Origin: a virus
IMG/VR virus record: IMGVR_UViG_3300046170_000148
Coordinates: 80,193-144,192 of that record
DNA: 64,000 bases
Strand: one strand, 5' to 3'
Part shown: positions 1 through 64,000 of the stretch, piece after piece
How the letters are laid out: every line of letters starts with the position of its first letter
Numbering within the stretch: the first letter of the stretch is position 1
The notes under the pieces: generated by a model
The model's input: only the letters and a program-made list of their open reading frames with translations
What the model was told of the DNA's origin: nothing
The model's database searches: none
Made by a program: the position numbers and the translations under genes

Positions 1-218
1 GATGTTCCTTACGCAGGGTCGAGGGAACACTCTCTGGTCTGTTTGGATTGTAGGGTGGTTTACCTTCGGGTAAACTGAATTCCAGAGTCTTGTCATACGC
101 GCCGCGACAGACATCTCGAATGGCAGGGATATTGTTTGCTTTTAAGCAATTTAATTTTATCGGCTCTGGTAGTTTGTTGCCCAAACTGTTCCAGAATTTC
201 GAATACTTCTAATTCCAT
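1..218 (-). CDS. DUF6433-like conserved phage protein, partial, frameshifted
   Basis: The gene starts at 218 behind a good AAGAGGA ribosome site and runs off the left edge. The first frame reads MELEVFEILEQFGQQ and stops after 41 codons at 93. The next frame continues as a family-like sequence (PAIRDVCRGAYDKTLEF, then LPEGKPPYNPNRPESVPS). Removing one base from the four-T run at 140-143 joins them. From memory this resembles the DUF6433 family of T4-like phages, whose function is unknown. The break is probably a sequencing error. Confidence 0.6.
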
Positions 219-233
219 TAGAATCCTCTTATA

Positions 234-470
234 TTATATAGGGTTTTCAATCTCTTCATGGTGCGATTTATGCACATAATTCATAAAATATTCACGCACA
301 CCAGACGAACTATAAGAGAAGCCTGGAATGGTATGAATACTTATATAGTCATCATTTACCACCCGAAAGATTTCAAACCAGTTCTTGTCAAATCCATCTC
401 CGTCAGGATAGTCGGAGCGGGTTAAAATGAAGTCGCCTATTCGGGCGACTTCGGTGTCAAAAGGTTTCAT
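234..470 (-). CDS. Hypothetical protein, 78 aa
   Basis: Short acidic soluble protein with many aromatic residues and no signal peptide or membrane segment. Its ATG overlaps the stop of the upstream 142-residue gene by 4 bases, so the two are probably translated together from the promoter at 927-955. I do not recognise the family. Confidence 0.55.
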   Translation of the reverse strand: MKPFDTEVARIGDFILTRSDYPDGDGFDKNWFEIFRVVNDDYISIHTIPGFSYSSSGVREYFMNYVHKSHHEEIENPI

Positions 471-895
471 GCTGCAATGGCCTCCTCGCCGTTGTAGATG
501 TAACCTTTGTCAAACTTGCCTACATTGACGTTCACATAGTATGCAATGTCAAAGTAGTCAGTCATGATGTCGGTCTTGTTATACCACTCACCACGACTCG
601 TTTCACCTTTCATGGCGGTAACCAATTCGTTCAGAAAGTCAGCAGTCACTCCGCTATAGAACTTGTCAATGTGATATGTGTTGACTTGACTGTGATGACG
701 ACCATCAGTGGCAGTGTAAAAGATATCATTGCCACGAACATCTACACCTTCGAAGTTCAAAGGGCCTTCTTTCAAGGTTACAACCAAAGAACTGTGGTGA
801 TTGATGCTGATAGAACCTTTCATACCATACTTCTTGAGAACTGCCTTAATGCCAGGCGCTAACTCTTTTTTCATCTCTTGTGATACATAAGCCAT
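467..895 (-). CDS. Conserved phage protein, 142 aa, unknown function
   Basis: Starts MAYVSQEMKKELAPGIKAVL and contains SISINHHSSLVVTLKEGPLNF, a pattern I associate with conserved proteins of many tailed phages, loosely like the large-polyvalent-protein-associated domains. It looks globular, with no membrane segment. A consensus sigma70-type promoter (927-955) and a GAGAGAGGAAAC ribosome site precede the ATG, suggesting early expression. The function is unknown. Confidence 0.6.
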   Translation of the reverse strand: MAYVSQEMKKELAPGIKAVLKKYGMKGSISINHHSSLVVTLKEGPLNFEGVDVRGNDIFYTATDGRHHSQVNTYHIDKFYSGVTADFLNELVTAMKGETSRGEWYNKTDIMTDYFDIAYYVNVNVGKFDKGYIYNGEEAIAA

Positions 896-926
896 AGTTT
901 GTTTCCTCTCTCTTAACTATACTATT

Positions 927-955
927 ATATTACGACATCCCGCAAAGAATGTCAA
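927..955 (-). promoter_or_regulatory. Early sigma70-type promoter
   Basis: On the minus strand: TTGACA, 17-base spacer, TAATAT, about 30 bases before the ATG at 895. Confidence 0.8.
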
Positions 956-1194
956 GCAAAAAGTGCCAAATATTCAGGATTATTTGTTTCTAAAGTAACA
1001 AACGGCCCGAAGTATGATTCGAAGGCAACCAACAGGTGATTGTAGTCACCCGCCTGTAAGTCTTCCATGACTTCATCTTTATTGTAATCAAGTTCCCGAC
1101 ACAGATTAGATGCAGCACCTAGAAGGACAAACGCATTGCCTTCGGGGCCATCTAGGTTGAGAACATATCCAGTATCATTGTTTTGACGTATCAT
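952..1194 (-). CDS. Hypothetical protein, 80 aa
   Basis: I chose the internal ATG at 1194 (MIRQNNDTGYVLNLDGPEGN) because the longer in-frame extension overlaps the upstream gene and looks like out-of-frame sequence. The protein is small and acidic, with LGAASNLCRELDYNKDEVMED in its middle. It resembles short conserved proteins of T4-like marine phages of unknown function. Its stop overlaps the downstream promoter. Confidence 0.55.
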   Translation of the reverse strand: MIRQNNDTGYVLNLDGPEGNAFVLLGAASNLCRELDYNKDEVMEDLQAGDYNHLLVAFESYFGPFVTLETNNPEYLALFA

Positions 1195-1195
1195 A

Positions 1196-1472
1196 TTAAG
1201 CCTCTGCTTTCCAATTGTAAAGATTGATATCAAACTCTTCCATAAGAATACCAGCGATAATCTCACGGTCAACGGTGTCACCACCGCCCCACCGATGTTC
1301 GCCATCGATAAAGAACTCTTCATCGCCGCGCATCAGATAGATGTTGATGGCTTCCATGATTTGTTCACGATTCGCATGACCACTCTCACCATACAGCTTG
1401 ACCTTCACCGTAGAACATCTCACAGTAGTCTGCGAAGTTCTGTTTCTCTTTAAAAGTAATTTCCGTAATCAT
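1196..1472 (-). CDS. Conserved small phage protein, frameshifted
   Basis: A first frame starts at 1472 behind AAGGAACTAGAA and reads MITEITFKEKQNFADYCEMF, then hits TGA. The next frame carries ESGHANREQIMEAINIYL and GGDTVDREIIAGILMEEF. The span is 277 bases, one more than a multiple of three, so a single extra base near 1385-1400 would give one 91-residue protein. The order (FYGE, then EA..IYL, then DTVDRE) fits a small protein family of marine T4-like phages with no assigned function. Confidence 0.5.
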
Positions 1473-1503
1473 TTCTAGTTCCTTTCAACTCAACTTATAC
1501 TTT

Positions 1504-1532
1504 ATATTACAACAAGTATCAGGAATTGTCAA
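1504..1532 (-). promoter_or_regulatory. Early sigma70-type promoter
   Basis: Minus strand TTGACA, 17-base spacer, TAATAT, 32 bases before the ATG at 1472. It overlaps the stop of the upstream ligase-like gene. Confidence 0.8.
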
Positions 1533-2491
1533 GCACTATTTTCAAATAAAATGTTTTTTTCTGCTTCCCAATAATCGTGGAAATCTCCCCGTTCTTCGGG
1601 TGTCATAATCCTTACGGTCTCAAGAAAGTCATCATCACCCATCAATTCAAACAGATTACTCATACTATCAGGGCCATCTGTATACATTGCATTGACCTCA
1701 TATCGTTTCATCTTGCGTATCGTTCTACGAACAAGCACCTTTACTCTATCACCATATAGTTTAGGTGACGGCGTTAAGAGATAAACCAATCTCTTTGAGT
1801 TCATCAGTGCGGGTAGGATACCTTTTTGTAGAATGTCACGGTGGTGGAGTGATGTGCTGAACCCAAACACCTCATCCTTTGGAAAGTCTTTCAGTCCAGA
1901 CAGAAGTTCTTGATGGGTGACATCTCCGAATTTAGGTTCGTCGGAATCCAGATTATAGTTCACTACGATTGCAATGTCCTCTTTATCGACCCGCCACGGT
2001 TGGATATCATCTGTCGGCATACCCCTGACACCCTCATACGATGAAGTGAACCCAGTCTTTCCAAGAGCCTCAAATGCTTTTCTCCAATACGGAAACAACT
2101 CATAATTTATGTCCTCATCATATATCGTATGTTGGACAAAGTGACGATTGGTGTTGAACTTGGTTGTCCAGTTGGTGATATTGTCAATGACCCTATCACT
2201 TCTCTTTACAAAATCATCTGCGCCATCATGCATGTATTCATCATTTGTAATATCCCAGAGAAAGTTGTCCCATATGAATAACGGTAGTCCCAGTTCAAGA
2301 CATGCGATATAGGATGCGATATACGATATACCATCAGCCGGAAGGTTGAGACATACGACATCACCCTTCTCCATACCCTTTGATAAAAAGAAACGTTTGT
2401 GTTGGTTGATAACAAGACACAGGTTCTCATAATCGACATCATCGATTAGAAGGTCTTTTCGAATAATCTCACGACTTATTATTGCGTTCAT
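1529..2491 (-). CDS. Degenerate AMP-binding (acyl-adenylate ligase-like) protein
   Basis: 320 residues. The N-terminal part (KGMEKGDVVCLNLPADG, then SYIACLELGLPLFIWD) parallels the upstream ligase (SGVEKGDKITISLMQVDD, then IIACAELGLVLFLLD), so the two are paralogues of the AMP-binding-enzyme N-domain. Where the active paralogue has SSTSGTTKPSRP, this one has NYNLDSDEPKFGDVTH, so the phosphate-binding loop is lost. It is probably a non-catalytic partner. It starts inside the 3' end of the upstream gene (23-base overlap), which supports co-translation. Confidence 0.5.
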   Translation of the reverse strand: MNAIISREIIRKDLLIDDVDYENLCLVINQHKRFFLSKGMEKGDVVCLNLPADGISYIASYIACLELGLPLFIWDNFLWDITNDEYMHDGADDFVKRSDRVIDNITNWTTKFNTNRHFVQHTIYDEDINYELFPYWRKAFEALGKTGFTSSYEGVRGMPTDDIQPWRVDKEDIAIVVNYNLDSDEPKFGDVTHQELLSGLKDFPKDEVFGFSTSLHHRDILQKGILPALMNSKRLVYLLTPSPKLYGDRVKVLVRRTIRKMKRYEVNAMYTDGPDSMSNLFELMGDDDFLETVRIMTPEERGDFHDYWEAEKNILFENSA

Positions 2492-3708
2492 TTAGATATC
2501 CGCGAAGTTGTTCAAAATTTATCTTTGTATCTTGAAAGAAAGGTTCGAGGTCAACATCATCTGGGACTTCAGGCAAGTCTCGTGGTTCGATAAAGAACTG
2601 ACCATCGAATGTCAAATCGTCCTCGATATATCTTGGTTCGTCCCAGAGTTCACACCGAACTTCTTTACCATCAAACTGATAAAAGTCATCTGCCAATACA
2701 CCTAGACCATTCTCTTTGACTACACTGTCCTTATCAACAAAATTTATCAATAGTGGGATTGCAGTATCGATAGACCCGTAGTGTGAATGAAACTTCACAT
2801 TATATTCTCGTGCGAAGTCTACAAACTGCTTCATCAAGGGCGAACCCACACATATTGATATTCAACGTTCTTGTAAAAGGTTCACTAAACATCTGTAAAA
2901 ATAGTTCTAAGGATTCTTTATTAGGAATCATAATATGAGAGGGGTTTGTCCACACAAATGTCGAAAACTGAATATAATGTATATACTCAGACTTCATCTC
3001 ACCTAATGCAAACGTAGTGTGATACTTTGCAATCATCAATGAGGGAATTAGAGATGTCAACATTGAGGATGCATGATGTAAGTTTCTGCTATGACCGATA
3101 GCTGAAGTTTCGTCGAAATCGAAAACATTTACGTTTCTTTTCGATATTTCCATAACCTCTCTATGTGAGAACACGATAGGTCTCGATGGTTTTGTAGTCC
3201 CACTTGTAGAACTTAGTAATAGTGGGTCGGTATCTTCCACTGTCCACCATGAGGGTTGAGTATCTACTACAACATTAACGTCCATATCAAGGATATCAAT
3301 TTGTTGACCACAGTATCGGTCTAGTAATTTTCCGTGTAACCCATCATAAGTTATTCTACCAGAATCTCCTTGAGAGATATACCACTGTGTTGGGCCATGT
3401 AATGCGACCTTCGTATATGGGAGAGACTCTTCTGTGGCGGGAGAATCCAATAGGAATAGAACAAGTCCAAGTTCCGCACATGCAATGATTGACGCGACAT
3501 GTAAATCATCAACTTGCATGAGGGAGATTGTAATCTTGTCTCCCTTTTCCACACCACTTTTGATAAGTTTGTTCTTTATGCGATTAACCTGTCTCACAAG
3601 ATAGTCTTTATCGTGTGTTCGATTTGGGTCAGTAACCCACTCTAGGCCATCTCTCAGAACATCACGATTTAAGATGTTTGGAATGGATTTTACAGCCGAT
3701 GAACTCAT
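2469..3708 (-). CDS. AMP-forming acyl-CoA synthetase / adenylate ligase-like protein, frameshifted
   Basis: Frame one (3708 to about 2850) carries the adenylation core motif LLSSTSGTTKPSRPIVFSH. It ends at INMCG, and the next frame continues SPLMKQFVDFAREYNVKFHS then HYGSIDTAIP, the expected YGxTE-like motif. Removing one base of the CCC run at 2845-2847 joins them into about 412 residues. That is shorter than usual (500-600), and no C-terminal lid domain with its catalytic lysine is visible. It could activate a carboxylate as an acyl-AMP. The substrate is unknown. Confidence 0.6.
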
Positions 3709-4068
3709 TGTAATAATCGTCTCTCAATAACACATCGTGTTCGAACTGGAGTTTTCGCCTCGTAGTAGGAACACTCACCTTTGGTATAACACAGGCGGAG
3801 TATCTCACGCTCAAAGGTTACACCCTTCTTCAATCAACAGTTGCACCTCTTTGGATGAACCGTAGTAGTCTCTCCAATCAGACTGAACGCGAGTTCTCAC
3901 TCTGCGTTTTCTTGTTTTGGTAACAGGAAGAATCTTCGGTTTCCAGAAGAATTTCTTACCGATATACTTCTTCCCGTTCTTCAAATTCACAATGCAGTAG
4001 ACGAACCCCTGATATTCTTCGAGGAGTTCGTCTTCTGGTTCAAATGGTTTACCTTGATACGTCCACAT
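3662..4068 (-). CDS. GIY-YIG-like endonuclease-domain protein, two frameshifts
   Basis: Starts MWTYQGKPFEPEDELLEEYQ, then GFVYCIVN and KKYIGKKFFWKPKI, the GIY-YIG type core, followed by SDWRDYYGSSKEV. The visible frame stops early. Removing one base of the CCC at 3823-3825 and one of the TTTT at 3752-3755 restores TFEREILRLCYTKGECSYYE and a tail ending YYNEFIGCKIHSKHLKS. The restored protein is 134 residues, typical of the family in T4-like marine phages. Its end overlaps the ligase start by 47 bases. Confidence 0.65.
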
Positions 4069-4082
4069 GGATGTATATAGGG

Positions 4083-4199
4083 TTAAGATAAAGCAGACCC
4101 ACACATGGGGCAGAACGAAGGTTCTTCTTCACTGTCGAAGACTAGAACTTCGGTTCGATGGTCACATACTTCACATTCAAGGTCATATGTCTCATCCAC
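4083..4199 (-). CDS. Mini zinc-ribbon protein, 38 aa
   Basis: Reads from a GTG that shares its first base with the nrdB stop (TAGTG). Two CxxC pairs, CEVC near residue 9 and CPMC near residue 30, form a complete zinc ribbon. Similar mini-ribbons occur next to nrd genes in marine T4-like phages. Translation is probably coupled to nrdB. The role is unknown. Confidence 0.6.
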   Translation of the reverse strand: MDETYDLECEVCDHRTEVLVFDSEEEPSFCPMCGSALS

Positions 4200-5159
4200 T
4201 ATGCTACTTCGTCCCAGCCCCAGTCACCTTCCATACCATTCACGGAATATTCGGTAACACGTTTCTCGAAGAAGTTGTCATGTGATGCGCCATTTAGAAC
4301 CCAGTCCAACCACGGCAGTGGATTGTCCTTGACACCAAACTTTGCTTTCATACCAAGTTGTAACAGACGGCGGTCTGCAATGTGACGGATGTATTGTTTC
4401 ACATCTTCTTCGGTCAGACCTTCCATCTCCATACCATCAAATGCAAGTTTGATGAAACGGTCTTCAAGTTTGACCACATCTTTTGCCATTTGATAGATTT
4501 TAGATTTCAGTTCGTCATTGACGATACGAGGGTGTTCTTCACAGAACTCACGGAACAGTTTTGCATTACCTTGAACGTGTAGAGTCTCGTCACGAATAGA
4601 CCACTCAACGATTGTTCCCATACCCTTCATCTTACCATAGCGTTGGAAGTTCAACAGCATCACAAACGATGCGAACACTGACAGACCTTCGTTGAATACA
4701 GACTGTGCGAGGGCCCAATGCCAGACCCGTATGACTATTGATGTCACCCTGTTTCATGAAGTCAATCTTGTCGGACATCTCTTTGTATTCGAGGAACATA
4801 TGAAAGTCCTCATCAGGCAGACCGAGCGTGTCATTCAACAATGCATATGCACGTTGGTGAACGGCTTCACGTCCTGCAAACGATGATAACATGTTACGGA
4901 CTTCATTGTTCTTGAACTTTGGAATCAGAAGTTCGTGGTAGTTCTCACCAACCTGAACATCCGATTGTGTAAACAGACGGAGAACCTGTGTGATAAAGTT
5001 CTTCTCTGGTTCACTTAGTTTGGTTTTCCAGTCCTGAACGTCTTCGCTCAGTTCTGCTTCATCTTCTACCCAGTGAATTTCTTCATGTTTCTTTGACAGG
5101 TCTACTGCCCACGGGTAGAGAAATGGTCGATATGTTTTTGAAAAATCTAGTAGTGACAT
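4199..5159 (-). CDS. nrdB: Ribonucleotide reductase class Ia small subunit, frameshifted
   Basis: Carries the di-iron tyrosyl-radical subunit that works with NrdA to make deoxynucleotides. Frame one has the ligand region NFITQVLRLFTQSDVQVGEN and AGREAVHQRAYALL, then GDINSHTGLAL. Frame two continues ALAQSVFNEGLSVFASFVML and EWSIRDETLHVQGN. Removing one base of the CCC at 4714-4716 gives a continuous 319-residue protein, a normal phage NrdB length. It lies 3 bases from nrdA and is co-transcribed with it. The break is almost certainly not biological. Confidence 0.85.
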
Positions 5160-5162
5160 TTG

Positions 5163-7151
5163 TTATCCTTCGCAAGCACGACATTCATCATCGTCTTCAT
5201 TTGTTTCTAGTGGTTGATTTAGGTGTTCCATAAGTTCATCATAACCCCCAATATATTCACCTTCGATGTAAATCTGTGGGACAGTTTTAACGTCTCGACC
5301 AGTCACTTCACGGGCAGTCTTGCCAATTTCCTTTAGGTCGATGTAGTCAAAAGGAATACCACGCAAGCGGAGTTCTTCCTTTGCCATAGAACAGAATGGA
5401 CAGTCTGATTTACCATACACGATAGTTCTCATGTCACCAGCAAGGGCAACACGTTCTACTTTCTCAGAGACGTTCTCTGCGCGTTGTTTGGCTTCGGTGC
5501 GTAGGTAGTAGAGACCTTTCAATCCTTTCGCCCATGCACTATAGTGAACCCTGTTTACATAAGACTTCTCCGCACCAGACGGGAAGAACAGGTTCACAGA
5601 CTGACCTTGACAGATAAACTCTTGACGTTCTGCGGCGTGTTGAACCACCCACATCTGGTCGAGTTCGTCTGCGGTCTTGTAGATTGCCTTCTCACCTTCG
5701 GTAAGGAAAGGCAAATGTTGAACAGAACCCTTCTTGGTAATAATAGATGTCCAAGTTGATTCGTTGTTCTCACCCTTCTCAGTCAGAAGTTCATCGAGGT
5801 ATTTGTTCTTTACCAAGAATGAACCCGCACGAGTTCGATGGGTGTATGCGTTTGCCTTCAATGGTTCGATAGAAGGACTTGTTGATAGAATTATTCCGCT
5901 GGAAGCGTTGGGCGCGATGGCAAGCAAGTGCGAGTTGCGTCTTCCAGACCCAATACCATCAGGATATTCGCCACGCTCTTCGGCAAGGAGTTCAGTCTCT
6001 GCAACTGCTTCTGACTTAATGTGGTCGAACACTGTTCGATTAATTTCTCTGGCTGCTTCTGATTCCCAGGCGACTCCGTGTTTTTGGAGGAGGCTGTGGA
6101 ATCCCATTGCTCCGAGTCCGATTGAGCGTTCTCGTTCTGCACTGTATTTGGCCCGTGAGATTGTGTCTGGTGCTTCGTCGATAAAGAACTGCAAGACATT
6201 ATCAAGCATCCGCACAATGTCACGAACAATAGTCGTATCTTTCCATTCATCGTAGTATTCTAAATTCAGAGATGATAAGCAACACACCGCAGTTCTGTCT
6301 GCGTCTGTTGGTAGATGAATCTCATTACACAGGTTTGACCCGTGAATCTTTAGTCCTTTATCTTTTAACGGTTGTGGCAACGCACTGTTTGCCGTATCTA
6401 TAAAGTTAAGATAAGGTTCACCTGTTCGGAAACGAATCTCAAGGAGACGTTCCCATAACTTACGGGCGTTGACCGTATCTTTTACTTCATTGTTTTTTGG
6501 GTCACGAAGGTCAAAGTCTTTGTCTTCTCTGACACACTCCATGAACTCATCAGTTATATTTATAGCGTTATGAAGGTTCAATGCCTTTCTTTGCACATCA
6601 CCTGTAGGAATTCTCATGTTCATAAATTCTACAACGTCAGGATGTGAAATGTCCATGTATGCTGCATACGAACCCTTGCGTGTCTTACCCTGACGGTAAG
6701 CAATCATATCCGCATCTACAGTATGCAGAAATGGGATAGGGCCTGGAGCGATGTCACTGACCGTTCGCACACTAGACCAATGTCCGCCAACACCGCCACC
6801 GTAAACAGAAAGCCAACGAAGCTCAGAAGAGTGGCTAATAAGACCCTCAAGAGTATCGGGGACATATGTAAGGAAACAAGAGATAGGCATCCCTTTGTCT
6901 TTTTTCTCTCCGTTGGGAGCGTTAGATAATACTGGAGAAGCAAACATAAAATACTTGTTGCTAACATAATCATAAAGACGTTGTGCGAGTGCATCGTCCA
7001 TGTCCTCTCTATAACGTGACCATGCTTTGGCAGCACGGGCAAATCCTTCTTGGGGGGTCTTCTCATAATCTAGTAGGTAGAAATCTTTAAGCATACCTAC
7101 TGCATATTCGGCGAGTAGGTCATCTTTCTTACGGTCAATTTTAACGGGCAT
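5163..7151 (-). CDS. nrdA: Ribonucleotide reductase large subunit with inserted glutaredoxin
   Basis: 662 residues. The catalytic barrel includes NLCNEIHLPT, SSLNLEYYDEW, LGAMGFHSLLQKHGV and APNASSGIILSTSPSIEP. From about residue 574 a complete glutaredoxin domain begins (MRTIVYGKSDCPFCSMA, active site CPFC at 584-587, then TVPQIYIEGEYIGGYDEL). After it comes the normal NrdA redox tail ECRACEG (cysteines at 657 and 660). The reductant is thus fused between catalytic core and C-terminal thiols. Transcribed from the promoter at 7226-7254. Confidence 0.93.
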   Translation of the reverse strand: MPVKIDRKKDDLLAEYAVGMLKDFYLLDYEKTPQEGFARAAKAWSRYREDMDDALAQRLYDYVSNKYFMFASPVLSNAPNGEKKDKGMPISCFLTYVPDTLEGLISHSSELRWLSVYGGGVGGHWSSVRTVSDIAPGPIPFLHTVDADMIAYRQGKTRKGSYAAYMDISHPDVVEFMNMRIPTGDVQRKALNLHNAINITDEFMECVREDKDFDLRDPKNNEVKDTVNARKLWERLLEIRFRTGEPYLNFIDTANSALPQPLKDKGLKIHGSNLCNEIHLPTDADRTAVCCLSSLNLEYYDEWKDTTIVRDIVRMLDNVLQFFIDEAPDTISRAKYSAERERSIGLGAMGFHSLLQKHGVAWESEAAREINRTVFDHIKSEAVAETELLAEERGEYPDGIGSGRRNSHLLAIAPNASSGIILSTSPSIEPLKANAYTHRTRAGSFLVKNKYLDELLTEKGENNESTWTSIITKKGSVQHLPFLTEGEKAIYKTADELDQMWVVQHAAERQEFICQGQSVNLFFPSGAEKSYVNRVHYSAWAKGLKGLYYLRTEAKQRAENVSEKVERVALAGDMRTIVYGKSDCPFCSMAKEELRLRGIPFDYIDLKEIGKTAREVTGRDVKTVPQIYIEGEYIGGYDELMEHLNQPLETNEDDDECRACEG

Positions 7152-7225
7152 AGGGGGTCTTCCATAGACGATTGTTTTTCTGGGGGTAGTTATATCTATA
7201 CCCAGAAGAGTTTTCAGATTGTAGT

Positions 7226-7254
7226 ATTATACCCCATTTAGGGGGTAATGTCAA
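7226..7254 (-). promoter_or_regulatory. Early promoter for nrdA-nrdB
   Basis: Minus strand TTGACA, 17-base spacer, TATAAT. The spacer carries the inverted repeat ACCCCCTAAATGGGGT, which could be an operator or only a chance palindrome. No other repressor-like site was seen. Confidence 0.85.
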
Positions 7255-7265
7255 TCACTTTTTTA

Positions 7266-7949
7266 TTAAAAATTGTAACCTAATGAAACATAGGTGACGC
7301 TGTATTCTTCCTCGGCATCATCACTGATATAGAGGTCATTGAGTGAGAACATCAGGTTCTTGCTGACATGGTAATCGATACTGAATTGGTTCTTACTCAA
7401 CTCATGATAGTCACCATTCTCCCACAGATACTTGTTGGTGATGCTGACAGGGGAGTCAGGATGCTTGTATCGAATCCAAGTAGAGTTACGCCAGACGAGT
7501 TCTGTGTAGTCCTCAGTCCCCATCTGTGTGACAGTGAACTCATGGGACATCTTCCATCTATCGTTACGGAAGAACTTCCAACCCCAGCCAACACCAGTGT
7601 GTGGACGGAATTCACCAATGAAACGATTGGCATTATAATTGAATCCAAAGTTTGCAATACCATAAACGGTTGGTGTGAAGTTGAGAATAAACTCATACTC
7701 ACCATCTGCACGGTCAGTCAAGTCTACACCAGAAACTTGTGTCTTATAGACATTCGTTTCGGTCTCAACCTGAAAGTCTTTATCTTCAGGCTCCCACACA
7801 AACTTTTGATGAAGATTAAAACTCTTGGTGTTACTGTCTTCTACTTTGTAACCGAGTTTGACGTAGTTAGCACCTTGTGCATTTAGAGGAAATGATACAA
7901 CACATGCCGACAATAATCCTGCCAACATTAATACAACTAATTTATTCAT
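7266..7949 (-). CDS. Outer-membrane beta-barrel protein (DUF481/YdiY-like)
   Basis: 227 residues with an N-terminal signal sequence (MNKLVVLMLAGLLSACVVSF). The mature part alternates hydrophobic and polar residues, with aromatic girdles, and ends SVTYVSLGYNF, a classic outer-membrane insertion signal with terminal Phe. The pattern resembles DUF481 salt-induced outer-membrane proteins. The Cys at 16 could mark a lipoprotein, but the barrel signal is stronger. It overlaps the holin-like gene by 4 bases, so it is probably late. It may alter the host surface. Confidence 0.6.
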   Translation of the reverse strand: MNKLVVLMLAGLLSACVVSFPLNAQGANYVKLGYKVEDSNTKSFNLHQKFVWEPEDKDFQVETETNVYKTQVSGVDLTDRADGEYEFILNFTPTVYGIANFGFNYNANRFIGEFRPHTGVGWGWKFFRNDRWKMSHEFTVTQMGTEDYTELVWRNSTWIRYKHPDSPVSITNKYLWENGDYHELSKNQFSIDYHVSKNLMFSLNDLYISDDAEEEYSVTYVSLGYNF

Positions 7950-8407
7950 TTTTTACGACCCTTATCAATAGCGCGAGAACCAAACCAGAATGAGATGATT
8001 GCAGCAAAGATTGCCTTTGTATCATCGTCCCAGAGAATGTTGATTGCTTCAGAGAAGTCAGTTCCCTTCTCCATCGCTTCCATCAGAAGGGTAATTTCAA
8101 TAACAGCGAACAGTCCAAAGAATGCGTAAGTAATGACTGGTCGAACACTCTTCTGCAAACTGGCGACAAATCCAGTTCCCTTATTGATTGAAATATCATG
8201 TTCAACCAGTCTAGAATGTTCTGCGTCATCCGCTTTGGTCTCATACATTCGATACTCTTGGTCGAATCCAGCAGCCCTTAGTTCTGCCATCTTCTCCATT
8301 TTCGCGAGTTCAAATTTCTGTTCGTTCTTTGCTTTGAAATGGTCTGTGATTGCGGGAACGACTGAACCGCTAAATCCTAAGACACTACCTAATAATCCAC
8401 TTAACAT
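7946..8407 (-). CDS. Holin-like three-TM membrane protein
   Basis: 153 residues. It starts LSGLLGSVLGFSGSVVPAI (first hydrophobic segment), then a charged helical middle, then two membrane helices around SVRPVITYAFFGLFAVIEI and KAIFAAIISFWFGSRAI, ending in a basic tail. The layout fits the 3-TM holin family found in marine phages and gene transfer agents. It likely opens the inner membrane at lysis, but the SleB endolysin lies far away at 32 kb. Confidence 0.55.
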   Translation of the reverse strand: MLSGLLGSVLGFSGSVVPAITDHFKAKNEQKFELAKMEKMAELRAAGFDQEYRMYETKADDAEHSRLVEHDISINKGTGFVASLQKSVRPVITYAFFGLFAVIEITLLMEAMEKGTDFSEAINILWDDDTKAIFAAIISFWFGSRAIDKGRKK

Positions 8408-8592
8408 TATCTACTCCACTTTTTTTGACTGTCCTCACGTTTATCTATAAATCGTTTAAGGACTTCGATATCTTTCTTGCGCTTCTTCTTCATGTGAACA
8501 GGGACAATCTTTTCAGGATTATCCCCTGCGCCTGCCACTGAAGCTGTTGATGTGCTTGGCACATCTTCCATGAATTTCTTAAAGTTCTTCAT
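8407..8592 (-). CDS. Small basic protein with capsid-targeting-like N-terminus
   Basis: Started at the inner ATG (8592): MKNFKKFMEDVPSTSTASVA, followed by a lysine-rich tail. The FKKFMED start resembles the MKTYQEFIAE capsid-targeting peptide of T4 internal proteins. The ATG overlaps the upstream stop by 4 bases. The function is unknown, and the packaging idea is inference. Confidence 0.5.
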   Translation of the reverse strand: MKNFKKFMEDVPSTSTASVAGAGDNPEKIVPVHMKKKRKKDIEVLKRFIDKREDSQKKWSR

Positions 8593-9188
8593 CGGGTAAT
8601 CTCCCCTGTGGTGAAATACACCCATTGTTTTGAATTCATGTGAATACCTTTGTATATATCGATACCAAGAATAGAATCAATAGGTTTGGCATCGGTCTCC
8701 ACAACTCTGATTTGGTCGCCCTTTCGAACAATCTCTTCACACTGAACGGTCATTCCATCATTCTTAATACGATAGACACCAGCGCCCAACTCCTTATCAT
8801 CAAGGACAAACCACTGTGAGTCTTCTGCAAGAACATCAAGGATGTCAATACCTGTTGCATCGTGTATCTGCATCATTTGTTTATCAGACAGTTCACCGTG
8901 TTCACGAATAAGTGCCAGTGCTGAACCATACCTTGCGATTGCAGATTGTCCGCCTGGCACTTTTGCCATGATTCTTTTTATATTCACAACAAGTCTAATG
9001 AACGGTGTGTAGTGTGTTCTCAATGCATCACGGTTGTCTGCAACGTTCTTGTCGAAGTCTTTGACTTTCTTACCATCTGCATCGATAATGCCAGCCTTAT
9101 ACGCCCCTAACTTGTCGAATGGTGTGACGAGAAGTTTAAGGAATCGAATCGTAAATACGAGGTCGGCTGCTGATTTTAAAATACCCAT
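8589..9188 (-). CDS. Conserved T4-like phage protein, 199 aa, possibly structural
   Basis: Starts MGILKSAADLVFTIRFLKLL and continues FDKLGAYKAGIIDADGKKV, a pattern I recognise from conserved unannotated proteins of marine T4-like phages. No enzyme motif is visible. A T4-type late promoter TATAAATA sits 6 bases upstream of the ATG, supporting late expression and a virion or assembly role. Confidence 0.6.
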   Translation of the reverse strand: MGILKSAADLVFTIRFLKLLVTPFDKLGAYKAGIIDADGKKVKDFDKNVADNRDALRTHYTPFIRLVVNIKRIMAKVPGGQSAIARYGSALALIREHGELSDKQMMQIHDATGIDILDVLAEDSQWFVLDDKELGAGVYRIKNDGMTVQCEEIVRKGDQIRVVETDAKPIDSILGIDIYKGIHMNSKQWVYFTTGEITR

Positions 9189-9193
9189 AGTTC

Positions 9194-9201
9194 TATTTAT
9201 A
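9194..9201 (-). promoter_or_regulatory. T4-type late promoter
   Basis: TATAAATA on the minus strand just before the ATG at 9188. This is the gp55-dependent late motif. Confidence 0.65.
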
Positions 9202-9242
9202 TCTTTCTGAGTCTCTCAACGACTAATTTATCCATCTCAATG

Positions 9243-9554
9243 TTAGGTATATTCGGTATTTTTTATGGTCTTTAGAAAGATAAGGAACGGTTTGAGTGTT
9301 GACCAATGGTCGAGTTCGACTTTGAGTTCGAGGATATCTAGTCCTGCCTCATTTCCAAATACATTAAAAATTACTATGAGATGGTTCAGTATGAGTCTCT
9401 CAGATAACTCACCTGAAGTTTTGTATCGATTGAGGAGTCTCTTGATATACTTAAATCTCTTTAAGTCTTCAAAAAACTCCTCGCTATCAATACACTTTGG
9501 ATTGTAGTAATGCTTTGCTGCAAATACTATTAAGTTGTCTTTGGTCAGTTGCAT
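9243..9554 (-). CDS. Conserved phage protein, 103 aa
   Basis: Helical protein with YIKRLLNRYKTSGELSERLI and NHLIVIFNVFGNEAG, a signature I associate with a conserved small protein of T4-like phages, often near structural genes. There are no catalytic motifs, signal peptide or membrane span. It is separated from the upstream gene by a terminator-like hairpin. Confidence 0.6.
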   Translation of the reverse strand: MQLTKDNLIVFAAKHYYNPKCIDSEEFFEDLKRFKYIKRLLNRYKTSGELSERLILNHLIVIFNVFGNEAGLDILELKVELDHWSTLKPFLIFLKTIKNTEYT

Positions 9555-9556
9555 TA

Positions 9557-9600
9557 TAAAAAATCCAGATAAAGAGTAATATACCCTTATCTAGTCTTTT
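9557..9600 (-). terminator. Probable rho-independent terminator
   Basis: Minus strand: CTAGATAAGGGTA, loop, TACTCTTTATCTGG, then a T6 run. The imperfect stem overlaps the stop codon of the 108-residue gene at 9591. Confidence 0.5.
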
Positions 9601-9917
9601 AATAGACCTGTCATTTTCTCCACAAGAGTAGACTTTTTCTTTCTACGGTCAAGTTCTACGCCATGTTGGCGACCCAGTGCTTCGAGTTCTACCTTTGACA
9701 TCTCATCAAGTGACTTATCACCAACAGGTGCTTCGGTCAATGTTTGGACATTAACAGGAACTTCGACTTGTTCTACAACTGGTTTGACACCAAAGAACTC
9801 ATCGATTTGTTCTTGGGTGAAACCACCAGATGCATACAACTCACCAGTGTTAGGGTCTTCCCATCCACGGGCAGTAGGAATGGCGTTATCACACCATGCA
9901 GGGGCTTTGATAGACAT
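9591..9917 (-). CDS. Conserved phage protein, 108 aa
   Basis: Starts MSIKAPAWCDNAIPTARGWE, then TGELYASGGFTQEQIDEFFG. The motif W-C-x-x-A-x-P-T-x-x-G-W is typical of a small protein conserved in T4-like phages. The C-terminal end (MSKVELEALGRQHGVELDRR) resembles a SAP/LEM-like helix-extended-loop-helix, which could bind nucleic acid. Function is unproven. The ATG overlaps the stop of the upstream acidic protein. Confidence 0.55.
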   Translation of the reverse strand: MSIKAPAWCDNAIPTARGWEDPNTGELYASGGFTQEQIDEFFGVKPVVEQVEVPVNVQTLTEAPVGDKSLDEMSKVELEALGRQHGVELDRRKKKSTLVEKMTGLLKD

Positions 9918-10882
9918 TAGCAATCATCCTTTTTATCATATCCACGGCGTTTCGCCATGCGTTCCAGAAACTTCTTGGCTTCTGTAGTTCTTGCATCATG
10001 TGGGTTCTTTTCTTTTTGACCCAGTTCTTGTCTCAACTCACTCATTGTCTTACCAGACAAAACGTCACGAGCCATGTCAACCAGAGAGACTGAACCCGCT
10101 CTTGCATCCATATCAACATCTTCTTTGACAGGTGCTTCGGTTGACTTGACAACCTGTGTGTCACCAGTAGAATTGTCCTGTGGGCGTTTACCAGATTTTG
10201 CTTTGGTTGCTTGACCAGCTTTGGTAGTCTTGTCTTTAGCATCCTCAACATTGTCTTCGATTTTCTTGTCAGACTTCTTGTGAGCGTTTGCAAACTCTTT
10301 GGACTTAGGAGATTCCTTGTCCATGATTTCTTCTGGTTTGGTTGCATTTGATTTCTGTTGCTTCGCAGCAGTCTCAATCATGTTCAACAACTCATCTGTT
10401 GCTTCACCGATTTTGGAAATCTCTGCTGTTTTCTCACCGTCATTACCGACAACTTTTTTCTTTTTCTTATCGTCTTTTGCTGGCGCTTCTCCACCTTCTT
10501 CATCGTCCATTGCTTTACCGATTGCTTTACGGCGTTTGTGCAGGAACTTGTCAGATGAATCAACATCACCATCGTTGTCGATGTCTTTGTCTTTACGGTC
10601 TTTGAATTTCTTCTTAGCGGCTTTAGGGTCTGCTTTGTCAAGACCTTCGCCGTCATCTTCTTGGTCGTTAGAAGCATCTTCCTTTGCAAGTTTTGCTTCT
10701 TCTGTTTTCACATCATATTTTTTACCGGCAACAACGAATGCTGTTTCGCCTTTATCTTTGGCGGCTTGCAACGCTTTAGTAAACGCATTACCTTCTTCGG
10801 TCTTGGCTTCTTCTAGTTCTTCTTCTTTGGATGTTACGGATGCCCACGCTTCACCCAACTTTTTGATGTCTGATGTTTTCAT
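9917..10882 (-). CDS. Highly charged Lys/Asp/Glu-rich protein, 321 aa
   Basis: Low-complexity, mostly disordered composition dominated by K, D, E and A (for example KADPKAAKKKFKDRKDKDID, then NDGDVDSS). The KDIDNDGDVDSSD stretch looks like an EF-hand-type calcium loop. The C-terminus has MARDVLSGKTMSELRQELGQ. It lies in the late block and could be a scaffold or internal head protein, but nothing in the sequence proves it. A long antisense ORF here is a composition artefact. Confidence 0.5.
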   Translation of the reverse strand: MKTSDIKKLGEAWASVTSKEEELEEAKTEEGNAFTKALQAAKDKGETAFVVAGKKYDVKTEEAKLAKEDASNDQEDDGEGLDKADPKAAKKKFKDRKDKDIDNDGDVDSSDKFLHKRRKAIGKAMDDEEGGEAPAKDDKKKKKVVGNDGEKTAEISKIGEATDELLNMIETAAKQQKSNATKPEEIMDKESPKSKEFANAHKKSDKKIEDNVEDAKDKTTKAGQATKAKSGKRPQDNSTGDTQVVKSTEAPVKEDVDMDARAGSVSLVDMARDVLSGKTMSELRQELGQKEKNPHDARTTEAKKFLERMAKRRGYDKKDDC

Positions 10883-10894
10883 TGTATTTCTCCG

Positions 10895-11209
10895 TTACAT
10901 CCACATAAATTTGACCAGTCCAGCAATCATTGCGGCACTGATAAGGTATACTACTTTGTTAATGATTGCGACAGTGTGGGCGTTCTCGTCCACCTTCTTC
11001 TCAATCTCGTCTAGTTTTTTAGAAAATTTATTCATACGCTCGAAATTATTTTGGTTATTACGTTCAACTGAAATGAGTTTTTCTTCTACACGGGCAACAG
11101 CAATCATCGCGTCAGCAAGTTTGTCAATCTTTTGTTCAAGACGGTCAAACCTTACTGCGGAATCTGCTTCAATCCGAGAAAGTCTCTCTAGTTGTGTTTC
11201 TTTAGCCAT
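10895..11209 (-). CDS. Coiled-coil protein with C-terminal membrane anchor
   Basis: 104 residues. A long heptad-like coiled coil (LSRIEADSAVRFDRLEQKID, ARVEEKLISVERN, DEIEKKVDEN) is followed by one C-terminal hydrophobic helix (INKVVYLISAAMIAGLVKF). This layout is shared with XhlA-like and marine phage membrane proteins linked to lysis. It follows a late promoter at 11234-11241. A lysis role is inference. Confidence 0.5.
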   Translation of the reverse strand: MAKETQLERLSRIEADSAVRFDRLEQKIDKLADAMIAVARVEEKLISVERNNQNNFERMNKFSKKLDEIEKKVDENAHTVAIINKVVYLISAAMIAGLVKFMWM

Positions 11210-11219
11210 GTTTTTCCCA

Positions 11220-11930
11220 TTAAACTATAGTTCTATTTATAAGTTTTTTGTTGTTGACTCGATACTTATCGATTTTTAATATCCATTCATCTATCATGTA
11301 ATCGTCAAATTTTAAGTAATCTATCATGGTATAGAGAGTATTCTCCGACAATTCCTCATCACTATGGAACAAATCATGTGGGTCAATCTCAATATAACTG
11401 TGTCCCTCTGGAATAATATCCTTATATAGTTCGGTCAGTTCTTTACACGATTCCCACTGGTCGTTCCAAAAACTGTGAATATCAAACCCATTATTTATTA
11501 ACCAGTGTCCTTCTTGGTTACTAGGCCCCAAATTAAGTTTTGCGGCCGCTAGTTGGTCTATATACTTAACACTTTTTTCTGACTGTGGTTGTAGTAAAAT
11601 TGTTTTTGTTTCATCCCAGTCATTCCAAAGATAGTTTTTATAATACTCCTCATTAGAACTATCAAAAGTATCGGCACTATCATTAACATAAAAACCATAT
11701 CCGTGGTCTAGTCGTATATTCCAAAGAGCGTCATCCCAGTCCGTAGCAGATACGGGTTCACTACCATCTATATAATGTTGAGATAGTTCATCACTTCTTT
11801 CTAAGAACCATCTCTCAACCGACTCATCATATTCAACCTCCTTCGTAACAACATCACTGTGTTTCGTCAGAAGACTTCCCAGAAACTCACCTCCACCGCC
11901 ACCGCGATAGAGAACATTAATTAACTTCAT
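11220..11930 (-). CDS. Unknown protein with glycine-rich N-terminal loop
   Basis: 236 residues, starting MKLINVLYRGGGGGEFLGSL. The glycine loop right after the first strand resembles nucleotide- or PAPS-binding loops of sulfotransferase-like phage proteins, but no second motif is visible. It is rich in W, D and Y, with no membrane segment. The ATG overlaps the upstream cupin-like gene by 14 bases. Confidence 0.45.
   Translation of the reverse strand: MKLINVLYRGGGGGEFLGSLLTKHSDVVTKEVEYDESVERWFLERSDELSQHYIDGSEPVSATDWDDALWNIRLDHGYGFYVNDSADTFDSSNEEYYKNYLWNDWDETKTILLQPQSEKSVKYIDQLAAAKLNLGPSNQEGHWLINNGFDIHSFWNDQWESCKELTELYKDIIPEGHSYIEIDPHDLFHSDEELSENTLYTMIDYLKFDDYMIDEWILKIDKYRVNNKKLINRTIV
11234..11241 (-). 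promoter_or_regulatory. T4-type late promoter
   Basis: TATAAATA on the minus strand about 25 bases before the ATG at 11209, inside the 3' end of the upstream gene. Confidence 0.6.
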
Positions 11931-12195
11931 CCCAAATCTTCAGTCTCAAGTCTCCCTCACCTTTGATGATTCTATGATAGACCATCTTAGGTATGCGATA
12001 CAATTGACCTTTCTCCATAATCATAGGCAACTGATTATCTAGTTGCAGTTTCCAGTTATCACCATCGAGAACAGTAACCTCACGATTACAGGAGTCACGA
12101 TGCCATATCAAATCCATTTCACTAACATCTTCTCCAAAGGTTCTGACTCGTTCTGTTTTGTCAGGACTGAAGATGTCCTTATAGGGGTTTACCAA
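11917..12195 (-). CDS. Small cupin-like protein, 92 aa
   Basis: Contains DLIWHRDSCNREVTVLDGDN, then WKLQLDNQLP, then YRIPKMVYHRIIKGEGDLRL. The spaced H-x-D and later H with a G-D-L strand fits a small single-domain cupin, a pattern conserved in T4-like marine phages. Metal binding is plausible through those residues. The substrate is unknown. Confidence 0.5.
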   Translation of the reverse strand: MVNPYKDIFSPDKTERVRTFGEDVSEMDLIWHRDSCNREVTVLDGDNWKLQLDNQLPMIMEKGQLYRIPKMVYHRIIKGEGDLRLKIWDEVN

Positions 12196-12722
12196 AAGAA
12201 GCTTCCGCCTCCAGACAGACCAAGTTGTTTCGCATATCTAGGCAAACGACATGCCCAGTATCCGGCCTTTGTCTTATCTGTTTTGTTTGCACAGTCGTGA
12301 CGGGCAGCGAATGACTTACGCGCCTTCGGGTCATTGAGTTTAACTTTCAGACCTGTTGTGTCACCCCAAGATACTTTCTTGATGTTACCACTTGATGGGT
12401 CTTTGACATACACATAGTATTTCTTTGGCCCACCAGCTTTTGGTTTATTGAGTTCTGGTTGTTTCTTCTCTTCTTCAAAGATGCAGTCCAGTGCAACATT
12501 CTCACCACGCCATTGTGCAAACTCACCAAGATTAGACTCGATGATATCCAAGTCTGCGGCATCCACTTCGAGATTACCAGCATGATATTGTTCCCGTGCC
12601 TCACGGAAGTATTCGTAATATCTTTCCGACCCGACACGATAAATGTTGTTTTCAATAAGAGACGAACAAGTGCCACAACACTCGTCAGTTCCGCAGTTTG
12701 TATGTTCGTCAAATCTTTTCAT
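12189..12722 (-). CDS. Two-part phage protein with DUF5872-like C-terminus
   Basis: 177 residues. The N-terminal part is cysteine-rich (HTNCGTDECCGTC). The C-terminal half reads KYYVYVKDPSSGNIKKVSWG, then ARKSFAARHDCANKTDKTKA and GYWACRLPRYAK, which I associate with DUF5872 of marine phages. Function is unknown. It lies among late genes. Confidence 0.55.
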   Translation of the reverse strand: MKRFDEHTNCGTDECCGTCSSLIENNIYRVGSERYYEYFREAREQYHAGNLEVDAADLDIIESNLGEFAQWRGENVALDCIFEEEKKQPELNKPKAGGPKKYYVYVKDPSSGNIKKVSWGDTTGLKVKLNDPKARKSFAARHDCANKTDKTKAGYWACRLPRYAKQLGLSGGGSFFW

Positions 12723-13088
12723 TTATCTACCTAATATTTTCTTGATGTCCGAAAGAGACCTGATGGACTTTTGGAATTTCTCTTTGTCATTAGGCCTTGC
12801 CAATGCATTAAAACGCGCCAGTGCTGCTTGCGCTTGAGCGCGAGAGACTTTTCCTTTTCCTCGTTCAAATTCAACTTCTGCTCCCGTTGGTAAGTCAGCC
12901 GCTTTACGCAACTGCATGATAATGTTTTTATTCGCTGCCTTACGGTCATCGTCCGTAGCAGATACATCTTTGTCTTTCTTGGTCGTTGCCATACCACGAG
13001 TTGCACTGCGAGACTTCATGCCTTTCATTGCATCACGATATGCACGAGACTCTTCGACAGACTCACCAAGAACACTAATCTTCTTCAT
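12723..13088 (-). CDS. Basic protein, 121 aa, unknown
   Basis: Started at MKKISVLGESVEESRAYRDA (13088), which overlaps the upstream stop by 14 bases. Rich in K, R and A, with predicted helices (VSRAQAQAALARFNALARPN). The ES-x-E-E-S stretch after a short start may be a capsid-targeting-type cleavage region. No enzyme motif. Confidence 0.45.
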   Translation of the reverse strand: MKKISVLGESVEESRAYRDAMKGMKSRSATRGMATTKKDKDVSATDDDRKAANKNIIMQLRKAADLPTGAEVEFERGKGKVSRAQAQAALARFNALARPNDKEKFQKSIRSLSDIKKILGR

Positions 13089-13497
13089 GAAACTTCTGTC
13101 CTTTGCAAAAGCGGTTAGCAATGCCAAGTTGTTTCATTACTTTTGCGATTGCTTCTTTCTCGCTTCTTGCTTGAACAGTAGCACCGCCTTCGCCTTTGAT
13201 GTTGACTTTATATTTACCTTCTTTGATTTCAGGTTTCTCATGAGTATAACCCATCTTCTTCATACGTTCATGGTCTTCGGGTTTCTCTGCTTTGTAACCT
13301 TTACCAGTCTTCGGGTCATACATCATGTGTGGTTCAAAGTCATCCTCTTTCATCTTCTCTTTCTTTGAGATAGCGATAGCGGCTTGTTGTGCTGGAGAGA
13401 CTGCTTCTTTCAGAGGAGCGTATTGTTTCTTTGCTTTAACCTTTAACTTACTATCTTTATCGGTGAAGTTCAAAGTATAAACATTCCCACCTCTCAA
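13075..13497 (-). CDS. Basic protein, 140 aa, unknown, non-ATG start
   Basis: Reads from a TTG at 13497 because no in-frame ATG or GTG lies between the previous stop and the conserved-looking body. It contains PLKEAVSPAQQAAIAISKKE, MYDPKTGKGYKAEKPEDHER and a DUF2188-like end (VQARSEKEAIAKVMKQLG). The real start could be the ATG at about 13484 in another frame if a base is missing. Function is unknown. Confidence 0.4.
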   Translation of the reverse strand: MRGGNVYTLNFTDKDSKLKVKAKKQYAPLKEAVSPAQQAAIAISKKEKMKEDDFEPHMMYDPKTGKGYKAEKPEDHERMKKMGYTHEKPEIKEGKYKVNIKGEGGATVQARSEKEAIAKVMKQLGIANRFCKGQKFHEED

Positions 13498-13507
13498 TCG
13501 ATTGACA

Positions 13508-14332
13508 CTAACCCTTGCTCGTAATGCTTTTTACAATATCCCCTACAGGTCTATTGTAATGTTTCGACATTTTTTTAACATCTGGGTGCTTTTCCATTCC
13601 TTTCAAGAAGTCATCCATTTGAGCATCTGAGGCATATTTACCCTTTGCTTCTTTCACCAATAGTTTAGCATCAACAGACTTATCATTATTACCACCAAAG
13701 TTTACTTTGACATCACCATCACCGTAGTCCTTCACAACCTTGCCAGACTTCCTTATTGCGTCTCCATAACTTCTAGCAGTCTTTGGGTCGATGCCTTTCT
13801 TGAACTTGACCTTATCCCCAACCTTTACTGCTTCAACTTGCATCTTGTTTCTCTGGATTTTAGACATTGCAATGACGCCATCGGCATCATACTTGTCGAG
13901 AACTCTGTCTAACTCTTTACCTTTTGGCATCGCTCTAAGATGTGCGACTTGCTTGATTTTACCAATACCTGATTTTTTATAGACAACATATTTCGCAAGA
14001 CTTTTCGGAACAGTAAGGGGTTGACGAACCTCTTCGACTGATTCATTCACACCCAGTTCTCTACGATACTGGTCAATCTGTTTCTTCAGTGCCTTCTGCT
14101 TCGGTGAGCCTGGCATTGCTTTCATCGCTTTGGAATACAGACTTGCGAGTTTCGCCATGTCCTGTCGGCGAACTATCGCCTGATTTATCTTACCTTCTTC
14201 CATGTCTTCGCCTTTTGCTCTTTTTATTTGGTCTGGAGTCGGTGCGCCCTTGTCACCCTTTTTTCTCATCTTCTCACCTGAACCCTGTTTGATTCGTTGT
14301 CTCTTCTTATTGATGTTATCCCAGAGTGACAT
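13508..14332 (-). CDS. Basic multi-part protein of the late block, 274 aa
   Basis: Starts MSLWDNINKKRQRIKQGSGE and continues RKKGDKGAPTPDQIKRAKGE, a start found in marine phage late proteins. The middle holds a small SH3/KOW-like barrel (KVGDKVKFKKGIDPK, then GDGDVKVNFGG), and the end is a helical PVGDIVKSITSKG. No catalytic motif. It may be packaged or be an assembly protein. Confidence 0.45.
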   Translation of the reverse strand: MSLWDNINKKRQRIKQGSGEKMRKKGDKGAPTPDQIKRAKGEDMEEGKINQAIVRRQDMAKLASLYSKAMKAMPGSPKQKALKKQIDQYRRELGVNESVEEVRQPLTVPKSLAKYVVYKKSGIGKIKQVAHLRAMPKGKELDRVLDKYDADGVIAMSKIQRNKMQVEAVKVGDKVKFKKGIDPKTARSYGDAIRKSGKVVKDYGDGDVKVNFGGNNDKSVDAKLLVKEAKGKYASDAQMDDFLKGMEKHPDVKKMSKHYNRPVGDIVKSITSKG

Positions 14333-14565
14333 TATGCTAAATCCTTATCGTGGTTCAATCCACCTTTTTTCTTCTTCACGATGAATGCATTGACCCGTGC
14401 GTATCCCCACTGTGATGGAGTAGTGCCTGGCCTGTGTCCAGTTCTCCATGCGGCAACACCACGGTCATAGACCTTCTTTAGTGTTCCGTATGAGATACCA
14501 GACTTCTCTGCTTTCTTTGTGAGTGCTTTATCTGCCTCAGTGATGAATTGACTAAACTTAATCAT
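14332..14565 (-). CDS. DUF5824-like protein, 77 aa
   Basis: Starts MIKFSQFITEADKALTKKAE, with an N-terminus very like the T4 capsid-targeting peptide (FSQFITEA). The body GTLKKVYDRGVAAWRTGHRP then GTTPSQWGYARVNAFIV matches the DUF5824 signature as I remember it. Function is unknown. The stop touches the ATG of the next gene. Confidence 0.6.
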   Translation of the reverse strand: MIKFSQFITEADKALTKKAEKSGISYGTLKKVYDRGVAAWRTGHRPGTTPSQWGYARVNAFIVKKKKGGLNHDKDLA

Positions 14566-16184
14566 TTTGTCTCTCTATTCTTTGCTTTTGCACGGGCGAT
14601 TCTTGCACGGTCGAGCATCGCATCATGTTTCTTTTTATCTTGTTCTTTTTCTCTATCAATGGCTGTTTTTGCCTGTTTGACAGCATCTTCTTTCTGAGCC
14701 CGAACACCACGAAAGTCTTGATTAGGGAAGACTGTTTTTGATTTACCTGTTCGTGGTTTATCAAGACCCAAATGTTTTGGTAATTTACCTTTTTTGATGA
14801 GGTCTTGCATGAAGTCGATAACGAGACGAGGACGTTCAACACCCGATACCACGCAAGAAATCAAATGCACCAGTTGAACCAGCCTTTGGATTCTTGCGTC
14901 TCCAGTTCAAATAACCTCGAACTGCTTTCTCGTATTTCTTTTTGTTATAGACCTTCTTGTCCATCCACTGGTCAAACGCTGGCATCAAAGTTCCACCATA
15001 GCCTTTGTCACCGAATGCACCAGTCTTACCAAAGAACTTCTCGTCTACACCTTCCATTGGTGTATCCTTCTTATACTTCTTGACGAGTTTGTCTGTGCCT
15101 TCTTCGCCAGCACCAGACTCACCATACATTGCCTTGAATGACCTAGTATACTTGGACGGTTTGGTTTTCGCACCCTTGTCGCCTGGCGCTGGTTTGTATG
15201 CAGACGGGTCATCATCGTCCTTTGCAGTGCCTTTCTTGAAGTGCGCGGCGCGTTTCTTCTTGGTCGCGACAGACATATCGTCACCTTCAGCGTCTTTCGC
15301 ATAATACTTCTTAGGTTGTGTCCCCTTGACATCCTTACCAATCTCAGAGTCTTGAGGTGCTTTCTTCTCAACCAGTTCTACTGCGTCCAACCACTTACGA
15401 AGTTTCTTGTCACCACATTCAACGATGACATAGTTCGCACCCAACACGGATACGATACCAACTTCATCGCTTTCTTTGACAACAACAGTATCACCAATTT
15501 CAAACAACTCACCAGAGACATATGCCTCACGAGTGTCATCCAGTTTACCTAAGTCGATGTGTCGTTTGAATGAACGTTCCTCTTTCAGACCCATGCCCTT
15601 GCGAACATCGTTGAAGAGTCTACGAGTGTCCTTGTCGGACATGGACTTTGGAATACCCTGTGAGAATACTTGATAGTCATTGTCTGACACAGCTTGACGC
15701 ATCTTACTTGCAGACATACCCTCAACACCTTCTGCATCAGGGTCGCGTCTACCAGCAGATACAACATCAATTGATTCGAAGTTATAGAATCCGTGACGCG
15801 CCTTCTTACCGTTGTATTTGTTCAACAGGACTTCAAAGGTTCTTAACTGGTCGCCACCGACAACCATTGTGATTCTCTTATAACCCATGTCATACAGTTT
15901 GGTGGCAATGTCGATTGCGTTTCTTGCAGTCTTATCTACGATGATGTTACGACCATTCTTTGGGAACATCTTGCGTAGGTGTTTAATTTTATCTGAGTAT
16001 GACAGGGGGTTTTTCTTTGCGTCTTGGGACTGCGACACATAAATCTTATAGTCAGCACCCTTAGACTTCTTGACCAAAGCGTCAATCAGTTTGCCATGAC
16101 CAATCGTTGGTGGATTCATCCGACCAAATGTAAAGAAGACTTCACGTTCTTCTTCTACCAAATATTGACTGAAATTCTTAATCA
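14562..16184 (-). CDS. HIGH-superfamily nucleotidyltransferase, long C-terminal extension, frameshifted
   Basis: The N-terminal domain FFTFGRMNPPTIGHGKLIDA carries the TxGH nucleotide-binding motif, and GVEGMSASKMRQAV matches the second motif (ISxTxxR-like), as in NMN/pantetheine-phosphate-type adenylyltransferases. Residues after about 210 are a barrel then a disordered basic tail. I start at GTG 16184 (IKNFSQYLVEEE) because it overlaps the upstream stop and gives a capsid-targeting-like start. The visible frame breaks at LRGIGC. Removing a base of the CCC at 14842-14844 joins VERPRLVIDFMQDLIKKGKL. Confidence 0.65.
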
Positions 16185-16660
16185 CTCTTCTTTGCGCCTC
16201 TTTTTCTTGCGAGCTCTGACTTACGAACCGTTGGAAGAAGTTTCTTCGCGATTCTGTCAATGCGTGAACCCATTTTACTTACACGCTTCTCAATCTCTGC
16301 GCGGCGAGCTACTGACAACTCAGACTTATCTATACCCTTAGTAATCTTCTTGACGATTGCTCCACGGGCCTGACGGCGAGCGCGTTTCTTTAACGTATCC
16401 ATATTCGCAACACGGCGTGCTGCAATCTTACGTCCTCGCGCAATCTTCGCTTTATTCTTCTTGAGATTTCTTGCCAGTTTACGGCGTTGTTGGACAGTGA
16501 GTGCTTCTGTCTCTATAGGCGCGTGGGTGGAAGAATACTCTGCATCCGTTCCTGCACCGATATCACGCTTACGTTTCTTTGCGTTATATGCCTGTTGAGG
16601 GTCACCCGTTTGGGTGTAGTCAACGTTGATAAAAGTCTTCAGGCTCATTGGTTTAGCCAT
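16178..16660 (-). CDS. Highly basic protein, 160 aa
   Basis: Starts MAKPMSLKTFINVDYTQTGD. The second half is almost entirely K/R/A (ARNLKKNKAKIARGRKIAAR), like a DNA-condensing or internal head protein. No fold motif is visible. Its end overlaps the nucleotidyltransferase start. The LKTFIN start again resembles a capsid-targeting peptide. Confidence 0.5.
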   Translation of the reverse strand: MAKPMSLKTFINVDYTQTGDPQQAYNAKKRKRDIGAGTDAEYSSTHAPIETEALTVQQRRKLARNLKKNKAKIARGRKIAARRVANMDTLKKRARRQARGAIVKKITKGIDKSELSVARRAEIEKRVSKMGSRIDRIAKKLLPTVRKSELARKRGAKKSD

Positions 16661-16713
16661 TTTATTACCTCTTCGGTTTATCCCATCCCTTCAGTATGTC
16701 AGGACTGAAGTTA

Positions 16714-17901
16714 TTATACGAAAATTCTAAAGCGGTCAACCAACTTGACCGCATCACCACCTAATTTATCAATAGCAACAAAACCCTCTGCGCCAGTGCG
16801 AACCTTATAACCTTTTTTGGTTTGCACAAATGCATCATAGTTTGCAATACTATTAAGTTTATTTATAAGTTTTAGTTTCGCTAATACAATATTTTTCTGT
16901 AAATCAAACATGTTTACAAGAGATTTTTTGTTCCGTGTAGAGAAGAACTTCATGATTTCATCCAACTTTGCTTGTTGAACCATGCGACCCTTCTCTGATT
17001 TACGTTTCTCCATCTCTTTTACAAACTTATTGTCAATCCATTTGATAAGACCTGTAACATGTTTGTTACTATTCGGAATGACCTGACCCTCACGCACGAA
17101 GGTGTTATTGTATTGTTCAATCAATCGTGCGAGTTCTTGGTTCTTTTCCAGTTCACGCAAGGTCGAACCCGCAATACTGTTGAAGAGTTTACCAGCCGTT
17201 GACAGATGCTTGGTCACCTCGGCGGTCTCTTTCTTGTTCATTGTCGCACCACCGACATCACGCAACATTGCGTCAGCAGAGTATACATTCTTAGAGGTCT
17301 TAAACTTTGATACATCAACACCGTAGGATGCCTTCATGCTTTCAAAGTCACTCCCTTTGTAGGTTGTGTGCCAGACGATTCCGATTTGCGCTTTGCGAAC
17401 TGATTCTGCCTGTTCGTATGGAACTGCGTATATGATTGTATTGGGGTGGAAGGTTGTATACTTCTGACCATCAATCGTTTCATTCTTTAGGTCTGCTTTT
17501 GAAAACAAGAAGTCACCCTGAACGACACCCTTGATGCCCAGTTCAGGTAGGTAACGAAGTGCAGCCTTCATCTTGTCTGCAAGGTCACCTGACATCTCTG
17601 CGTCAATCTCTGCGGCAGACTTATAGATTTTAGGATTCTTCGCAAAGATACCTTTCTTCGCAACAAAGAAGTTCCCGTCTGACGGGTCTTGTCCTGCGAA
17701 GATTGCAGGCGCACCATCCCACTTGACCGATAGTTTAGAACTGGTCTCACCCGCAAGCATGTCACGAAGTTCACGCAATGCATTGATTGCCTGACGAGTT
17801 CCGTTCACACCACCATAGAGAACCTTGTCCTCGATATGAGTCATGTGAGTATTCTTTTGCTCACGGAGAAAATCTGGGAAGTGAAGTATCGTGGTGGTCA
17901 T
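16714..17901 (-). CDS. DUF6267-like protein with DNA/RNA ligase-type motifs
   Basis: 395 residues. VKWDGAPAIF at about 59-68 contains KxDG, the adenylation motif of ATP-dependent ligases and capping enzymes. VVQGDFLF at about 126-133 fits motif III. EGFVAI at 372-377 and VKLV at 385-388 fit motifs IV and V. The order and ends fit a nucleotidyltransferase fold with a large insertion. From memory the family is labelled DUF6267 in marine phages. Start HFPDFLREQ is capsid-targeting-like. Ligase activity is inference from motifs. Confidence 0.55.
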   Translation of the reverse strand: MTTTILHFPDFLREQKNTHMTHIEDKVLYGGVNGTRQAINALRELRDMLAGETSSKLSVKWDGAPAIFAGQDPSDGNFFVAKKGIFAKNPKIYKSAAEIDAEMSGDLADKMKAALRYLPELGIKGVVQGDFLFSKADLKNETIDGQKYTTFHPNTIIYAVPYEQAESVRKAQIGIVWHTTYKGSDFESMKASYGVDVSKFKTSKNVYSADAMLRDVGGATMNKKETAEVTKHLSTAGKLFNSIAGSTLRELEKNQELARLIEQYNNTFVREGQVIPNSNKHVTGLIKWIDNKFVKEMEKRKSEKGRMVQQAKLDEIMKFFSTRNKKSLVNMFDLQKNIVLAKLKLINKLNSIANYDAFVQTKKGYKVRTGAEGFVAIDKLGGDAVKLVDRFRIFV

Positions 17902-19200
17902 TACATTACCTTCAAATGGACTGCGGAGTCTTTGGTTTGGGATTTAGCAATACGGTAAAGATATTCGATTACCTGTTGTTCTCTACCTTCGATTGCGGTA
18001 AACAGTTCGGTTACCATATACTTAGACATCAACCAATCAACCTGTTTTCCCTCTAGTTTTTTGATGAACTGTTCTTTGGTCATCTTTGGATTATTGCTCA
18101 TCGAATAGTTCTGATAGAACTGAGTGTAGAACTTATCAGGACTTGATTTGAAAAGACGTTCAATCACCTTCTTATCAGTCAGAGGTCTACCGACTGCGAG
18201 TTTCATTGCCTCACTGATACCACCGTATGATACCTTACCATGCTTTGCTTTAGTAGCGACAATCTCACATTGGAAGGTTGGGAAGGTTCGGAACTGAATC
18301 TGACCTTTACCAGCAAAGTATAGATAACCATCTTTGGCAGCAAAGAACTCTCTCTTACCGTATGTCTTGGTTGTAAACTTCGGCGCTTTGAACGGCTTCT
18401 TATAGTTCACCTGAACCAGTTTCGGTTTCTTACCAATTTTCTTGAGAGAGATGCCCTATGATATCTCTCTCCGCATATGCCTTCAACAACTCGTTATTGA
18501 GTTCTGAGATACTCGATGCGTTGAGAATATTGTATTTGTTCTCTGCGCCTCTCGCAACTGCCCAGATATCTGCGGGAGTCCACTTGTTTACGTTCTTAAA
18601 TATTTTCTCTTGTCGATTAAGTTCTTTGAATTTGTTCTCAAGTGCATCAACCCACGAAGAACCACGATGCCATGTATACTGTTTGCGTTTGAGTGCCTTG
18701 TGTAATAGTCTTGCACCGTTGATAGATGATGCAATCCAACCGTCATCTGACAGAAGGATTTCATCTATCTTCGCGTCACTGTTTACCTTTGCGTATGCAG
18801 CCTTCAAGTCATCAGGGGAGAACTTTGTATTTGGATTGTCCCAGATTACTTGTGCATATACACATTGTGCGGATTCGGTTGCACGGGTCTGGTCTGCACC
18901 ACCACCCGAACCACGAGTTCCGCCACCGAACTCCTGAGACTTCTTGAGTTTACCGAATCCAAACTCTTCACCATCAGCCGTCACCAATGGTTTCGTAGAC
19001 AGACCTTTCTTATTTCCTGTGCGGATTGCTTTTTCAATGTCTGCGCTGTATTGAATAACAACCTTGTCACCACTCGTAAGTTCGAATGGTTCACCCATTT
19101 TCATCTTTTTGATGAAGAGGTCTGCCCGATATTCTCTGTCTGGACGGATTATTTCCGCAAACGAGAGAACACTTTCACTGAGTTCGTTAAGAGATAACAT
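17901..19200 (-). CDS. Large late-block protein, 432 aa, frameshifted, unknown function
   Basis: Frame one (MLSLNELSESVLSFAEIIRP, later ESAQCVYAQVIWDN, WTPADIWAVARGAENKYN) ends at DIIGHLSQENW. Frame two continues GISLKKIGKKPKLVQ then KFTTKTYGKREFF. Removing one base of the CCC at 18454-18456 gives 432 residues. The pattern RDIIGISLKK is conserved in related marine phage proteins. It could be a structural or injected protein. A late promoter lies 35 bases upstream. Confidence 0.55.
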
Positions 19201-19234
19201 CGATTTCCCATTTATACAAATAGTATTATACCAC

Positions 19235-19242
19235 TATTTATA
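19235..19242 (-). promoter_or_regulatory. T4-type late promoter
   Basis: TATAAATA on the minus strand, overlapping the stop of the exonuclease gene and preceding the gene that starts at 19200. Confidence 0.65.
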
Positions 19243-19918
19243 ATAAAATGGAAGTCGAATCTTGCTCTTCGTTATACTTTTTGATGGTGTCACGCAAAGA
19301 ATTTATCCAGTTATCACGATGTTCGACAAAGATTTGTGGTTTATCCATACCATCAACACTGATGATAGTCACCAACTGTGTGATAGGTTGTCCCGTGCGT
19401 TCTTCCCACATAATAGCATATGCGGCTTCCTGCATGAAGTAGTTGTTAATCCAACTCTTCTGTTTCTTCTTCATTGCAGTCTTGAAGTCGATGATAGACA
19501 GTTTACCATCAAACTCAGCAACACAGTCAACACGACCAGCAACACCCAAGTGTGTAGAGTAGAGCGGTGCTTCCTGTGCGTAGACAGTTCCAATCAAACC
19601 ATCAAGAATTGGTTTCATAACATTGAATGAGTGAATGATGTCTGGAGTATAACCGTCTTTGTAGTTCGGGTCATTGTCAATATACTTCTCAGTGATTTCG
19701 TGAACACGAGTTCCGCGACCTGATGCACGACCAGAGATTTTGTTTGCCTCTGCTTCACCAACACGTTTACGCCACTTTGCGATAGAGTCACGAGATAGAA
19801 TAGACAGGACAGTTGTGATAGATGGAAGGTCGATTCCTTCGGGGGTCTTATACTTACGTCCAGAGTCGGTTGTCACCGCATTCATTTCAGTTAGTTCTAC
19901 TTGTTCATGATTAAACAT
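19238..19918 (-). CDS. PD-(D/E)XK exonuclease (RecB/MGME1-like)
   Basis: 226 residues. LGVAGRVDCVAEFDG followed by LSIIDFKTAMKKK gives the catalytic D...DxK core of RecB-family and MGME1-like exonucleases, and INNYFMQEAAYAIMW gives the downstream Q-x-x-x-Y motif. GRGTRVHEITEKYI supplies the N-terminal helix histidine. It probably degrades or processes DNA ends in replication or recombination. Overlaps the upstream metallopeptidase by 8 bases. Confidence 0.8.
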   Translation of the reverse strand: MFNHEQVELTEMNAVTTDSGRKYKTPEGIDLPSITTVLSILSRDSIAKWRKRVGEAEANKISGRASGRGTRVHEITEKYIDNDPNYKDGYTPDIIHSFNVMKPILDGLIGTVYAQEAPLYSTHLGVAGRVDCVAEFDGKLSIIDFKTAMKKKQKSWINNYFMQEAAYAIMWEERTGQPITQLVTIISVDGMDKPQIFVEHRDNWINSLRDTIKKYNEEQDSTSILL

Positions 19919-20504
19919 TTCGTATATTTTCCATTTTATTTCGTGCTGCTTTCCACTGAGTATATGTCAATGGTTGACGAGCCTTACCACATTTGAGTTT
20001 GCGTTTGGCGAACTCTTCCTTGAGTATCTTCTTGGCATCTGCACCGATGAATGCACCGACCAGTTCCAACAAGGCACGGCGGAAAGAACGACCATGATGC
20101 ATGTGACCCAAACAATGTGTCAACTCATGCAACAGAGTGTATTCGTCCAACCCTGCTTTACTATCTAGGACTACCGACCAACCGTCAGTCCAACCAGCAG
20201 TGCCACGACCCGTGTTGCGTTCTTTGAGAACAACTGCGGGTTGCTTCATGAGGTTACGGTCTGTGCGACCTTCTAGTTTCCAGACCTTCTGCCACTTCTT
20301 GGTCGCATAGATTTGCTTTGCACGTTTCTGTGCTTCTTTCAGATTTTCGAACTCTTTGACTTTGTATCGTCTCTGAAAGGCAAACTCTGCTTGATAGGTC
20401 TTAGACTTCTCTGAGTCCACTCGACCAGCAGCACCACGGTTTTGTTTGTGACTATGCTTTCGTTTATATTCAGCATACAACATTTTCAACGCATCTAGTT
20501 CCAT
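19911..20504 (-). CDS. SprT-like zinc metallopeptidase-fold protein
   Basis: 197 residues with LLHELTHCLGHMHHGRSFRR: a full HExxH zinc motif followed by a third histidine, as in SprT/Spartan and related phage proteins. The N-terminal part is basic and helical, and WKAARNKMENIRNV closes the chain. SprT-type proteins cleave or bind proteins on DNA. The target here is unknown. It overlaps the next metallopeptidase-like gene by 10 bases. Confidence 0.65.
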   Translation of the reverse strand: MELDALKMLYAEYKRKHSHKQNRGAAGRVDSEKSKTYQAEFAFQRRYKVKEFENLKEAQKRAKQIYATKKWQKVWKLEGRTDRNLMKQPAVVLKERNTGRGTAGWTDGWSVVLDSKAGLDEYTLLHELTHCLGHMHHGRSFRRALLELVGAFIGADAKKILKEEFAKRKLKCGKARQPLTYTQWKAARNKMENIRNV

Positions 20505-20941
20505 TGTGCTAACATGTCCTTTGCTTCTTGTGATACCTGTGCTTCACGACCATACGCATCGATTTCCCACGGTTGGTCTTCATACTTTGTATTCGTATGA
20601 TACTCACCATCCCACTCGGCAACTTTAACCAGACAGTCGTTGACAATCTGAATACCGTGGTCATTCAACCGACCACTGGCAATCTGTTGAGCATGAATCA
20701 TCTCATGAGCAATGTTGACTTTGATAGTCTCAATATCAAGAGCCTCACCTTGAACGTGTGTAGCAATCTCGATATCGATGTCTTCGGCATCACCGTAACA
20801 ATAACCACCAGCATCACCATCACACTTCTTCATCAAGTCAATGCGAAGGTCACCCTCATGACTGTCAAGATTGAGAATCACAGCAACTGCGTTGATGTAA
20901 TCCTCAACCTCATAACCATTGTCTTCCAAATAAATATTCAT
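20495..20941 (-). CDS. Second zinc metallopeptidase-like protein
   Basis: 148 residues from the ATG at 20941 (MNIYLEDNGYEVEDYINAVA). IAHEMIHAQQIASGRL is an HExxH helix, and PWEIDAYGRE downstream offers the third (Glu) ligand as in gluzincins. It is acidic, unlike its basic neighbour. A consensus early promoter lies just upstream, so the two peptidase-like proteins and the exonuclease are probably one early operon. Confidence 0.6.
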   Translation of the reverse strand: MNIYLEDNGYEVEDYINAVAVILNLDSHEGDLRIDLMKKCDGDAGGYCYGDAEDIDIEIATHVQGEALDIETIKVNIAHEMIHAQQIASGRLNDHGIQIVNDCLVKVAEWDGEYHTNTKYEDQPWEIDAYGREAQVSQEAKDMLAQWN

Positions 20942-20968
20942 AACAACCTCTCTTCTCACTATACCTTT

Positions 20969-20997
20969 ATAGTATCAGCTTGGGCAGAAATTGTCAA
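20969..20997 (-). promoter_or_regulatory. Early sigma70-type promoter
   Basis: Minus strand TTGACA, 17-base spacer, TACTAT, about 28 bases before the ATG at 20941. Confidence 0.8.
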
Positions 20998-21026
20998 GAA
21001 CTTTCTTTCATAACAATATCAATGGC

Positions 21027-21596
21027 TTAGACAGGAGCTCCAGTCACTTCGAGACTTTCCAGAACTTTTAGGACATTCTGTGGAGATGATTCGCCATATG
21101 GGTCTTCACCATGATTGTCCCCAAAGTCTGGTTCTGGTAAGAATGCCTCGACCACACCATTATCAACAATCATTGCATAACGCCATGAACGATACCCGAA
21201 ACCAAGATTTGCTTTGTCAACCAACATACCCATCTTGCGAGTAAACTCACCCGAACCATCAGGAACAACTTTCACATGTTCGAGGTTCTGGTCTTTTGCC
21301 CAACAGTTCATTACGAAACTGTCATTGACTGATACACAATAGACATCATCGATACCATACTTTGCAAACTCACCTTCAGCCATCAGACGCTCAAAGTCAG
21401 GCAACTGATATGTTGAACACGTTGGAGTAAATGCGCCTGGCAGTGAGAACACCACCACACGTTTATGTAAGTCTTTACCACCGAATAGAAACGAACTATT
21501 TACTTGTCGCCATTCAAATGGATTGTCTCCACCCAGTTCATCATTACGAACACGGGTTGGAAATGTTACTTGAGGTAATACAACACCTTTATTCAT
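21027..21596 (-). CDS. Peroxiredoxin (Prx5-type)
   Basis: 189 residues. VVVFSLPGAFTPTCSTYQLP holds the peroxidatic cysteine in the P-G-A-F-T-P-T-C-S motif of the Prx5 branch, and YRSWRYAMIVDNGVVEAF is the conserved late region with its arginine. It reduces peroxides in the cytoplasm using glutaredoxin or thioredoxin. The glutaredoxin module of this phage's NrdA is not an obvious partner. Overlaps the upstream mini-gene by 8 bases. Confidence 0.85.
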   Translation of the reverse strand: MNKGVVLPQVTFPTRVRNDELGGDNPFEWRQVNSSFLFGGKDLHKRVVVFSLPGAFTPTCSTYQLPDFERLMAEGEFAKYGIDDVYCVSVNDSFVMNCWAKDQNLEHVKVVPDGSGEFTRKMGMLVDKANLGFGYRSWRYAMIVDNGVVEAFLPEPDFGDNHGEDPYGESSPQNVLKVLESLEVTGAPV

Positions 21597-21726
21597 CGTC
21601 TTTATTTTCCCTTATACGCCACGGACGAACATCTTCGCCCAGCGAATCTTCATAGTTTATATTGTAGTAGGCAGGATAAAAAATCCTACCCACCAGATTT
21701 CCAATCCAATCAAGAAGCGAGAGCAT
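21589..21726 (-). CDS. Mini-protein, 45 aa, possible membrane association
   Basis: Reads MLSLLDWIGNLVGRIFYPAY, then a charged tail ending RPWRIRENKDDE. Its ATG lies 17 bases inside the end of the DUF932 gene and its stop overlaps the peroxiredoxin ATG, so it fills the gap exactly. The amphipathic hydrophobic start may lie on a membrane. Similar short proteins occur in T4-like marine phages. Confidence 0.5.
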   Translation of the reverse strand: MLSLLDWIGNLVGRIFYPAYYNINYEDSLGEDVRPWRIRENKDDE

Positions 21727-22660
21727 ATTCTACTGCTTTCTCGACTGCTTTGACTTTGCGTGATTGGTTTGCACCAAACCATGCAGAAGTCAAACGTGTG
21801 TCTGCCTCACGACCCATCTTGTGGTCAGTCAGGTAGGTCACGCTATTTAGTGCTTGCCACCATGTGCCTTCACCAAACTCTGCGCCAGGCTGAGTTTCCA
21901 GAACCTCATATGCTTTCTTCGCATTGGTGGTCAGGTCTTCGACAGACTGGACATTAACTTCACTCTTACCTTGATAGGTGCGAGGGAATACTTCGTTGTA
22001 ATACTCAACCAGTGAACCAACCGTGAAACGTTTGGACGAAAGAAACTCTGCGGTCTCTTTATACTGTTGGAACTTCTCATGAGCAATACCCAGAGTTTCT
22101 TTCACGGAGTCAGGATTGAATGCAGTGCGGTGGTTCAGAGATACCGAATTTGCAACCTTCTGACCAAGCGACAGTGACAGTGTGTTGTTGCACACTACAC
22201 GAATCGGAGTGAACCGAACATCGATGGACTTACCATACTGATGCGGGTTAGAGAACAAAAGGTATGAGTCAACTTGGTCACCACCAAGAATGTCAAAGGT
22301 GTCTTTTACTTTCGCAAGACCCCACACCATGTTACCATCTTTGAGTGAACCAGCGGTGTGCATTTCCATATCACCCGCAAGAACATACTCAGAGAAGAAC
22401 TCAAACGCTTCGCTGTTCTGAACTGGATTCCATCCTTTACCGATGACATCCAGAACTTTGTTGTCAGAGGAACGGACAAGCGCTTGTTTACCTTCTACTG
22501 TTGCACCAGACGATGTTACGAGGTCTTCCTTCTCAACTGTCCAGTCCAGACCAGCCTTCTCCATCATCTGACGGGGAGTCAGGTCATTTGATACAGGAAC
22601 ACCGAGACCGTGCCACGGAACTTCTCCTGCGTATGCCATTGTTTCTACTGCATGTGCCAT
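21710..22660 (-). CDS. DUF932 phage/plasmid-like protein
   Basis: 316 residues from MAHAVETMAYAGEVPWHGLG. VPWHGLG, TPIRVVCNNTLSLSL and the late TWWQALNSVTYLTDHKMGR are hallmarks of the DUF932 / TIGR03299 phage-plasmid family, whose function is unknown but often linked to DNA metabolism in mobile elements. Driven by the promoter at 22695-22723. Confidence 0.85.
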   Translation of the reverse strand: MAHAVETMAYAGEVPWHGLGVPVSNDLTPRQMMEKAGLDWTVEKEDLVTSSGATVEGKQALVRSSDNKVLDVIGKGWNPVQNSEAFEFFSEYVLAGDMEMHTAGSLKDGNMVWGLAKVKDTFDILGGDQVDSYLLFSNPHQYGKSIDVRFTPIRVVCNNTLSLSLGQKVANSVSLNHRTAFNPDSVKETLGIAHEKFQQYKETAEFLSSKRFTVGSLVEYYNEVFPRTYQGKSEVNVQSVEDLTTNAKKAYEVLETQPGAEFGEGTWWQALNSVTYLTDHKMGREADTRLTSAWFGANQSRKVKAVEKAVEYALAS

Positions 22661-22694
22661 AATCAATCTCCTTCTATTTCTCGATTATGTTCTT

Positions 22695-22723
22695 ATAATA
22701 ACACAAACTTATAATAAAGTCAA
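22695..22723 (-). promoter_or_regulatory. Early sigma70-type promoter
   Basis: Minus strand TTGACT, 17-base spacer, TATTAT, about 35 bases before the ATG at 22660, placed just after the end of the cyclase gene. Confidence 0.75.
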
Positions 22724-22731
22724 GCGTTTTT

Positions 22732-24550
22732 TTACGCTCTAGGAGAAAAAATTTCAATCAATTCATCTTTACCCTTCACCTTGATATCACCAATCTTCTT
22801 GGTTGGCATATCAATCTGGTCATTCGTATAAGATGATATGATAGTCTTGTAATCTATGTAGTCGCCTCGTGCGGCAGTGGCTTCTAGTCTTGCTGCAAGG
22901 TTGACCGCATCTCCAATAACTGAGTAATCAAATCTGGATTCAGAACCCATGTTGCCAACAATACAGTCCCCAGTGTTAATTCCAGTCCCCACGTTGATAG
23001 GAGGGAGACCAGCTTCTTCATATTTTTTTCTAAGTTCATTGGTCTTTTCCTCAATCTGAATAGCAGACTTCACTGCCATCTCTGCGTGGTTAGGGCAAGG
23101 TAACGGTGCGTTCCAGAATGCCATGATACAATCACCCATATACTTATCTATAGTGCCGCCATTGTCTTGAATGATTTTAGTCATCTGATTCAGATAATCA
23201 TTGATAAGATGCACGAGCCCTTCAGGGGTCATCGTTGTTTTTGTAGTGTTCTGATATCGGGGTGAACCCACAGATATCCATAAACAGGAATGTCATCTCT
23301 TTGCGTTCACCACCCAACTTCATGAGACTTGGGTCTTTGGCAAGCATGTCAACCATGTCGGGTGATAGGTATGTCCCGAACTGACCCTTAATCATTTGTT
23401 TCGCCTTGAACTGCGTATAGAACTGCACAAACGAACCGTGTGCGAAGATTATAACAAATGTTATAACAGGGAAGATAGGGTCAAGGAGCATAAAGGTATT
23501 GTCGAATATCAGTGACGCACCATTCACGAAACTTGAACTGATGATGAGGAAAACTACCCCCGAAATCACGATAGAGAGTTTAGATAACATGAATAGTATC
23601 ACTATCGATACCACTATCGTTGCGAAAAGTTCATAAAACTTAAACTCTGGCATTCGTGTGATAGTCACACCGTCAATCATCGTCTTCAACAGGTTTGCCT
23701 GAATGTCGTGGGGATACATCGCACCAACAGGAGTTGATACAACAGATGTTCCCTTGAAGGTCGCACCCAGTATCGCAATGCTTCCTGCGGGTATCTGGTC
23801 TATCTCTGTGAAGGAATATCTCTTGAACTCGTTCCAGAATGCGATACGCACATTACTATTATCGTCTGTCTGCACCACATCAAACTTCGGTATGCGAACA
23901 AATCGTATTCCATAATCGTCTGTCTTGACTTGATAGGATACATCACCCGCAGCCACACGAAGGATATCCAATGCAAAGGCAGGATACATGCGACCCTCAA
24001 AATTCTCAATCAAGGGGACTCTGCGTGTGATACCATCAGTGTCTTGTGTAGATGACATTGTTCCATAACCGATTGCAGCGTCCATGATTTCAGGTCGCGC
24101 AAATAACATACCCTCAAGTTCAGGTCGGAACTCTACTGCGTCTCTTTCACCGAATGTTGCTACACCTACAGGTTTTGGTCGGGAGTCTATGTTCGTCTTA
24201 TCGTTTGGTGCAATGGATACTACTGCGTTCATATCAAACAACGCATCAGCAAGTGCGTCATCACCACCGAACCTGTCTGGTTCTGACAACAAGATATTGA
24301 TACCCAGTATCGAGTTATTGAGTTTTACCAACTCATCTGCCATCGTTTCGCGGGGAATAGGATACTGACCGAACTCCTCTAGAGTCAGCTCGTCAATATC
24401 AATAAGGACAATCTGTTCTGATTGTTTAGCGTCCTGTCCTCTTTGCATCGAGTCAAAGAAAGACAGTCTTGCACTTTCGAGTAGAAAGGGGTCAAGCAGT
24501 CTCAGGGTTACCATCAACCCCAGAGTAATAAGGACGTGCCACGTTTTCAT
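22732..24550 (-). CDS. CHASE2-domain transmembrane adenylate cyclase, frameshifted
   Basis: About 605 residues. A first TM helix is followed by a periplasmic CHASE2 sensor (IVLIDIDELTLEEFGQYPIP, then ILLSEPDRFGGDDALADAL). Three TM helices lie at about 310-380, then a class III cyclase domain. Metal aspartates are in FLFMDICGFT and YMGDCIMAFW. The adenine-type lysine is in TIDKYMGD, and the transition-state Asn/Arg in GDAVNLAARLE, so the enzyme looks intact. Frames join by removing one base of the GGGG at 23225-23228. It should make cAMP. Last gene of the curli-FecR operon, with its own late promoter. Confidence 0.88.
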
Positions 24551-25654
24551 TGTTTGATATTTATAGTAGAACTACCACCACCGTTTACGGTGATAGGGTC
24601 AAACTCTCGGCCTTCGGTATCGAGGTTTATTGTTGTCTCTTCGTTATTCGATACAGATATCTCTACGATGTTCTGCACATTTCGAATCAAAGTGACTTTC
24701 TCACCATCGACAATCGTGTTGATTTGTGTATCTCCGTCAAACCCTTCTAGTGTCCCTTCTACAAGCGTTTCGCCTTTGTCTTCCTTTTCTTTCAACAACT
24801 CTGCGTCTAGGTCAGAGTATGTGTCAAGTAGATTTGTCAGGAAGTCCACATCCAGATAGTCAATGTCTAGTTCTGTAAACTCCAGATAATCACGTTCTAG
24901 TTCATCATCTTCGAGTAGTTGCTCATCGAGAAAATCGATATCAAGAGGATTGATATTCTGCCGACTATTTACTGACGTATAGAACTCTTGTTCTGTCATT
25001 CTCTCTTTAGGTGGATTGATAATCAAAATGTTATCCAGCATATCTAGAGTCAAGTCTAGAATAGCAGGATTGCTGGGAGGCATTTCACTCACAGAGGTTG
25101 TAGTGGATTGAAACGGTTTATTCAATACCACCTCACCAGTCATAGTTGCAACAATAATTTCACCCGATGATATCCCATTCACATCGGGTAACAGCACTAC
25201 AAGTGTGCGACCAAACTCGTCTACGGTCACAGTAAAGTCTGTGCCGCGAATACCGATTGAGGCAGTCGGTGTTCTCAATCTAATATTCTCTTTTTCAATC
25301 GTCCCAAGTTTGCCTGTAATGAAACGAGCAGTTCCCTGCGCGAATGTCATTGCAAGGTCAGACTTGCTTGGGTCATCATCAAACACCACATTGTCAATCA
25401 CAATGCGTGTGTGTTCGGTCATGCGAAGTTTCGAATCATCGACAAACTTCACCTGCATACGCCCCTCGCCTGTGCGAAGGTCGTCTTTTGATATTATATC
25501 GAACCCTTTTTCAGGTTCGAGTTCATTGGTATCTCTTACAACTTGTCTCCAGCCGACTGCGTCGGTCAATGAGACCTACATCCTTACTGACAGCCGGTAG
25601 CGGTGCCAGAATCAGACTGAGCGATGCATAGAGTATTATCCGTGGTAGCGTCAC
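24547..25654 (-). CDS. Secreted FecR-domain protein, frameshifted near N-terminus
   Basis: The body has the FecR repeat pattern (DDLRTGEGRMQVKFVDDSKL, then RTPTASIGIRGTDFTVTVDE) and a long acidic C-terminus. The plain ORF begins at TTG 25569 with no signal peptide. One frame over, a GTG at 25654 behind GAGG encodes MTLPRIILYASLSLILAPLP then AVSKDVGLID, a convincing signal peptide. Removing one base of the GG at 25565-25566 fuses them into 368 residues exactly. It overlaps the curlin-like gene by 71 bases. In bacteria, FecR proteins often neighbour CHASE2 cyclases. Confidence 0.7.
24558..24565 (-). promoter_or_regulatory. T4-type late promoter before the cyclase
   Basis: TATAAATA on the minus strand, inside the last codons of the FecR gene, 8 bases before the cyclase ATG. 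The spacing is short, so it might be coincidental. Confidence 0.45.
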
Positions 25655-26321
25655 CTGAGCCCTCAATTTGTATGTCTAATGTATCAGACTGCAACGTTGA
25701 CTCTTGTTTGATATCAATGTCCCAGTAGTTTGTTGTTCCAACGCCATCGATTGTCATAGAGTGACCATCATATCCGTCACCATCATAATCGATTGTTACA
25801 TTACTTCCTAAGAAGTCAATGCTGTTTGTTGCGTTGTTGATGTCAATATCAGCAGTTACGCTGTTATAGTCACCGTCAACAATCCAGTCAACATCTGCGC
25901 CCGTGGCTTGGTCGTTATTACCAACGCTCAAGTCCAGTGTGTTATTACCACCATCCAAATCGATTACTACATTACCGCTACCAGCACCATAGGTGTCAGT
26001 TCCGTCAATGTCGATTGTGACTGTGTTGGTGTCGCCATCGATGTCTAAATCAACATCGGTGTTGTCACCTATAATATCACCAAGAACTTTGTTGGTATCA
26101 CCAACGGTATCGATACTCAGATTGATGTTATCACCATCAACCTTCATTTTGGTTGTGTCACTAGCGTTATTACTAACTCTGTTGCCACTACCATCTTGAG
26201 TAACGTCAATATCTGCACCAGACCCTACTTGGTCGATGTAGACCGCATTATCAGCCCATGCGAGCGATGTCCCTGCGTTTACTAGGAACAACATCACAAA
26301 TATTCTTTGCAAAGTGTTCAT
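25584..26321 (-). CDS. Secreted curlin-like aspartate-rich repeat protein
   Basis: 245 residues starting 1 base after the csgG stop. The signal peptide MNTLQRIFVMLFLVNAGTSL ends at AWA-DNA. The mature part is built of roughly 20-25-residue units of the form I/V-D-x-D-G-D-x-N-x-V (VDGDNINLSIDTVGDTNKV, DIDGDTNTVTIDIDG, IVDGDYNSVTADIDI), as in CsgA/CsgB-like beta-solenoid amyloids but richer in Asp than in Gln/Asn. Two cysteines close the chain. With CsgG and CsgF beside it, export through the CsgG pore is the natural reading. Confidence 0.7.
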   Translation of the reverse strand: MNTLQRIFVMLFLVNAGTSLAWADNAVYIDQVGSGADIDVTQDGSGNRVSNNASDTTKMKVDGDNINLSIDTVGDTNKVLGDIIGDNTDVDLDIDGDTNTVTIDIDGTDTYGAGSGNVVIDLDGGNNTLDLSVGNNDQATGADVDWIVDGDYNSVTADIDINNATNSIDFLGSNVTIDYDGDGYDGHSMTIDGVGTTNYWDIDIKQESTLQSDTLDIQIEGSGDATTDNTLCIAQSDSGTATGCQ

Positions 26322-26322
26322 T

Positions 26323-27135
26323 TTACTCTCCTGTGAATGTCCAGAACTGTTTTCTGTTTCCAAGTTCTATCAGTTCTAAGACACCTGTTTCAATTGCACG
26401 TTGAGTGGCAATCGAAACGCTTTCGTTACGGGCAGTTCCAGACTCAATCTCAACGAGTCTAGTTCCCTGTTCTACATACCGAAATACATCTCCGCCAAAT
26501 GCGACAGATAGTATGGTCTTACTTGTTATGACATCAAGCAATACCTCACCAGTCGCAACACTTATCAACCTCATGTTGATTGTCACCGTGTCACGACTAA
26601 ACTCTCGTGAAGAACCGATGCCAAGATATCTTGCGCCCGAGCCTCCACTTTCGGTAGAGTGGTCATATCCCACAATACCGCCTGCAATAATCATACCAGC
26701 GAATGTCAACGCTGGTAGTTTCTTTGCGCCATCTCCGTCATAAGAACTTCGTGTCTGTCTTATGAGTTGTCTTTCTTTTGTCAACCAGTCCAATGCAGTC
26801 CTATCGACTACCTTGAAGAACCTGCCATTAGACGCACGAGTCAAAGCACGAATCAGATATACATCTGGTGCTTGAGTGACTGCGGTGCTGAATGATGTCC
26901 CACCGCTTGCGTTCTGTCTTTTCTGCCCTGTTTGGTCGGTGAACGAATAAATCGCTACCGTTGGCTTTCTTATCGGAGGTTCAATGTTCTGTAATTGTTC
27001 TGTAAGAAGATTTGATTGAACTTTGACTGGTTCTGGTTTCGCTGGTATATCCCAACTCGTTCCACCTAGAGTGGTGCAACTAGAAACCAAAATCGCCGAT
27101 AGGAATAACAATGACAGTTTGGCTACCATCTTCAT
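26323..27135 (-). CDS. csgG: Curli secretion lipoprotein CsgG
   Basis: 270 residues. The lipobox LFLSAILVSSC near residue 20 marks an outer-membrane lipoprotein. RKPTVAIYSFTDQTGQKR, VYLIRALTRASNGRFFKVVD and VTINMRLISVATGEVL are the conserved CsgG sequence blocks. CsgG forms a nine-fold secretion pore in the outer membrane for curli subunits. The length matches cellular CsgG (about 277). The start may be the second Met at 27129. It overlaps csgF by 56 bases. Confidence 0.9.
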   Translation of the reverse strand: MKMVAKLSLLFLSAILVSSCTTLGGTSWDIPAKPEPVKVQSNLLTEQLQNIEPPIRKPTVAIYSFTDQTGQKRQNASGGTSFSTAVTQAPDVYLIRALTRASNGRFFKVVDRTALDWLTKERQLIRQTRSSYDGDGAKKLPALTFAGMIIAGGIVGYDHSTESGGSGARYLGIGSSREFSRDTVTINMRLISVATGEVLLDVITSKTILSVAFGGDVFRYVEQGTRLVEIESGTARNESVSIATQRAIETGVLELIELGNRKQFWTFTGE

Positions 27136-27613
27136 CAGTTACCGTTAACTCCACTTTGTTTTCTACATCATCTTTCACATATGAGATACCCGCACCTTCA
27201 ATTTCAAATTCACCTTGATTGGTTGGGTTCTCACCGAACATCTCTTCGACGAGTTGTCTGGACAGTGTAGAGTAAATTCGACTTTCTACGTTTCGTATAA
27301 ACTTAGCAAGTGTCGTATTCTTTGCGTCTCGTTCTAATTGTTTTTGTAAGTCTTCTAATTCTTGTTTTAATGCTTGTTTGCGTGATGTCTCTTGATTCTC
27401 AATCGTCAGATAGTGTGATGATTGATTGACACCATTGAATGATGGCGACTTGAAGTTGTGTTCGATTGGCGCGCCTATCGCATGACTTATAGCCAGACCC
27501 CAACAGATACCAACTGAAAACCACAATACTGGACTAAAGATTAACTCTGATTTAGTCTTTCCTGACTTGGCCAGCATCTCCCATGCAGTTTGTTCTCTAC
27601 TCGTTCTCTTCAT
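27080..27613 (-). CDS. csgF: Curli assembly factor CsgF-like, with N-terminal membrane anchor
   Basis: 177 residues. A hydrophobic segment (SPVLWFSVGICWGLAISHAI) is followed by HNFKSPSFNGVNQSSHYLTI, the CsgF signature in which a short N-terminal peptide plugs into CsgG. The end, GEFEIEGAGISYVKDDVENK followed by VELTVTDEDGSQTVIVIP, matches the CsgF C-terminal strand region. The cytoplasmic extension before the membrane segment is longer than in E. coli CsgF. Confidence 0.75.
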   Translation of the reverse strand: MKRTSREQTAWEMLAKSGKTKSELIFSPVLWFSVGICWGLAISHAIGAPIEHNFKSPSFNGVNQSSHYLTIENQETSRKQALKQELEDLQKQLERDAKNTTLAKFIRNVESRIYSTLSRQLVEEMFGENPTNQGEFEIEGAGISYVKDDVENKVELTVTDEDGSQTVIVIPIGDFGF

Positions 27614-27848
27614 CGTCCTGCCTCTTCATCTCGATTGCAGTGTCTAACTTCTGCTGCAATCGTATAATGTCATTGTCAAGCATACGAATACGGTCAATCA
27701 GACCGATAAGAGTTGTATGGGTTTCACCCAGATACGCCTCAACCTTCTCCGTAATGGTCTTCCATACGAAGTAAATCATATACAGCATACCAACTGCTGC
27801 AACGATAGGGAATCCGAAATCTTTAATTGCTGTTACTATATCCATCAA
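27597..27848 (-). CDS. Small membrane protein with coiled coil, holin-like
   Basis: 83 residues: one TM helix (DFGFPIVAAVGMLYMIYFVW), then a coiled coil (IDRIRMLDNDIIRLQQKLDT). Resembles its upstream neighbour in layout (GFPI, TM, helix). The ATG overlaps that gene by 4 bases. It could be a holin/antiholin-type protein or a membrane partner of the curli machinery. Confidence 0.5.
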   Translation of the reverse strand: MMDIVTAIKDFGFPIVAAVGMLYMIYFVWKTITEKVEAYLGETHTTLIGLIDRIRMLDNDIIRLQQKLDTAIEMKRQDDEENE

Positions 27849-28135
27849 TCACGTCTCGCATCGTTCTTACCATCTGCTCTGGATATGCGACCTAAGTCAG
27901 GCCGAATACCCAGAACAACACACATGGTAGTGTCGATGCGAATCATATCGTGATTCATAGTTTTAACCCTATTGTCCAAAGCACTTACAATTCCGTGGAT
28001 TGATTGAACCTGACCGATTACACCTTCCATAATGTATCGTAGTGTCAGGAACATAAAGAACCCACCGATGAGTGCTGCGGCAATAGGAAATCCCAGTTCT
28101 GCAATCAAACTGAATATTTCATTCATATCGCACAC
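27845..28135 (-). CDS. Small membrane protein, paralogue-like of next gene
   Basis: 96 residues. The TM segment ELGFPIAAALIGGFFMFLTL is followed by a helical region (VQSIHGIVSALDNRVKTMNH) and a basic tail. First gene of the curli-FecR-cyclase operon, 21 bases after a late promoter. The shared GFPI-A-A start suggests duplication with the downstream gene. Confidence 0.5.
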   Translation of the reverse strand: MCDMNEIFSLIAELGFPIAAALIGGFFMFLTLRYIMEGVIGQVQSIHGIVSALDNRVKTMNHDMIRIDTTMCVVLGIRPDLGRISRADGKNDARRD

Positions 28136-28155
28136 TTACCTCTTTATCTCATTCC

Positions 28156-28163
28156 TATTTATA
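28156..28163 (-). promoter_or_regulatory. T4-type late promoter of the curli operon
   Basis: TATAAATA on the minus strand before the ATG at 28135. It is the likely main promoter for the seven genes down to 22732. Confidence 0.7.
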
Positions 28164-28184
28164 AGGAAAAAGGTCTCTATGAAC

Positions 28185-28215
28185 AAAAAAATGAGACGCT
28201 AACCGTGGGCGTCTC
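28185..28215 (-). terminator. Rho-independent terminator
   Basis: Minus strand GAGACGC, 9-base loop, GCGTCTC, then A and T7. It ends the oxygenase operon just before the late promoter of the curli operon. Confidence 0.85.
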
Positions 28216-28285
28216 GCGGGTCTATTGCGCGACCAACCGTTGGGGATTACTCCGACCAGAGCAGAGTTTTGAGACATCATCGGGT

Positions 28286-28744
28286 CTATTCGACTATGTG
28301 AAGTAGAACTCTCTCCTCGTCGGTAAAGTTATACCCCGCATATAGTCTTTGAGATTGATAGGAGATACTTTCTCCAACAGCCCATTTCTTTATCTCACCG
28401 TCTTCAAATACCATTCCTGTCTCACCATTCGGCACTATCAGAGGAATGTGATGAACAATCGAGTCCGAATAGTATTTGATATGTGTATTCGGTGGGACAA
28501 ATGATTTTGGATATAGAACAATGAAATGAGCTGCTCGTATCCTATCATCTGAAATCAATTCTTGAGTTTCTGGTATTAGTTGACTGGCTTTCGAGTATCT
28601 TCCATATTTTAGAATTACTGTTCCCCAACCTTTACCAAAAGGATTCTGTTCTTTATGTGGTATTCTCCTCACATATTTCTTTACTGTTTGATAATCTCTT
28701 TCAAGAATATCAACATTAGATAGCAACTTTTCGACCAGACTCAT
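28286..28744 (-). CDS. Aspartyl/asparaginyl beta-hydroxylase-like oxygenase
   Basis: 152 residues from ATG 28744 (MSLVEKLLSNVDILERDYQT). HIPLIVPNGETGMVFEDGEI then KKWAVGESISYQ is the typical core of the Asp/Asn hydroxylase branch of 2-oxoglutarate/Fe enzymes. The usual upstream HxD is not clear here (the region reads PPNTHIKYYSD), so activity is uncertain. It overlaps the TauD-like gene by 29 bases. Confidence 0.55.
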   Translation of the reverse strand: MSLVEKLLSNVDILERDYQTVKKYVRRIPHKEQNPFGKGWGTVILKYGRYSKASQLIPETQELISDDRIRAAHFIVLYPKSFVPPNTHIKYYSDSIVHHIPLIVPNGETGMVFEDGEIKKWAVGESISYQSQRLYAGYNFTDEERVLLHIVE

Positions 28745-29744
28745 ATTCTTCTCTTCGAATATTGTCAACCAACGCTAAGAATTCAGAACCATCCATCACG
28801 TTACCATCCACTGTATATTCGTCTTTGTGACCCTTGCCTGGATATAGTTTGTCCATATACGAGATATTACGCCACAACTTACGCATGTTACCATCCATTA
28901 TATCAGTTGGACGAGCGTGTAGAGTGATGTTCTGTTCCATATAAACAACCTGACCATCCTTCCAATCATGGGTGTAGATATATTCAGGACGATTGATTTT
29001 CTCCCACAGATAGTCCTTGAACTTCAGACTTTCTTCTTCGGTCATACCATCAAACTTATGGAAGAGTGTGCCAGGGAAGTGAATACCCTTTACACCAGAC
29101 GGTGTTGACTGTTGTAGTTTACACATCATACCATCAACAGGAACTTGATTGTATCTAACCATCTGTTTCTGTTCGTCAATCAGATTACCTGTAAAGTTTT
29201 CTCTGTTCCAACGATATACACTCTGGAGTTCATCAACCATCGTTCTGTCTTCGTGGTTCAGTTTGTTATATGCTTCTTTGGTGCATAGGAATGCGGTCTG
29301 TGACCCTTCGGTATGTTCAACCGACACTAGACCGATGATGCGGTCTCCGTCATTGAGAGCAACTTGGTCACTATGCCAGCCCAGTATACCATTTGCAAAA
29401 ACGCCCTTCGGTCTACCCTTTTTGTTTCTTTGATAGGTAACAACCGACATAGTGTTTCGATAGTCTGGTTCAATCTCTGATGAACCGTTGAGAATATTCA
29501 ATCGAAGACTATTCCAATGAATACCCTTCATTGTCCCTACGGATGTTGCAAGATGAACAATTGAGTGTGCGGGATTACCCCACTGCATCTGAACATCATA
29601 TGTTCGCTTCTGGTCTAGTTTCTGGTCTACCAGAACAACAGACTCATTCGCAACAAGTCTACCCAAATCTGCGATATGTTCGTCAGAATAGATATCAAAG
29701 TCATACGCTTCTACTGCGTTATTCTTTAGAGTTCTTACTTTCAT
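28716..29744 (-). CDS. TauD/TfdA-family 2-oxoglutarate dioxygenase
   Basis: 342 residues. ILGWHSDQVALNDGDRIIGL contains the HxD iron motif, and NITLHARPTDIMDGNMRKLW supplies the distal His and the 2OG-binding Arg. The overall size fits TauD-like enzymes, which hydroxylate small substrates. The substrate here is unknown. Located just downstream of tRNA-Pro in transcription order. Confidence 0.75.
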   Translation of the reverse strand: MKVRTLKNNAVEAYDFDIYSDEHIADLGRLVANESVVLVDQKLDQKRTYDVQMQWGNPAHSIVHLATSVGTMKGIHWNSLRLNILNGSSEIEPDYRNTMSVVTYQRNKKGRPKGVFANGILGWHSDQVALNDGDRIIGLVSVEHTEGSQTAFLCTKEAYNKLNHEDRTMVDELQSVYRWNRENFTGNLIDEQKQMVRYNQVPVDGMMCKLQQSTPSGVKGIHFPGTLFHKFDGMTEEESLKFKDYLWEKINRPEYIYTHDWKDGQVVYMEQNITLHARPTDIMDGNMRKLWRNISYMDKLYPGKGHKDEYTVDGNVMDGSEFLALVDNIRREEYESGRKVAI

Positions 29745-29765
29745 ACAACTATATATCCAATTTAT

Positions 29766-29843
29766 TGGTCGGGGTTGGAAGATTCGAACTTCCGACCTCT
29801 CGCTCCCAAAGCGAGCGCACTACCAGGGCTGTGCTAAACCCCG
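29766..29843 (-). tRNA. tRNA-Pro (UGG)
   Basis: Cloverleaf on the minus strand: acceptor CGGGGTT pairs with AACCCCG, anticodon arm CTCGC-TTTGGGA-GCGAG, T arm GGAAGTTCGAATCTTCC, and an encoded 3' CCA. The 5' end overlaps the stop codon of the upstream 64-residue gene by 10 bases. Confidence 0.93.
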
Positions 29844-30028
29844 TCGAAATATTTCTTAATAGTTTCAATCTTCTCATCAGCGGCTGCCATTTTCTCGACT
29901 TCTTTTTCGATAGTCTCGATAATATCGATGTGTTCCCCAATACCAACAGACTGGTTTAGATATACATCAACATTTGCTTTTGCCACGGCGATATCGCCTT
30001 CAAGTTTTTTAATCAGTGCTTCTAACAT
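29834..30028 (-). CDS. Coiled-coil protein, 64 aa, unknown
   Basis: Helical, heptad-rich (MLEALIKKLEGDIAVAKANV, then IIETIEKEVEKMAAADEKIE). Its last codons GGG GTT TAG form the start of tRNA-Pro, so processing of the tRNA would cut the mRNA at its stop. A GGAGT ribosome site precedes the ATG. Confidence 0.5.
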   Translation of the reverse strand: MLEALIKKLEGDIAVAKANVDVYLNQSVGIGEHIDIIETIEKEVEKMAAADEKIETIKKYFDGV

Positions 30029-30049
30029 TTCATACTCCTAATAATTAGT

Positions 30050-30367
30050 GGGGACTTCTGTTGCTAGGCGTCCCCTGACCCCGAAAACTATGCGGCTAGC
30101 GCATAATCCTCATGTGCGTAATTATCGTTTGCACTTACGAGTTTGTTGCGCTCTTGCGGATGGGATTGCCCGTCCGTCTCACAGGTGGCTTCCGCACCTA
30201 TTCTCCACATTCCTAATCAATACCTGTCGAACCTGTTTCGCCCCCGAAACTTTAGTGTGAGGGGTTTCTGCTCCTCTGCTACAACCCCTCACGGAACTCA
30301 CAGATTGGGCCTCTCCTTGAGAGAGATTGGTGGAGGCGGTGGGTATCGCACCCACGTCCAGTATACC
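30050..30367 (-). ncRNA. ssrA: Circularly permuted (two-piece) tmRNA
   Basis: In transcript order, the acceptor piece comes first: a T arm (GTGGG, loop TGCGATA, CCCAC), then CGCCTCC-A-CCA ending at 30328. Then an intervening segment with a 10-bp hairpin GTGAGGGGTT/AACCCCTCAC. The coding piece starts at 30245: GGGGGCG, then AAACAGGTTCGACAGG. The two acceptor strands pair over 7 bp with G3-U70, the alanine identity pair. The tag reading frame follows, then a GGGGAC/GTCCCC hairpin at 30050-30075. This 3'-before-5' order is the permuted form of alphaproteobacteria and cyanobacteria. Confidence 0.9.
30088..30132 (-). other. tmRNA proteolysis-tag reading frame
   Basis: Resume codon GCA at 30132-30130; reads ANDNYAHEDYALAA then TAG. 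The ALAA end is the standard signal for ClpXP-type proteases, and the ANDN start is alphaproteobacterial in style. Confidence 0.88.
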
Positions 30368-30393
30368 TTTTGGTTTGCTTCAACGAATACCCT

Positions 30394-30401
30394 TATTTAT
30401 A
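30394..30401 (-). promoter_or_regulatory. T4-type late promoter before the tmRNA
   Basis: TATAAATA on the minus strand, 27 bases before the acceptor piece, overlapping the stop of the 66-residue gene. It suggests late synthesis of the tmRNA, though read-through from 31018 is also possible. Confidence 0.55.
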
Positions 30402-30597
30402 CTCCAAGAATATTTCCTGCTTTTCCAATATCAAGAGTGCCACCATTCCGCATGTGTTCCTCTACTTGTTCAAAGTAGAATGCAGCGTCTTCGTGACCAT
30501 ACTCCTGAAGAACGTCCTTACACGCCTTGAAGAATAACATTGTCTTCATCAGATTACCGTCACCCATAGGTTTAGATTTTTTGCCAGACCGTTGCAT
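30397..30597 (-). CDS. Small conserved phage protein, 66 aa
   Basis: Reads MQRSGKKSKPMGDGNLMKTM, then LFFKACKDVLQEYGHEDAAF. Helical with a basic start. The ATG overlaps the stop of the upstream gene (TAATG type). Function unknown. Confidence 0.5.
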   Translation of the reverse strand: MQRSGKKSKPMGDGNLMKTMLFFKACKDVLQEYGHEDAAFYFEQVEEHMRNGGTLDIGKAGNILGV

Positions 30598-30884
30598 TAG
30601 ATAACCTCGTCAACAACATTCATGACAGCAGCTTCTGAATGACCACCGATATTCCATGTGGTTACACTCTCAGGTGTTTGACCCTCTACCTTCCAGTCGT
30701 AGATAGTAGCAAGAGTTCCATCATTGAATTTGATTGTCCATTCTACTTGAATTTTACCATCAGTCTGTTCTGGTGTGAACCGAACAGGTTCTCCAAAGGT
30801 CTCTACAAGACGGTCATAGGAAGTGTCAATATGACCTTGAAGACAAGTTCCAATGACATCAAAATTTCCAGTTACATAATTCAT
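30597..30884 (-). CDS. Conserved phage protein, 95 aa
   Basis: Started at MNYVTGNFDVIGTCLQGHID (30884) after an AAGGAAAG ribosome site. LVETFGEPVRFTPEQTDGKI then QVEWTIKFNDGTLATIYDWK looks like a small alpha/beta domain found in several marine phages. Early promoter upstream at 31018-31046. Function unknown. Confidence 0.55.
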   Translation of the reverse strand: MNYVTGNFDVIGTCLQGHIDTSYDRLVETFGEPVRFTPEQTDGKIQVEWTIKFNDGTLATIYDWKVEGQTPESVTTWNIGGHSEAAVMNVVDEVI

Positions 30885-31017
30885 AAGCTTTCCTTTCTTA
30901 TAACGCATATTGTTAATAACATGCCAATACAAATACATCATGGGAAACACGAACCTCTACACTCTAATTCGAGAACTTTAACGTAGACCAACCAACCTCA
31001 ATTCCCATCATGTTTAT

Positions 31018-31046
31018 ACTATAACACAAGAAAACTAAGATGTCAA
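31018..31046 (-). promoter_or_regulatory. Early sigma70-type promoter
   Basis: Minus strand TTGACA, 17-base spacer, TATAGT, with a 130-base leader to the ATG at 30884 that holds no other gene I can support. Confidence 0.8.
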
Positions 31047-31279
31047 GAACTTTTTTCCATTTCAAGCATCTTTTTTTCGATGTCGTTTAGAGGTTCTTTC
31101 TCATTCTGCATATCAACCGCAACCTTACGGGCTTCGACAAGACGTGTGACCCTGCGTTTCACAGACTTAGGAACTGCACCACCATTAGAGTATTTTTCAC
31201 CCCACATAGCGAGTTCACCATCAATGTAGTTGACACCCTTGATTGCAGCGTCTGTTGTGCGTTGTAGTTTTCTATTCAT
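31043..31279 (-). CDS. Small basic protein, 78 aa
   Basis: Helical, basic (SVKRRVTRLVEARKVAVDMQ), no motifs. The ATG shares a base with the stop of the upstream gene. Function unknown. Confidence 0.45.
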   Translation of the reverse strand: MNRKLQRTTDAAIKGVNYIDGELAMWGEKYSNGGAVPKSVKRRVTRLVEARKVAVDMQNEKEPLNDIEKKMLEMEKSS

Positions 31280-31551
31280 TAGTCTCTTCCTTCTTTATCA
31301 TGAACATGTAATTGAATGAGTGCGTAGTGCAACACTTTGAGAATGTCTTTGCGATTGTAACCATCTTTGTTACCATATCGTTGTGCATACTTCATAATAT
31401 TACCAATACAGAAACCATCACCATGACCACCGTCGATAATAAACTCAGTTGCTTGAAACTTATTCTTAGAATAGTGTTCATCATATGTTGCATCAACATA
31501 TTCAGTCAACTCTTCGAGAGACAAGTTTTCATCATATTTGTATTCAATCAT
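31279..31551 (-). CDS. DUF3310-like small protein, 90 aa
   Basis: Contains FCIGNIMKYAQRYGNKDGYN then RKDILKVLHYALIQLHVHD, the helical K-Y-x-x-R...K-D-L-x-K-x-x-x-Y pattern of DUF3310 (SaV-like) phage proteins. Start taken at MIEYKYDENLS (31551), which abuts the endolysin stop. Confidence 0.5.
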   Translation of the reverse strand: MIEYKYDENLSLEELTEYVDATYDEHYSKNKFQATEFIIDGGHGDGFCIGNIMKYAQRYGNKDGYNRKDILKVLHYALIQLHVHDKEGRD

Positions 31552-32147
31552 TACTTCCACCTATAAAATATATGTTCACCAATCTGACCTACCATGTGCA
31601 TACCCTTTGCAGTTGCCCAACGAGGACTTACATAGGTTGCATGGTAGTGTGTCGCACCTTCTGTTATACCACGAAACTCATCGTGTGTCAAGAACATTTT
31701 TGCGATATACTTAGATTTCTCCCACGCCTGGCCTGGCCGAGGGTCATCACTGCGTCCATCACAATACCACGAGAACTGACAACGATTGCGGCGTGGGTAT
31801 TGTTTACCATCACTACCTGTATATGTCTTTGCCTCGTAGACCACATCACAAACAGTATTCGGCCATCGAGGGTCGTTGACACGGTTCTGCGTCACATCTG
31901 CGACTGCATACAACCCTGCGTCAAGTTCATTCCTTGCCTCATGATACAGGTTCAGTGCCATACATAACATGTCTTCTTCTGTGTAAGACAGTTCTTCAAT
32001 AAGTAGTGTTTCGGGTGATTCTGATATGTGTTGGACAACAACTTCCTTGTCCTTCAACAACACCTCAACACCAAGATTAAAAACAGAGATGATGGATAAC
32101 GCCAGTAACAATACTAGGGCAATCCGTGTGATATTTTGATTTTCCAT
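31551..32147 (-). CDS. SleB-type cell-wall hydrolase with signal anchor (endolysin)
   Basis: 198 residues from MENQNITRIALVLLLALSII: an N-terminal TM anchor, as in SAR endolysins. The catalytic domain has MLCMALNLYHEARNE with the catalytic Glu, VADVTQNRVNDPRWPNTVCD, and CQFSWYCDG, as in Hydrolase_2/SleB. It cleaves peptidoglycan. Driven by an early-type promoter at 32154-32182, which is unusual for a lysis gene. Confidence 0.8.
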   Translation of the reverse strand: MENQNITRIALVLLLALSIISVFNLGVEVLLKDKEVVVQHISESPETLLIEELSYTEEDMLCMALNLYHEARNELDAGLYAVADVTQNRVNDPRWPNTVCDVVYEAKTYTGSDGKQYPRRNRCQFSWYCDGRSDDPRPGQAWEKSKYIAKMFLTHDEFRGITEGATHYHATYVSPRWATAKGMHMVGQIGEHIFYRWK

Positions 32148-32153
32148 TCTAGT

Positions 32154-32182
32154 ATTATACCAAAAGACCTTAAATTTGTCAA
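32154..32182 (-). promoter_or_regulatory. Sigma70-type promoter before the endolysin
   Basis: Minus strand TTGACA, 17-base spacer, TATAAT, 7 bases before the ATG at 32147. That distance is short, so a leaderless start or the longer start at 32186 should be considered. Confidence 0.75.
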
Positions 32183-32841
32183 GCACTTTCTATCTCAAAT
32201 ATTAGGTCTTGTATCGCGTCATACGCTTGGTCATGTTTTTCTGTGAGGTCTCCATAGGGAAACTTAAACGCAAGAGTGAAACGGGGACATTCAGTCCACG
32301 CAGCGTGCCAACAGTGGTGTTCTTCTTCGTCTTTACGACCAAACCGATACCACCGAGCCTGCCATCCTTTGACATCTTCGTGTTTGACAAACTCATCATT
32401 CTTCTTATCATAATAAGTAAAGTATCCATCACCACTCTCACTCCATGTGAGAATGAGTTGATATCCAAAAGCATTCCAGTTTGTATGCCAACCGACAAAT
32501 CCTTTGGATGGATAGTATGATGTCAGAGAGTTATTGTTTGCACCGAAGATACGAACCAGTTCATTCTTAGTCCATAGTTTGAGTGGTTCGAATATTTCGG
32601 GTCTTTCCTTTGCACCATGTGACACCTGAAACCCGTATCCCTCTTCAGGAAATCCAATGTGGTCTCGTTCCATAACTTCCCACAGATGGTCGGGTTTACA
32701 ATACTGTTCACCCTCTCCGATTGGAGCAGGGCCAAGGTGCGAACTTAGTTCTACCATCGCATCGGTATGTGGTAGAAACTTATCAAGTGTGTCATCCAGA
32801 GTTTTGAGAAACTCTTTGTTACGGATTACAATCTCAGTCAT
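32179..32841 (-). CDS. 2-oxoglutarate oxygenase-like protein, 220 aa
   Basis: Beta-rich with FVGWHTNWNAFGYQLILTWS, then GDGYFTYYD and WHAAWTECPRFTLAFKFPYG. The layout (His early, G-Y-F-T-Y strand, late His-Arg) is like a double-stranded beta-helix hydroxylase, but the HxD is replaced by HTN, so catalysis is doubtful. The stop overlaps the promoter of the endolysin gene. Confidence 0.45.
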   Translation of the reverse strand: MTEIVIRNKEFLKTLDDTLDKFLPHTDAMVELSSHLGPAPIGEGEQYCKPDHLWEVMERDHIGFPEEGYGFQVSHGAKERPEIFEPLKLWTKNELVRIFGANNNSLTSYYPSKGFVGWHTNWNAFGYQLILTWSESGDGYFTYYDKKNDEFVKHEDVKGWQARWYRFGRKDEEEHHCWHAAWTECPRFTLAFKFPYGDLTEKHDQAYDAIQDLIFEIESA

Positions 32842-33487
32842 TCAATGCTTCTACGATGTCGGGAAAGTGAACACCGATAATCTCCCAACACTTGTCGGCA
32901 ATCAGTGCGTGTTCCTTCTGCGTTCCGTTACCACGGCGAAGTTCACAATAGTGAACCCAACTACGCAATGTGCCTGACATATACAATGTCGATTGGGTTA
33001 GTCCTTCGGGTAACAAGGCACGAGCCTGTTCCTTCGCAATACCCTTTGCAAGTGCGTCTTGATATGCGAGGTCTGCCTGACCCTGCACCTTCTTCTGTTG
33101 CATCTGCCACCACTCGTTCAGGTCACGGTCATCAGTCTCTACAGAGTTCTGACGGTTCTTCTCATCCTGTAGTCGTGCCTCACGAGTCTCAAACTCAGTC
33201 GCTACAGCATACCGTTGAGAGAACTCTTGGAACGAGAATGAACGGTGACGCAAAATCTGACGTGCGATGTCGCGTGTCGTTTTGATTTCCATAGTCATAT
33301 GCACCATCTCAAATGGTGACCAGTGTTGTTCTCGAATCAAGTAACGTAATAACTTAGGTGCGGTCTCAGTGTTATTCTGATTGGCAGGATTACTGACCCG
33401 TGCGGTATATGCAATCAGGTCAGCAGCAGTCTTACAATCTGTGATTGCAGACGGTTTACTCAATGCGATAAGATTAACTTCGCTCAT
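32834..33487 (-). CDS. thyX: Flavin-dependent thymidylate synthase
   Basis: 217 residues. RHRSFSFQEFSQRY is the RHRxxSxxxxSxR signature of ThyX. WSPFEMVHMTMEIKTTRDIA and SWVHYCELRRG complete the dUMP/FAD site. Makes dTMP from dUMP, feeding on dCMP deaminase output (46.7 kb). Overlaps genes on both sides by 8-14 bases. Confidence 0.95.
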   Translation of the reverse strand: MSEVNLIALSKPSAITDCKTAADLIAYTARVSNPANQNNTETAPKLLRYLIREQHWSPFEMVHMTMEIKTTRDIARQILRHRSFSFQEFSQRYAVATEFETREARLQDEKNRQNSVETDDRDLNEWWQMQQKKVQGQADLAYQDALAKGIAKEQARALLPEGLTQSTLYMSGTLRSWVHYCELRRGNGTQKEHALIADKCWEIIGVHFPDIVEALND

Positions 33488-33698
33488 TTCTTAGATACTC
33501 CGATGCTTCGTTGATATCATAGTCTGTGATATGTATATCGTGTTTACTACGCATATATTCCAGCGTTTGTTTCAATGCGATTGCAGAACCCTCCGCGAGT
33601 CCCTCGTCCAGTCCTCGTTGAAAACCACGAAAGAGACCGAACCAGAAAGAAAAGAATACTGTCGCAAGGACAATGATTGTGTGTAATAAGGCTTCCAC
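33474..33698 (-). CDS. Small membrane protein, 74 aa
   Basis: One N-terminal TM helix (LLHTIIVLATVFFSFWFGLF) then a soluble helical tail ending EASEYLRNERS. Sits 2 bases from the gp41 stop. Function unknown. Confidence 0.5.
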   Translation of the reverse strand: MEALLHTIIVLATVFFSFWFGLFRGFQRGLDEGLAEGSAIALKQTLEYMRSKHDIHITDYDINEASEYLRNERS

Positions 33699-33700
33699 GT

Positions 33701-35071
33701 CTACTCCATCTTAAAATCTTTGAATCGTTCTGCGGCTTCTGACTTATCAAATGCAGGACGGTCATCGACCACGGGGTCATCTGCATCATCGTCATCAGTG
33801 AGTCGCATCTTAGCACGGTCAACCTTCAGAGTAAACCGTTGGTATTTGGTCGGGTCGTTATATCTATTCTTCAACTGTTTGACCATAATCTTACCCATCG
33901 CATTCAGTTCGTCGTTTGAGACGAGAGCGAACATGAGGTCTGCGGTAGCGGGTAGTCCAAAAGATTCGGACGTGTCTTCAAGCCCAACATCGTCATTAGA
34001 ATAACCAGAACGAGTCGTTTGCGTTGCAGACATAATCGGAACGTTGAACTCGACTGCGAGTCCTCTAAGTTCCTCTGCAATACTTTTAATGTATGAATAT
34101 GAGTTGATAGCACCGCCCATTCCTTTCATTCGTGATGACGCACAGATATTTAGATAGTCAATAAAGATGAGTTCAGGAACAAAGTTCTTCTTCAGTTTCA
34201 GTTCATTCAGCAACGCACGGAAGTGAGATGTGTTTGCCTGTCCCGTAGGATATTCTTTGATAATAAGTTTACCATTGGTCTTGGCAGATAGTGTAGACAC
34301 CTTGTCAGTGAACATATCCTTTGACAGGTTCTCCAACTGGTCAATCGGAACATTCAACAGGTTCGCATCAATACGTTCTGCGATACGTTCCTCTGCCATC
34401 TCCATAGTGATATACAATACATTACGACCCTGCGACAATGCAGATGCACCCACATGACACATGAACAATGACTTACCGACACCCGTTCCTGCGAGTGCAA
34501 TGTTCAGTGTCTTGTTGGGTAGACCACCTTTGGTAATCCTGTTGAACAAGTCAAGGTCAAACGGAACACGTTCTTCCTGTTGGTGATAGAAATCAAACCG
34601 TTCATCTACATTCTCCAGATAGTCGTGACCGATGTTGGTATCAAAGGTCACACCCAGAGCCTTACTCAGAACATCAGGTATTGCGTTCTTCTGTAGGTTT
34701 GCATGTTTGCCATCAATGATAGAGATACTCTCCATCACTGCGTTGAACACTGCACGGTCTTGACACCACTTCTCAGTGCGTTCAATCAACCACTCAAGGT
34801 TCTCAGGTTCGTGTGTAAAGATGTTAGGGAGCAGTTCAACTGCGATGCGATAGTCTTCTTCACTCAGACGGTTGTTCTGGTCTATCTCAATCTTGAATGC
34901 TTCGAGAGTCGGAAGTTTATTGTAATCCGAAACAAATTTCGCAATCTCTTTGAACAGACCTTTGTAAACACCTTCGAAATAATCCGGCGCAATGAACGGA
35001 AGAACTTTACGCATGTATTCTTCATTAGTCAGTAAATTCCTCAGAACTGTCTGTTCCAAATTGATGTTCAT
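33701..35071 (-). CDS. 41: Replicative DNA helicase gp41 (DnaB-like)
   Basis: 456 residues. A helical N-domain, then the RecA-like core with Walker A GTGVGKSLFM, Walker B LIFIDYLNI and the DnaB motif MSATQTTRSGYSND. Unwinds the lagging-strand template and works with the primase. The ATG overlaps the upstream gene by 47 bases. An internal promoter at 35179-35207 could drive it separately. Confidence 0.93.
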   Translation of the reverse strand: MNINLEQTVLRNLLTNEEYMRKVLPFIAPDYFEGVYKGLFKEIAKFVSDYNKLPTLEAFKIEIDQNNRLSEEDYRIAVELLPNIFTHEPENLEWLIERTEKWCQDRAVFNAVMESISIIDGKHANLQKNAIPDVLSKALGVTFDTNIGHDYLENVDERFDFYHQQEERVPFDLDLFNRITKGGLPNKTLNIALAGTGVGKSLFMCHVGASALSQGRNVLYITMEMAEERIAERIDANLLNVPIDQLENLSKDMFTDKVSTLSAKTNGKLIIKEYPTGQANTSHFRALLNELKLKKNFVPELIFIDYLNICASSRMKGMGGAINSYSYIKSIAEELRGLAVEFNVPIMSATQTTRSGYSNDDVGLEDTSESFGLPATADLMFALVSNDELNAMGKIMVKQLKNRYNDPTKYQRFTLKVDRAKMRLTDDDDADDPVVDDRPAFDKSEAAERFKDFKME

Positions 35072-35432
35072 TCTCTAGTTCCTCTAACATATCTTCATGG
35101 ACAAGCACTTCGCCTGTCTTATCATCACGAGCAATCATACTACCATCAGTAAGAGATGTCTCGATTATTGAATTTAGTATTCTACCACAATATTCCTGTA
35201 ATGTCAAGTCTTCCATTGTCAGGTCAGGGTCAGGACTGAATACAACCTCAGAGTTGAAACTCAGATATCCGTTCTCATCTTCGGGGCCTTCACCCTCGAA
35301 CTTGATGTTCCCGAAACGAATAATCGTCTCAGGAAACTCTTCAAGTATGCGAACATCCCAGTTCTTCTCATCATCTTCCTGTGGAATAATCTGATAGTGA
35401 ATATCTTCACTCAGTTTGTCTAGGTCAATCAT
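35025..35432 (-). CDS. Conserved acidic protein between uvsX and 41
   Basis: 135 residues from MIDLDKLSEDIHYQIIPQED. Very acidic, with NWDVRILEEFPETIIRFGNI then EGEGPEDENGYLSFNSEVVF. The position between UvsX and gp41 and the sequence fit a protein conserved in marine T4-like phages, of unknown function. The ATG overlaps the mini-gene stop (ATGA). Confidence 0.55.
   Translation of the reverse strand: MIDLDKLSEDIHYQIIPQEDDEKNWDVRILEEFPETIIRFGNIKFEGEGPEDENGYLSFNSEVVFSPDPDLTMEDLTLQEYCGRILNSIIETSLTDGSMIARDDKTGEVLVHEDMLEELENEHQFGTDSSEEFTD
35179..35207 (-). promoter_or_regulatory. Promoter-like site inside a coding region
   Basis: Minus strand TTGACA, 17-base spacer, TAGAAT, within the codons of the acidic protein upstream of gp41. 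The match and spacing equal the intergenic promoters, so internal initiation toward gp41 is plausible. Confidence 0.5.
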
Positions 35433-35509
35433 CGTCTCTCCAACCATACTGATACAACAATCACGAGACCGACAATGAAAACCAAACCTAAGAAATCATT
35501 CAACGGCAT
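35429..35509 (-). CDS. Membrane mini-protein, 26 aa
   Basis: MPLNDFLGLVFIVGLVIVVS then VWLERR. A single TM helix. The ATG lies inside the uvsX 3' end and the stop overlaps the next ATG (ATGA). Tight nesting argues for a real gene, though it is very short. Confidence 0.45.
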   Translation of the reverse strand: MPLNDFLGLVFIVGLVIVVSVWLERR

Positions 35510-36531
35510 CGACAATCTCATCCATGTCTACTTTTTGCGCCAGTCCGATTGAGTATTGTGACTTGATGAACTCTGCGAAGTCTGTGTTCTCGAAGATGGG
35601 TGTCCAAAATTCCTTCGTGAGTGTTTCCTTCTGACGAACTTTCGCCTCGTCACCAGCGACACTATACCAACCATTAGATGGTTTAACAACATAACCGCCA
35701 GCCAAAGCAACATCAAGGAGACCACTAAACTGCTGGACGCCACCTTCCCAAGAAACAGAGATAGGGATTTTACTTTTCTCTTTAACATAGCGAGACTTCT
35801 CTACATTGATTACAAAGTGATAACCTTTGATTTCTGTGCCAACCTTGTCTTGTTGGCGACCCAGAATCCAGATGTTGTCAGCACTGTAGTAGATACCTGT
35901 GCCACCACCTACGATGTCTTTCGGGAAGAGACCAATCTCTTTGTATGTGTGGTTGACGGCCAGCATTGGAATGTTCTTCATAGTCAGGTATGGGGTTATC
36001 ATACGAAACAAACCTTTCAATGCTTTTAGCACGAGACATATCTGCAACCGACTTTTCATTGATTGCATCTTCGAGTTCTTTCTTAGATGCAAGGTTACCA
36101 ATGGAGTCGATGACAACGATGACATTATCTTCTCGTGTCAGTTCCTCAAGTTGACCAATAATGTCAAACTTGAGTTCCTCTACATTCGCAATCGGCGTAT
36201 GCAGAACTCGGCTAGTGTCAATCCCGAACTGCTCGAAGTAAGATTGGGGTGAACCAAACTCACTATCATAGAAAAGCAGAACTGCATCTTTCTTCTCTCT
36301 CAGATATGCACCTGCCATAAGCAGGGCAAAAGAGGTCTTAAAGTGCTTACTTGGGCCTGCAAGGACTGTAAGTCCTGGCGTGACACCACCGTCAATACTA
36401 CCAGATAGGGCAACGTTCACCATTGGAACATCTGTTTGCACCATATCTTTTTCAGTAAAGAATTTACTCTCAGACAGAATCTCCGTCGTTTTGATTTTCG
36501 AGTTCTTCTTCAGTTTGTCCATAATCGACAT
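35496..36531 (-). CDS. uvsX: RecA-like recombinase UvsX, frameshifted
   Basis: Frame one: MSIMDKLKKNSKIKTTEILS, Walker A LAGPSKHFKTSFAL, Walker B VIVVIDSIGNLASKKE, ending at SRAKSIERF. Frame two: ALKGLFRMITPYLTMKNIPM, AVNHTYKEIGLFPKDIVGGG (loop 2 region), IWILGRQQDK. Removing one base of the TTTT at 36024-36027 gives 344 residues, normal for T4-like UvsX. Strand exchange in recombination-dependent replication. Promoter at 36585-36613. Confidence 0.9.
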
Positions 36532-37399
36532 TGTTTGATTCCTCACGTTCATCTAATTCATATTGTTTACGATATTGATTGTTAATACTAACACATTTGT
36601 CAAGTAATGTCAAGCCCTTATCAAACATTGTAAAAGCTTTTGTATCTTTGGGGAAACATGCGCCCCCGAATCCACGTTTACCATCATAGCCTGGCACACG
36701 AGTGTGTCCAACACCGATACGTTCATCTCTACCAATAGCGTTTGCAACTGTTGGGAAGTTGCAACCAAATTCTTGGATTGCATCATAAAGTTGATTGAAG
36801 AAGGTAACCTTCGTTGCGAGGAATGAGTTTACACCATACTTCACGAATGCAGCTTCAGGCCCAGACATCATAATAAATTCTTTGTTTGTGCATAGACTAT
36901 ACACATCATATAGATTAGCAATATTTCTAACCGATTCTGGATGTCCACCCAGAACATGATATTCTGCTTGAATGAACTGTTCCTTCGCATTTGATTCTGT
37001 CAGGAACTCTGGATTGATTACAAGACGTTTATAATCTTCATCAAACAAAGAGTTTAGAATACGAAGAACGATATCGGGAGTAATAGTCGATTTAATAATA
37101 ACAGAACCTTCTGTATGTTCCAGAAGTTTTAATGTCGCATCTTCAACTATACTCGCGTCTACAAGACCTTTACTGGTCATGGGAGTGGGCGCACAAATAA
37201 AACTCACATGTGGTTGCCAGTCTAATAGGTCATCGATAGTTGTATTATGTTTGGGGTCAACATAAAACTTCTCGATAAGTGGATGGGTAAAGGCATAATC
37301 AACCGCACCACCCACAAAACCATGGCCGACAATACCAATTTTCAAAGGATTATTGGTTGAGACCATATCCTCTTCACGCATTTCATTTTCTTCACTCAT
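36470..37399 (-). CDS. UDP-glucose 6-dehydrogenase-like (compact)
   Basis: 309 residues. KIGIVGHGFVGGAVDYA is the NAD-binding Rossmann loop, SFICAPTPM and GGACFPKDTKAF (catalytic Cys) are the UDP-sugar dehydrogenase motifs, and NPEFLTESNA is conserved. It is shorter than cellular enzymes (about 400), with the C-terminal UDP-binding domain reduced. Likely oxidises UDP-glucose to UDP-glucuronate for the epimerase encoded immediately upstream (ATG/stop overlap). Confidence 0.8.
   Translation of the reverse strand: MSEENEMREEDMVSTNNPLKIGIVGHGFVGGAVDYAFTHPLIEKFYVDPKHNTTIDDLLDWQPHVSFICAPTPMTSKGLVDASIVEDATLKLLEHTEGSVIIKSTITPDIVLRILNSLFDEDYKRLVINPEFLTESNAKEQFIQAEYHVLGGHPESVRNIANLYDVYSLCTNKEFIMMSGPEAAFVKYGVNSFLATKVTFFNQLYDAIQEFGCNFPTVANAIGRDERIGVGHTRVPGYDGKRGFGGACFPKDTKAFTMFDKGLTLLDKCVSINNQYRKQYELDEREESNNVDYGQTEEELENQNDGDSV
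36585..36613 (-). promoter_or_regulatory. Early sigma70-type promoter for uvsX
   Basis: Minus strand TTGACA, 17-base spacer, TAGTAT, inside the last codons of the UDP-sugar dehydrogenase. A second TTGACA lies 10 bases further downstream. Confidence 0.6.
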
Positions 37400-38337
37400 T
37401 AATTCACTCCGTAATATTCTTTATACCAACGAACAAATGCCTCGACACCTTGTTCGATATTCACAACGGGTTCGTAACCCAACTTTTTTAATTTACCCGT
37501 ATCACTCCAAGTCTCTAGAGTGTCGGCGGGATGACGAGGCGCAAGTTTGATATCCGCCTCTCTTCCCAATTCTTTACTTATACACTTGATAAAGTGCATC
37601 AGTTCTACCTGTTTACCGCGACCAATGTTATAGATTTCATTAGTTGGTGTATCACCAAACAAGATTGTTTTAATACCACTCACGATATCACCGACATAGG
37701 TGAAGTCGCGTTTCATGTCACCATAGTTAAAAGCCTGAATCGTTTTACCCTTCACAATACTATCGGTGAACTGAAACAATGCCATGTCTGGGCGACCCCA
37801 CGGGCCATATACGGTAAAGAACCGAAGACCCACATTGTTCAAACCAGAAATTTTGAACTGACATTCGTTGGTATACTTAGTATATGCATATGGATTCAAC
37901 TGATGACCAGTCACTTGGTCTTCTACCCAACCTGTAGGTGGTATAGGTGTTCCCCCATATACAGAACTAGTTGAAGCATAGATGACCTTCTGCACATTAT
38001 ATAGTTTACACACCTCAATTAGGTTTTGTGTTCCGTCAATGTTATCTGCATGATACAAACGTTCTTTACCAACCGAATCTCTCACTCCAGCCCGTGCGGC
38101 AAGGTGGATAACGATATGAGGTTTGATTACATTAAACGCTTGGTCAAGGTCATCAAAGTCCTTGAGGTCACAATCATATACTTCGTGTCCAAAGTATTCC
38201 ACACGGTTCTTCTTGAGTGCAGGGTCATAGTATGTGTTATAGTTATCGAGTCCGACAACATCGAACCCGTCCTCCAAAAGGGAATCCGCAAGGTGACTCG
38301 CGATGAACCCAGCACCCCCTGTTATTAGTATTCTCAT
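37399..38337 (-). CDS. UDP-glucuronate 4-epimerase-like (SDR family)
   Basis: 312 residues. MRILITGGAGFIASHLADSL is the NAD loop, STSSVYGG and NPYAYTKYTNE contain the catalytic Ser and YxxxK, and NVGLRFFTVYGPWGRPDMAL is the UDP-glucuronate/galacturonate epimerase signature. Interconverts UDP-GlcA and UDP-GalA. With the dehydrogenase it forms a two-step UDP-uronic-acid pathway. Confidence 0.88.
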   Translation of the reverse strand: MRILITGGAGFIASHLADSLLEDGFDVVGLDNYNTYYDPALKKNRVEYFGHEVYDCDLKDFDDLDQAFNVIKPHIVIHLAARAGVRDSVGKERLYHADNIDGTQNLIEVCKLYNVQKVIYASTSSVYGGTPIPPTGWVEDQVTGHQLNPYAYTKYTNECQFKISGLNNVGLRFFTVYGPWGRPDMALFQFTDSIVKGKTIQAFNYGDMKRDFTYVGDIVSGIKTILFGDTPTNEIYNIGRGKQVELMHFIKCISKELGREADIKLAPRHPADTLETWSDTGKLKKLGYEPVVNIEQGVEAFVRWYKEYYGVN

Positions 38338-39269
38338 TATCCGTTCCTATAAATGTATTCGAGAGCTCTGTCTGCTTCTTTATCTAGTGGTCGGTTTTCA
38401 TACCAGTTGCCAGTCTCACGGTCTAACTCACCACACATCTCAGATATCTGTGAGGCAGTGATAGGATAACCTTTGGATACTGCGTTACCCGCAACCGCAA
38501 CCATAATCTGATACATCTTGTGATACCAACCAGTCCCAGCAATAGACCGATACTCCTGTTCTAACTTCTTAGGAAAGAACGGACAGTCGCGATATGATGT
38601 CCAACTATAGTCGGTGTTATCTAGGGAGTTCTTACGATGCTCCATAACTGCCTTCTGTAGTGCGGGTGGTAGTCTGTCCATAAAGGTCTTACCCTGCGTC
38701 TCAACATACGAGTGTTTGTCCATCAACATATCAGGGTCGAGTTTGACACCATCGTTGGTGAAGATGAAACTATGTGCGTTAGGATACTGGGCGGGAACAT
38801 AATACATACGCGACAGGTCTTTGGTCTGTTCGTCACCCAGACCTTTGAACTGTTTGTTCATTGCGAACCAGAAATGAGATAAGTCCTTTGACTCTACACA
38901 TCGAGTGAGGGGGAAGACGAGTCGAAACTTGGGGTGGGACTCTGTGGAAGATGCGGTTGAATAACATACATAATAATATTGTCCAAACATTCCTCTAAGG
39001 TCGGACTCCAAGTCCTGTCGAGGAATGTAAGCGTCAACATCAAGACAAGCCCAACCACCCCAATACTCAACGTTCTTATTAGACCTTGTTCCCTCAGTAA
39101 CATAACGAGCAGGACTAATGAGAGGAGAACTGTTACTACCACCTTTCTCACCTTTCTGATTTGACAAAGAATACAGTAATGACTCAAACTCATCCCATGT
39201 GTCGAACTCTTGGACACGATGAGTCTTGTTGTCAAACGTATTCTTGAATATAGTTAGAGAGTATTTCAT
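38337..39269 (-). CDS. Putative archaeo-eukaryotic-type primase-like replication protein
   Basis: 310 residues from MKYSLTIFKNTFDNKTHRVQ. WGGWACLDVDAYIPRQD holds a D-x-D, YYVCYSTASSTESHPKFRLV is the S-T-x-S...R strand, and KDLSRMYYVPAQYPNAHSFI the basic motif, as in AEP/BT4734-like primases. The C-terminal helical part (YHKMYQIMVAVAGNAVSKGY) resembles PriCT-type domains. No T4 gp61 with its zinc finger is in this window, so it may be the primase. Moderate certainty. Confidence 0.5.
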   Translation of the reverse strand: MKYSLTIFKNTFDNKTHRVQEFDTWDEFESLLYSLSNQKGEKGGSNSSPLISPARYVTEGTRSNKNVEYWGGWACLDVDAYIPRQDLESDLRGMFGQYYYVCYSTASSTESHPKFRLVFPLTRCVESKDLSHFWFAMNKQFKGLGDEQTKDLSRMYYVPAQYPNAHSFIFTNDGVKLDPDMLMDKHSYVETQGKTFMDRLPPALQKAVMEHRKNSLDNTDYSWTSYRDCPFFPKKLEQEYRSIAGTGWYHKMYQIMVAVAGNAVSKGYPITASQISEMCGELDRETGNWYENRPLDKEADRALEYIYRNG

Positions 39270-39275
39270 TATGTA

Positions 39276-39304
39276 ATAATACCACAATCAAGCAATTTTG
39301 TCAA
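39276..39304 (-). promoter_or_regulatory. Early sigma70-type promoter
   Basis: Minus strand TTGACA, 17-base spacer, TATTAT, 7 bases before the ATG at 39269, overlapping the stop of the upstream gene. Serves the primase-like and UDP-sugar genes. Confidence 0.75.
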
Positions 39305-39767
39305 GCATGAATACAACAATCACACAACGGTCTTGGTCAGTCAAGTCTGGCATATGTAACTCTTGACCATTATACCAGACAAATCGATTTTCTTTGAACT
39401 CCACAAGTTCACCGTTGTAATATGTCCCAGTGTTGCCCCATAGGTAAATGACACCGGCCCACGGATATGTATCCCTGTGTGGTGTCAGTGCCTGTTCTGC
39501 ATTTTGTTGTAACCACTCTTTCTCTTTTCCGTCTATACGATAGAAGTGGAGTCGGTCAACTATCTTGTCCGTTGTCTCTTCAATCTTGCGAGTCACTTCA
39601 GGATAATTTGTTTTGATATCAAGAGTGCGGAGACCTGTCCATCCCTCTTCAATATTCATCAAGAAGTTTGAAGAACTTAATGTCTGATATTGTAATTGTT
39701 CGGCTTGTCTACGGATATACCAGAAATTATCAAGAAAGTCATCGTGTATATTCAAATCATCAGTCAT
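39288..39767 (-). CDS. 2-oxoglutarate/Fe oxygenase-like protein, 159 aa
   Basis: From MTDDLNIHDDFLDNFWYIRR. ALTPHRDTYPWAGVIYLWGN holds HxD after a beta strand, and MPDLTDQDRCVIVVFMLDKI is the late strand with the Arg that binds 2-oxoglutarate. The layout resembles the small phage hydroxylases of marine T4-like viruses. Substrate unknown. Overlaps the sulfotransferase by 8 bases. Confidence 0.55.
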   Translation of the reverse strand: MTDDLNIHDDFLDNFWYIRRQAEQLQYQTLSSSNFLMNIEEGWTGLRTLDIKTNYPEVTRKIEETTDKIVDRLHFYRIDGKEKEWLQQNAEQALTPHRDTYPWAGVIYLWGNTGTYYNGELVEFKENRFVWYNGQELHMPDLTDQDRCVIVVFMLDKIA

Positions 39768-40287
39768 TATAGAATAATTCAAAGTCCCTTGCATATGCTT
39801 GTTCTACTAACGATTTTTCTGTGGTGGTCAGTTCTCTGGGGTGATACTTACCGACCATGTTTCGGCCTAGTTCCATACCAAAGTCCTTCTCCATCTCACT
39901 CAGGTTCTCAAATCGATATATCTTATCGACATCTATCTTACCGTTGCGAGTCACATAGTGTGCTTGGTCGTAGATTATGTATGGTGTTTTCTTTTTCTTA
40001 AAACCATACCCCTTCGGTTCGATGACGGTTCTCAGAAAGTCTTCGAGTGACTCAAACTTCTGTCCCTGTCTCTGTGCGTGATAGTAATAACTCTGTGCGC
40101 GAGAGTATGGATTACGAACCACCGCGAAACTGTGGGCATCTGATATGTCATTGAGATACCTCAGTTCATTGATTGACTCATGATGCAGACCCGACAGTCG
40201 ATTCCAGTTCTCATGTCCGTTTTCAACTAACCAGTTCCACACACTTGTTCCTGCTGTCTTGGGAATGTGAACAAACAGCAACTTCAT
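39760..40287 (-). CDS. Sulfotransferase-family protein
   Basis: 175 residues. LLFVHIPKTAGTSVWNWL is the 5'-phosphosulfate loop and HSFAVVRNPYSRAQSYYYHA the 3'-phosphate motif of PAPS-dependent sulfotransferases (Sulfotransfer_2 type). It could sulfate a host or phage glycan. The UDP-uronate genes nearby fit a glycan-modifying set. Overlaps the hydroxylase-like gene upstream by 4 bases. Confidence 0.8.
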   Translation of the reverse strand: MKLLFVHIPKTAGTSVWNWLVENGHENWNRLSGLHHESINELRYLNDISDAHSFAVVRNPYSRAQSYYYHAQRQGQKFESLEDFLRTVIEPKGYGFKKKKTPYIIYDQAHYVTRNGKIDVDKIYRFENLSEMEKDFGMELGRNMVGKYHPRELTTTEKSLVEQAYARDFELFYND

Positions 40288-40862
40288 AGAGGATACCTGT
40301 CAGTCAGTATGTGAACCCTATCAACAGGACTTGCGTTTCTCACACCGTGTCTACCCACGATGTTATTGAGTTCGTATATCTTACCCTTTTCCAGATTCCA
40401 TGTTTCACCGCTGTGTCTGAACTTCACGTCAGGATGTGTAATCAAAGGAATGTGATACCTCTTGGTGCGTTGAAAGATTTTGAAGTCTGGTTTGTCGATG
40501 TGGTCTGGTATGATTTTACCTGACGGTAGGTTTACCAAGATACCTGTCACCATCTTGGCAGGGCCTTCTATCTCATCGAGGTATGCATATATTCTATCCA
40601 GTTCCTCTTTGTATTCTTCGTAAGGAGGAAATACTTTTATGTCATTGAACTCATCATCTTTGTCAGGGTCATACCCACTGATGTTATGACACCACTGAAA
40701 CGGGACAGCACGAGCATCTTTGTGAACACTCTTCTGTCGTTGTTTCCATTCATCCCACTCTTCGGGTGTAATGCGAGAGACCCGTTCTGCAAGTGCATCA
40801 ACGTTTATCTCACCCACTACACGGAGTGTCCAATCAGGTTTGGTTCTGTAAAGTTTAGGCAA
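40284..40862 (-). CDS. Aspartyl/asparaginyl beta-hydroxylase-like oxygenase
   Basis: 192 residues from a TTG ([20 protein letters not shown]) that overlaps the gp43 stop. No ATG is available before the conserved part, and GTG 40817-40824 region is an alternative. [20 protein letters not shown] gives the Hx[21 protein letters not shown] the substrate strand, and [20 protein letters not shown] the distal His and Arg, a complete Asp/Asn hydroxylase core. Confidence 0.65.
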
Positions 40863-43315
40863 AGAACATATCCAACTGTGCTTTAGGTTCGGCAGACCAA
40901 CCAACCGCATCGAGGATTGGTTCGAGTGGGTCAAGGAAGGTCTTCTCGAACATTGTCTTATAGTCAATGTATTTATCCAGTGACAGTTCGCGAGGCAAGT
41001 TCACAGGATAAGAGATGACATTCTCCTTGATAGGATTGGGAGTCTTGAGATAGACGAACTTAATCTTCTCACCATTCTTGATAGTCTCATACCGCATACC
41101 TTTGGTGTGGTGATTGAACAACAACGCACCCCGCACATGGATAGGTGTCCCCTTCATGTAGATAGAGTCACGGTCTTTCCACTTGTTAACCGCACTGACC
41201 CCACGAGGGAACGATACATCCTCGGCGGGTAAGGCTGTTGAACTCACTGCGGAAGTTAGAGATAAACTTCTGTGTATCAACCTCAGTCCCCTCGATAATC
41301 ACACGGAAGATTTCTTTGAACTTATCGCGCACGACCATCGGGGTCGATGACTTGACCGCTTCGATACCCATCATCTTGAGTTTGGGTTGTGCATACTGCA
41401 CACCCTCAGAGTTGTGAACATTGAGAATGTATCGTTTCTTTGCAACCCAGATAGCACGGTCAGCAATCACCTCACGACCCATCTCCATACGATTGATGTA
41501 TGCGTTGGTATACTGTGCGAGTTCATCATAAGACTTCTCAAGAACCTTCTCAAAATGTTCACGACAAATCTTGTCAAGAAACTTCACAGGTTCTTTGGGG
41601 TCAAACTTCTTGACCAGTTTAGACATATTGATATAGAGCGAGTCAGTGTCAATGGCAATTACATAGTCATCATCGGTAGAAAGGAGATTATTCATTTCCG
41701 TGTTGACTGCGCGTTCTGCCCATTTGATTGACAACTGACCCGCAAGTGTGATGGACTCCGCGACCCTTTGGTCAAAGTAACGAAACCATCGATTACCCAA
41801 CGCACCATAGAGACTGTTCATGAGGATTTTAATAGCCATCTGTTGGTTGTCGAGTTGAGAGATTTTATTGGAGAGAGACTTGGTAGGTGTCTGTTCGTAT
41901 TCCTGTTGTGCCTCAAGCATCTCCTTCTTGATGACACGGCGTTCACTGTAATACTGACGAATGATACTAGGGATGACACCTTCCTTGTCGTGACGGAAAC
42001 GCACACCCGAAGGGGCAAGTGCATAGTTCTGGTCACGGGGAGTCTGTTGACGCAACATGCGTTCAACCGATGTGTCAGACAGACCATCAACCACAGTCTC
42101 AGGTGACATGTTGTATTGCACAATGATGTTCGGATACAGAGAGTTCAGGTCAAAGGATGTGACCCACTCGTGCGACCCGACTTGGGGGTCTTTTACATAC
42201 CCACCTTCATAGTCACCTTTGGACTTCTCAACCTTCGGGGGAACTGCGACCTTCTGTTGGTTCAACAGACGATACAGGATTGTATCCCAGATAGTTGTAG
42301 TCCCAAGCACGTCCTCATAGTTCACACCACCACGATAGGCCATCGTGAATGCGAGAGTGATGATACCCAACTTCTCTTCCAACTTGTCCACCAGTTCAAC
42401 GTCCTTGATGTTGTAGTCAATAAACTTCTGGTGGTCTTGCTTATAGAGAGTGTGGAGATTACCATACTCTTCATACGATAGTTTGCTCTCACCCAGAACA
42501 ACATTCGCAATGTGGTCGAGTCGATAGGACTCTTGTTGTCCAAGCGTGTTGTAGGTGAACTTACGAAACAAATCAAAGTAGTCAAGTTGTGCGATACCCA
42601 TCAAGTCATAAGTGTCAACATCATTCATGCCAAACTTGTTTGCACGAATTTTACGAGGCGATACCACACCCCACGGAGAGAACTTCTTGACCGACTCCTC
42701 ACCAATCACCTTGCGTGTGCGGTTGACCAGATACGGAATATCAAACTGTTTACTGTTCCAACCAGTCACAACATCAGGTGTCCCGTGGTTAGACCAGTAG
42801 TTCAGGAATGTGAGAAACAAGTCGAGTTCAGACTCACACTTGTTGTAGATAGTATCCTCACGAGGCTCATAGTCACCCAGACCCCACACACGATAGAAGT
42901 CTTCCTTAGATGACTTGGTGCAGATAGAGATGACAGGATAGTCTGCCTTGTCAGGTTCGGGGAATCCCTCATCAGATGCAACCTCGATATCGATTGTGGT
43001 AATCACAATCTGGTTCTGGTCAAACTTGATGTCAGACGGGAAAGTCTCGGCAATGAACTGCGAGACGAAGTTGTTCATCCCATACACATTCACAGTGGGG
43101 ACATGTTGATATTGTTTGATGAAGTCTGTCGCATCGCGCATCGAGTCAAAGGTCATAGGCGCAACAGGTTTACCTTCGAGTGTTCTCCATTCACTCTGAC
43201 CGTTGACAAACAATGTAGGTTTGAAAGGGATGCGTTTCTTGATGCGTTCTGCACCATCGTAACCGCGATACAGAATAGAGTTGCCGTATCGTTCTACGGA
43301 TGTATAAAATTTCAT
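40855..43315 (-). CDS. 43: DNA polymerase gp43 (family B), frameshifted near C-terminus
   Basis: Exonuclease motifs [26 protein letters not shown] and [13 protein letters not shown]. Polymerase motifs [15 protein letters not shown] (A), [12 protein letters not shown] (B), [12 protein letters not shown] (C). The main frame ends in FNSLTRRG. The next frame continues [20 protein letters not shown] and [15 protein letters not shown], ending with clamp-binding-like AQLDMFFA. Removing one of the AA at 41231-41232 gives 819 residues, normal for marine T4-like gp43. Promoter at 43340-43368. Confidence 0.95.
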
Positions 43316-43339
43316 ATTGTAGTCCTCATGATATAATTA

Positions 43340-43368
43340 CATTATACACGAGTGAACGGCATTTGTCA
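43340..43368 (-). promoter_or_regulatory. Early sigma70-type promoter for gp43
   Basis: Minus strand TTGACA, 17-base spacer, TATAAT, about 25 bases before the polymerase ATG. Confidence 0.85.
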
Positions 43369-44151
43369 ATCAATAATTTTGAAATAAGGACTTCTATGCC
43401 AAGGTTTTTTGTAGAGCGTCTTAGATTTTGAACCATAGGTATGTTCTTGTGTAATACCAACCGACTTACTAATAACTTGCGTTGACGGAATTGTAAAACC
43501 ACTTCTGTGTTTCCACACTTTACCTATTCGGTGGTCAGGTCTAAGACTATTGTATATCAAATTTAAGTCACGCGAAGTTGTCCCATAATCAACATTATTA
43601 GAGTGGCCATGTGTCATGAATCGATATCGTTTATCAGAGGGATATCTATCCATATATGTCTTAACCAATCTCTCAACACAACCGAAAGGCCCACCATTGA
43701 GAGGAAACCCTTTGTTCGTTAGTAGGTCATATATTCCTAACGATGCTTCTTTTGAAAACGAGTAACATGACATGAATAGACCAAGATTAGAATAATCTAA
43801 ATCATGTTCTATCGTAAAGTCTAACATCTCTTTGAATCGGTCTTCGTCTAAGAGATATGCATCATGTTCCATTACAAAGAAACGCTCATCGGACTCTGCA
43901 CGTTTTCGTATCATTTCCCAATGAGAGATATCACCAGCTCTTTCAGATGAGGTAGATTCACTACCTACTTGCATCATTGTAAGAAGGGATTTCCAATTAA
44001 ACTTTGATTCTAGTTCACCTATCGTATCAGGTGTATAACACTGAACAAGTTCAATATCAAAGATATTTGTATTTTCCCAAGACTCTAGTGCAATCTCTGT
44101 ATAATTCATAGAAACAGGATTGTTGAAGTCACATAACATATACGCTTTCAT
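43366..44151 (-). CDS. Putative glycosyltransferase, 261 aa
   Basis: MKAYMLCDFNNPVSMNYTEI, then SERAGDISHWEMIRKRAESD and RFFVMEHDAYLLDED. The acidic E-H-D after a hydrophobic strand, preceded by an interacting His-x-x-x-I helix, resembles GT25/GT-A type folds that use DxD-like metal sites. Sugar and acceptor are unknown. It could use UDP-uronates made by the neighbouring genes. Confidence 0.45.
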   Translation of the reverse strand: MKAYMLCDFNNPVSMNYTEIALESWENTNIFDIELVQCYTPDTIGELESKFNWKSLLTMMQVGSESTSSERAGDISHWEMIRKRAESDERFFVMEHDAYLLDEDRFKEMLDFTIEHDLDYSNLGLFMSCYSFSKEASLGIYDLLTNKGFPLNGGPFGCVERLVKTYMDRYPSDKRYRFMTHGHSNNVDYGTTSRDLNLIYNSLRPDHRIGKVWKHRSGFTIPSTQVISKSVGITQEHTYGSKSKTLYKKPWHRSPYFKIID

Positions 44152-44160
44152 ACAAATATA

Positions 44161-44184
44161 TAGGGGGCAGTTTCCCGCCCCCTA
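44161..44184 (-). terminator. Terminator-like hairpin
   Basis: Minus strand TAGGGGGC, loop GGGAAACT, GCCCCCTA, followed by TATATTTG. The stem is perfect, the T-tract weak. It lies after the Hsp20 and mini-protein genes. Confidence 0.6.
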
Positions 44185-44222
44185 CCTGATTTTATAACCA
44201 CGCAATAGTGATTTGTAGCTGA

Positions 44223-44303
44223 TTAGACCAACGCTGAAAGAACGATGCCCATCTCAGCAAACGCCACGGCAAGAATGCCGTAGAGAAAGTTTGAATGTGT
44301 CAT
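44223..44303 (-). CDS. Membrane mini-protein, 26 aa
   Basis: MTHSNFLYGILAVAFAEMGI then VLSALV, one TM helix. A strong GAGGAAATCAAA ribosome site precedes the ATG, 16 bases after the hsp20 stop. Function unknown. Confidence 0.5.
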   Translation of the reverse strand: MTHSNFLYGILAVAFAEMGIVLSALV

Positions 44304-44318
44304 TTTGATTTCCTCGTA

Positions 44319-44735
44319 TTAATCGATATTGATTTGACGAGGCTGCTTCTCTTTAGGGATTTCTAGCTTCAGATTTACTGCGAGAATACCATCCGTAAGA
44401 GAGGCTCCAGTTACTTCGACATACTCTGAGAGACGGAACTGACGTTTGAAGTTACGGGTGGAAATACCACGATGAATAACTTCTCGTCCTTTACTCTCAT
44501 ACTCACCTGTGATAGTGAGAGAACGTTCCTTCTGTTCTACATGGATATGGTCTTGAGTGAATCCTGCAACAGCAACTTCAATAGTGAACTCGTCATCCGA
44601 CTCTTTAATAATATTATGAGGTGGATAGTGGTCATTAGCGTGTTTTGTTGCATACTCTAGTTCATTGAACAAGTGGTCAAAACCAATGAATGCAGATTTA
44701 GGGAATAGTTGTTTACCTACTTTTAAATTAGTCAT
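44319..44735 (-). CDS. Small heat-shock protein (Hsp20)
   Basis: 138 residues with an alpha-crystallin domain: FTIEVAVAGFTQDHIHVEQK, LTITGEYESKG, RNFKRQFRLSEYVEVTGASL, TDGILAVNLKLEIPKEKQPR (the G-I-L-A-V-N/L motif). An ATP-independent holdase chaperone, also found in marine T4-like phages. Early promoter at 44802-44830. Confidence 0.92.
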   Translation of the reverse strand: MTNLKVGKQLFPKSAFIGFDHLFNELEYATKHANDHYPPHNIIKESDDEFTIEVAVAGFTQDHIHVEQKERSLTITGEYESKGREVIHRGISTRNFKRQFRLSEYVEVTGASLTDGILAVNLKLEIPKEKQPRQINID

Positions 44736-44801
44736 GTCTGTTATCTCCTATTTAATTAGCAAGACATATAAGAAGACCCGTTATCGGCATCTTCATTACT
44801 A

Positions 44802-44830
44802 TATATAAGAACTCTGTCCCTGAATGTCAA
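44802..44830 (-). promoter_or_regulatory. Early sigma70-type promoter for hsp20
   Basis: Minus strand TTGACA, 17-base spacer, TATATA, with a 65-base leader. Confidence 0.75.
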
Positions 44831-44839
44831 GGGGTAGTC

Positions 44840-45430
44840 TTAAATAAATGTTGAGGGGTTGCAATCGGAGTCACTCTCAAAGCCAAATGAGAATGTGACT
44901 CGTGAAGCGACAGGTGTGAGTTGATGCCAAGTGTTTCTAGGAATCCAAACGGCATCGCCAGGTTTCATTATTCTGTCTTCATCATTTTCTGTTCGTTTTT
45001 CGGTATATCCAATGCGAATAGGTGTATCACCTATCACCTGAACAAGGAATACGTCCATACTATCCTTATGACGAGGATATGACCCTGTGTATTGACCAAA
45101 CCCACAGAAGGCAATGTTAGTAATCTGCGGCGGGCCTTTTTCATATTCAGATTGACTTTTGGTGGGCGCTCTAGATACGAAGAAGTCTTCCATATCCTTA
45201 AAAATATCTTTAGCGAATTGTGGCGCAGACGGTCTTCTATGAAACGAGTTCATACCAAGACGTTGTTTATCCCTGTTCCAATCATACTCATCATTAGGGT
45301 GAGTATCAACTAGGTGCATAATATCATTCCAAGAATACCTTTCGGTATCAACAGTTGTCCACCAATGACGTTTGTCACGAATTTTTTCAATGTGAGACTC
45401 GAAGTCTATTTGTTTCCATTGTTGTGTCAT
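44840..45430 (-). CDS. JmjC/cupin-like protein, 196 aa
   Basis: PRHKDSMDVFLVQVIGDTPI contains the first cupin His/Asp motif, and MKPGDAVWIPRNTWHQLTPV the second (P-G-D...P...W-H). FSFGFES closes the barrel. Probably a metal-dependent oxygenase or hydroxylase of the cupin/JmjC type. Substrate unknown. Confidence 0.6.
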   Translation of the reverse strand: MTQQWKQIDFESHIEKIRDKRHWWTTVDTERYSWNDIMHLVDTHPNDEYDWNRDKQRLGMNSFHRRPSAPQFAKDIFKDMEDFFVSRAPTKSQSEYEKGPPQITNIAFCGFGQYTGSYPRHKDSMDVFLVQVIGDTPIRIGYTEKRTENDEDRIMKPGDAVWIPRNTWHQLTPVASRVTFSFGFESDSDCNPSTFI

Positions 45431-45439
45431 TTTATTTAA

Positions 45440-45934
45440 TCAGTGGTTACTCCTCAGAAACACGTTATCAGACCGATAGAAACTCATAGATAGTCTCTCA
45501 TCTGTTAGAGGATTTACTTTATGTGTTTTGAAAGCTGGAACATATAAAACATCACCAACATCAAGTTCGAATCGATTATTGCCTTCGATAATCCATTCAG
45601 TTTTTCCTACGAGATTAACACAACAAATTTCCATCGGGTCTGCATGTTCATGTAAACCAGTTCGGGTATAGTCATCCATTGATATGAAGACTGTCGCTTC
45701 TTCCATATTATAACGGTTCATCAATTCGTCAACTATATCAGGTCTATCTTCAGTCAGATTATACAAATAAGCAGAAATAACTTTTACCTTTCTATTGCCA
45801 GCAACATTACTAAGCTTAAAATCTCCCTTTGTTGATAAAATATCCTCGATATAATATTCAGGCAAATCAAGATGTTCGACAATAAAAGGTTCGTCTATTT
45901 GTTCCCGATGTTGTATTTGGGACAGAGTTCCCAT
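45440..45934 (-). CDS. Cupin-domain protein, 164 aa
   Basis: From MGTLSQIQHREQIDEPFIVE. GLHEHADPMEICCVNLVGKT and LDVGDVLYVPAFKTHKVNPL are the two cupin motifs (H-x-H...E, G-D-x-x-x-x-P...H). It sits beside another cupin, so the pair may be functionally linked. The ATG lies inside the 3' end of regA. Confidence 0.6.
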   Translation of the reverse strand: MGTLSQIQHREQIDEPFIVEHLDLPEYYIEDILSTKGDFKLSNVAGNRKVKVISAYLYNLTEDRPDIVDELMNRYNMEEATVFISMDDYTRTGLHEHADPMEICCVNLVGKTEWIIEGNNRFELDVGDVLYVPAFKTHKVNPLTDERLSMSFYRSDNVFLRSNH

Positions 45935-46267
45935 TGGTCTTTTTCCTTGTATCCGATAATCTTGATTTGACGTAACGGGGCGCAATCTTGTGCGACCTCG
46001 TTATTCTGAATCTCAACCAGACCCCAGTCTGATAACAGAGTTGCAATCGTATTGCGGCGTTCTACATCTGTTTGTTCGAGGTTGGCCTTTCTTACCGTCA
46101 AGCATGAACAACTCTTTGAAGTGAACGATATAGTATCGTCCTTGTTTATGCAGGATATGACATGATTGGAATAGTTTGTTTTCGCGTCTGGATGCGACAC
46201 CTATGCGTGTCAGGGTTTCGCGAACTTTGAGGAAGTCATCGGGTTCTGCCAGAGTAATCTCCAACAT
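45895..46267 (-). CDS. regA: Translational repressor RegA, frameshifted
   Basis: Starts MLEITLAEPDDFLKVRETLT, then SCHILHKQGRYYIVHFKELF, the highly conserved RegA core that binds mRNA near start codons and lowers early translation. The frame breaks at DGKKGQPR. The next frame continues ANLEQTDVERRNTIATLLSD and KEKDQWELCPKYNIG. Removing one of the CC at 46086-46087 gives 123 residues, T4-like in length (122). Order 44-62-regA-43 matches T4, with extra genes inserted. Confidence 0.93.
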
Positions 46268-46292
46268 GTTCACAGGACTCCATGATACTAAG

Positions 46293-46661
46293 TTACTTTC
46301 TTCCACCTTTACTCACCTTTTCTTTTAATTTTTGTAGTTGAGTAGGTGAGAGGATGGCGAGAGCTTGTTGTGCTTTCTCATTACTGTATCCATAATACTC
46401 TTTCACCACATCAACGTCATTATGTGTTTCGGGTTTTGCCCATTTAGAGAAACGTTTCCGTTTCCTAACCATATTTATAAGAAATTGATATTGTAGACGG
46501 TTGTCTAGGTGGTGATACCGATTCATCTCATTTGCGAGAACAACGGTGTCAGAGAAGTAGGAAAGACTGCGATTGACCATAAAACCATTGTAGGTCTTCT
46601 CGTCTTCCATCACATCTTTCTTAGAGTAGTTTATAGAGGTTACATAATCAAAGGGGTTCAT
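46293..46661 (-). CDS. 62: Clamp-loader small subunit gp62 (marine T4-like type)
   Basis: 122 residues: MNPFDYVTSINYSKKDVMED, NRSLSYFSDTVVLANEMNRY, FLINMVRKRKRFSKWAKPET and VKEYYGYSNEKAQQAL. This short gp62 form is characteristic of marine T4-like phages (T4 gp62 is 187). Forms the loader with gp44. Driven from the promoter at 46685-46713, in the end of cd. Confidence 0.85.
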   Translation of the reverse strand: MNPFDYVTSINYSKKDVMEDEKTYNGFMVNRSLSYFSDTVVLANEMNRYHHLDNRLQYQFLINMVRKRKRFSKWAKPETHNDVDVVKEYYGYSNEKAQQALAILSPTQLQKLKEKVSKGGRK

Positions 46662-47102
46662 TCAAATCTCCAGTTGTTCAAGTAGTATATCACATTGTTT
46701 AAGGAAAGTCAATCCTTTGTTGTCTCGATATCCATGTCCGTATACAACTCTGGATATACCGGCTTGATAGATAAGTTTTGCACAGTGGATGCAAGGGGCG
46801 CATGTTGTGTAGAGCGTTGAACCCTCCGCCGACTCTGATGACTTCGCAACTTTTGCAATCGCATTTGTCTCCGCATGAAGAACCTCTTCTTTAGTTATAG
46901 GCATATTACCATACTCATCGGTGGTCTCACATTTGTTTGTCCAACCCGAAGGCATACCATTATACCCAATGGAAATTATTCGATTATCTTTTACTAATAC
47001 TGCTCCGACTTGGAGTCTTTTTGCGGAAGATAGTTTACCATATACTTCCGCGACCTTCATGTGTGATTTGTCCCACTTATCCAAAGAGTGTATCCTTTTC
47101 AT
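46662..47102 (-). CDS. cd: dCMP deaminase
   Basis: 146 residues from MKRIHSLDKWDKSHMKVAEV. VLHAETNAIAKVAK (HAE) and TLYTTCAPCIHCAKLIYQAG (PCxxC) form the zinc site, and GYNGMPSGWTNKCE the substrate loop. Produces dUMP for ThyX. Stop and gp62 ATG abut. Confidence 0.92.
   Translation of the reverse strand: MKRIHSLDKWDKSHMKVAEVYGKLSSAKRLQVGAVLVKDNRIISIGYNGMPSGWTNKCETTDEYGNMPITKEEVLHAETNAIAKVAKSSESAEGSTLYTTCAPCIHCAKLIYQAGISRVVYGHGYRDNKGLTFLKQCDILLEQLEI
46685..46713 (-). promoter_or_regulatory. Early promoter for gp62-regA
   Basis: Minus strand TTGACT, 17-base spacer, TATACT, inside the last codons of cd. Confidence 0.65.
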
Positions 47103-47316
47103 AATCTTCGCGGAAATCAAATTCCATTTGAACTGGTATCCATTCACCATCTATGTTTACAACATTCATAATTTCATGTTGTGGTTCTTCTTTATATGGC
47201 GCAACTAATACAACAAAATCTCCAGTTTCTTTACAAATTCTGTTTCCGAAATCATCATATTCCCATGAACGTTCCTCTGGAATATGGTCGTGTTTGCCTG
47301 GCTTTATATATTTCAT
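47077..47316 (-). CDS. Small acidic protein, 79 aa
   Basis: From MKYIKPGKHDHIPEERSWEY, then YDDFGNRICKETGDFVVLVA and FDFREDYEKDTLFG. Possibly a small beta-domain. The 3' end overlaps cd by 26 bases. Function unknown. Confidence 0.5.
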   Translation of the reverse strand: MKYIKPGKHDHIPEERSWEYDDFGNRICKETGDFVVLVAPYKEEPQHEIMNVVNIDGEWIPVQMEFDFREDYEKDTLFG

Positions 47317-47318
47317 AT

Positions 47319-47519
47319 TTACCCCCAATGTCTGATTACGCCTGCGATAATGAAAAAGCAAGTCAACCAATTGACTAACTGAAGCACTACCTTTATATAT
47401 AATCCTCGTCTCGCCTGCCGCATAGTTAGGACAGGAACTTTTGGTTCGTCTTCATCCGTCCTACCAATATGATAGTCAAGTGACCGAGCGAGTATCTTTT
47501 CCCAAGTCTTGTATTCCAT
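47319..47519 (-). CDS. Small membrane protein, 66 aa
   Basis: A charged N-terminal half (ILARSLDYHIGRTDEDEPKV) and a C-terminal TM helix (VLQLVNWLTCFFIIAGVIRH). The pattern Q-L-V-N-W-x-T-C-F-F-I-I-A-G is, from memory, seen in other marine T4-like phages. Function unknown. The ATG shares a base with the upstream stop. Confidence 0.55.
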   Translation of the reverse strand: MEYKTWEKILARSLDYHIGRTDEDEPKVPVLTMRQARRGLYIKVVLQLVNWLTCFFIIAGVIRHWG

Positions 47520-47878
47520 TACCTAACCCACTTCTGCCAAATCATCTTCAACGATGACTTGAGTGTTCTGTCACCATAGGTGCAAGTAATCTTTTTCATC
47601 GGAGAGCGTGTCATCCAAGACAATAGGAAGACAGGGAGAGTGAACCCACCGTCCCAGTGGTATGCGACATACGGGATTCTATGACTCATGTAACCACTCA
47701 CCAGACCCGCCGAGATGCATCCTATCTTGATGCCTTTGAACTTAGACCTACGATAATACGAGTTGAGATACCATCCCTGTTCACGCCATTTTGTTCTGAC
47801 GATACTACAGGGATGCACTTCATTATACTTACCTTTTGGTGTATGCTCAGAGGTAAAGAAGTAGTATCTCTCAATCAT
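47519..47878 (-). CDS. Unknown protein with membrane-like segment, 119 aa
   Basis: From MIERYYFFTSEHTPKGKYNE. A hydrophobic stretch (GCISAGLVSGYM, then FTLPVFLLSWMT) and many aromatic and basic residues. The start was chosen because it overlaps the mini-gene stop (TAATG). Function unknown. Confidence 0.45.
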   Translation of the reverse strand: MIERYYFFTSEHTPKGKYNEVHPCSIVRTKWREQGWYLNSYYRRSKFKGIKIGCISAGLVSGYMSHRIPYVAYHWDGGFTLPVFLLSWMTRSPMKKITCTYGDRTLKSSLKMIWQKWVR

Positions 47879-47946
47879 TATTCGGAATCCATCCACAACC
47901 CAAACAACACTACAGAGAAGAAACCAATTACTACTAACCACCCCAT
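47878..47946 (-). CDS. Membrane mini-protein, 22 aa
   Basis: MGWLVVIGFFSVVLFGLWMD then SE. Nested exactly between neighbours by TAATG overlap, with 13 bases overlapping the preceding mini-gene. Very short, so treat as probable only. Confidence 0.35.
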   Translation of the reverse strand: MGWLVVIGFFSVVLFGLWMDSE

Positions 47947-48005
47947 AACGAGATAATTCCTACACCGAAAAAGATTACCCAGAATGTTATTGCTTCTTTA
48001 TTCAT
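47934..48005 (-). CDS. Membrane mini-protein, 23 aa
   Basis: MNKEAITFWVIFFGVGIISL then WGG. The ATG sits in the stop region of the upstream membrane protein (CATGAATAAAG). A single hydrophobic helix. Probable gene by nesting and composition. Confidence 0.4.
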   Translation of the reverse strand: MNKEAITFWVIFFGVGIISLWGG

Positions 48006-48291
48006 GTTCACCATCCGTGCGGCCGCGCAAGTTAGTGAATGCATTAGGCGTTCTCTGAGCCTCTGCATAAGTGCCGACCGTAACAGCTAGTGCTGCTAAG
48101 ATTGCAATGTGACCAACAGCAGAAGCTAGAAAGCCAGTCCAACTACCAATCATAATACTGAAAGCGACGACCCACATCCATGCTAAGATTTGTAGAATCA
48201 TATGTCGTGTATTGACATCGGGGATATTTTTAAGTGGACTCATATCGTGACTAAAGATATAGTTCCAACTATCATGAATATACTTTTGCAT
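47998..48291 (-). CDS. Membrane protein with three hydrophobic segments, 97 aa
   Basis: From MQKYIHDSWNYIFSHDMSPL. TM segments ILQILAWMWVVAFSIMIGSW, TGFLASAVGHIAILAALAVT, then a polar tail (RTPNAFTNLRGRTDG). Resembles conserved small membrane proteins of marine T4-like phages. Function unknown. Confidence 0.5.
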   Translation of the reverse strand: MQKYIHDSWNYIFSHDMSPLKNIPDVNTRHMILQILAWMWVVAFSIMIGSWTGFLASAVGHIAILAALAVTVGTYAEAQRTPNAFTNLRGRTDGEHE

Positions 48292-48539
48292 TATAGTTCC
48301 TCCACTTTCATCCATTCTTCGCCATCATCATGAGTTTCTTCGTCATAGATATCATATTCTAAATCGTCGAACATCTCACGGATAAGGTCATGTGTCTCAT
48401 TATCAACACCAAAGTCGGGGTCTTCGATAAACTTCAAAATCTGTTCAGCAGTTAGTTCCCACTCATCGAGAATCTCTTGACTGATATCAAACTCTTTTAC
48501 AACATATTCTTTTATAAATTCGGTTTTTCTAATTTGCAT
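48291..48539 (-). CDS. Small very acidic protein, 82 aa
   Basis: From MQIRKTEFIKEYVVKEFDIS. Strongly acidic second half (MFDDLEYDIYDEETHDDGEE). It could be a DNA-mimic-type inhibitor, but this is speculation from charge alone. The ATG overlaps the gp44 stop (TAATG). Confidence 0.45.
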   Translation of the reverse strand: MQIRKTEFIKEYVVKEFDISQEILDEWELTAEQILKFIEDPDFGVDNETHDLIREMFDDLEYDIYDEETHDDGEEWMKVEEL

Positions 48540-49477
48540 TATACATACTCCACATTTGCCATACACTCTGTAAGGCAGGCTACTAAGTTCAGTTCGTGGT
48601 CTGCAACAAACGCATTCTTGTATTGGTAATCAGCAAGAATGAGAATGAGTTGCGGAACACTCTCTGGTTTCACATGACCTTCCACACTGTCATATACACC
48701 ACGGAAGATTGATGCGGGTTCAAGGTCGATATTGTTTACGACCCACTGACGCATCTTCTTGAAGTCTTTATCCTTCAAATGTTTATACAGGTCACTGTAT
48801 TTACTGTTGTCCTCAACGATAACCTCAGTAGTGATACTACCACCGATACTGCCTCGTTGCAGTTCGTTCAGTCCCCTACGAAAGTCAGGGAAGTGTTTCA
48901 TCACCAGATTAGCAACGACCTTACCATTGAACTCAACATCCTCTTTGACGAGGATGTCACGACACCGTTGGAAGAACTGTTGTCCCAGTGTCGCACGGTC
49001 TTGATTGGTTTTGACGTTGAACTCATACACACCGCACCGTGAGTGTAGGGGTTCGATGACACGGTTCTTGAAGTTACATGTCAGAATGAACCGACAGTTC
49101 TGTGAGAACTCTTCGATGAACCCACGCAGGGCTGGTTGTGTAGATTGGGGATTGAGGTAGTCTGCCTCGTCAAGGATAACAACTTTGTATCCACCTGACA
49201 GAGAGACAGATGATGCGAACTGTTTAATCTTACCACGCAGGGTGTCGATATTACCTTCTTCCGAACCATTGATTACAATATAATCCAGACCCAGTTCATT
49301 ACAGATTGCACGAGCAACCGTGGTCTTACCCAGACCAGCAGTCCCCGTGAATAACATGTTGGGTATCTCACCAGAGTCAACAATCTTCTGAAAGGTCTCT
49401 TTCAGTTCACTTGGTAGGATAGTTTCTTGGACGGTTTTAGGGCGATACTTCTCGACCCAGAGGAATTCATTACTCAT
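48539..49477 (-). CDS. 44: Clamp-loader large subunit gp44
   Basis: 312 residues. MSNEFLWVEKYRPKTVQETI start, Walker A MLFTGTAGLGKTTVARAI, Walker B VVILDEADYL, SRC motif PLHSRCGVYEF. AAA+ ATPase that opens the gp45 clamp with gp62. Promoter at 49500-49528 about 22 bases upstream. Confidence 0.95.
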   Translation of the reverse strand: MSNEFLWVEKYRPKTVQETILPSELKETFQKIVDSGEIPNMLFTGTAGLGKTTVARAICNELGLDYIVINGSEEGNIDTLRGKIKQFASSVSLSGGYKVVILDEADYLNPQSTQPALRGFIEEFSQNCRFILTCNFKNRVIEPLHSRCGVYEFNVKTNQDRATLGQQFFQRCRDILVKEDVEFNGKVVANLVMKHFPDFRRGLNELQRGSIGGSITTEVIVEDNSKYSDLYKHLKDKDFKKMRQWVVNNIDLEPASIFRGVYDSVEGHVKPESVPQLILILADYQYKNAFVADHELNLVACLTECMANVEYV

Positions 49478-49499
49478 ACTTTCTCCATAATAAAAAACA

Positions 49500-49528
49500 A
49501 TAGTAACACATTATAATGTGTTTGTCAA
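49500..49528 (-). promoter_or_regulatory. Early sigma70-type promoter for gp44
   Basis: Minus strand TTGACA, 17-base spacer, TACTAT. The spacer holds the palindrome ACACATTATAATGTGT, a possible operator. It starts 1 base after the terminator T-run. Confidence 0.85.
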
Positions 49529-49529
49529 G

Positions 49530-49604
49530 AAAAAAGTGGAGTGAGCGGAAAGGAGACGCTCACTCCACCCCATAAGTCGGCGGAAAGGAGACGCCTAGAC
49601 TTAT
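49530..49604 (-). terminator. Tandem hairpins with identical loops, terminator
   Basis: Two consecutive stem-loops carry the same loop (TCTCCTTTC on the minus strand, with flanking GCG/CGC). The promoter-distal one has a perfect 12-bp stem GTGGAGTGAGCG/CGCTCACTCCAC followed by T6, a strong rho-independent terminator. The other (49572-49604) pairs ATAAGTC-GGCG and contains the stop codon of the 75-residue gene. Confidence 0.85.
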
Positions 49605-49828
49605 TCTTCGTCTTCATCCAAACTCTGAGAAGATTGATACTCCTCACAGATTTGAACGATTTGCACCGCTTGGTCACGCAACTGGCCAATGGTCGAAAGT
49701 TCTTCACCTTTGAAACCGCCGCGCTGAACGACAGTATCAACCACGGCGACAGTAGAACGAGCGACACGATTACCAAGTTCGTAAATTGCGGTATGGTCTT
49801 CTTGCGGTGTTTTATCTTTTGCCATCAT
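49601..49828 (-). CDS. Conserved small protein between gp45 and gp44, 75 aa
   Basis: MMAKDKTPQEDHTAIYELGN, then RVARSTVAVVDTVVQRGGFK and LRDQAVQIVQICEEYQ. Helical and acidic, conserved-looking in marine T4-like phages. The position next to the clamp recalls T4 rpbA, but length and sequence do not match it. Function unknown. The start overlaps the gp45 stop. Confidence 0.55.
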   Translation of the reverse strand: MMAKDKTPQEDHTAIYELGNRVARSTVAVVDTVVQRGGFKGEELSTIGQLRDQAVQIVQICEEYQSSQSLDEDEE

Positions 49829-50505
49829 TATGCTCCATATGTTGATGATTTTTCAAGTGCAATAAAGTATTCAGTCGGTGACTGTTTACTCGTGAATTTA
49901 GAGATTAGTTTAGATGAAACCTCAACATCATAGTCTTCGTTAATAACTTTTACATTACCAACATTCAGAACGAAGTTGAAGTCAACTCCTTCTGGATATG
50001 TCCCCTCTACTTCAATAGAGAAGGTATTGGAAGTTCTGTCTTCGGTGTCAGTGACAGTCAGACAGACCGCACCAGTTGCAGGGGTGACCGAGATATTCTC
50101 ATGACCCAGTGCAGCGGCGGCACGTTTTACTTTACTCAATGTGTCAGTATCTAGGGTGAATTTAACTTCCGCTTCTGGCATGTCAATGTTACGGCCTGGC
50201 GATGTCAACATCTCAGGGTCAGAGAAGAAATACTTCACCGATGAACGACCCGTAGAGTCACCGACCACAACGTAGTCAGTCTCAAACTTCAGACGGGGTT
50301 CGTCAACCAGAGACAGGACATTCAGAAACTCATTCAAGTCGTAGATGCCAAATGTCTGTGGGAAGGATTCGGTTGTCTCAGCAGAGGACAACACGTTACG
50401 CGCAACCGAAATAGTCTTCAGTGTGTTACCTTCAGTAATCACAATGTTCGGATTAATGGTTGCATAGTTTTTCAAAATGTTTAATGTAGTATCAGTTAGT
50501 TCCAT
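49828..50505 (-). CDS. 45: Sliding clamp gp45
   Basis: 225 residues, T4 gp45 length (228). MELTDTTLNILKNYATINPN start, FGIYDLNEFLNVLSLVDEPR, and VKFTLDTDTLSKVKRAAAAL are the clamp-fold landmarks. Processivity factor for gp43, and in T4-like phages also the activator of late transcription with gp55. Promoter at 50538-50566. Confidence 0.93.
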   Translation of the reverse strand: MELTDTTLNILKNYATINPNIVITEGNTLKTISVARNVLSSAETTESFPQTFGIYDLNEFLNVLSLVDEPRLKFETDYVVVGDSTGRSSVKYFFSDPEMLTSPGRNIDMPEAEVKFTLDTDTLSKVKRAAAALGHENISVTPATGAVCLTVTDTEDRTSNTFSIEVEGTYPEGVDFNFVLNVGNVKVINEDYDVEVSSKLISKFTSKQSPTEYFIALEKSSTYGA

Positions 50506-50533
50506 AATAATAACCTTTCATGTTTCAGTGTGT

Positions 50534-52285
50534 TTATACTATAACATAGTTGACGTATAATGTCAAGCAGCTTTTTAACTTCGAGAAGTTTTTTTCTTTG
50601 ACAAATTCTATCTTGCGTTGGAATGCTGCATCTTCCAACTCAGACTTGTGAGATATGACAAAGACATTGGTGTCTTCTGCGACAGTCGCAATAATCTTCA
50701 TCAGGTTCTCGATACCGTCCTCATCCAGTGATGAGTCGAAGGTTTCGTCCAACACCAGTAGGTTGGTTGCCACAGAGTTCTTCATCTTGGCAATCTGTCT
50801 CCATGTGAACAACAACGACAAGTCAATCCGTTGTTTCTCACCCTCAGAGAATGAGTCGTAGGAGAATGCGTCACGATGTCGTGACCGAATGGTTTCCTCA
50901 AATGCCTCATCCAAATTGAAGTGGACAAAGAAGTCAAGGATGTTGAGATACTCGTTGGTCAGTTTGTTGATGACAGGAATATACTGTTTGATAATCTTGG
51001 TCTTGATACCAGTGTCCTTCAACATCTCTGCACTGACCCGATAGTAGGAACTCTGTTCCGATAGTTTATACTTCTCGTCTTGCAGTCCCTCTTTCTCTAC
51101 ACGGAGTGTTTCCAGTTCAGTATTCGCTTCACTGAGGTCACCTCTCTCTTCAGACAATACAGTGAGTTCAGTGTTAATGACATCAATGGTTCGGTTAATT
51201 GACCCAATCTCTTGAGCATTTGCATTGACCTTTGATTGCCATTCCCGTATACTGTCCATCTTTGTTTGCAACTCTTCTTGTTGCGCGAGTAGAGTTTCTC
51301 TTTGGGCTTCACCCATGTCGAGTGCGTTTTTAATAGTCCCCGCTTTGGTTTTACATTTGTCAAGATGATAGTTCTTCGTTGTCTCATCAATATCTTGTTC
51401 GCATGTCGGACATGTATCGTTCTCTTGGAAAAACTTCGCCTGCTTGACAACTTCTTTTTGTTGTGTTTTGAACTGCGCCATGTATTGGTCAATGGAGGCA
51501 ATATCCTTAGATACCTTAGTTGTTCCTTCATTGACACTTGGGGTCTTCTCAGTGATTTCACTTGTCAGTTCCTCATTCGATTCGTTCAGGACACGAATGT
51601 CTTCCTGCAAAGATTTGATTGTGTCGAGTTTCTCTTTTTTCTGCTGTGCAGTTATTTCACTCAGGTCTCGAAGATACTTTTTCTGTGCGTTAATCTTCGT
51701 CTCTACCATACTCAGTTCATGAGCATTATCACTAATCTTGTCTTTCAGGATAGACATTCGCTCCTTCAACAACCCGTTCATCTTACTGAACACGTTGATA
51801 TCAAGTAGGTCTTCAATCACATCACGCCGAGCTTGAGAGGTAAGTTGCATGAAAGGCACGAAGGATGAAGACCCCAGAACCACAATTTGATGGAAGGACT
51901 TGTGGTTCAACTTGATAATGTTATTCTCTAGCATCGTTTGATATTCCCGTGCATGAGAATTCTGGTTCACCATATTACCATTGACCCATATCTCAAACTT
52001 TGCTGGTTTGATACCACGGACAACTTTGTAATTTTGTGAACCAATCCGAAACTCAACCTCAACCAACGTCCCCTTGTTGTTGATGGAGTTGACGAGTTGT
52101 GGTTTCGAAATCTTACGGTGCGGCTTACCAAATAAACCAAAGGAGAGAGCGTCTAACATGGTAGACTTACCCGCACCGTTTTGACCCACCACGAGTGTGG
52201 TAGGGGAAGTATCGAATTCAATCTCTGTAAAATTATTTCCCGTCGATAGGAAGTTCTTGAATCTCAGTTTCTCGAAATGTATCAT
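50534..52285 (-). CDS. 46: Recombination endonuclease subunit gp46 (Rad50-like)
   Basis: 583 residues from MIHFEKLRFKNFLSTGNNFT. Walker A VVGQNGAGKSTMLDAL, zinc hook NDTCPTCEQD in the middle of the coiled coil, signature SFSEGEKQRIDLSLLF, Walker B/D-loop LLVLDETFDSSLDEDG. Works with gp47 to resect DNA ends. I use the inner ATG since the longer start overlaps the 55-residue gene. Confidence 0.93.
   Translation of the reverse strand: MIHFEKLRFKNFLSTGNNFTEIEFDTSPTTLVVGQNGAGKSTMLDALSFGLFGKPHRKISKPQLVNSINNKGTLVEVEFRIGSQNYKVVRGIKPAKFEIWVNGNMVNQNSHAREYQTMLENNIIKLNHKSFHQIVVLGSSSFVPFMQLTSQARRDVIEDLLDINVFSKMNGLLKERMSILKDKISDNAHELSMVETKINAQKKYLRDLSEITAQQKKEKLDTIKSLQEDIRVLNESNEELTSEITEKTPSVNEGTTKVSKDIASIDQYMAQFKTQQKEVVKQAKFFQENDTCPTCEQDIDETTKNYHLDKCKTKAGTIKNALDMGEAQRETLLAQQEELQTKMDSIREWQSKVNANAQEIGSINRTIDVINTELTVLSEERGDLSEANTELETLRVEKEGLQDEKYKLSEQSSYYRVSAEMLKDTGIKTKIIKQYIPVINKLTNEYLNILDFFVHFNLDEAFEETIRSRHRDAFSYDSFSEGEKQRIDLSLLFTWRQIAKMKNSVATNLLVLDETFDSSLDEDGIENLMKIIATVAEDTNVFVISHKSELEDAAFQRKIEFVKEKNFSKLKSCLTLYVNYVIV
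50538..50566 (-). promoter_or_regulatory. Early sigma70-type promoter for gp45
   Basis: Minus strand TTGACA, 17-base spacer, TATAGT, overlapping the last codons of gp46. Confidence 0.8.
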
Positions 52286-52400
52286 CTTCTGTAAGACCGC
52301 ACCAGTCGCACGGTGTCCCTTTCTCAAATCCCATTATGTCTTTCTGCACTTTACAATAGTGTTCCCAGAAAGCAAATCCATCACTAAATCCTAGACCCAT
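52233..52400 (-). CDS. Mini-protein between gp47 and gp46, 55 aa
   Basis: MGLGFSDGFAFWEHYCKVQK, then DIMGFEKGTPCDWCGLTEDD. One CDWC pair suggests a half zinc site. It shares a base with the gp47 stop (TAATG) and overlaps the gp46 start by 53 bases, so translation is coupled. Function unknown, perhaps tied to the Mre11/Rad50-like complex. Confidence 0.6.
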   Translation of the reverse strand: MGLGFSDGFAFWEHYCKVQKDIMGFEKGTPCDWCGLTEDDTFRETEIQELPIDGK

Positions 52401-53458
52401 TACACAATCTCCATTGTCTGTGCTTCCATCATAAGGTCAGATATCTCTTTCTTAATCCTACCCTTATCTAGGTCTGTATTAACAGCATCAATATAATTAT
52501 ACACGATTGTTTCAGTATCGTCAAGCGAAATCTCTTCGTCCCCGACATTTTCTCCGATGAACTCTTTGAAGTCCTCTTGAATTTTCAGTTCGTGTATCTT
52601 CTGAGCCTGCACACGGTCAATGAACCGTTCAAACTCATAGGGGTCACCCTTGTTGGTGACAATGACCTTGACGAACTTGTTGTCCAAATACTTGAGGTCT
52701 TTGAACTTGTTCATGTTCTCGTGGTCGTAGTAAATCTTCTCATAGATTGTGATTGGGTTACGCACCGCAGTCACTTCTCTTGTTTCCGTATCAAGAATGT
52801 GGAAATACTTGTCATCGTTGCAGTCGTTCCAGAAGAACTCCATCTGACTTCCCAGATAGTGAATGTTACCCTGTGATGACTTGGCATGGAAGTGACCAGA
52901 GAGAACTGACTCAAAACGGTCAAACAGTTTTGGAGACATACCATCTTGACATGGCATACCCTTCTGCATTTCAAACCCTTGTAGTTCTAGGTGTGCGCCA
53001 ATGAAGTCTACCTTACAAGTCTTAATGAACTCTACGGACTCCTTTTCATTATCAGGACAAATCCACGGAACAAGCCCAATCTTCAAACCATCATAGTCCA
53101 TGACCTTTGGTTTGAGAATAAGATTGACCTCATTCATATAGTGACCCTGTAACTCTTTGAGAGCATTCAGTTCAGTCGTGTTCTTATAATACATGTCATG
53201 GTTACCGATGATGATGTCCATCGTGATACCATATTGACGCAAAGGTTCTAGAAAGATTTTGCGATTGTGTTGCAGTGCCTTGAAGTTGATTGTCTTACGA
53301 TTGTCGTAGTAATCACCCAAGTGCAGAATGTGTTTGATATCGTTCTCTAACAGATAGGGAAAGAACACGTCCCGATAGAACTGTTCTTGGTAATCCATAA
53401 AGATGTCAGAGGAGTTGCGAATACCGCAGTGCGTATCATTAAGAATCGCTATCTGCAT
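52400..53458 (-). CDS. 47: Recombination endonuclease subunit gp47 (Mre11-like)
   Basis: 352 residues. Phosphoesterase motifs in order: AILNDTHCGI, LHLGDYYDNR, IIIGNHDMYY, GAHLELQG, VLSGHFHAKS. Nuclease partner of gp46 in end processing. Part of a five-gene unit from the promoter at 53741-53769. Confidence 0.94.
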   Translation of the reverse strand: MQIAILNDTHCGIRNSSDIFMDYQEQFYRDVFFPYLLENDIKHILHLGDYYDNRKTINFKALQHNRKIFLEPLRQYGITMDIIIGNHDMYYKNTTELNALKELQGHYMNEVNLILKPKVMDYDGLKIGLVPWICPDNEKESVEFIKTCKVDFIGAHLELQGFEMQKGMPCQDGMSPKLFDRFESVLSGHFHAKSSQGNIHYLGSQMEFFWNDCNDDKYFHILDTETREVTAVRNPITIYEKIYYDHENMNKFKDLKYLDNKFVKVIVTNKGDPYEFERFIDRVQAQKIHELKIQEDFKEFIGENVGDEEISLDDTETIVYNYIDAVNTDLDKGRIKKEISDLMMEAQTMEIV

Positions 53459-53570
53459 TGCGAACTCTCCTAAGTGCTTCGGCCATGCTTAGTTTTACGG
53501 CACTACTATTCTGTAGTTTGATTGCCTTCTTACGTTCTTTACGAACTGTAACTCTCTTCTCTTTATCCAT
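53439..53570 (-). CDS. Basic mini-protein, 43 aa
   Basis: MDKEKRVTVRKERKKAIKLQ, then NSSAVKLSMAEALRRVRNAD. Helical and basic. The ATG shares a base with the upstream stop (TGATG), and the 3' end overlaps gp47 by 20 bases. Function unknown. Confidence 0.5.
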   Translation of the reverse strand: MDKEKRVTVRKERKKAIKLQNSSAVKLSMAEALRRVRNADSDS

Positions 53571-53734
53571 CAGTAACTTAACCTCTCTGACTCAATGATT
53601 GTTCTACTCTCTTCTATCCACTCTTGGTAAGACTTATTGTCTTTATATAACTCACGTTTCTCAGGTGTGCCGAAATACTCGACAACCCATCGCGCTTGTT
53701 CTAGGGTCTTCCCGTGATAAGATAACTTTTTCAT
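53570..53734 (-). CDS. Small conserved protein, 54 aa
   Basis: MKKLSYHGKTLEQARWVVEY, then FGTPEKRELYKDNKSYQEWI. A short helical protein like those seen upstream of gp47 in marine T4-like phages. The ATG is 7 bases after the -10 element, so the mRNA leader is very short. Function unknown. Confidence 0.5.
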   Translation of the reverse strand: MKKLSYHGKTLEQARWVVEYFGTPEKRELYKDNKSYQEWIEESRTIIESERLSY

Positions 53735-53740
53735 TTTTAT

Positions 53741-53769
53741 ATTATACCAAATACGACATACAATGTCAA
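53741..53769 (-). promoter_or_regulatory. Early promoter for the gp47-gp46 unit
   Basis: Minus strand TTGACA, 17-base spacer, TATAAT, between tRNA-Asn and the 54-residue gene. Confidence 0.85.
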
Positions 53770-53779
53770 GTAAAAAGAT

Positions 53780-53855
53780 TGGCTCCACCTGCTGGGCTCG
53801 AACCAGCGACCTAATGATTAACAGTCATCCGCTCTACCAACTGAGCTAAGGTGGA
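53780..53855 (-). tRNA. tRNA-Asn (GUU)
   Basis: Minus-strand cloverleaf: acceptor TCCACCT/AGGTGGA, D arm TAGCTCAGTTGGTAGAGC, anticodon loop CTGTTAA, T arm CGCTGGTTCGAGCCCAGCAG, encoded 3' CCA. Confidence 0.95.
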
Positions 53856-53861
53856 ATAATG

Positions 53862-53951
53862 TGGCGGAGGGTGAGAGATTCGAACTCTCGAAGGGCGTGA
53901 ACCCTTGCTGGTTTTCAAGACCAGTGCTTTCAACCACTCAGCCAACCCTCC
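53862..53951 (-). tRNA. tRNA-Ser (UGA)
   Basis: Minus-strand class II cloverleaf with long variable arm: acceptor GGAGGGT, anticodon stem-loop CTGGT-CTTGAAA-ACCAG, variable arm around AAGGGTTCACGCCCTT, T arm GAGAGTTCGAATCTCTC, encoded 3' CCA. Its 5' end touches the gp55 stop. Confidence 0.95.
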
Positions 53952-54538
53952 TAATCTGAAATAAAATCACTCAAGTCAGAGTCAACTTTGACCGTGCGTT
54001 TCTTGCGTTCCTTCTTGACAACCTCTTTCCACTCAGAGTCTTTCTCTTTGATTTCATCAATCCGAATACGGAGTTGGTCAACAAATGCTTGTGCGACAGA
54101 GGCAGACTGAGCATCACCCAACTCATTATCAAGGAAGTTCTCAATACCAGACTGGTTAATATACTTCATCTTGATATCTTGTTGTTTCTTTTCTTTCTCG
54201 ATGCGGCGTAGAAAAGCATACCATGAAATCTGTGTGAAGTATGCAAACGCATTTGGTTTACCTGTGCGTGTTGCTTTATCAATGTCATAGTTCTCGATTG
54301 CTTTGAGACAGTTCTCAACAGCATCCATCACCATCTCTTCACGATAGGTGTATCGAACAAAGTTAGACTTATGAGACAGACCTTCAGAGATTTTCAGAAA
54401 ACATTGTGCAATGTAATCCGTAACCTTTGGTAAGTCTTTTTCTCGTTCTCTTGCATGTTTTACTTTAGTGCAATAGTCAACAACAGCCTGAGAAAACTCT
54501 GCGTTATTGACATAGTGTGGTCTATCTTTTGGTTTCAT
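53951..54538 (-). CDS. 55: Late-transcription sigma factor gp55
   Basis: 195 residues. PHYVNNAEFSQAVVDYCTKV, YIAQCFLKISEGLSHKSNFV, YTYREEMVMDAVENCLKAIE and PNAFAYFTQISWYAFLRRIE correspond to the sigma2-like core of T4 gp55 that reads TATAAATA. The C-terminus (VKVDSDLSDFISD) ends with an acidic/hydrophobic clamp-binding-like tail. Explains the late motifs throughout the window. Confidence 0.93.
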   Translation of the reverse strand: MKPKDRPHYVNNAEFSQAVVDYCTKVKHAREREKDLPKVTDYIAQCFLKISEGLSHKSNFVRYTYREEMVMDAVENCLKAIENYDIDKATRTGKPNAFAYFTQISWYAFLRRIEKEKKQQDIKMKYINQSGIENFLDNELGDAQSASVAQAFVDQLRIRIDEIKEKDSEWKEVVKKERKKRTVKVDSDLSDFISD

Positions 54539-54559
54539 AATTTACTCCATTATGTAAAC

Positions 54560-54588
54560 ATTATACTACAATTTTCTCTTCATGTCAA
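54560..54588 (-). promoter_or_regulatory. Early promoter for gp55
   Basis: Minus strand TTGACA, 17-base spacer, TATAAT, 22 bases before the gp55 ATG. Confidence 0.85.
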
Positions 54589-54601
54589 CTAAAAAAAGTG
54601 C

Positions 54602-54630
54602 TTGACAAAACTTGTAATCCGTGTTATAAT
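54602..54630 (+). promoter_or_regulatory. Divergent plus-strand sigma70-type promoter
   Basis: Plus strand TTGACA, 17-base spacer, TATAAT, back to back with the gp55 promoter and reading antisense into the oxygenase gene at 54630-55214. No convincing plus-strand gene follows; the first ATG (54634) opens 32 codons without a ribosome site. Confidence 0.7.
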
Positions 54631-55214
54631 TAAGATGTCTTTTGGGAAGGGTTGGATACCACAGTTCCGGCGACACAATACCTGTGTCCTTCAAATTGTT
54701 TCGAAACTGTTTCGTGTATCATGTGACCTCTAAAAATAACAAGCATTCCATTCTCAACCTTTAATTCATAATCCATATTAGGAAAAATCAATCCTGAACA
54801 ATCTTCAGGAGGATTAATGTAATAAGTGAAAGCAAATGTTGCTGGCCAGTGGTCATGTGGCGTTGTAATTTCTCCACTATTATATCTTGTCCCCCACATC
54901 ACATTACAACTAAGGGTATCTATGTATGTATTATACCACCATTCATTATTGTAACGAAATACATGGTTAGGATGTTCAGTCTGTAAGTCATATGTAAAAT
55001 CTTGACAGGACTTGAGAACGAGTTGGGATAGTTTTTCGAATTCTGGATAAACCTCATGCATATTTCCTAATGTGCAATCAGCTTTCACATTAGTGGTATG
55101 ATTCATTGCATCACCCAACTCATCAATGCGATTCACTATTGATGAGTTCATATCTTCATCATCTAATGTCGTTACAAAGATATATTCATTATCATCATTA
55201 CGAAGAGTTAACAT
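54630..55214 (-). CDS. 2-oxoglutarate/Fe(II) oxygenase
   Basis: 194 residues. GEITTPHDHWPATFAFTYYI gives the first iron His/acid motif, PEDCSGLIFPNMDYELKVEN the barrel, VIFRGHMIHETVSKQFEGHR the distal His and 2OG-binding Arg. Matches the small hydroxylases typical of marine T4-like phages. Substrate unknown. Its 3' end lies opposite the divergent promoter. Confidence 0.7.
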   Translation of the reverse strand: MLTLRNDDNEYIFVTTLDDEDMNSSIVNRIDELGDAMNHTTNVKADCTLGNMHEVYPEFEKLSQLVLKSCQDFTYDLQTEHPNHVFRYNNEWWYNTYIDTLSCNVMWGTRYNSGEITTPHDHWPATFAFTYYINPPEDCSGLIFPNMDYELKVENGMLVIFRGHMIHETVSKQFEGHRYCVAGTVVSNPSQKTS

Positions 55215-55703
55215 TTAGTGTAGAGTCCTCTTGGACGGGTCAAACTGTATAATATTATCATCGGAGTCACCCGAAATTTTTTCAACATACTCTTCAAGTT
55301 TACTGGCTTCTTCCAATACTTGTCGTGTCATCTTATTTACACTATCAATATCTTCGAAGGGTTCGTCTCCCCGACTCTGTAGATATTCTTTGTTGCGTTG
55401 TTCCCACATCTTTGCCATATCATCTACCGCTTCATCATACTGTGAGATAAGTGACACAGGCGGTTGTGCAATACCAATAACATGATTGCCATTGAGGACT
55501 AGAAGGTCATCAGGATTTTCTTGATAGACCATCCACGGACGGAACGAGTAGTAACGAACACCAGTCTCCATTTCGCCCATCACAAGTTTCATGGCCTTCC
55601 TCACGACAAGTTCTAGTTCTTCTTCGTTATTCCATTGAATTACTTCACAGACGATTTCTTCACCTGATGCGAGTTTGAACTGTCTTACTTCGTTTTCTGC
55701 CAT
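55215..55703 (-). CDS. Conserved phage protein with LSm-like N-terminus, 162 aa
   Basis: VRQFKLASGEEIVCEVIQWN, then VVRKAMKLVMGE and YYSFRPWMVYQENPDDLLVL form a small beta-barrel-like domain of LSm character (bent strands around G-E-E-I). A helical acidic tail follows. The stop abuts the oxygenase ATG. A late promoter precedes it. Function unknown. Confidence 0.55.
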   Translation of the reverse strand: MAENEVRQFKLASGEEIVCEVIQWNNEEELELVVRKAMKLVMGEMETGVRYYSFRPWMVYQENPDDLLVLNGNHVIGIAQPPVSLISQYDEAVDDMAKMWEQRNKEYLQSRGDEPFEDIDSVNKMTRQVLEEASKLEEYVEKISGDSDDNIIQFDPSKRTLH

Positions 55704-55724
55704 AGTTTTTCCTTCATTAAATAA

Positions 55725-57339
55725 TTATTTATACGAGAGTTTACTTCTTTTATATTCTTCTATAAATTCATCTCGTATTCGTAAATTAGCTCGTTTTTTT
55801 GCGGGTGATTTATAATAATCTTTAACACCACTTATATCACCATTTTTATATTCAGTCATCCAAGCATTAGCACCCTCAAAACAATATGTTGAATCTATTT
55901 TCTTCTCAGCTCTTTCACTGATGAAATCTCTACACCAATCAATAGCATCAACCCAACCATAATCACCACTAGGGTGAATCCAAGAATTCATATCAACTTG
56001 AAAATTATTATTCTGGTTTTGTTGTCTCTGTCTCTCCACCTCTTCTAATATAGCTTTGAGAGATGGAGTTAATGTATTATACGATGGGTTCTCTTCGAAT
56101 GTGTAACCTATGTTAACAAAATCATCTGTGATACTACCATCAAGTTTGTCGAGGCCCATCACCTGTTCCATACGCTTGTTGTAAAAATAATGGTAGATAT
56201 GCAACAGTATTATCTTTCCAATATGTATTTAACCACTCCTTACCATCATCTAGAGTTTCAAAAGACTCATGTGGAAGACCACAAATCATGGTCATAGAAC
56301 CTTCATAAAAATACGGACTTTTTTCCCAGAAGTAATCCTGAATCTCCAGAAGACCATCTTTCATCTTATCGGGATGCATACCCTTACCCATAGTCTTAGC
56401 CGACTCGTGATTGAAGGATTCTACACCATAACTATGTGAGGTAAATCCAGCATCAATCATATCGTCCCATGTCTCTTTACCATGATGGATAAGAAGGTCT
56501 GCTCGAGCGTAACCGTTAAGTTGAGGTTGGAAGTTCAATTTCCGAACAGCATCACCAACCATTTTCATTTTATCTTTACTATCGTTCACCGTATCGTCGG
56601 TGATATAGTAACTTTCAATTCCCCAACGTTCATAGTTTTCTTTTAATTCATCATGAACACTTTCCTCATCCCTCATCATATTGCCTTTAAGACCTAGTAG
56701 AGGAAAGCTACAATACTTACATTTGAAACGACAACCTCGACCCAATTCGATATTTAGAGTTTCGTATGGTTGAATGAAATCCCGTTCCTCGTAAGAAATA
56801 TTCGCATCTCTCTTTGGGTAACATGGATAGTCTTTTGTCGTATCAATAATCTTAGTTCCAAGTCGGTCGAGTGTAGTTTCTTTGGGTGGTTCTCCTTGAC
56901 CCATCAAATACTTCAATACAGCATCTATAGCATACTCACCATTACCGGCAATGAAATAATCTGCATTTACACATGTGATTGCATAGCCCTTCACACCACC
57001 AGAAATTACTTTAACCCACGGATATTTTTTTCTCACATAATCAAACAATTTATTAATGTTCTCAACTGCGTCTAGTTGAGCATAGAAAAGTAAACTTACA
57101 CCGATGAATACTGTATCCTTAGTAATTCTCTTATCGACATAATCAGTCAATTCATCATATGAAAATTTCCAAAGGTAATCAAGACATTCGATGTCCCATC
57201 CTTGTTTTCTTAGGTGAGTTGCGATTCTGTGATTTCCAAAAGAACGATAGTAATCGGGTTCTCCATAAACTCTTAGTCCAGTGCTATTTTGTTCGAAGAA
57301 AGAGGTGACCTTAAACCCACCAAATAATAGTCCATGCAT
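55725..57339 (-). CDS. B12-binding-type radical SAM enzyme, frameshifted
   Basis: About 537 residues. An N-terminal Rossmann-like part (RKKYPWVKVISGGVKGYAIT, DYFIAGNGEYAIDAVLKYL) resembles the cobalamin-binding domain. NIELGRGCRFKCKYCSFPLL holds the CxxxCxxC iron-sulfur motif, then SYYITDDTVNDSKDKM and YGVESFNHESAKTMGKGM. The frame ends DGPRQT. Removing one base of the CCC at 56155-56157 joins GLDKLDGSITDDFVNIGYTF. Substrate unknown. Stop/start overlaps uvsW. Confidence 0.75.
55726..55733 (-). promoter_or_regulatory. T4-type late promoter
   Basis: TATAAATA on the minus strand, formed by the stop region of the radical SAM gene, 23 bases before the ATG at 55703. Confidence 0.65.
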
Positions 57340-58820
57340 TATTTCAAGTCTACTTTATAAATCTTATGAGGGAACTGTTCTTTGGTATATATCTTAATTC
57401 TTTCTGCGCTGTGTCGTAGGGTAAAGTTCTTGTGTGACCTAATGTGTAAGTCATCTGCGATATCGTAGAGTTGTGTGACCGACCCGTCATCTGACTGACG
57501 CAAGCCCCGTCCTATCGATTGCAGAACCTTGACCTGAGACTTACTAGGACTAGCAAAGACAATGTTATGCAGATTCCTAATGTTGATGCCTGTGCTAAAA
57601 GTGCCAAGTGATGCGACGATGATAGCATTTTTCTGTTTCTCCACGATGCCGCGAATCTGTTCGCGGTCAGTTGCATCCACCTCACCCGACACATAGAAAA
57701 TCTTGCGACCTTCCTCTGCCTTGTCTCTCATCATGTCAAAGAGAATCTTACCATGTTTCTCTACGAACTGAAAGAGAACCAGAGTGTTACCTGTCTGGTC
57801 AAGTGCGAGATTGGTGATTAGTTTATTACGTTTCTCATTGCGAACAATGTAGTCAATCTCTTCCTGATAGGTTGCGTCCTTCAACATATGACATACATCA
57901 TTGTGATACCGCAACAACAGGACAGATATATTTAGTTTCGCAAGCGTTCCCTTCTCCTGTAAATCCCGTGTCATAGTGACACGTTTGGTTGGCCCGAACA
58001 GACCCTCCAATACCAGTTTGTTGGTTTCAGTGCCGTCAAGCGTGCCAGTGGTGCCGAAACGGTATTCTGCGTTGACACACTTGTTCATGATACCTGACAG
58101 GGACTTTGCCTTGAACAAATGCACCTCATCTCCAAATACGCAACCGAAGTTTTCGAACCATTCCTTCGGGAACTTGTAGATAGATTGCCACGTTGAGATG
58201 ACGATTTGTTTGTCGGTGGTCTTGTCCTTACCAGAATAAATCTTGTGACATAGGTCGGGGTCAAATCCGTAGTCGGCAAAGTCCTTGTGCATCTGTTCTA
58301 CCAGACTCGTTGTAGGAACAACAATAAGAATCTGTTTATCATAGTTGTCGATATACCAACGCATAAGATTATAGATGATGAATGACTTACCCGAACCTGT
58401 GGGCGACAGGAGAACCGCTCGTTTCTTTTCGATGCCGTGAGTGACCGCATCATACTGATAGTCACGCAACTCAAAGGGCATCTCTAGTTCACTCTGGAAC
58501 TTTACAAGGTTCTGGTGTTGGATATGGTTTGTTTGTGCGGGGTGTCCGTAGTCCGTCTCCTGTAGTTGGAGAGGATACATGCGGTCAGAACAAAACTTCT
58601 TCAGATGGTCATAGAGACCAACGTTCAGTTCGCGAGTGACCTGATTGAATAGTTTGATTTTACCGTCCCACTTGCGTGACTTATACATCGGCATAAACTT
58701 ATAGCCGGGGACGAAGAATGAAAAGTAGTCGCGTAGTTCTGGTAGTTGATGTGCTTCACAGTCAACCAACATCATAGAATGGTCTTTAAGACCGACAGTT
58801 ATAGTATTGGGAAGAGACAT
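57339..58820 (-). CDS. uvsW: Recombination helicase UvsW
   Basis: 493 residues. An N-terminal domain (FFVPGYKFMPMYKSRKWDGK) then SF2 helicase motifs: LLSPTGSGKSFIIYNLM (I), CVFGDEVHLFKAKS (II, DEVH), RFGTTGTLDG (III), SIGRGLRQSDDGS (VI). Unwinds R-loops and branched recombination intermediates in the switch to recombination-dependent replication. Abuts uvsY. Confidence 0.94.
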   Translation of the reverse strand: MSLPNTITVGLKDHSMMLVDCEAHQLPELRDYFSFFVPGYKFMPMYKSRKWDGKIKLFNQVTRELNVGLYDHLKKFCSDRMYPLQLQETDYGHPAQTNHIQHQNLVKFQSELEMPFELRDYQYDAVTHGIEKKRAVLLSPTGSGKSFIIYNLMRWYIDNYDKQILIVVPTTSLVEQMHKDFADYGFDPDLCHKIYSGKDKTTDKQIVISTWQSIYKFPKEWFENFGCVFGDEVHLFKAKSLSGIMNKCVNAEYRFGTTGTLDGTETNKLVLEGLFGPTKRVTMTRDLQEKGTLAKLNISVLLLRYHNDVCHMLKDATYQEEIDYIVRNEKRNKLITNLALDQTGNTLVLFQFVEKHGKILFDMMRDKAEEGRKIFYVSGEVDATDREQIRGIVEKQKNAIIVASLGTFSTGINIRNLHNIVFASPSKSQVKVLQSIGRGLRQSDDGSVTQLYDIADDLHIRSHKNFTLRHSAERIKIYTKEQFPHKIYKVDLK

Positions 58821-59266
58821 TATGCTCCTGCTTCAAACTGTCTCCATCTAATCATGTTACCGATTGTCTGATGCCGCCAGTTTAGATTACTCACGATTTC
58901 TTCAAGAGTATCTATAATCGTTTTAAGATACTGGATTCTCATCTCTGAGTCCTGTATCTCTGGGTCACTATCATAGTAGTGTTCCATCTCACCTTTGAGT
59001 ATCTTGAGACCATTGAAGGGGTCAGGATTCCAACCCTTCTCCTTCAACTGTTCTTCATCCATCTTACCGTTGTAGTATAACCACTTGTCCTTGAGGAGTT
59101 CTTTCTGTTTGAACTCAGCCTTCTTCAGACGTAGTTTGGTAAGAGAGAGATACTCAAGATACTTCGAGTGTAACGCAGGGGTCACACGCGAAGTCTCGTC
59201 AAGTTGGTGTTTCGCAATCTGCGAATCTTCTTTCCACTCAGCGAGGATTGTTTCTAAATCAATCAT
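58820..59266 (-). CDS. uvsY: Recombination mediator UvsY
   Basis: 148 residues. MIDLETILAEWKEDSQIAKH, LEYLSLTKLRLKKAEFKQKE, LKDKWLYYNGKMDEEQLKEK and the end GNMIRWRQFEAGA match T4 UvsY, including the conserved F-E-A-G C-terminus. Loads UvsX on single-stranded DNA. Order uvsY-uvsW as in T4. Confidence 0.92.
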   Translation of the reverse strand: MIDLETILAEWKEDSQIAKHQLDETSRVTPALHSKYLEYLSLTKLRLKKAEFKQKELLKDKWLYYNGKMDEEQLKEKGWNPDPFNGLKILKGEMEHYYDSDPEIQDSEMRIQYLKTIIDTLEEIVSNLNWRHQTIGNMIRWRQFEAGA

Positions 59267-59282
59267 CTTGGTATCCTGATAT

Positions 59283-59356
59283 TGGAGCGGACGGAGAGAA
59301 TCGAACTCCCGTCGATGGGTTGGAAACCCACTGCATTACCACTATGCTACATCCGC
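59283..59356 (-). tRNA. tRNA-Gly (UCC)
   Basis: Minus-strand cloverleaf: acceptor GCGGATG (GCGGA pairs with TCCGC), anticodon loop TTTCCAA, T arm CGGGAGTTCGATTCTCTCC, encoded 3' CCA. It is the first element after the promoter at 59368-59396. Confidence 0.94.
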
Positions 59357-59367
59357 ATTGTGTTTAT

Positions 59368-59396
59368 ATATTAACACATTATAGGGTAAATGTCAA
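59368..59396 (-). promoter_or_regulatory. Early promoter for tRNA-Gly, uvsY, uvsW
   Basis: Minus strand TTGACA, 17-base spacer, TAATAT, 12 bases before the tRNA 5' end. Confidence 0.85.
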
Positions 59397-60403
59397 GCCG
59401 CTGCGTCAATGACATCCATTGTTTCGGTATCCAAACCAATAGAATGTAACAAACCATTCTTGTCTTTCAGGGCACGGGTTGCGATAAGGTAAGCGATACT
59501 ACCCCTTGCATTACCGGCCAATCGACCATGAATCAGTTGCGTTTGTTTAGGATTAACCGATGTGTATTTTTCGAGTGACTCGATAATCTCGTCTACTGAA
59601 TATGCTTGTTCCGCATCTTCATTTTTTTGAAGAAGATATGCCAATCCAGTCAGAAGATATCCAGATACAGTTTCGTCTTTGTAAACATCTCTGACAATTC
59701 GTGATGATTCAACAAAAAATTCATCTAAGATATTATCCTGCATAAAATAATTATTACGGAGTTCGACAAAACCACCAAAGAGGCGGCCGCCAGGGTTCAA
59801 ACCTTCGATATCGAGTTGACAATTTTTGATGAGTTTCAAAAGTTCTAAGGCCTTTGGGTCACCATAAACTACTTCCGACTTGAAGATTTCTTCTGCTTTC
59901 ATGCTCTCTTGGTCAGCGTTACGAGACTTAAAGTATCTCGCCTCTTGTTTCTGACACTCTGAAACACTAGAGTTCATAGGGTGAGTAAAAGTGGAGGCTT
60001 TGATATTCTTCAACCCACACAGTCCAGCCATAATGCAACGGCGAAGACCATCCCATACAAATTTTTCTTCTGATGGACGGACTGCAACATCAATTACGCC
60101 AGCTGAATACATATCAAATCCACTCAACTTCTTGAGTTTGTTAATCAACTTTTGAAGACGAATAATGCGTTGATAAGTCATGTCTACATAGAGTTCATCG
60201 AGATTTACAACACTAGTATCACTAGGGTTGTATGATGCATTGGTCTTCATATTAACCAATGTCTTTGTCTTCATGTTGTCAATTTGTTTGATTGTGTCGA
60301 TAATTTCTTGAACGGAAACGACACCCGTTAGATTTGCGAGAGCTCCAGACACTTCGCTGAACTTAGTGCTTTTGCTAATTGGGGTTGTGTTAAAGTTACT
60401 CAT
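59393..60403 (-). CDS. ParB/sulfiredoxin-fold protein, 336 aa
   Basis: Started at MSNFNTTPISKSTKFSEVSG (60403) behind AAGGAGATTAAT. VNLDELYVDMTYQRIIRLQK and EEKFVWDGLRRCIMAGLCGL are the ParB-like Y-Q-R and D-G-x-R-R motifs. The helical C-terminal half (GLAYLLQKNEDAEQAYSVDE) is typical of phage ParB-like/DUF6551 proteins. Possibly a DNA-binding or nucleotide-dependent regulatory protein. Confidence 0.65.
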   Translation of the reverse strand: MSNFNTTPISKSTKFSEVSGALANLTGVVSVQEIIDTIKQIDNMKTKTLVNMKTNASYNPSDTSVVNLDELYVDMTYQRIIRLQKLINKLKKLSGFDMYSAGVIDVAVRPSEEKFVWDGLRRCIMAGLCGLKNIKASTFTHPMNSSVSECQKQEARYFKSRNADQESMKAEEIFKSEVVYGDPKALELLKLIKNCQLDIEGLNPGGRLFGGFVELRNNYFMQDNILDEFFVESSRIVRDVYKDETVSGYLLTGLAYLLQKNEDAEQAYSVDEIIESLEKYTSVNPKQTQLIHGRLAGNARGSIAYLIATRALKDKNGLLHSIGLDTETMDVIDAAA

Positions 60404-60474
60404 ATTAATCTCCTTGATTAATTTATATTTTGACATTCGGTATGAATGCCTTACACTGTTATATATAAGACTCT

Positions 60475-61614
60475 TTATCTTATAATATCAATTTCGTCTG
60501 CATTAACATTCCAAGACTCTACAACAGACCGCAGACGATTATCCTGTTTTAGAGTTTCATATCGAGTGGATGCCTTGTTGCGCCACCACTCTGTCACACC
60601 CTCAAGACTGAAACGGTCATAGTTTTCTTTCTTGACCAGTGTGTCAGTCTCAAGGTTGAGATACTGTTGCACATTCTCATACCCATAGGTTGAGTAGTAA
60701 GAACGTTTGCGTTCAGTCAATCCCTTTGCATCAATGAAGGTCTGACAGAACTTCTTATACGCAGACTCATCAACACTCTTGAGAGAGTTCTTAATGATTG
60801 CGACCATCTTTTGTTGCGTCTTCAGTTTACGAGATGAGGCGTCCGAAGGAACAAGAGGCACACCATCATTCCTATCAACGAACCAAGCACTAAGTCTGCG
60901 GTAGTTGTCATCGTTGATTAATGGTGCGAAGTTAGAGTCTGTCAGACCATTGTGTCTCAGGAACGGCTTCATACCGTCATACTGAGATGCAGACTTGGTT
61001 GACCCATACAGGGATGTGGTCTCAAACATACAGATGTTCGCATCGTATTTCTCATTGAGACGTTCCCGTGCCATATGGGAGCAACAGATAGCGGCAAGTA
61101 ACTTACCACCAAGATAGTTAAAACCAAACGGTTGGGTTGGAACGATATTGAAGCCCATGATGCACGAGTCATTGAAACGTTTCATCACTTCGGGGTTCAT
61201 TGTGTCTAGAGGTTTACCCAACCATTCATTGCGTGGTTTGGAGTTGATAGTCGGTGACCCGAAACGAATCATACCAACAACTAAACCTGTATTCTTTTCC
61301 TTTACGATAAAGTTAAGTTGTTTGCCTGGGATAGATGACTCGACGGGTGCAGATGTGGTAATCTCCATATACTGCATGAACTCATTGAGTTTGGGTTCGT
61401 AGATAACGAACTCCATATCTTTGGGGTGCATATCAAATTTATCGAAGATGTCTTCTTCGGGGCCCATGCCAGGCAGTGAGTTGAACCCACCCATGCGTTC
61501 TAGTTTGATTGTTCGCATGTAATCGTCGATACGTTCAAAGTTCTGGAAGAACTCCGTATAGACATTCGCAGCGTATAGTGCGTCTTCTTTATTTAAAATC
61601 ATAGTTTGCCTCAT
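60475..61614 (-). CDS. DruA/DUF4338-like protein, 379 aa
   Basis: KNTGLVVGMIRFGSPTINSK, RNEWLGKPLD, MGFNIVPTQPFGFNYLGGKL, AAICCSHMARERLNEKYDAN and CMFETTSLYGSTKSASQYDG follow the order of the DUF4338 (Druantia DruA) fold: a GNAT-like core with E-T-x-x-x-Y-G. It may start at the inner MILNKEDALYAAN (61602). Conserved in marine T4-like phages as far as I recall. Role unknown here. It is not evidence of a defence island. Confidence 0.55.
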   Translation of the reverse strand: MRQTMILNKEDALYAANVYTEFFQNFERIDDYMRTIKLERMGGFNSLPGMGPEEDIFDKFDMHPKDMEFVIYEPKLNEFMQYMEITTSAPVESSIPGKQLNFIVKEKNTGLVVGMIRFGSPTINSKPRNEWLGKPLDTMNPEVMKRFNDSCIMGFNIVPTQPFGFNYLGGKLLAAICCSHMARERLNEKYDANICMFETTSLYGSTKSASQYDGMKPFLRHNGLTDSNFAPLINDDNYRRLSAWFVDRNDGVPLVPSDASSRKLKTQQKMVAIIKNSLKSVDESAYKKFCQTFIDAKGLTERKRSYYSTYGYENVQQYLNLETDTLVKKENYDRFSLEGVTEWWRNKASTRYETLKQDNRLRSVVESWNVNADEIDIIR

Positions 61615-61624
61615 CTTAACCCTT

Positions 61625-61653
61625 ATTATACTCTATATAGCATTGAAAGTCAA
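61625..61653 (-). promoter_or_regulatory. Early promoter for the DruA-like gene
   Basis: Minus strand TTGACT, 17-base spacer, TATAAT, 11 bases before the ATG at 61614 (23 before 61602). Confidence 0.8.
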
Positions 61654-61665
61654 GGGGAAAAGTCG

Positions 61666-61673
61666 TATAAATA
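61666..61673 (+). promoter_or_regulatory. T4-type late promoter for the tail-tube gene
   Basis: Plus strand TATAAATA, 24 bases before the ATG at 61697, which has an AAGAGGA ribosome site. It is divergent from the DruA-like gene promoter. Confidence 0.8.
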
Positions 61674-61696
61674 GAGGTATAGATTAAGAGGATATC

Positions 61697-62224
61697 ATGC
61701 CAGTTGATTCACAAGTTCAACTCCTAGACGAAGAACTAACGAGCAATCTCAATTACCTTACACCCACAGGGTTTCGTATCGTAATTGATAGAGCGCGTTA
61801 TCCAAACTTGGAATACTTCTGTCAGACCGTAACACATCCAGGCGCAACACTCAATCCTGTTGAGTTACCTACTCGTCGCATTACATCTGTTCCACTGGCT
61901 GGTGACAAGATACAATTCACTGATGTGACCTTCACAATTATTCTTGACGAAGACATGACATCATACACAGAGATGTATAACTGGATGCTTCGTAATCTGA
62001 ATGAAGGTCAGGTATCACCAAGTGAAAGACTTACCAAAGTCCCTACCTATTCCGACATCACCCTACACGTCCTGTCAAGTCATAACAATACGACCAAGAA
62101 GATTAGATACCTAGATTGTATCCCAACCAACTTAGGTCAGGTAACCTTCCAGTCTACCACAGGTGATGTTCAATACCTCACCTATGATGCGACCTTTAGA
62201 TTTTCTCAGTTTGAAATCGTCTAA
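61697..62224 (+). CDS. Tail-tube (gp19-type) protein
   Basis: 175 residues, the only plus-strand gene. TPTGFRIVIDRARYPNLEYF, CQTVTHPGATLNPVELPTRR, VPLAGDKIQFTDVTFTIILD, and the end TNLGQVTFQSTTGDVQYLTY then DATFRFSQFEIV follow the T4 gp19/gp54 tube-fold pattern (F-x-C-Q...P-G, G-D, W-P-T-N-x-G). It could be the main tail tube or a tube-initiator paralogue. Late promoter upstream. Confidence 0.7.
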   Translation: MPVDSQVQLLDEELTSNLNYLTPTGFRIVIDRARYPNLEYFCQTVTHPGATLNPVELPTRRITSVPLAGDKIQFTDVTFTIILDEDMTSYTEMYNWMLRNLNEGQVSPSERLTKVPTYSDITLHVLSSHNNTTKKIRYLDCIPTNLGQVTFQSTTGDVQYLTYDATFRFSQFEIV

Positions 62225-62346
62225 TTCTTATCGATATTCTGTGCTAACTTAGCAGCGACTTCCAACCAGTATTCTTGAGCCCAATCAGACTTTGCATTCT
62301 CGTATGCCTTCATGGCATTACAGAGAAGGCGGGTATAATCAAACAT
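62221..62346 (-). CDS. Small helical protein, 41 aa
   Basis: MFDYTRLLCNAMKAYENAKS, then DWAQEYWLEVAAKLAQNIDK. Converges tail to tail with the tail-tube gene (4-base overlap). Function unknown. Confidence 0.45.
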   Translation of the reverse strand: MFDYTRLLCNAMKAYENAKSDWAQEYWLEVAAKLAQNIDKN

Positions 62347-62557
62347 CGACTTTACCCGAAGAGATACGGTGTCCAGTGACTTCGAATGTCTTATCAGCAT
62401 CCATTTGCTTTGCAAACTTGGATGTAGCGACCAACTCACGAACTTTACTGATTGCTTGATTCTGAACGATGTCTAAAGACACACCCTCAAAACGTTTAGC
62501 TCCAGTAGAACCATCACCATAACGAACTTCCAAATCAGCGTAATACATATGTGTCAT
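62339..62557 (-). CDS. Small protein, 72 aa
   Basis: MTHMYYADLEVRYGDGSTGA, then KRFEGVSLDIVQNQAISKVR. Alpha/beta composition, no motif. The ATG overlaps the upstream stop (ATGA). Function unknown. Confidence 0.5.
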   Translation of the reverse strand: MTHMYYADLEVRYGDGSTGAKRFEGVSLDIVQNQAISKVRELVATSKFAKQMDADKTFEVTGHRISSGKVDV

Positions 62558-62721
62558 TGTTTATCTCCAATCGCATTAATAACTTCAACACCAAACTCTT
62601 TGACCAGTGTCTCTACACGGGCATCGCGGTCTACTTTGTAGGGGAAGAAGTATCCTACGATTTCTTCTCCAGTTACAGAGGTATCAACCTCTACCCAAAA
62701 TTTTCCAAGACTATTAAGCAT
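62554..62721 (-). CDS. Small protein, 55 aa
   Basis: MLNSLGKFWVEVDTSVTGEE, then IVGYFFPYKVDRDARVETLV. It fills the gap between neighbours with overlapping start and stop on both sides, which supports it as a real gene. Resembles its neighbours in size and in strand-helix pattern. Confidence 0.5.
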   Translation of the reverse strand: MLNSLGKFWVEVDTSVTGEEIVGYFFPYKVDRDARVETLVKEFGVEVINAIGDKQ

Positions 62722-62899
62722 TGATTACGGCTCCTTTACCAACCCAAGTGATTTCTTCGAACTTCTCTTCGTAAGTCCGACCATCCACAGTGAACCCAAC
62801 ATCGTGCAGTTCAGTGAGAACAAACTTTACTGCTTCTTTTGCAGTATCAAAGACAACGGTGTCTTTTGCTTTACCAGTGATATTTACTTCATATTTCAT
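62714..62899 (-). CDS. Small protein, 61 aa
   Basis: MKYEVNITGKAKDTVVFDTA, then KEAVKFVLTELHDVGFTVDG. A beta-alpha layout repeated in the neighbouring small proteins, which may be paralogues. Promoter at 62929-62957. Function unknown. Confidence 0.5.
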   Translation of the reverse strand: MKYEVNITGKAKDTVVFDTAKEAVKFVLTELHDVGFTVDGRTYEEKFEEITWVGKGAVINA

Positions 62900-62928
62900 A
62901 ACTAATTTCCTCTCTCAAGTTATATCTT

Positions 62929-62957
62929 ACATTACCAAATTAAACAGATAATGTCAA
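62929..62957 (-). promoter_or_regulatory. Early sigma70-type promoter
   Basis: Minus strand TTGACA, 17-base spacer, TAATGT, 30 bases before the ATG at 62899. Confidence 0.75.
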
Positions 62958-62966
62958 GCACTTTTT

Positions 62967-63122
62967 TTACTCAACTTCATATTCTTCAATAACAGTTGCT
63001 TCAACAAAACCCTTCTCAACGAAATAGGCAGCAGCACCCTGTGCCTCTTGTTCAGTCTCTAGTGCTTCAAACATACCAGCCAGAACCCGTCCAGTAGCAG
63101 CGTCTTTAACCAAGTAGTTCAT
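62967..63122 (-). CDS. Small protein, 51 aa
   Basis: From MNYLVKDAATGRVLAGMFEA with a GAGAAAAGGAAACG ribosome site, then LETEQEAQGAAAYFVEKGFV. Acidic, one helix plus strands. Function unknown. Promoter at 63153-63181. Confidence 0.5.
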   Translation of the reverse strand: MNYLVKDAATGRVLAGMFEALETEQEAQGAAAYFVEKGFVEATVIEEYEVE

Positions 63123-63152
63123 AACGTTTCCTTTTCTCTCAACTACATATAC

Positions 63153-63181
63153 ACCATACGACATTTATCAGAGAATGTCAA
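63153..63181 (-). promoter_or_regulatory. Early sigma70-type promoter
   Basis: Minus strand TTGACA, 17-base spacer, TATGGT, directly after the gp23 terminator. Confidence 0.75.
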
Positions 63182-63205
63182 GCACTTTTTTCAAAAAAAA
63201 AAGCA

Positions 63206-63234
63206 AAAAAAGGGAGAGACCGAAGTCTCTCCCC
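63206..63234 (-). terminator. Rho-independent terminator of gp23
   Basis: Minus strand GGGAGAGAC, loop TTCG, GTCTCTCCC, then T7, and a second long T tract. A strong tetraloop terminator 42 bases after the gp23 stop. Confidence 0.93.
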
Positions 63235-63275
63235 AAAATAGTGGTAGGTAAACCCTACTCTTATTTTTAGTATCT

Positions 63276-64000
63276 TTACGTCAGGATGTTCGTGACTTTG
63301 AAGATACGGTAGTATTGGTTGGTTTTAACAGTAGCCAGACCGTCACTTGGCGTAGAACCTACGAATGGGTTTGAAGCCATACCGTAACGTGTCTTAAAGC
63401 CAATTTTCGGTTGGAAGTCGTTTTCGCCAACAGCCTTGACCATTTGCAGTGGAACGTATGGGCAATAGAATACGCCGCTGTCATATGGGTTTTGACCTTT
63501 ATAACCAACGGTGATGTAATCGGTGTTGGCATATGGGTCAATGTATACACGCACACGACCATTCAGGACACCAGCGAAGGTGTTGCCTGTGTCGTCTACT
63601 TGCAGGTTGTTGCTAATTGCTGGAGAATAATCCAAAGAACCAGCAGCGGCAAGAGCGGTTGCAACATCTGAAGAACAGATGACTACGTTACCTTTACCAC
63701 GACGAGTTTCTTTAGCAATTACATTGGCTTCACGGTCGATTTGAACCGTCAGACCTTTGAATTTCTCAGCAGACCAACGACCATCGGCATCTGAACTCAG
63801 ATTGAAGATACCATTTGAGGTTACGTTTGCTTGTTGAGCACCAGTTTTAGCTTGGCTGTTAACCGTTCTGATAACTTCACGGTTGATTTCTGCCAGAATC
63901 TCAGCAGACAAAATGTTTGCCAACTCAGTTTCGGCATCCAGACCATGAATAGCTTTCAGGTCTTGTGCGAGTTCCAAGCTGTATTCTGCTTTCAGCGCAC
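63276..64000 (-). CDS. 23: Major capsid protein gp23, C-terminal part
   Basis: The gene enters from the right edge and ends at 63276. About 240 C-terminal residues are visible: YSLELAQDLKAIHGLDAETE, EILAEINREVIRTVNSQAKT, GKGNVVICSSDVATALAAAG, YCPYVPLQMVKAVGENDFQP, KIGFKTRYGMASNPF, NQYYRIFKVTNIL. These are hallmark T4-like gp23 sequences of the HK97-fold capsid. It should be late. Its promoter lies outside the window. Confidence 0.95.
   Translation of the reverse strand, partial: ALKAEYSLELAQDLKAIHGLDAETELANILSAEILAEINREVIRTVNSQAKTGAQQANVTSNGIFNLSSDADGRWSAEKFKGLTVQIDREANVIAKETRRGKGNVVICSSDVATALAAAGSLDYSPAISNNLQVDDTGNTFAGVLNGRVRVYIDPYANTDYITVGYKGQNPYDSGVFYCPYVPLQMVKAVGENDFQPKIGFKTRYGMASNPFVGSTPSDGLATVKTNQYYRIFKVTNILT

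Follow-up and report, generated by a model that had tools for sequence, protein, structure and literature searches.

A strong early-type promoter that precedes no gene and points into genes of the other strand raises the question of what it is for. Such a promoter, here called R, lies next to gp55, the gene of the late sigma factor, in the 64,000-nucleotide stretch of marine-phage DNA from an IMG/VR virus record that we analysed (the window). The original prediction, made from the window alone, proposed that an RNA from R restrains two late genes, encoding an oxygenase and an LSm-like protein, until gp55 acts. We therefore compared the locus with its counterparts in related phages.

The promoter pair upstream of gp55

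Much of what had been read from the window holds. R (TTGACAAAACTTGTAATCCGTGTTATAAT) is an exact match to TTGACA-N17-TATAAT, scoring 12/12 at a 17-bp spacing, as fits a sigma70-type promoter with hexamers 16–18 bp apart. It is the only plus-strand copy among the six exact TTGACA-N15-19-TATAAT sites of the window, where 0.11 are expected by chance and the other five lie on the minus strand; the whole 144-kb record has seven consensus sites at N16-18, one of them on the plus strand. R stands back to back with the gp55 promoter, F, with 13 bp between the two −35 boxes, and the two promoters fire apart. Base 54630 is the last base of both the −10 box of R and the oxygenase stop codon, so the predicted start falls within the oxygenase reading frame and R points into that gene, as proposed. 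No convincing plus-strand gene was found behind it, and a scan of the window for intrinsic terminators listed none on the plus strand between 54637 and 55700. The coordinates are collected in Table 1.

Table 1. Features of the window around R, with strand and basis of assignment.
Feature	Position	Strand	Basis
Antisense promoter R: −35 TTGACA 54602-54607, 17-bp spacer, −10 TATAAT 54625-54630	54602-54630	+	Exact consensus; conserved in relatives
gp55 promoter F, TTGACA-N17-TATAAT, divergent from R	54588-54560	-	Consensus scan
Start-site palindrome AAG-ATGT-CTT, predicted +1 at G54637; weak version of the covarying palindrome of relatives	54632-54641	+	Sequence; covariation across relatives
Purine run GGGAAGGG (54644-54651) and GGATACC, end of the conserved stretch	54644-54660	+	Sequence; conservation profile
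gp55, late sigma factor	53951-54538	-	phrog_234, E 2.5e-52
2OG-Fe(II) oxygenase, an insert separating the LSm-like gene from R; stop codon overlaps the −10 box of R	54630-55214	-	PF13759, phrog_81; comparison with other loci
LSm-like gene, usual neighbour of R	55215-55703	-	phrog_527/471; AlphaFold pLDDT 86.9; Foldseek best match 3BY7
Late-promoter box TATAAATA upstream of the LSm-like gene	55726-55733	-	Sequence; rare in relatives
UvsW helicase, upstream module of the order uvsY-uvsW-LSm-R-gp55-47-46	57339-58820	-	PF21241, phrog_16; synteny

Conservation of R among relatives

Relatives were gathered with three gp55 queries against viral contigs, together with named phages. The loci were chosen by gp55 similarity and are mutually related; covariation and the conservation profile were computed on non-redundant subsets. 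We call loci SAR11-type or cyanophage-type by the similarity of their gp55 to that of HTVC008M or Syn1, respectively, which is not a host assignment for metagenomic contigs. The gene order uvsY-uvsW-LSm-gap-gp55-47-46 is common to the Kyanoviridae.

In all 182 loci with an uninterrupted gap between LSm and gp55, R scores at least 10/12, compared with 3.8% of dinucleotide shuffles, and it reaches at least 11 in 126 of them, compared with 0.19% of shuffles. R also scores at least 10 in all 11 named isolates (Syn1, Syn9, S-RSM4, P-SSM4, S-RIM2, Syn33, S-PRM1, MED4-213, S-SRM01, ACG-2014a and HTVC008M). Both counts accept TTGACA as the only −35 box; the variants TGTACA and TTTACA were admitted elsewhere after inspection of the data. 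A looser scan with inserts allowed, 15–19-bp spacers and three −35 variants detects R in 230 of 231 loci, a figure partly inflated by long intervals. R is found in phage C48C1 as well, and Stenotrophomonas phage DLP6 carries it as a 12/12 promoter of the TTTACA type with a palindrome of five to six bp (TCAGG-TGTCG-CCTGA). Within part of the window's group, the −35 box has shifted to TGTACA or TTTACA in both R and F of one contig. R is absent from a few phages with an LSm–gp55 gap of 11–17 nt (X1, Yut3). The divergent arrangement thus recurs in related phages, where the original prediction had suggested looking for it. R is real and occupies the same place in essentially all cyanophage and SAR11-phage relatives; a chance match is ruled out by the expected number of sites in the window and by the shuffle controls in the relatives.

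The genes on either side of R vary. Between LSm and R, the oxygenase is inserted in the window and in loci L002 and L010, and unknown genes of 210–222 aa in L023, L025, L029, L032, L038, L048, L050 and others. Between R and gp55 there is a cytidylyltransferase-like gene (PF01467) in L013-L022, L036, L040 and L044, and short genes in L203, L206 and L214. L016 and L019 have inserts on both sides. R is retained whichever side the insert lands on, and the gene opposite R may be LSm, the oxygenase, one of the 210–222 aa unknowns or a divergent gene. Loss of R where the cytidylyltransferase-like gene adjoins gp55 was ruled out, R being found further upstream. The LSm–gp55 junction is a hotspot that has taken up cassette genes to one or the other side of R (L013-L022, L033, L036, L040, L068, L203 and others), among them 2OG oxygenases, CTP_transf_like enzymes and the 210–222 aa unknowns.

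R is equally independent of F. Among SAR11-type loci, R scores at least 11 in 72 of 80, whereas F does so in only 28 and stays below 10 in 38. L265 and L266 have a 48-nt LSm–gp55 gap with an R-like site (TTGACA-17-TAGACT) and the palindrome GGCGG-TGTT-CCGTT, and F was not found in that gap. We therefore rejected the idea that R is a by-product of the gp55 promoter, since in many SAR11-type loci R is the stronger of the two, and R also occurs where F is lacking. Its persistence across inserts likewise indicates that R is not bound to one antisense target.

These comparisons bear on the purpose that had been proposed for R. The late promoter thought to drive the oxygenase and LSm-like genes has its counterpart in the window, where the late box precedes the LSm-like gene, but this box occurs upstream of LSm in only 3/66, 0/80 and 2/76 loci of the three groups. 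Given this rarity, late control of LSm does not qualify as the conserved partner of R. Restraint of the oxygenase and LSm-like genes as the purpose of R is not borne out either: the oxygenase occurs in few relatives, and the opposite gene changes while R stays. The original prediction is partly supported, in that a strong early-type promoter is directed against the upstream genes; its choice of target is not.

The start-site palindrome and the sequence behind it

Directly 3' of the −10 box of R, the relatives carry a palindrome centred on the predicted start base, and its arms covary (AACGG-TGT-CCGTT, GGACT-ATGT-AGTCC, AGGC-ATGT-GCCT, AACCT-TGTAG-AGGTT, CCGG-TATGT-CCGG). We counted covariation with a script, since the palindrome falls into several registers in MAFFT alignment A2. 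Stem scores average 9.47 across 76 non-redundant elements, compared with 4.86 (sd 0.40) when the right halves are swapped between loci (z = 11.4), and the covariation appears in each group (z of 7.7 for SAR11-type, 4.4 for cyanophage-type and 5.8 for the window's group). The centre reads TGT in 30/32 SAR11-type and 11/12 cyanophage-type elements and in 2/33 of the window's group. The palindrome is absent from gp55 promoters, with a stem score of 3.8, and from most other promoters; other strong promoters score 2.7 in the window's record and 4.6 in Syn9. To our knowledge, no promoter has been described in which the start base is the centre of a strongly covarying palindrome.

Further downstream, nucleotides 15–34 after the −10 box have an average purine content of 0.60 in the relatives, with G at 0.28 and C at 0.13. 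In the conservation profile, computed from the non-redundant set, information content declines to background level some 25 nt beyond the start of R. The selected stretch spans about 60 bp and comprises promoter, palindrome and purine run.

R as a general class of promoters was rejected: HTVC008M contains one good match to the element (25.0 bits; the next reaches 8.5), Syn9 has R plus one further match, and in the window's record R is accompanied by a single look-alike, which lies within a gene. At Syn9 52741-52800 (+) (L253 2741-2800), the R leader of this phage recurs as a second copy (AACACTGCCAGGGTTGATAAGGGC) and continues directly into the ATG of the early-region gene gp88; as the leader abuts this start codon (AAGGGC-ATG), its purine run resembles a Shine-Dalgarno site. 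At G000:C1:73827 (-), which is L090 ~13827, a second 12/12 promoter, with a sequence nearly identical to the R leader (TAAG..CTTTCTTGGGAAGGTTGGGATAC) behind it, lies within a 282-aa gene without a Pfam match; this may be a chance resemblance or a real copy.

On the strand read from R, terminators are not conserved: a terminator-like site of any kind occurs within 600 nt in 34/221 loci, and a short RNA ended by a conserved terminator was rejected on this ground. A folded leader was discarded as well, since the R RNA of the window is not more stable than its shuffles (z of 0.17 and −0.42), and so was a known structured RNA, as no Rfam family matches at R. A conserved antisense body was rejected because LSm is under no broad extra constraint at its synonymous sites, the exception being the last four codons in cyanophages (0.80).

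Possible roles of R and the genes around it

As judged from sequence comparison, R is a conserved cis element composed of a predicted host-sigma70 promoter and the first ~25 bases of its presumed transcript, located at the border between uvsY-uvsW-LSm and gp55-47-46 and pointing back into uvsY-uvsW-LSm. The comparison establishes the promoter as a sequence element, its near-universality, the covarying palindrome, the purine run and the indifference to flanking genes. R is probably a working control element, hitherto undescribed, with a job that we infer from these properties. With somewhat less than even confidence, we favour the reading that R loads sigma70 polymerase head-on against read-through into gp55-47-46 and would act as an early gate on the late sigma gene. 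Early in infection, host RNA polymerase would be loaded at R, facing transcripts from uvsW-LSm and the inserted genes, and collision at R would stop read-through into gp55. The palindrome and the purine-rich start may hold polymerase near the promoter and strengthen the block; this role of the palindrome is a guess, none of the systems cited below having one, and a hairpin in the open non-template strand as the means is speculation. Late in infection, gp55 would take over the polymerase, R would weaken, and read-through and late expression would rise, making the switch self-reinforcing. Any antisense RNA made against the upstream genes would then be incidental or a secondary effect.

Intrinsic terminators in the gene direction are few in the LSm–gp55 gaps (4/69, 7/80 and 2/82; 13/231 in total), which makes another device at the module border plausible. 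Where F is weak or absent, as in many SAR11-type loci and in L265 and L266, gp55 presumably depends on read-through, which R would oppose; in most loci of the window's group and of cyanophages F is strong, and gp55 need not rely on read-through there. Selection that ends near +25 without a conserved terminator on the R strand would be expected if the act of initiation is what matters. It is possible, though doubtful, that R represents a new class of cis elements, in which a promoter with a covarying start-base palindrome has long been kept at the late-sigma gate of T4-superfamily phages and acts by holding or loading polymerase rather than through its RNA.

The RNA itself might instead be the active part. 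An early R RNA, being antisense to the genes that precede gp55 (LSm, inserts, perhaps uvsW), could lower their expression by pairing or decay until late infection. R is always aimed into genes of the other strand, antisense complementarity requires no conserved sequence, a long RNA is possible because no terminator is conserved within 600 nt, and the antisense RNA CfrI has been described in cyanophage S-PM2 (PMC2984593, PMC5931967). Yet the opposite gene differs between phages, the late box is rare, the selected part is the promoter and start rather than the body, and the window RNA is not unusually folded; we consider such silencing unlikely. A short R RNA acting in trans, or bound by the adjoining Sm-like protein, would agree with the co-occurrence of R and the LSm gene in nearly all loci, the Sm fold predicted for that protein and the purine-rich leader. 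However, neither a terminator nor a fold is conserved, as would be expected of a trans-acting small RNA, no Rfam family matches, conservation ends near +25, and the palindrome begins upstream of the predicted start, so that about half of it would be outside the RNA, which makes a small regulatory RNA improbable.

There is also a small chance that R serves replication, its RNA forming an R-loop over the purine-rich start and priming DNA synthesis, while the displaced strand folds at the palindrome. The origins of T4 rely on transcripts from promoters, and UvsW unwinds the R-loops at these origins. Like the transcript-primed origins of T4, e.g., near uvsY, R is a promoter that adjoins recombination genes and has no gene of its own. 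It is conserved across hosts beside uvsY/uvsW and insensitive to its neighbour genes, and its purine-rich start could favour an R-loop. Against this, T4 has a different gene order at gp55, and GC skew has no turning point at R in Syn9 (R at 123.7 kb, detrended minimum of the cumulative skew near 102 kb) or in the window's record, although skew is a weak test in recombination-replicating phages and a poor proxy in T4-like ones. A single theta origin has been predicted for Syn9, with no position given (PMC2984593). Very improbable, in our view, is that R is the early promoter of a lost or unrecognised divergent gene with the purine run as its Shine-Dalgarno site. L068 does have an ATG frame directly after the leader, a gene that R itself would transcribe, and the leader copy elsewhere in Syn9 runs into gp88, but nearly all loci lack a start codon or frame, and still cyanophages, SAR11-type phages and DLP6 have retained the element.

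The proposed head-on loading of polymerase at R has partial parallels. R shares hexamers, spacing and expected use by unmodified host polymerase with the early sigma70-type promoters of T4-like cyanophages (PMC2984593), but differs from them in having no downstream gene, in its conserved palindrome and purine run, and in facing the neighbouring module. CfrI, from the psbA region of S-PM2, is a non-coding antisense transcription unit of a Kyanoviridae phage, as R would be, and the predicted start of R lies in the oxygenase frame of the window and antisense to LSm in most relatives; CfrI, however, belongs to another locus and is tied to a homing endonuclease and psbA, whereas R is found across the family. 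At helD/pps of B. subtilis, head-on antisense promoters repress the sense promoter via polymerase supply and respond to polymerase inhibition (PMC12802891). R resembles them as a strong antisense promoter that would repress transcription running the other way and would react to the state of the polymerase, but the helD/pps-type promoters stand 45–100 bp apart and fire at each other, whereas R and F, so closely spaced, fire away, the opposed transcription would come from further upstream, and R has the start-site palindrome. Interference by collision is inferred to be common in both E. coli and cyanobacteria (PMC10349824). Sense and antisense reads have been counted in strand-specific RNA-seq of phage P-HM2 infecting Prochlorococcus MED4 (PMC5082946). 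General statements of antisense transcription in Kyanoviridae exist, and the literature on antisense transcription at gp55 in cyanophages yielded nothing on the R element, of which the Syn9 transcriptome paper may hold an earlier report; the element appears to be undescribed. If R is a gate, it would be a missing piece of early–late control in some of the most abundant marine viruses, with timing unlike that of T4; the reviewed cyanomyoviruses lack motA and asiA (PMC2984593).

The LSm-like gene is labelled 'methylamine utilization' in cyanophage records. Its predicted structure (pLDDT 86.9) matches the Sm/LSm-like protein 3BY7 with an E-value of 8e-6 and a TM-score of 0.78–0.84 by target length, and has a long C-terminal helical part. 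The protein often ends in Leu/Val-His (TLH, TVH, ALH), a feature kept from cyanophages to DLP6, Yut3 and X1. In the window, uvsW and the LSm-like gene are separated by an insertion at 55725-57339, which comprises a radical SAM/B12-binding gene and an unknown gene that overlaps it. Elsewhere in the window, a permuted tmRNA gene of alphaproteobacterial type (30047-30438, minus strand; Rfam RF01849, 101 bits; RF04321; tag ANDNYAHEDYALAA) adjoins tRNA-Pro and hints at an alphaproteobacterial host for this phage.
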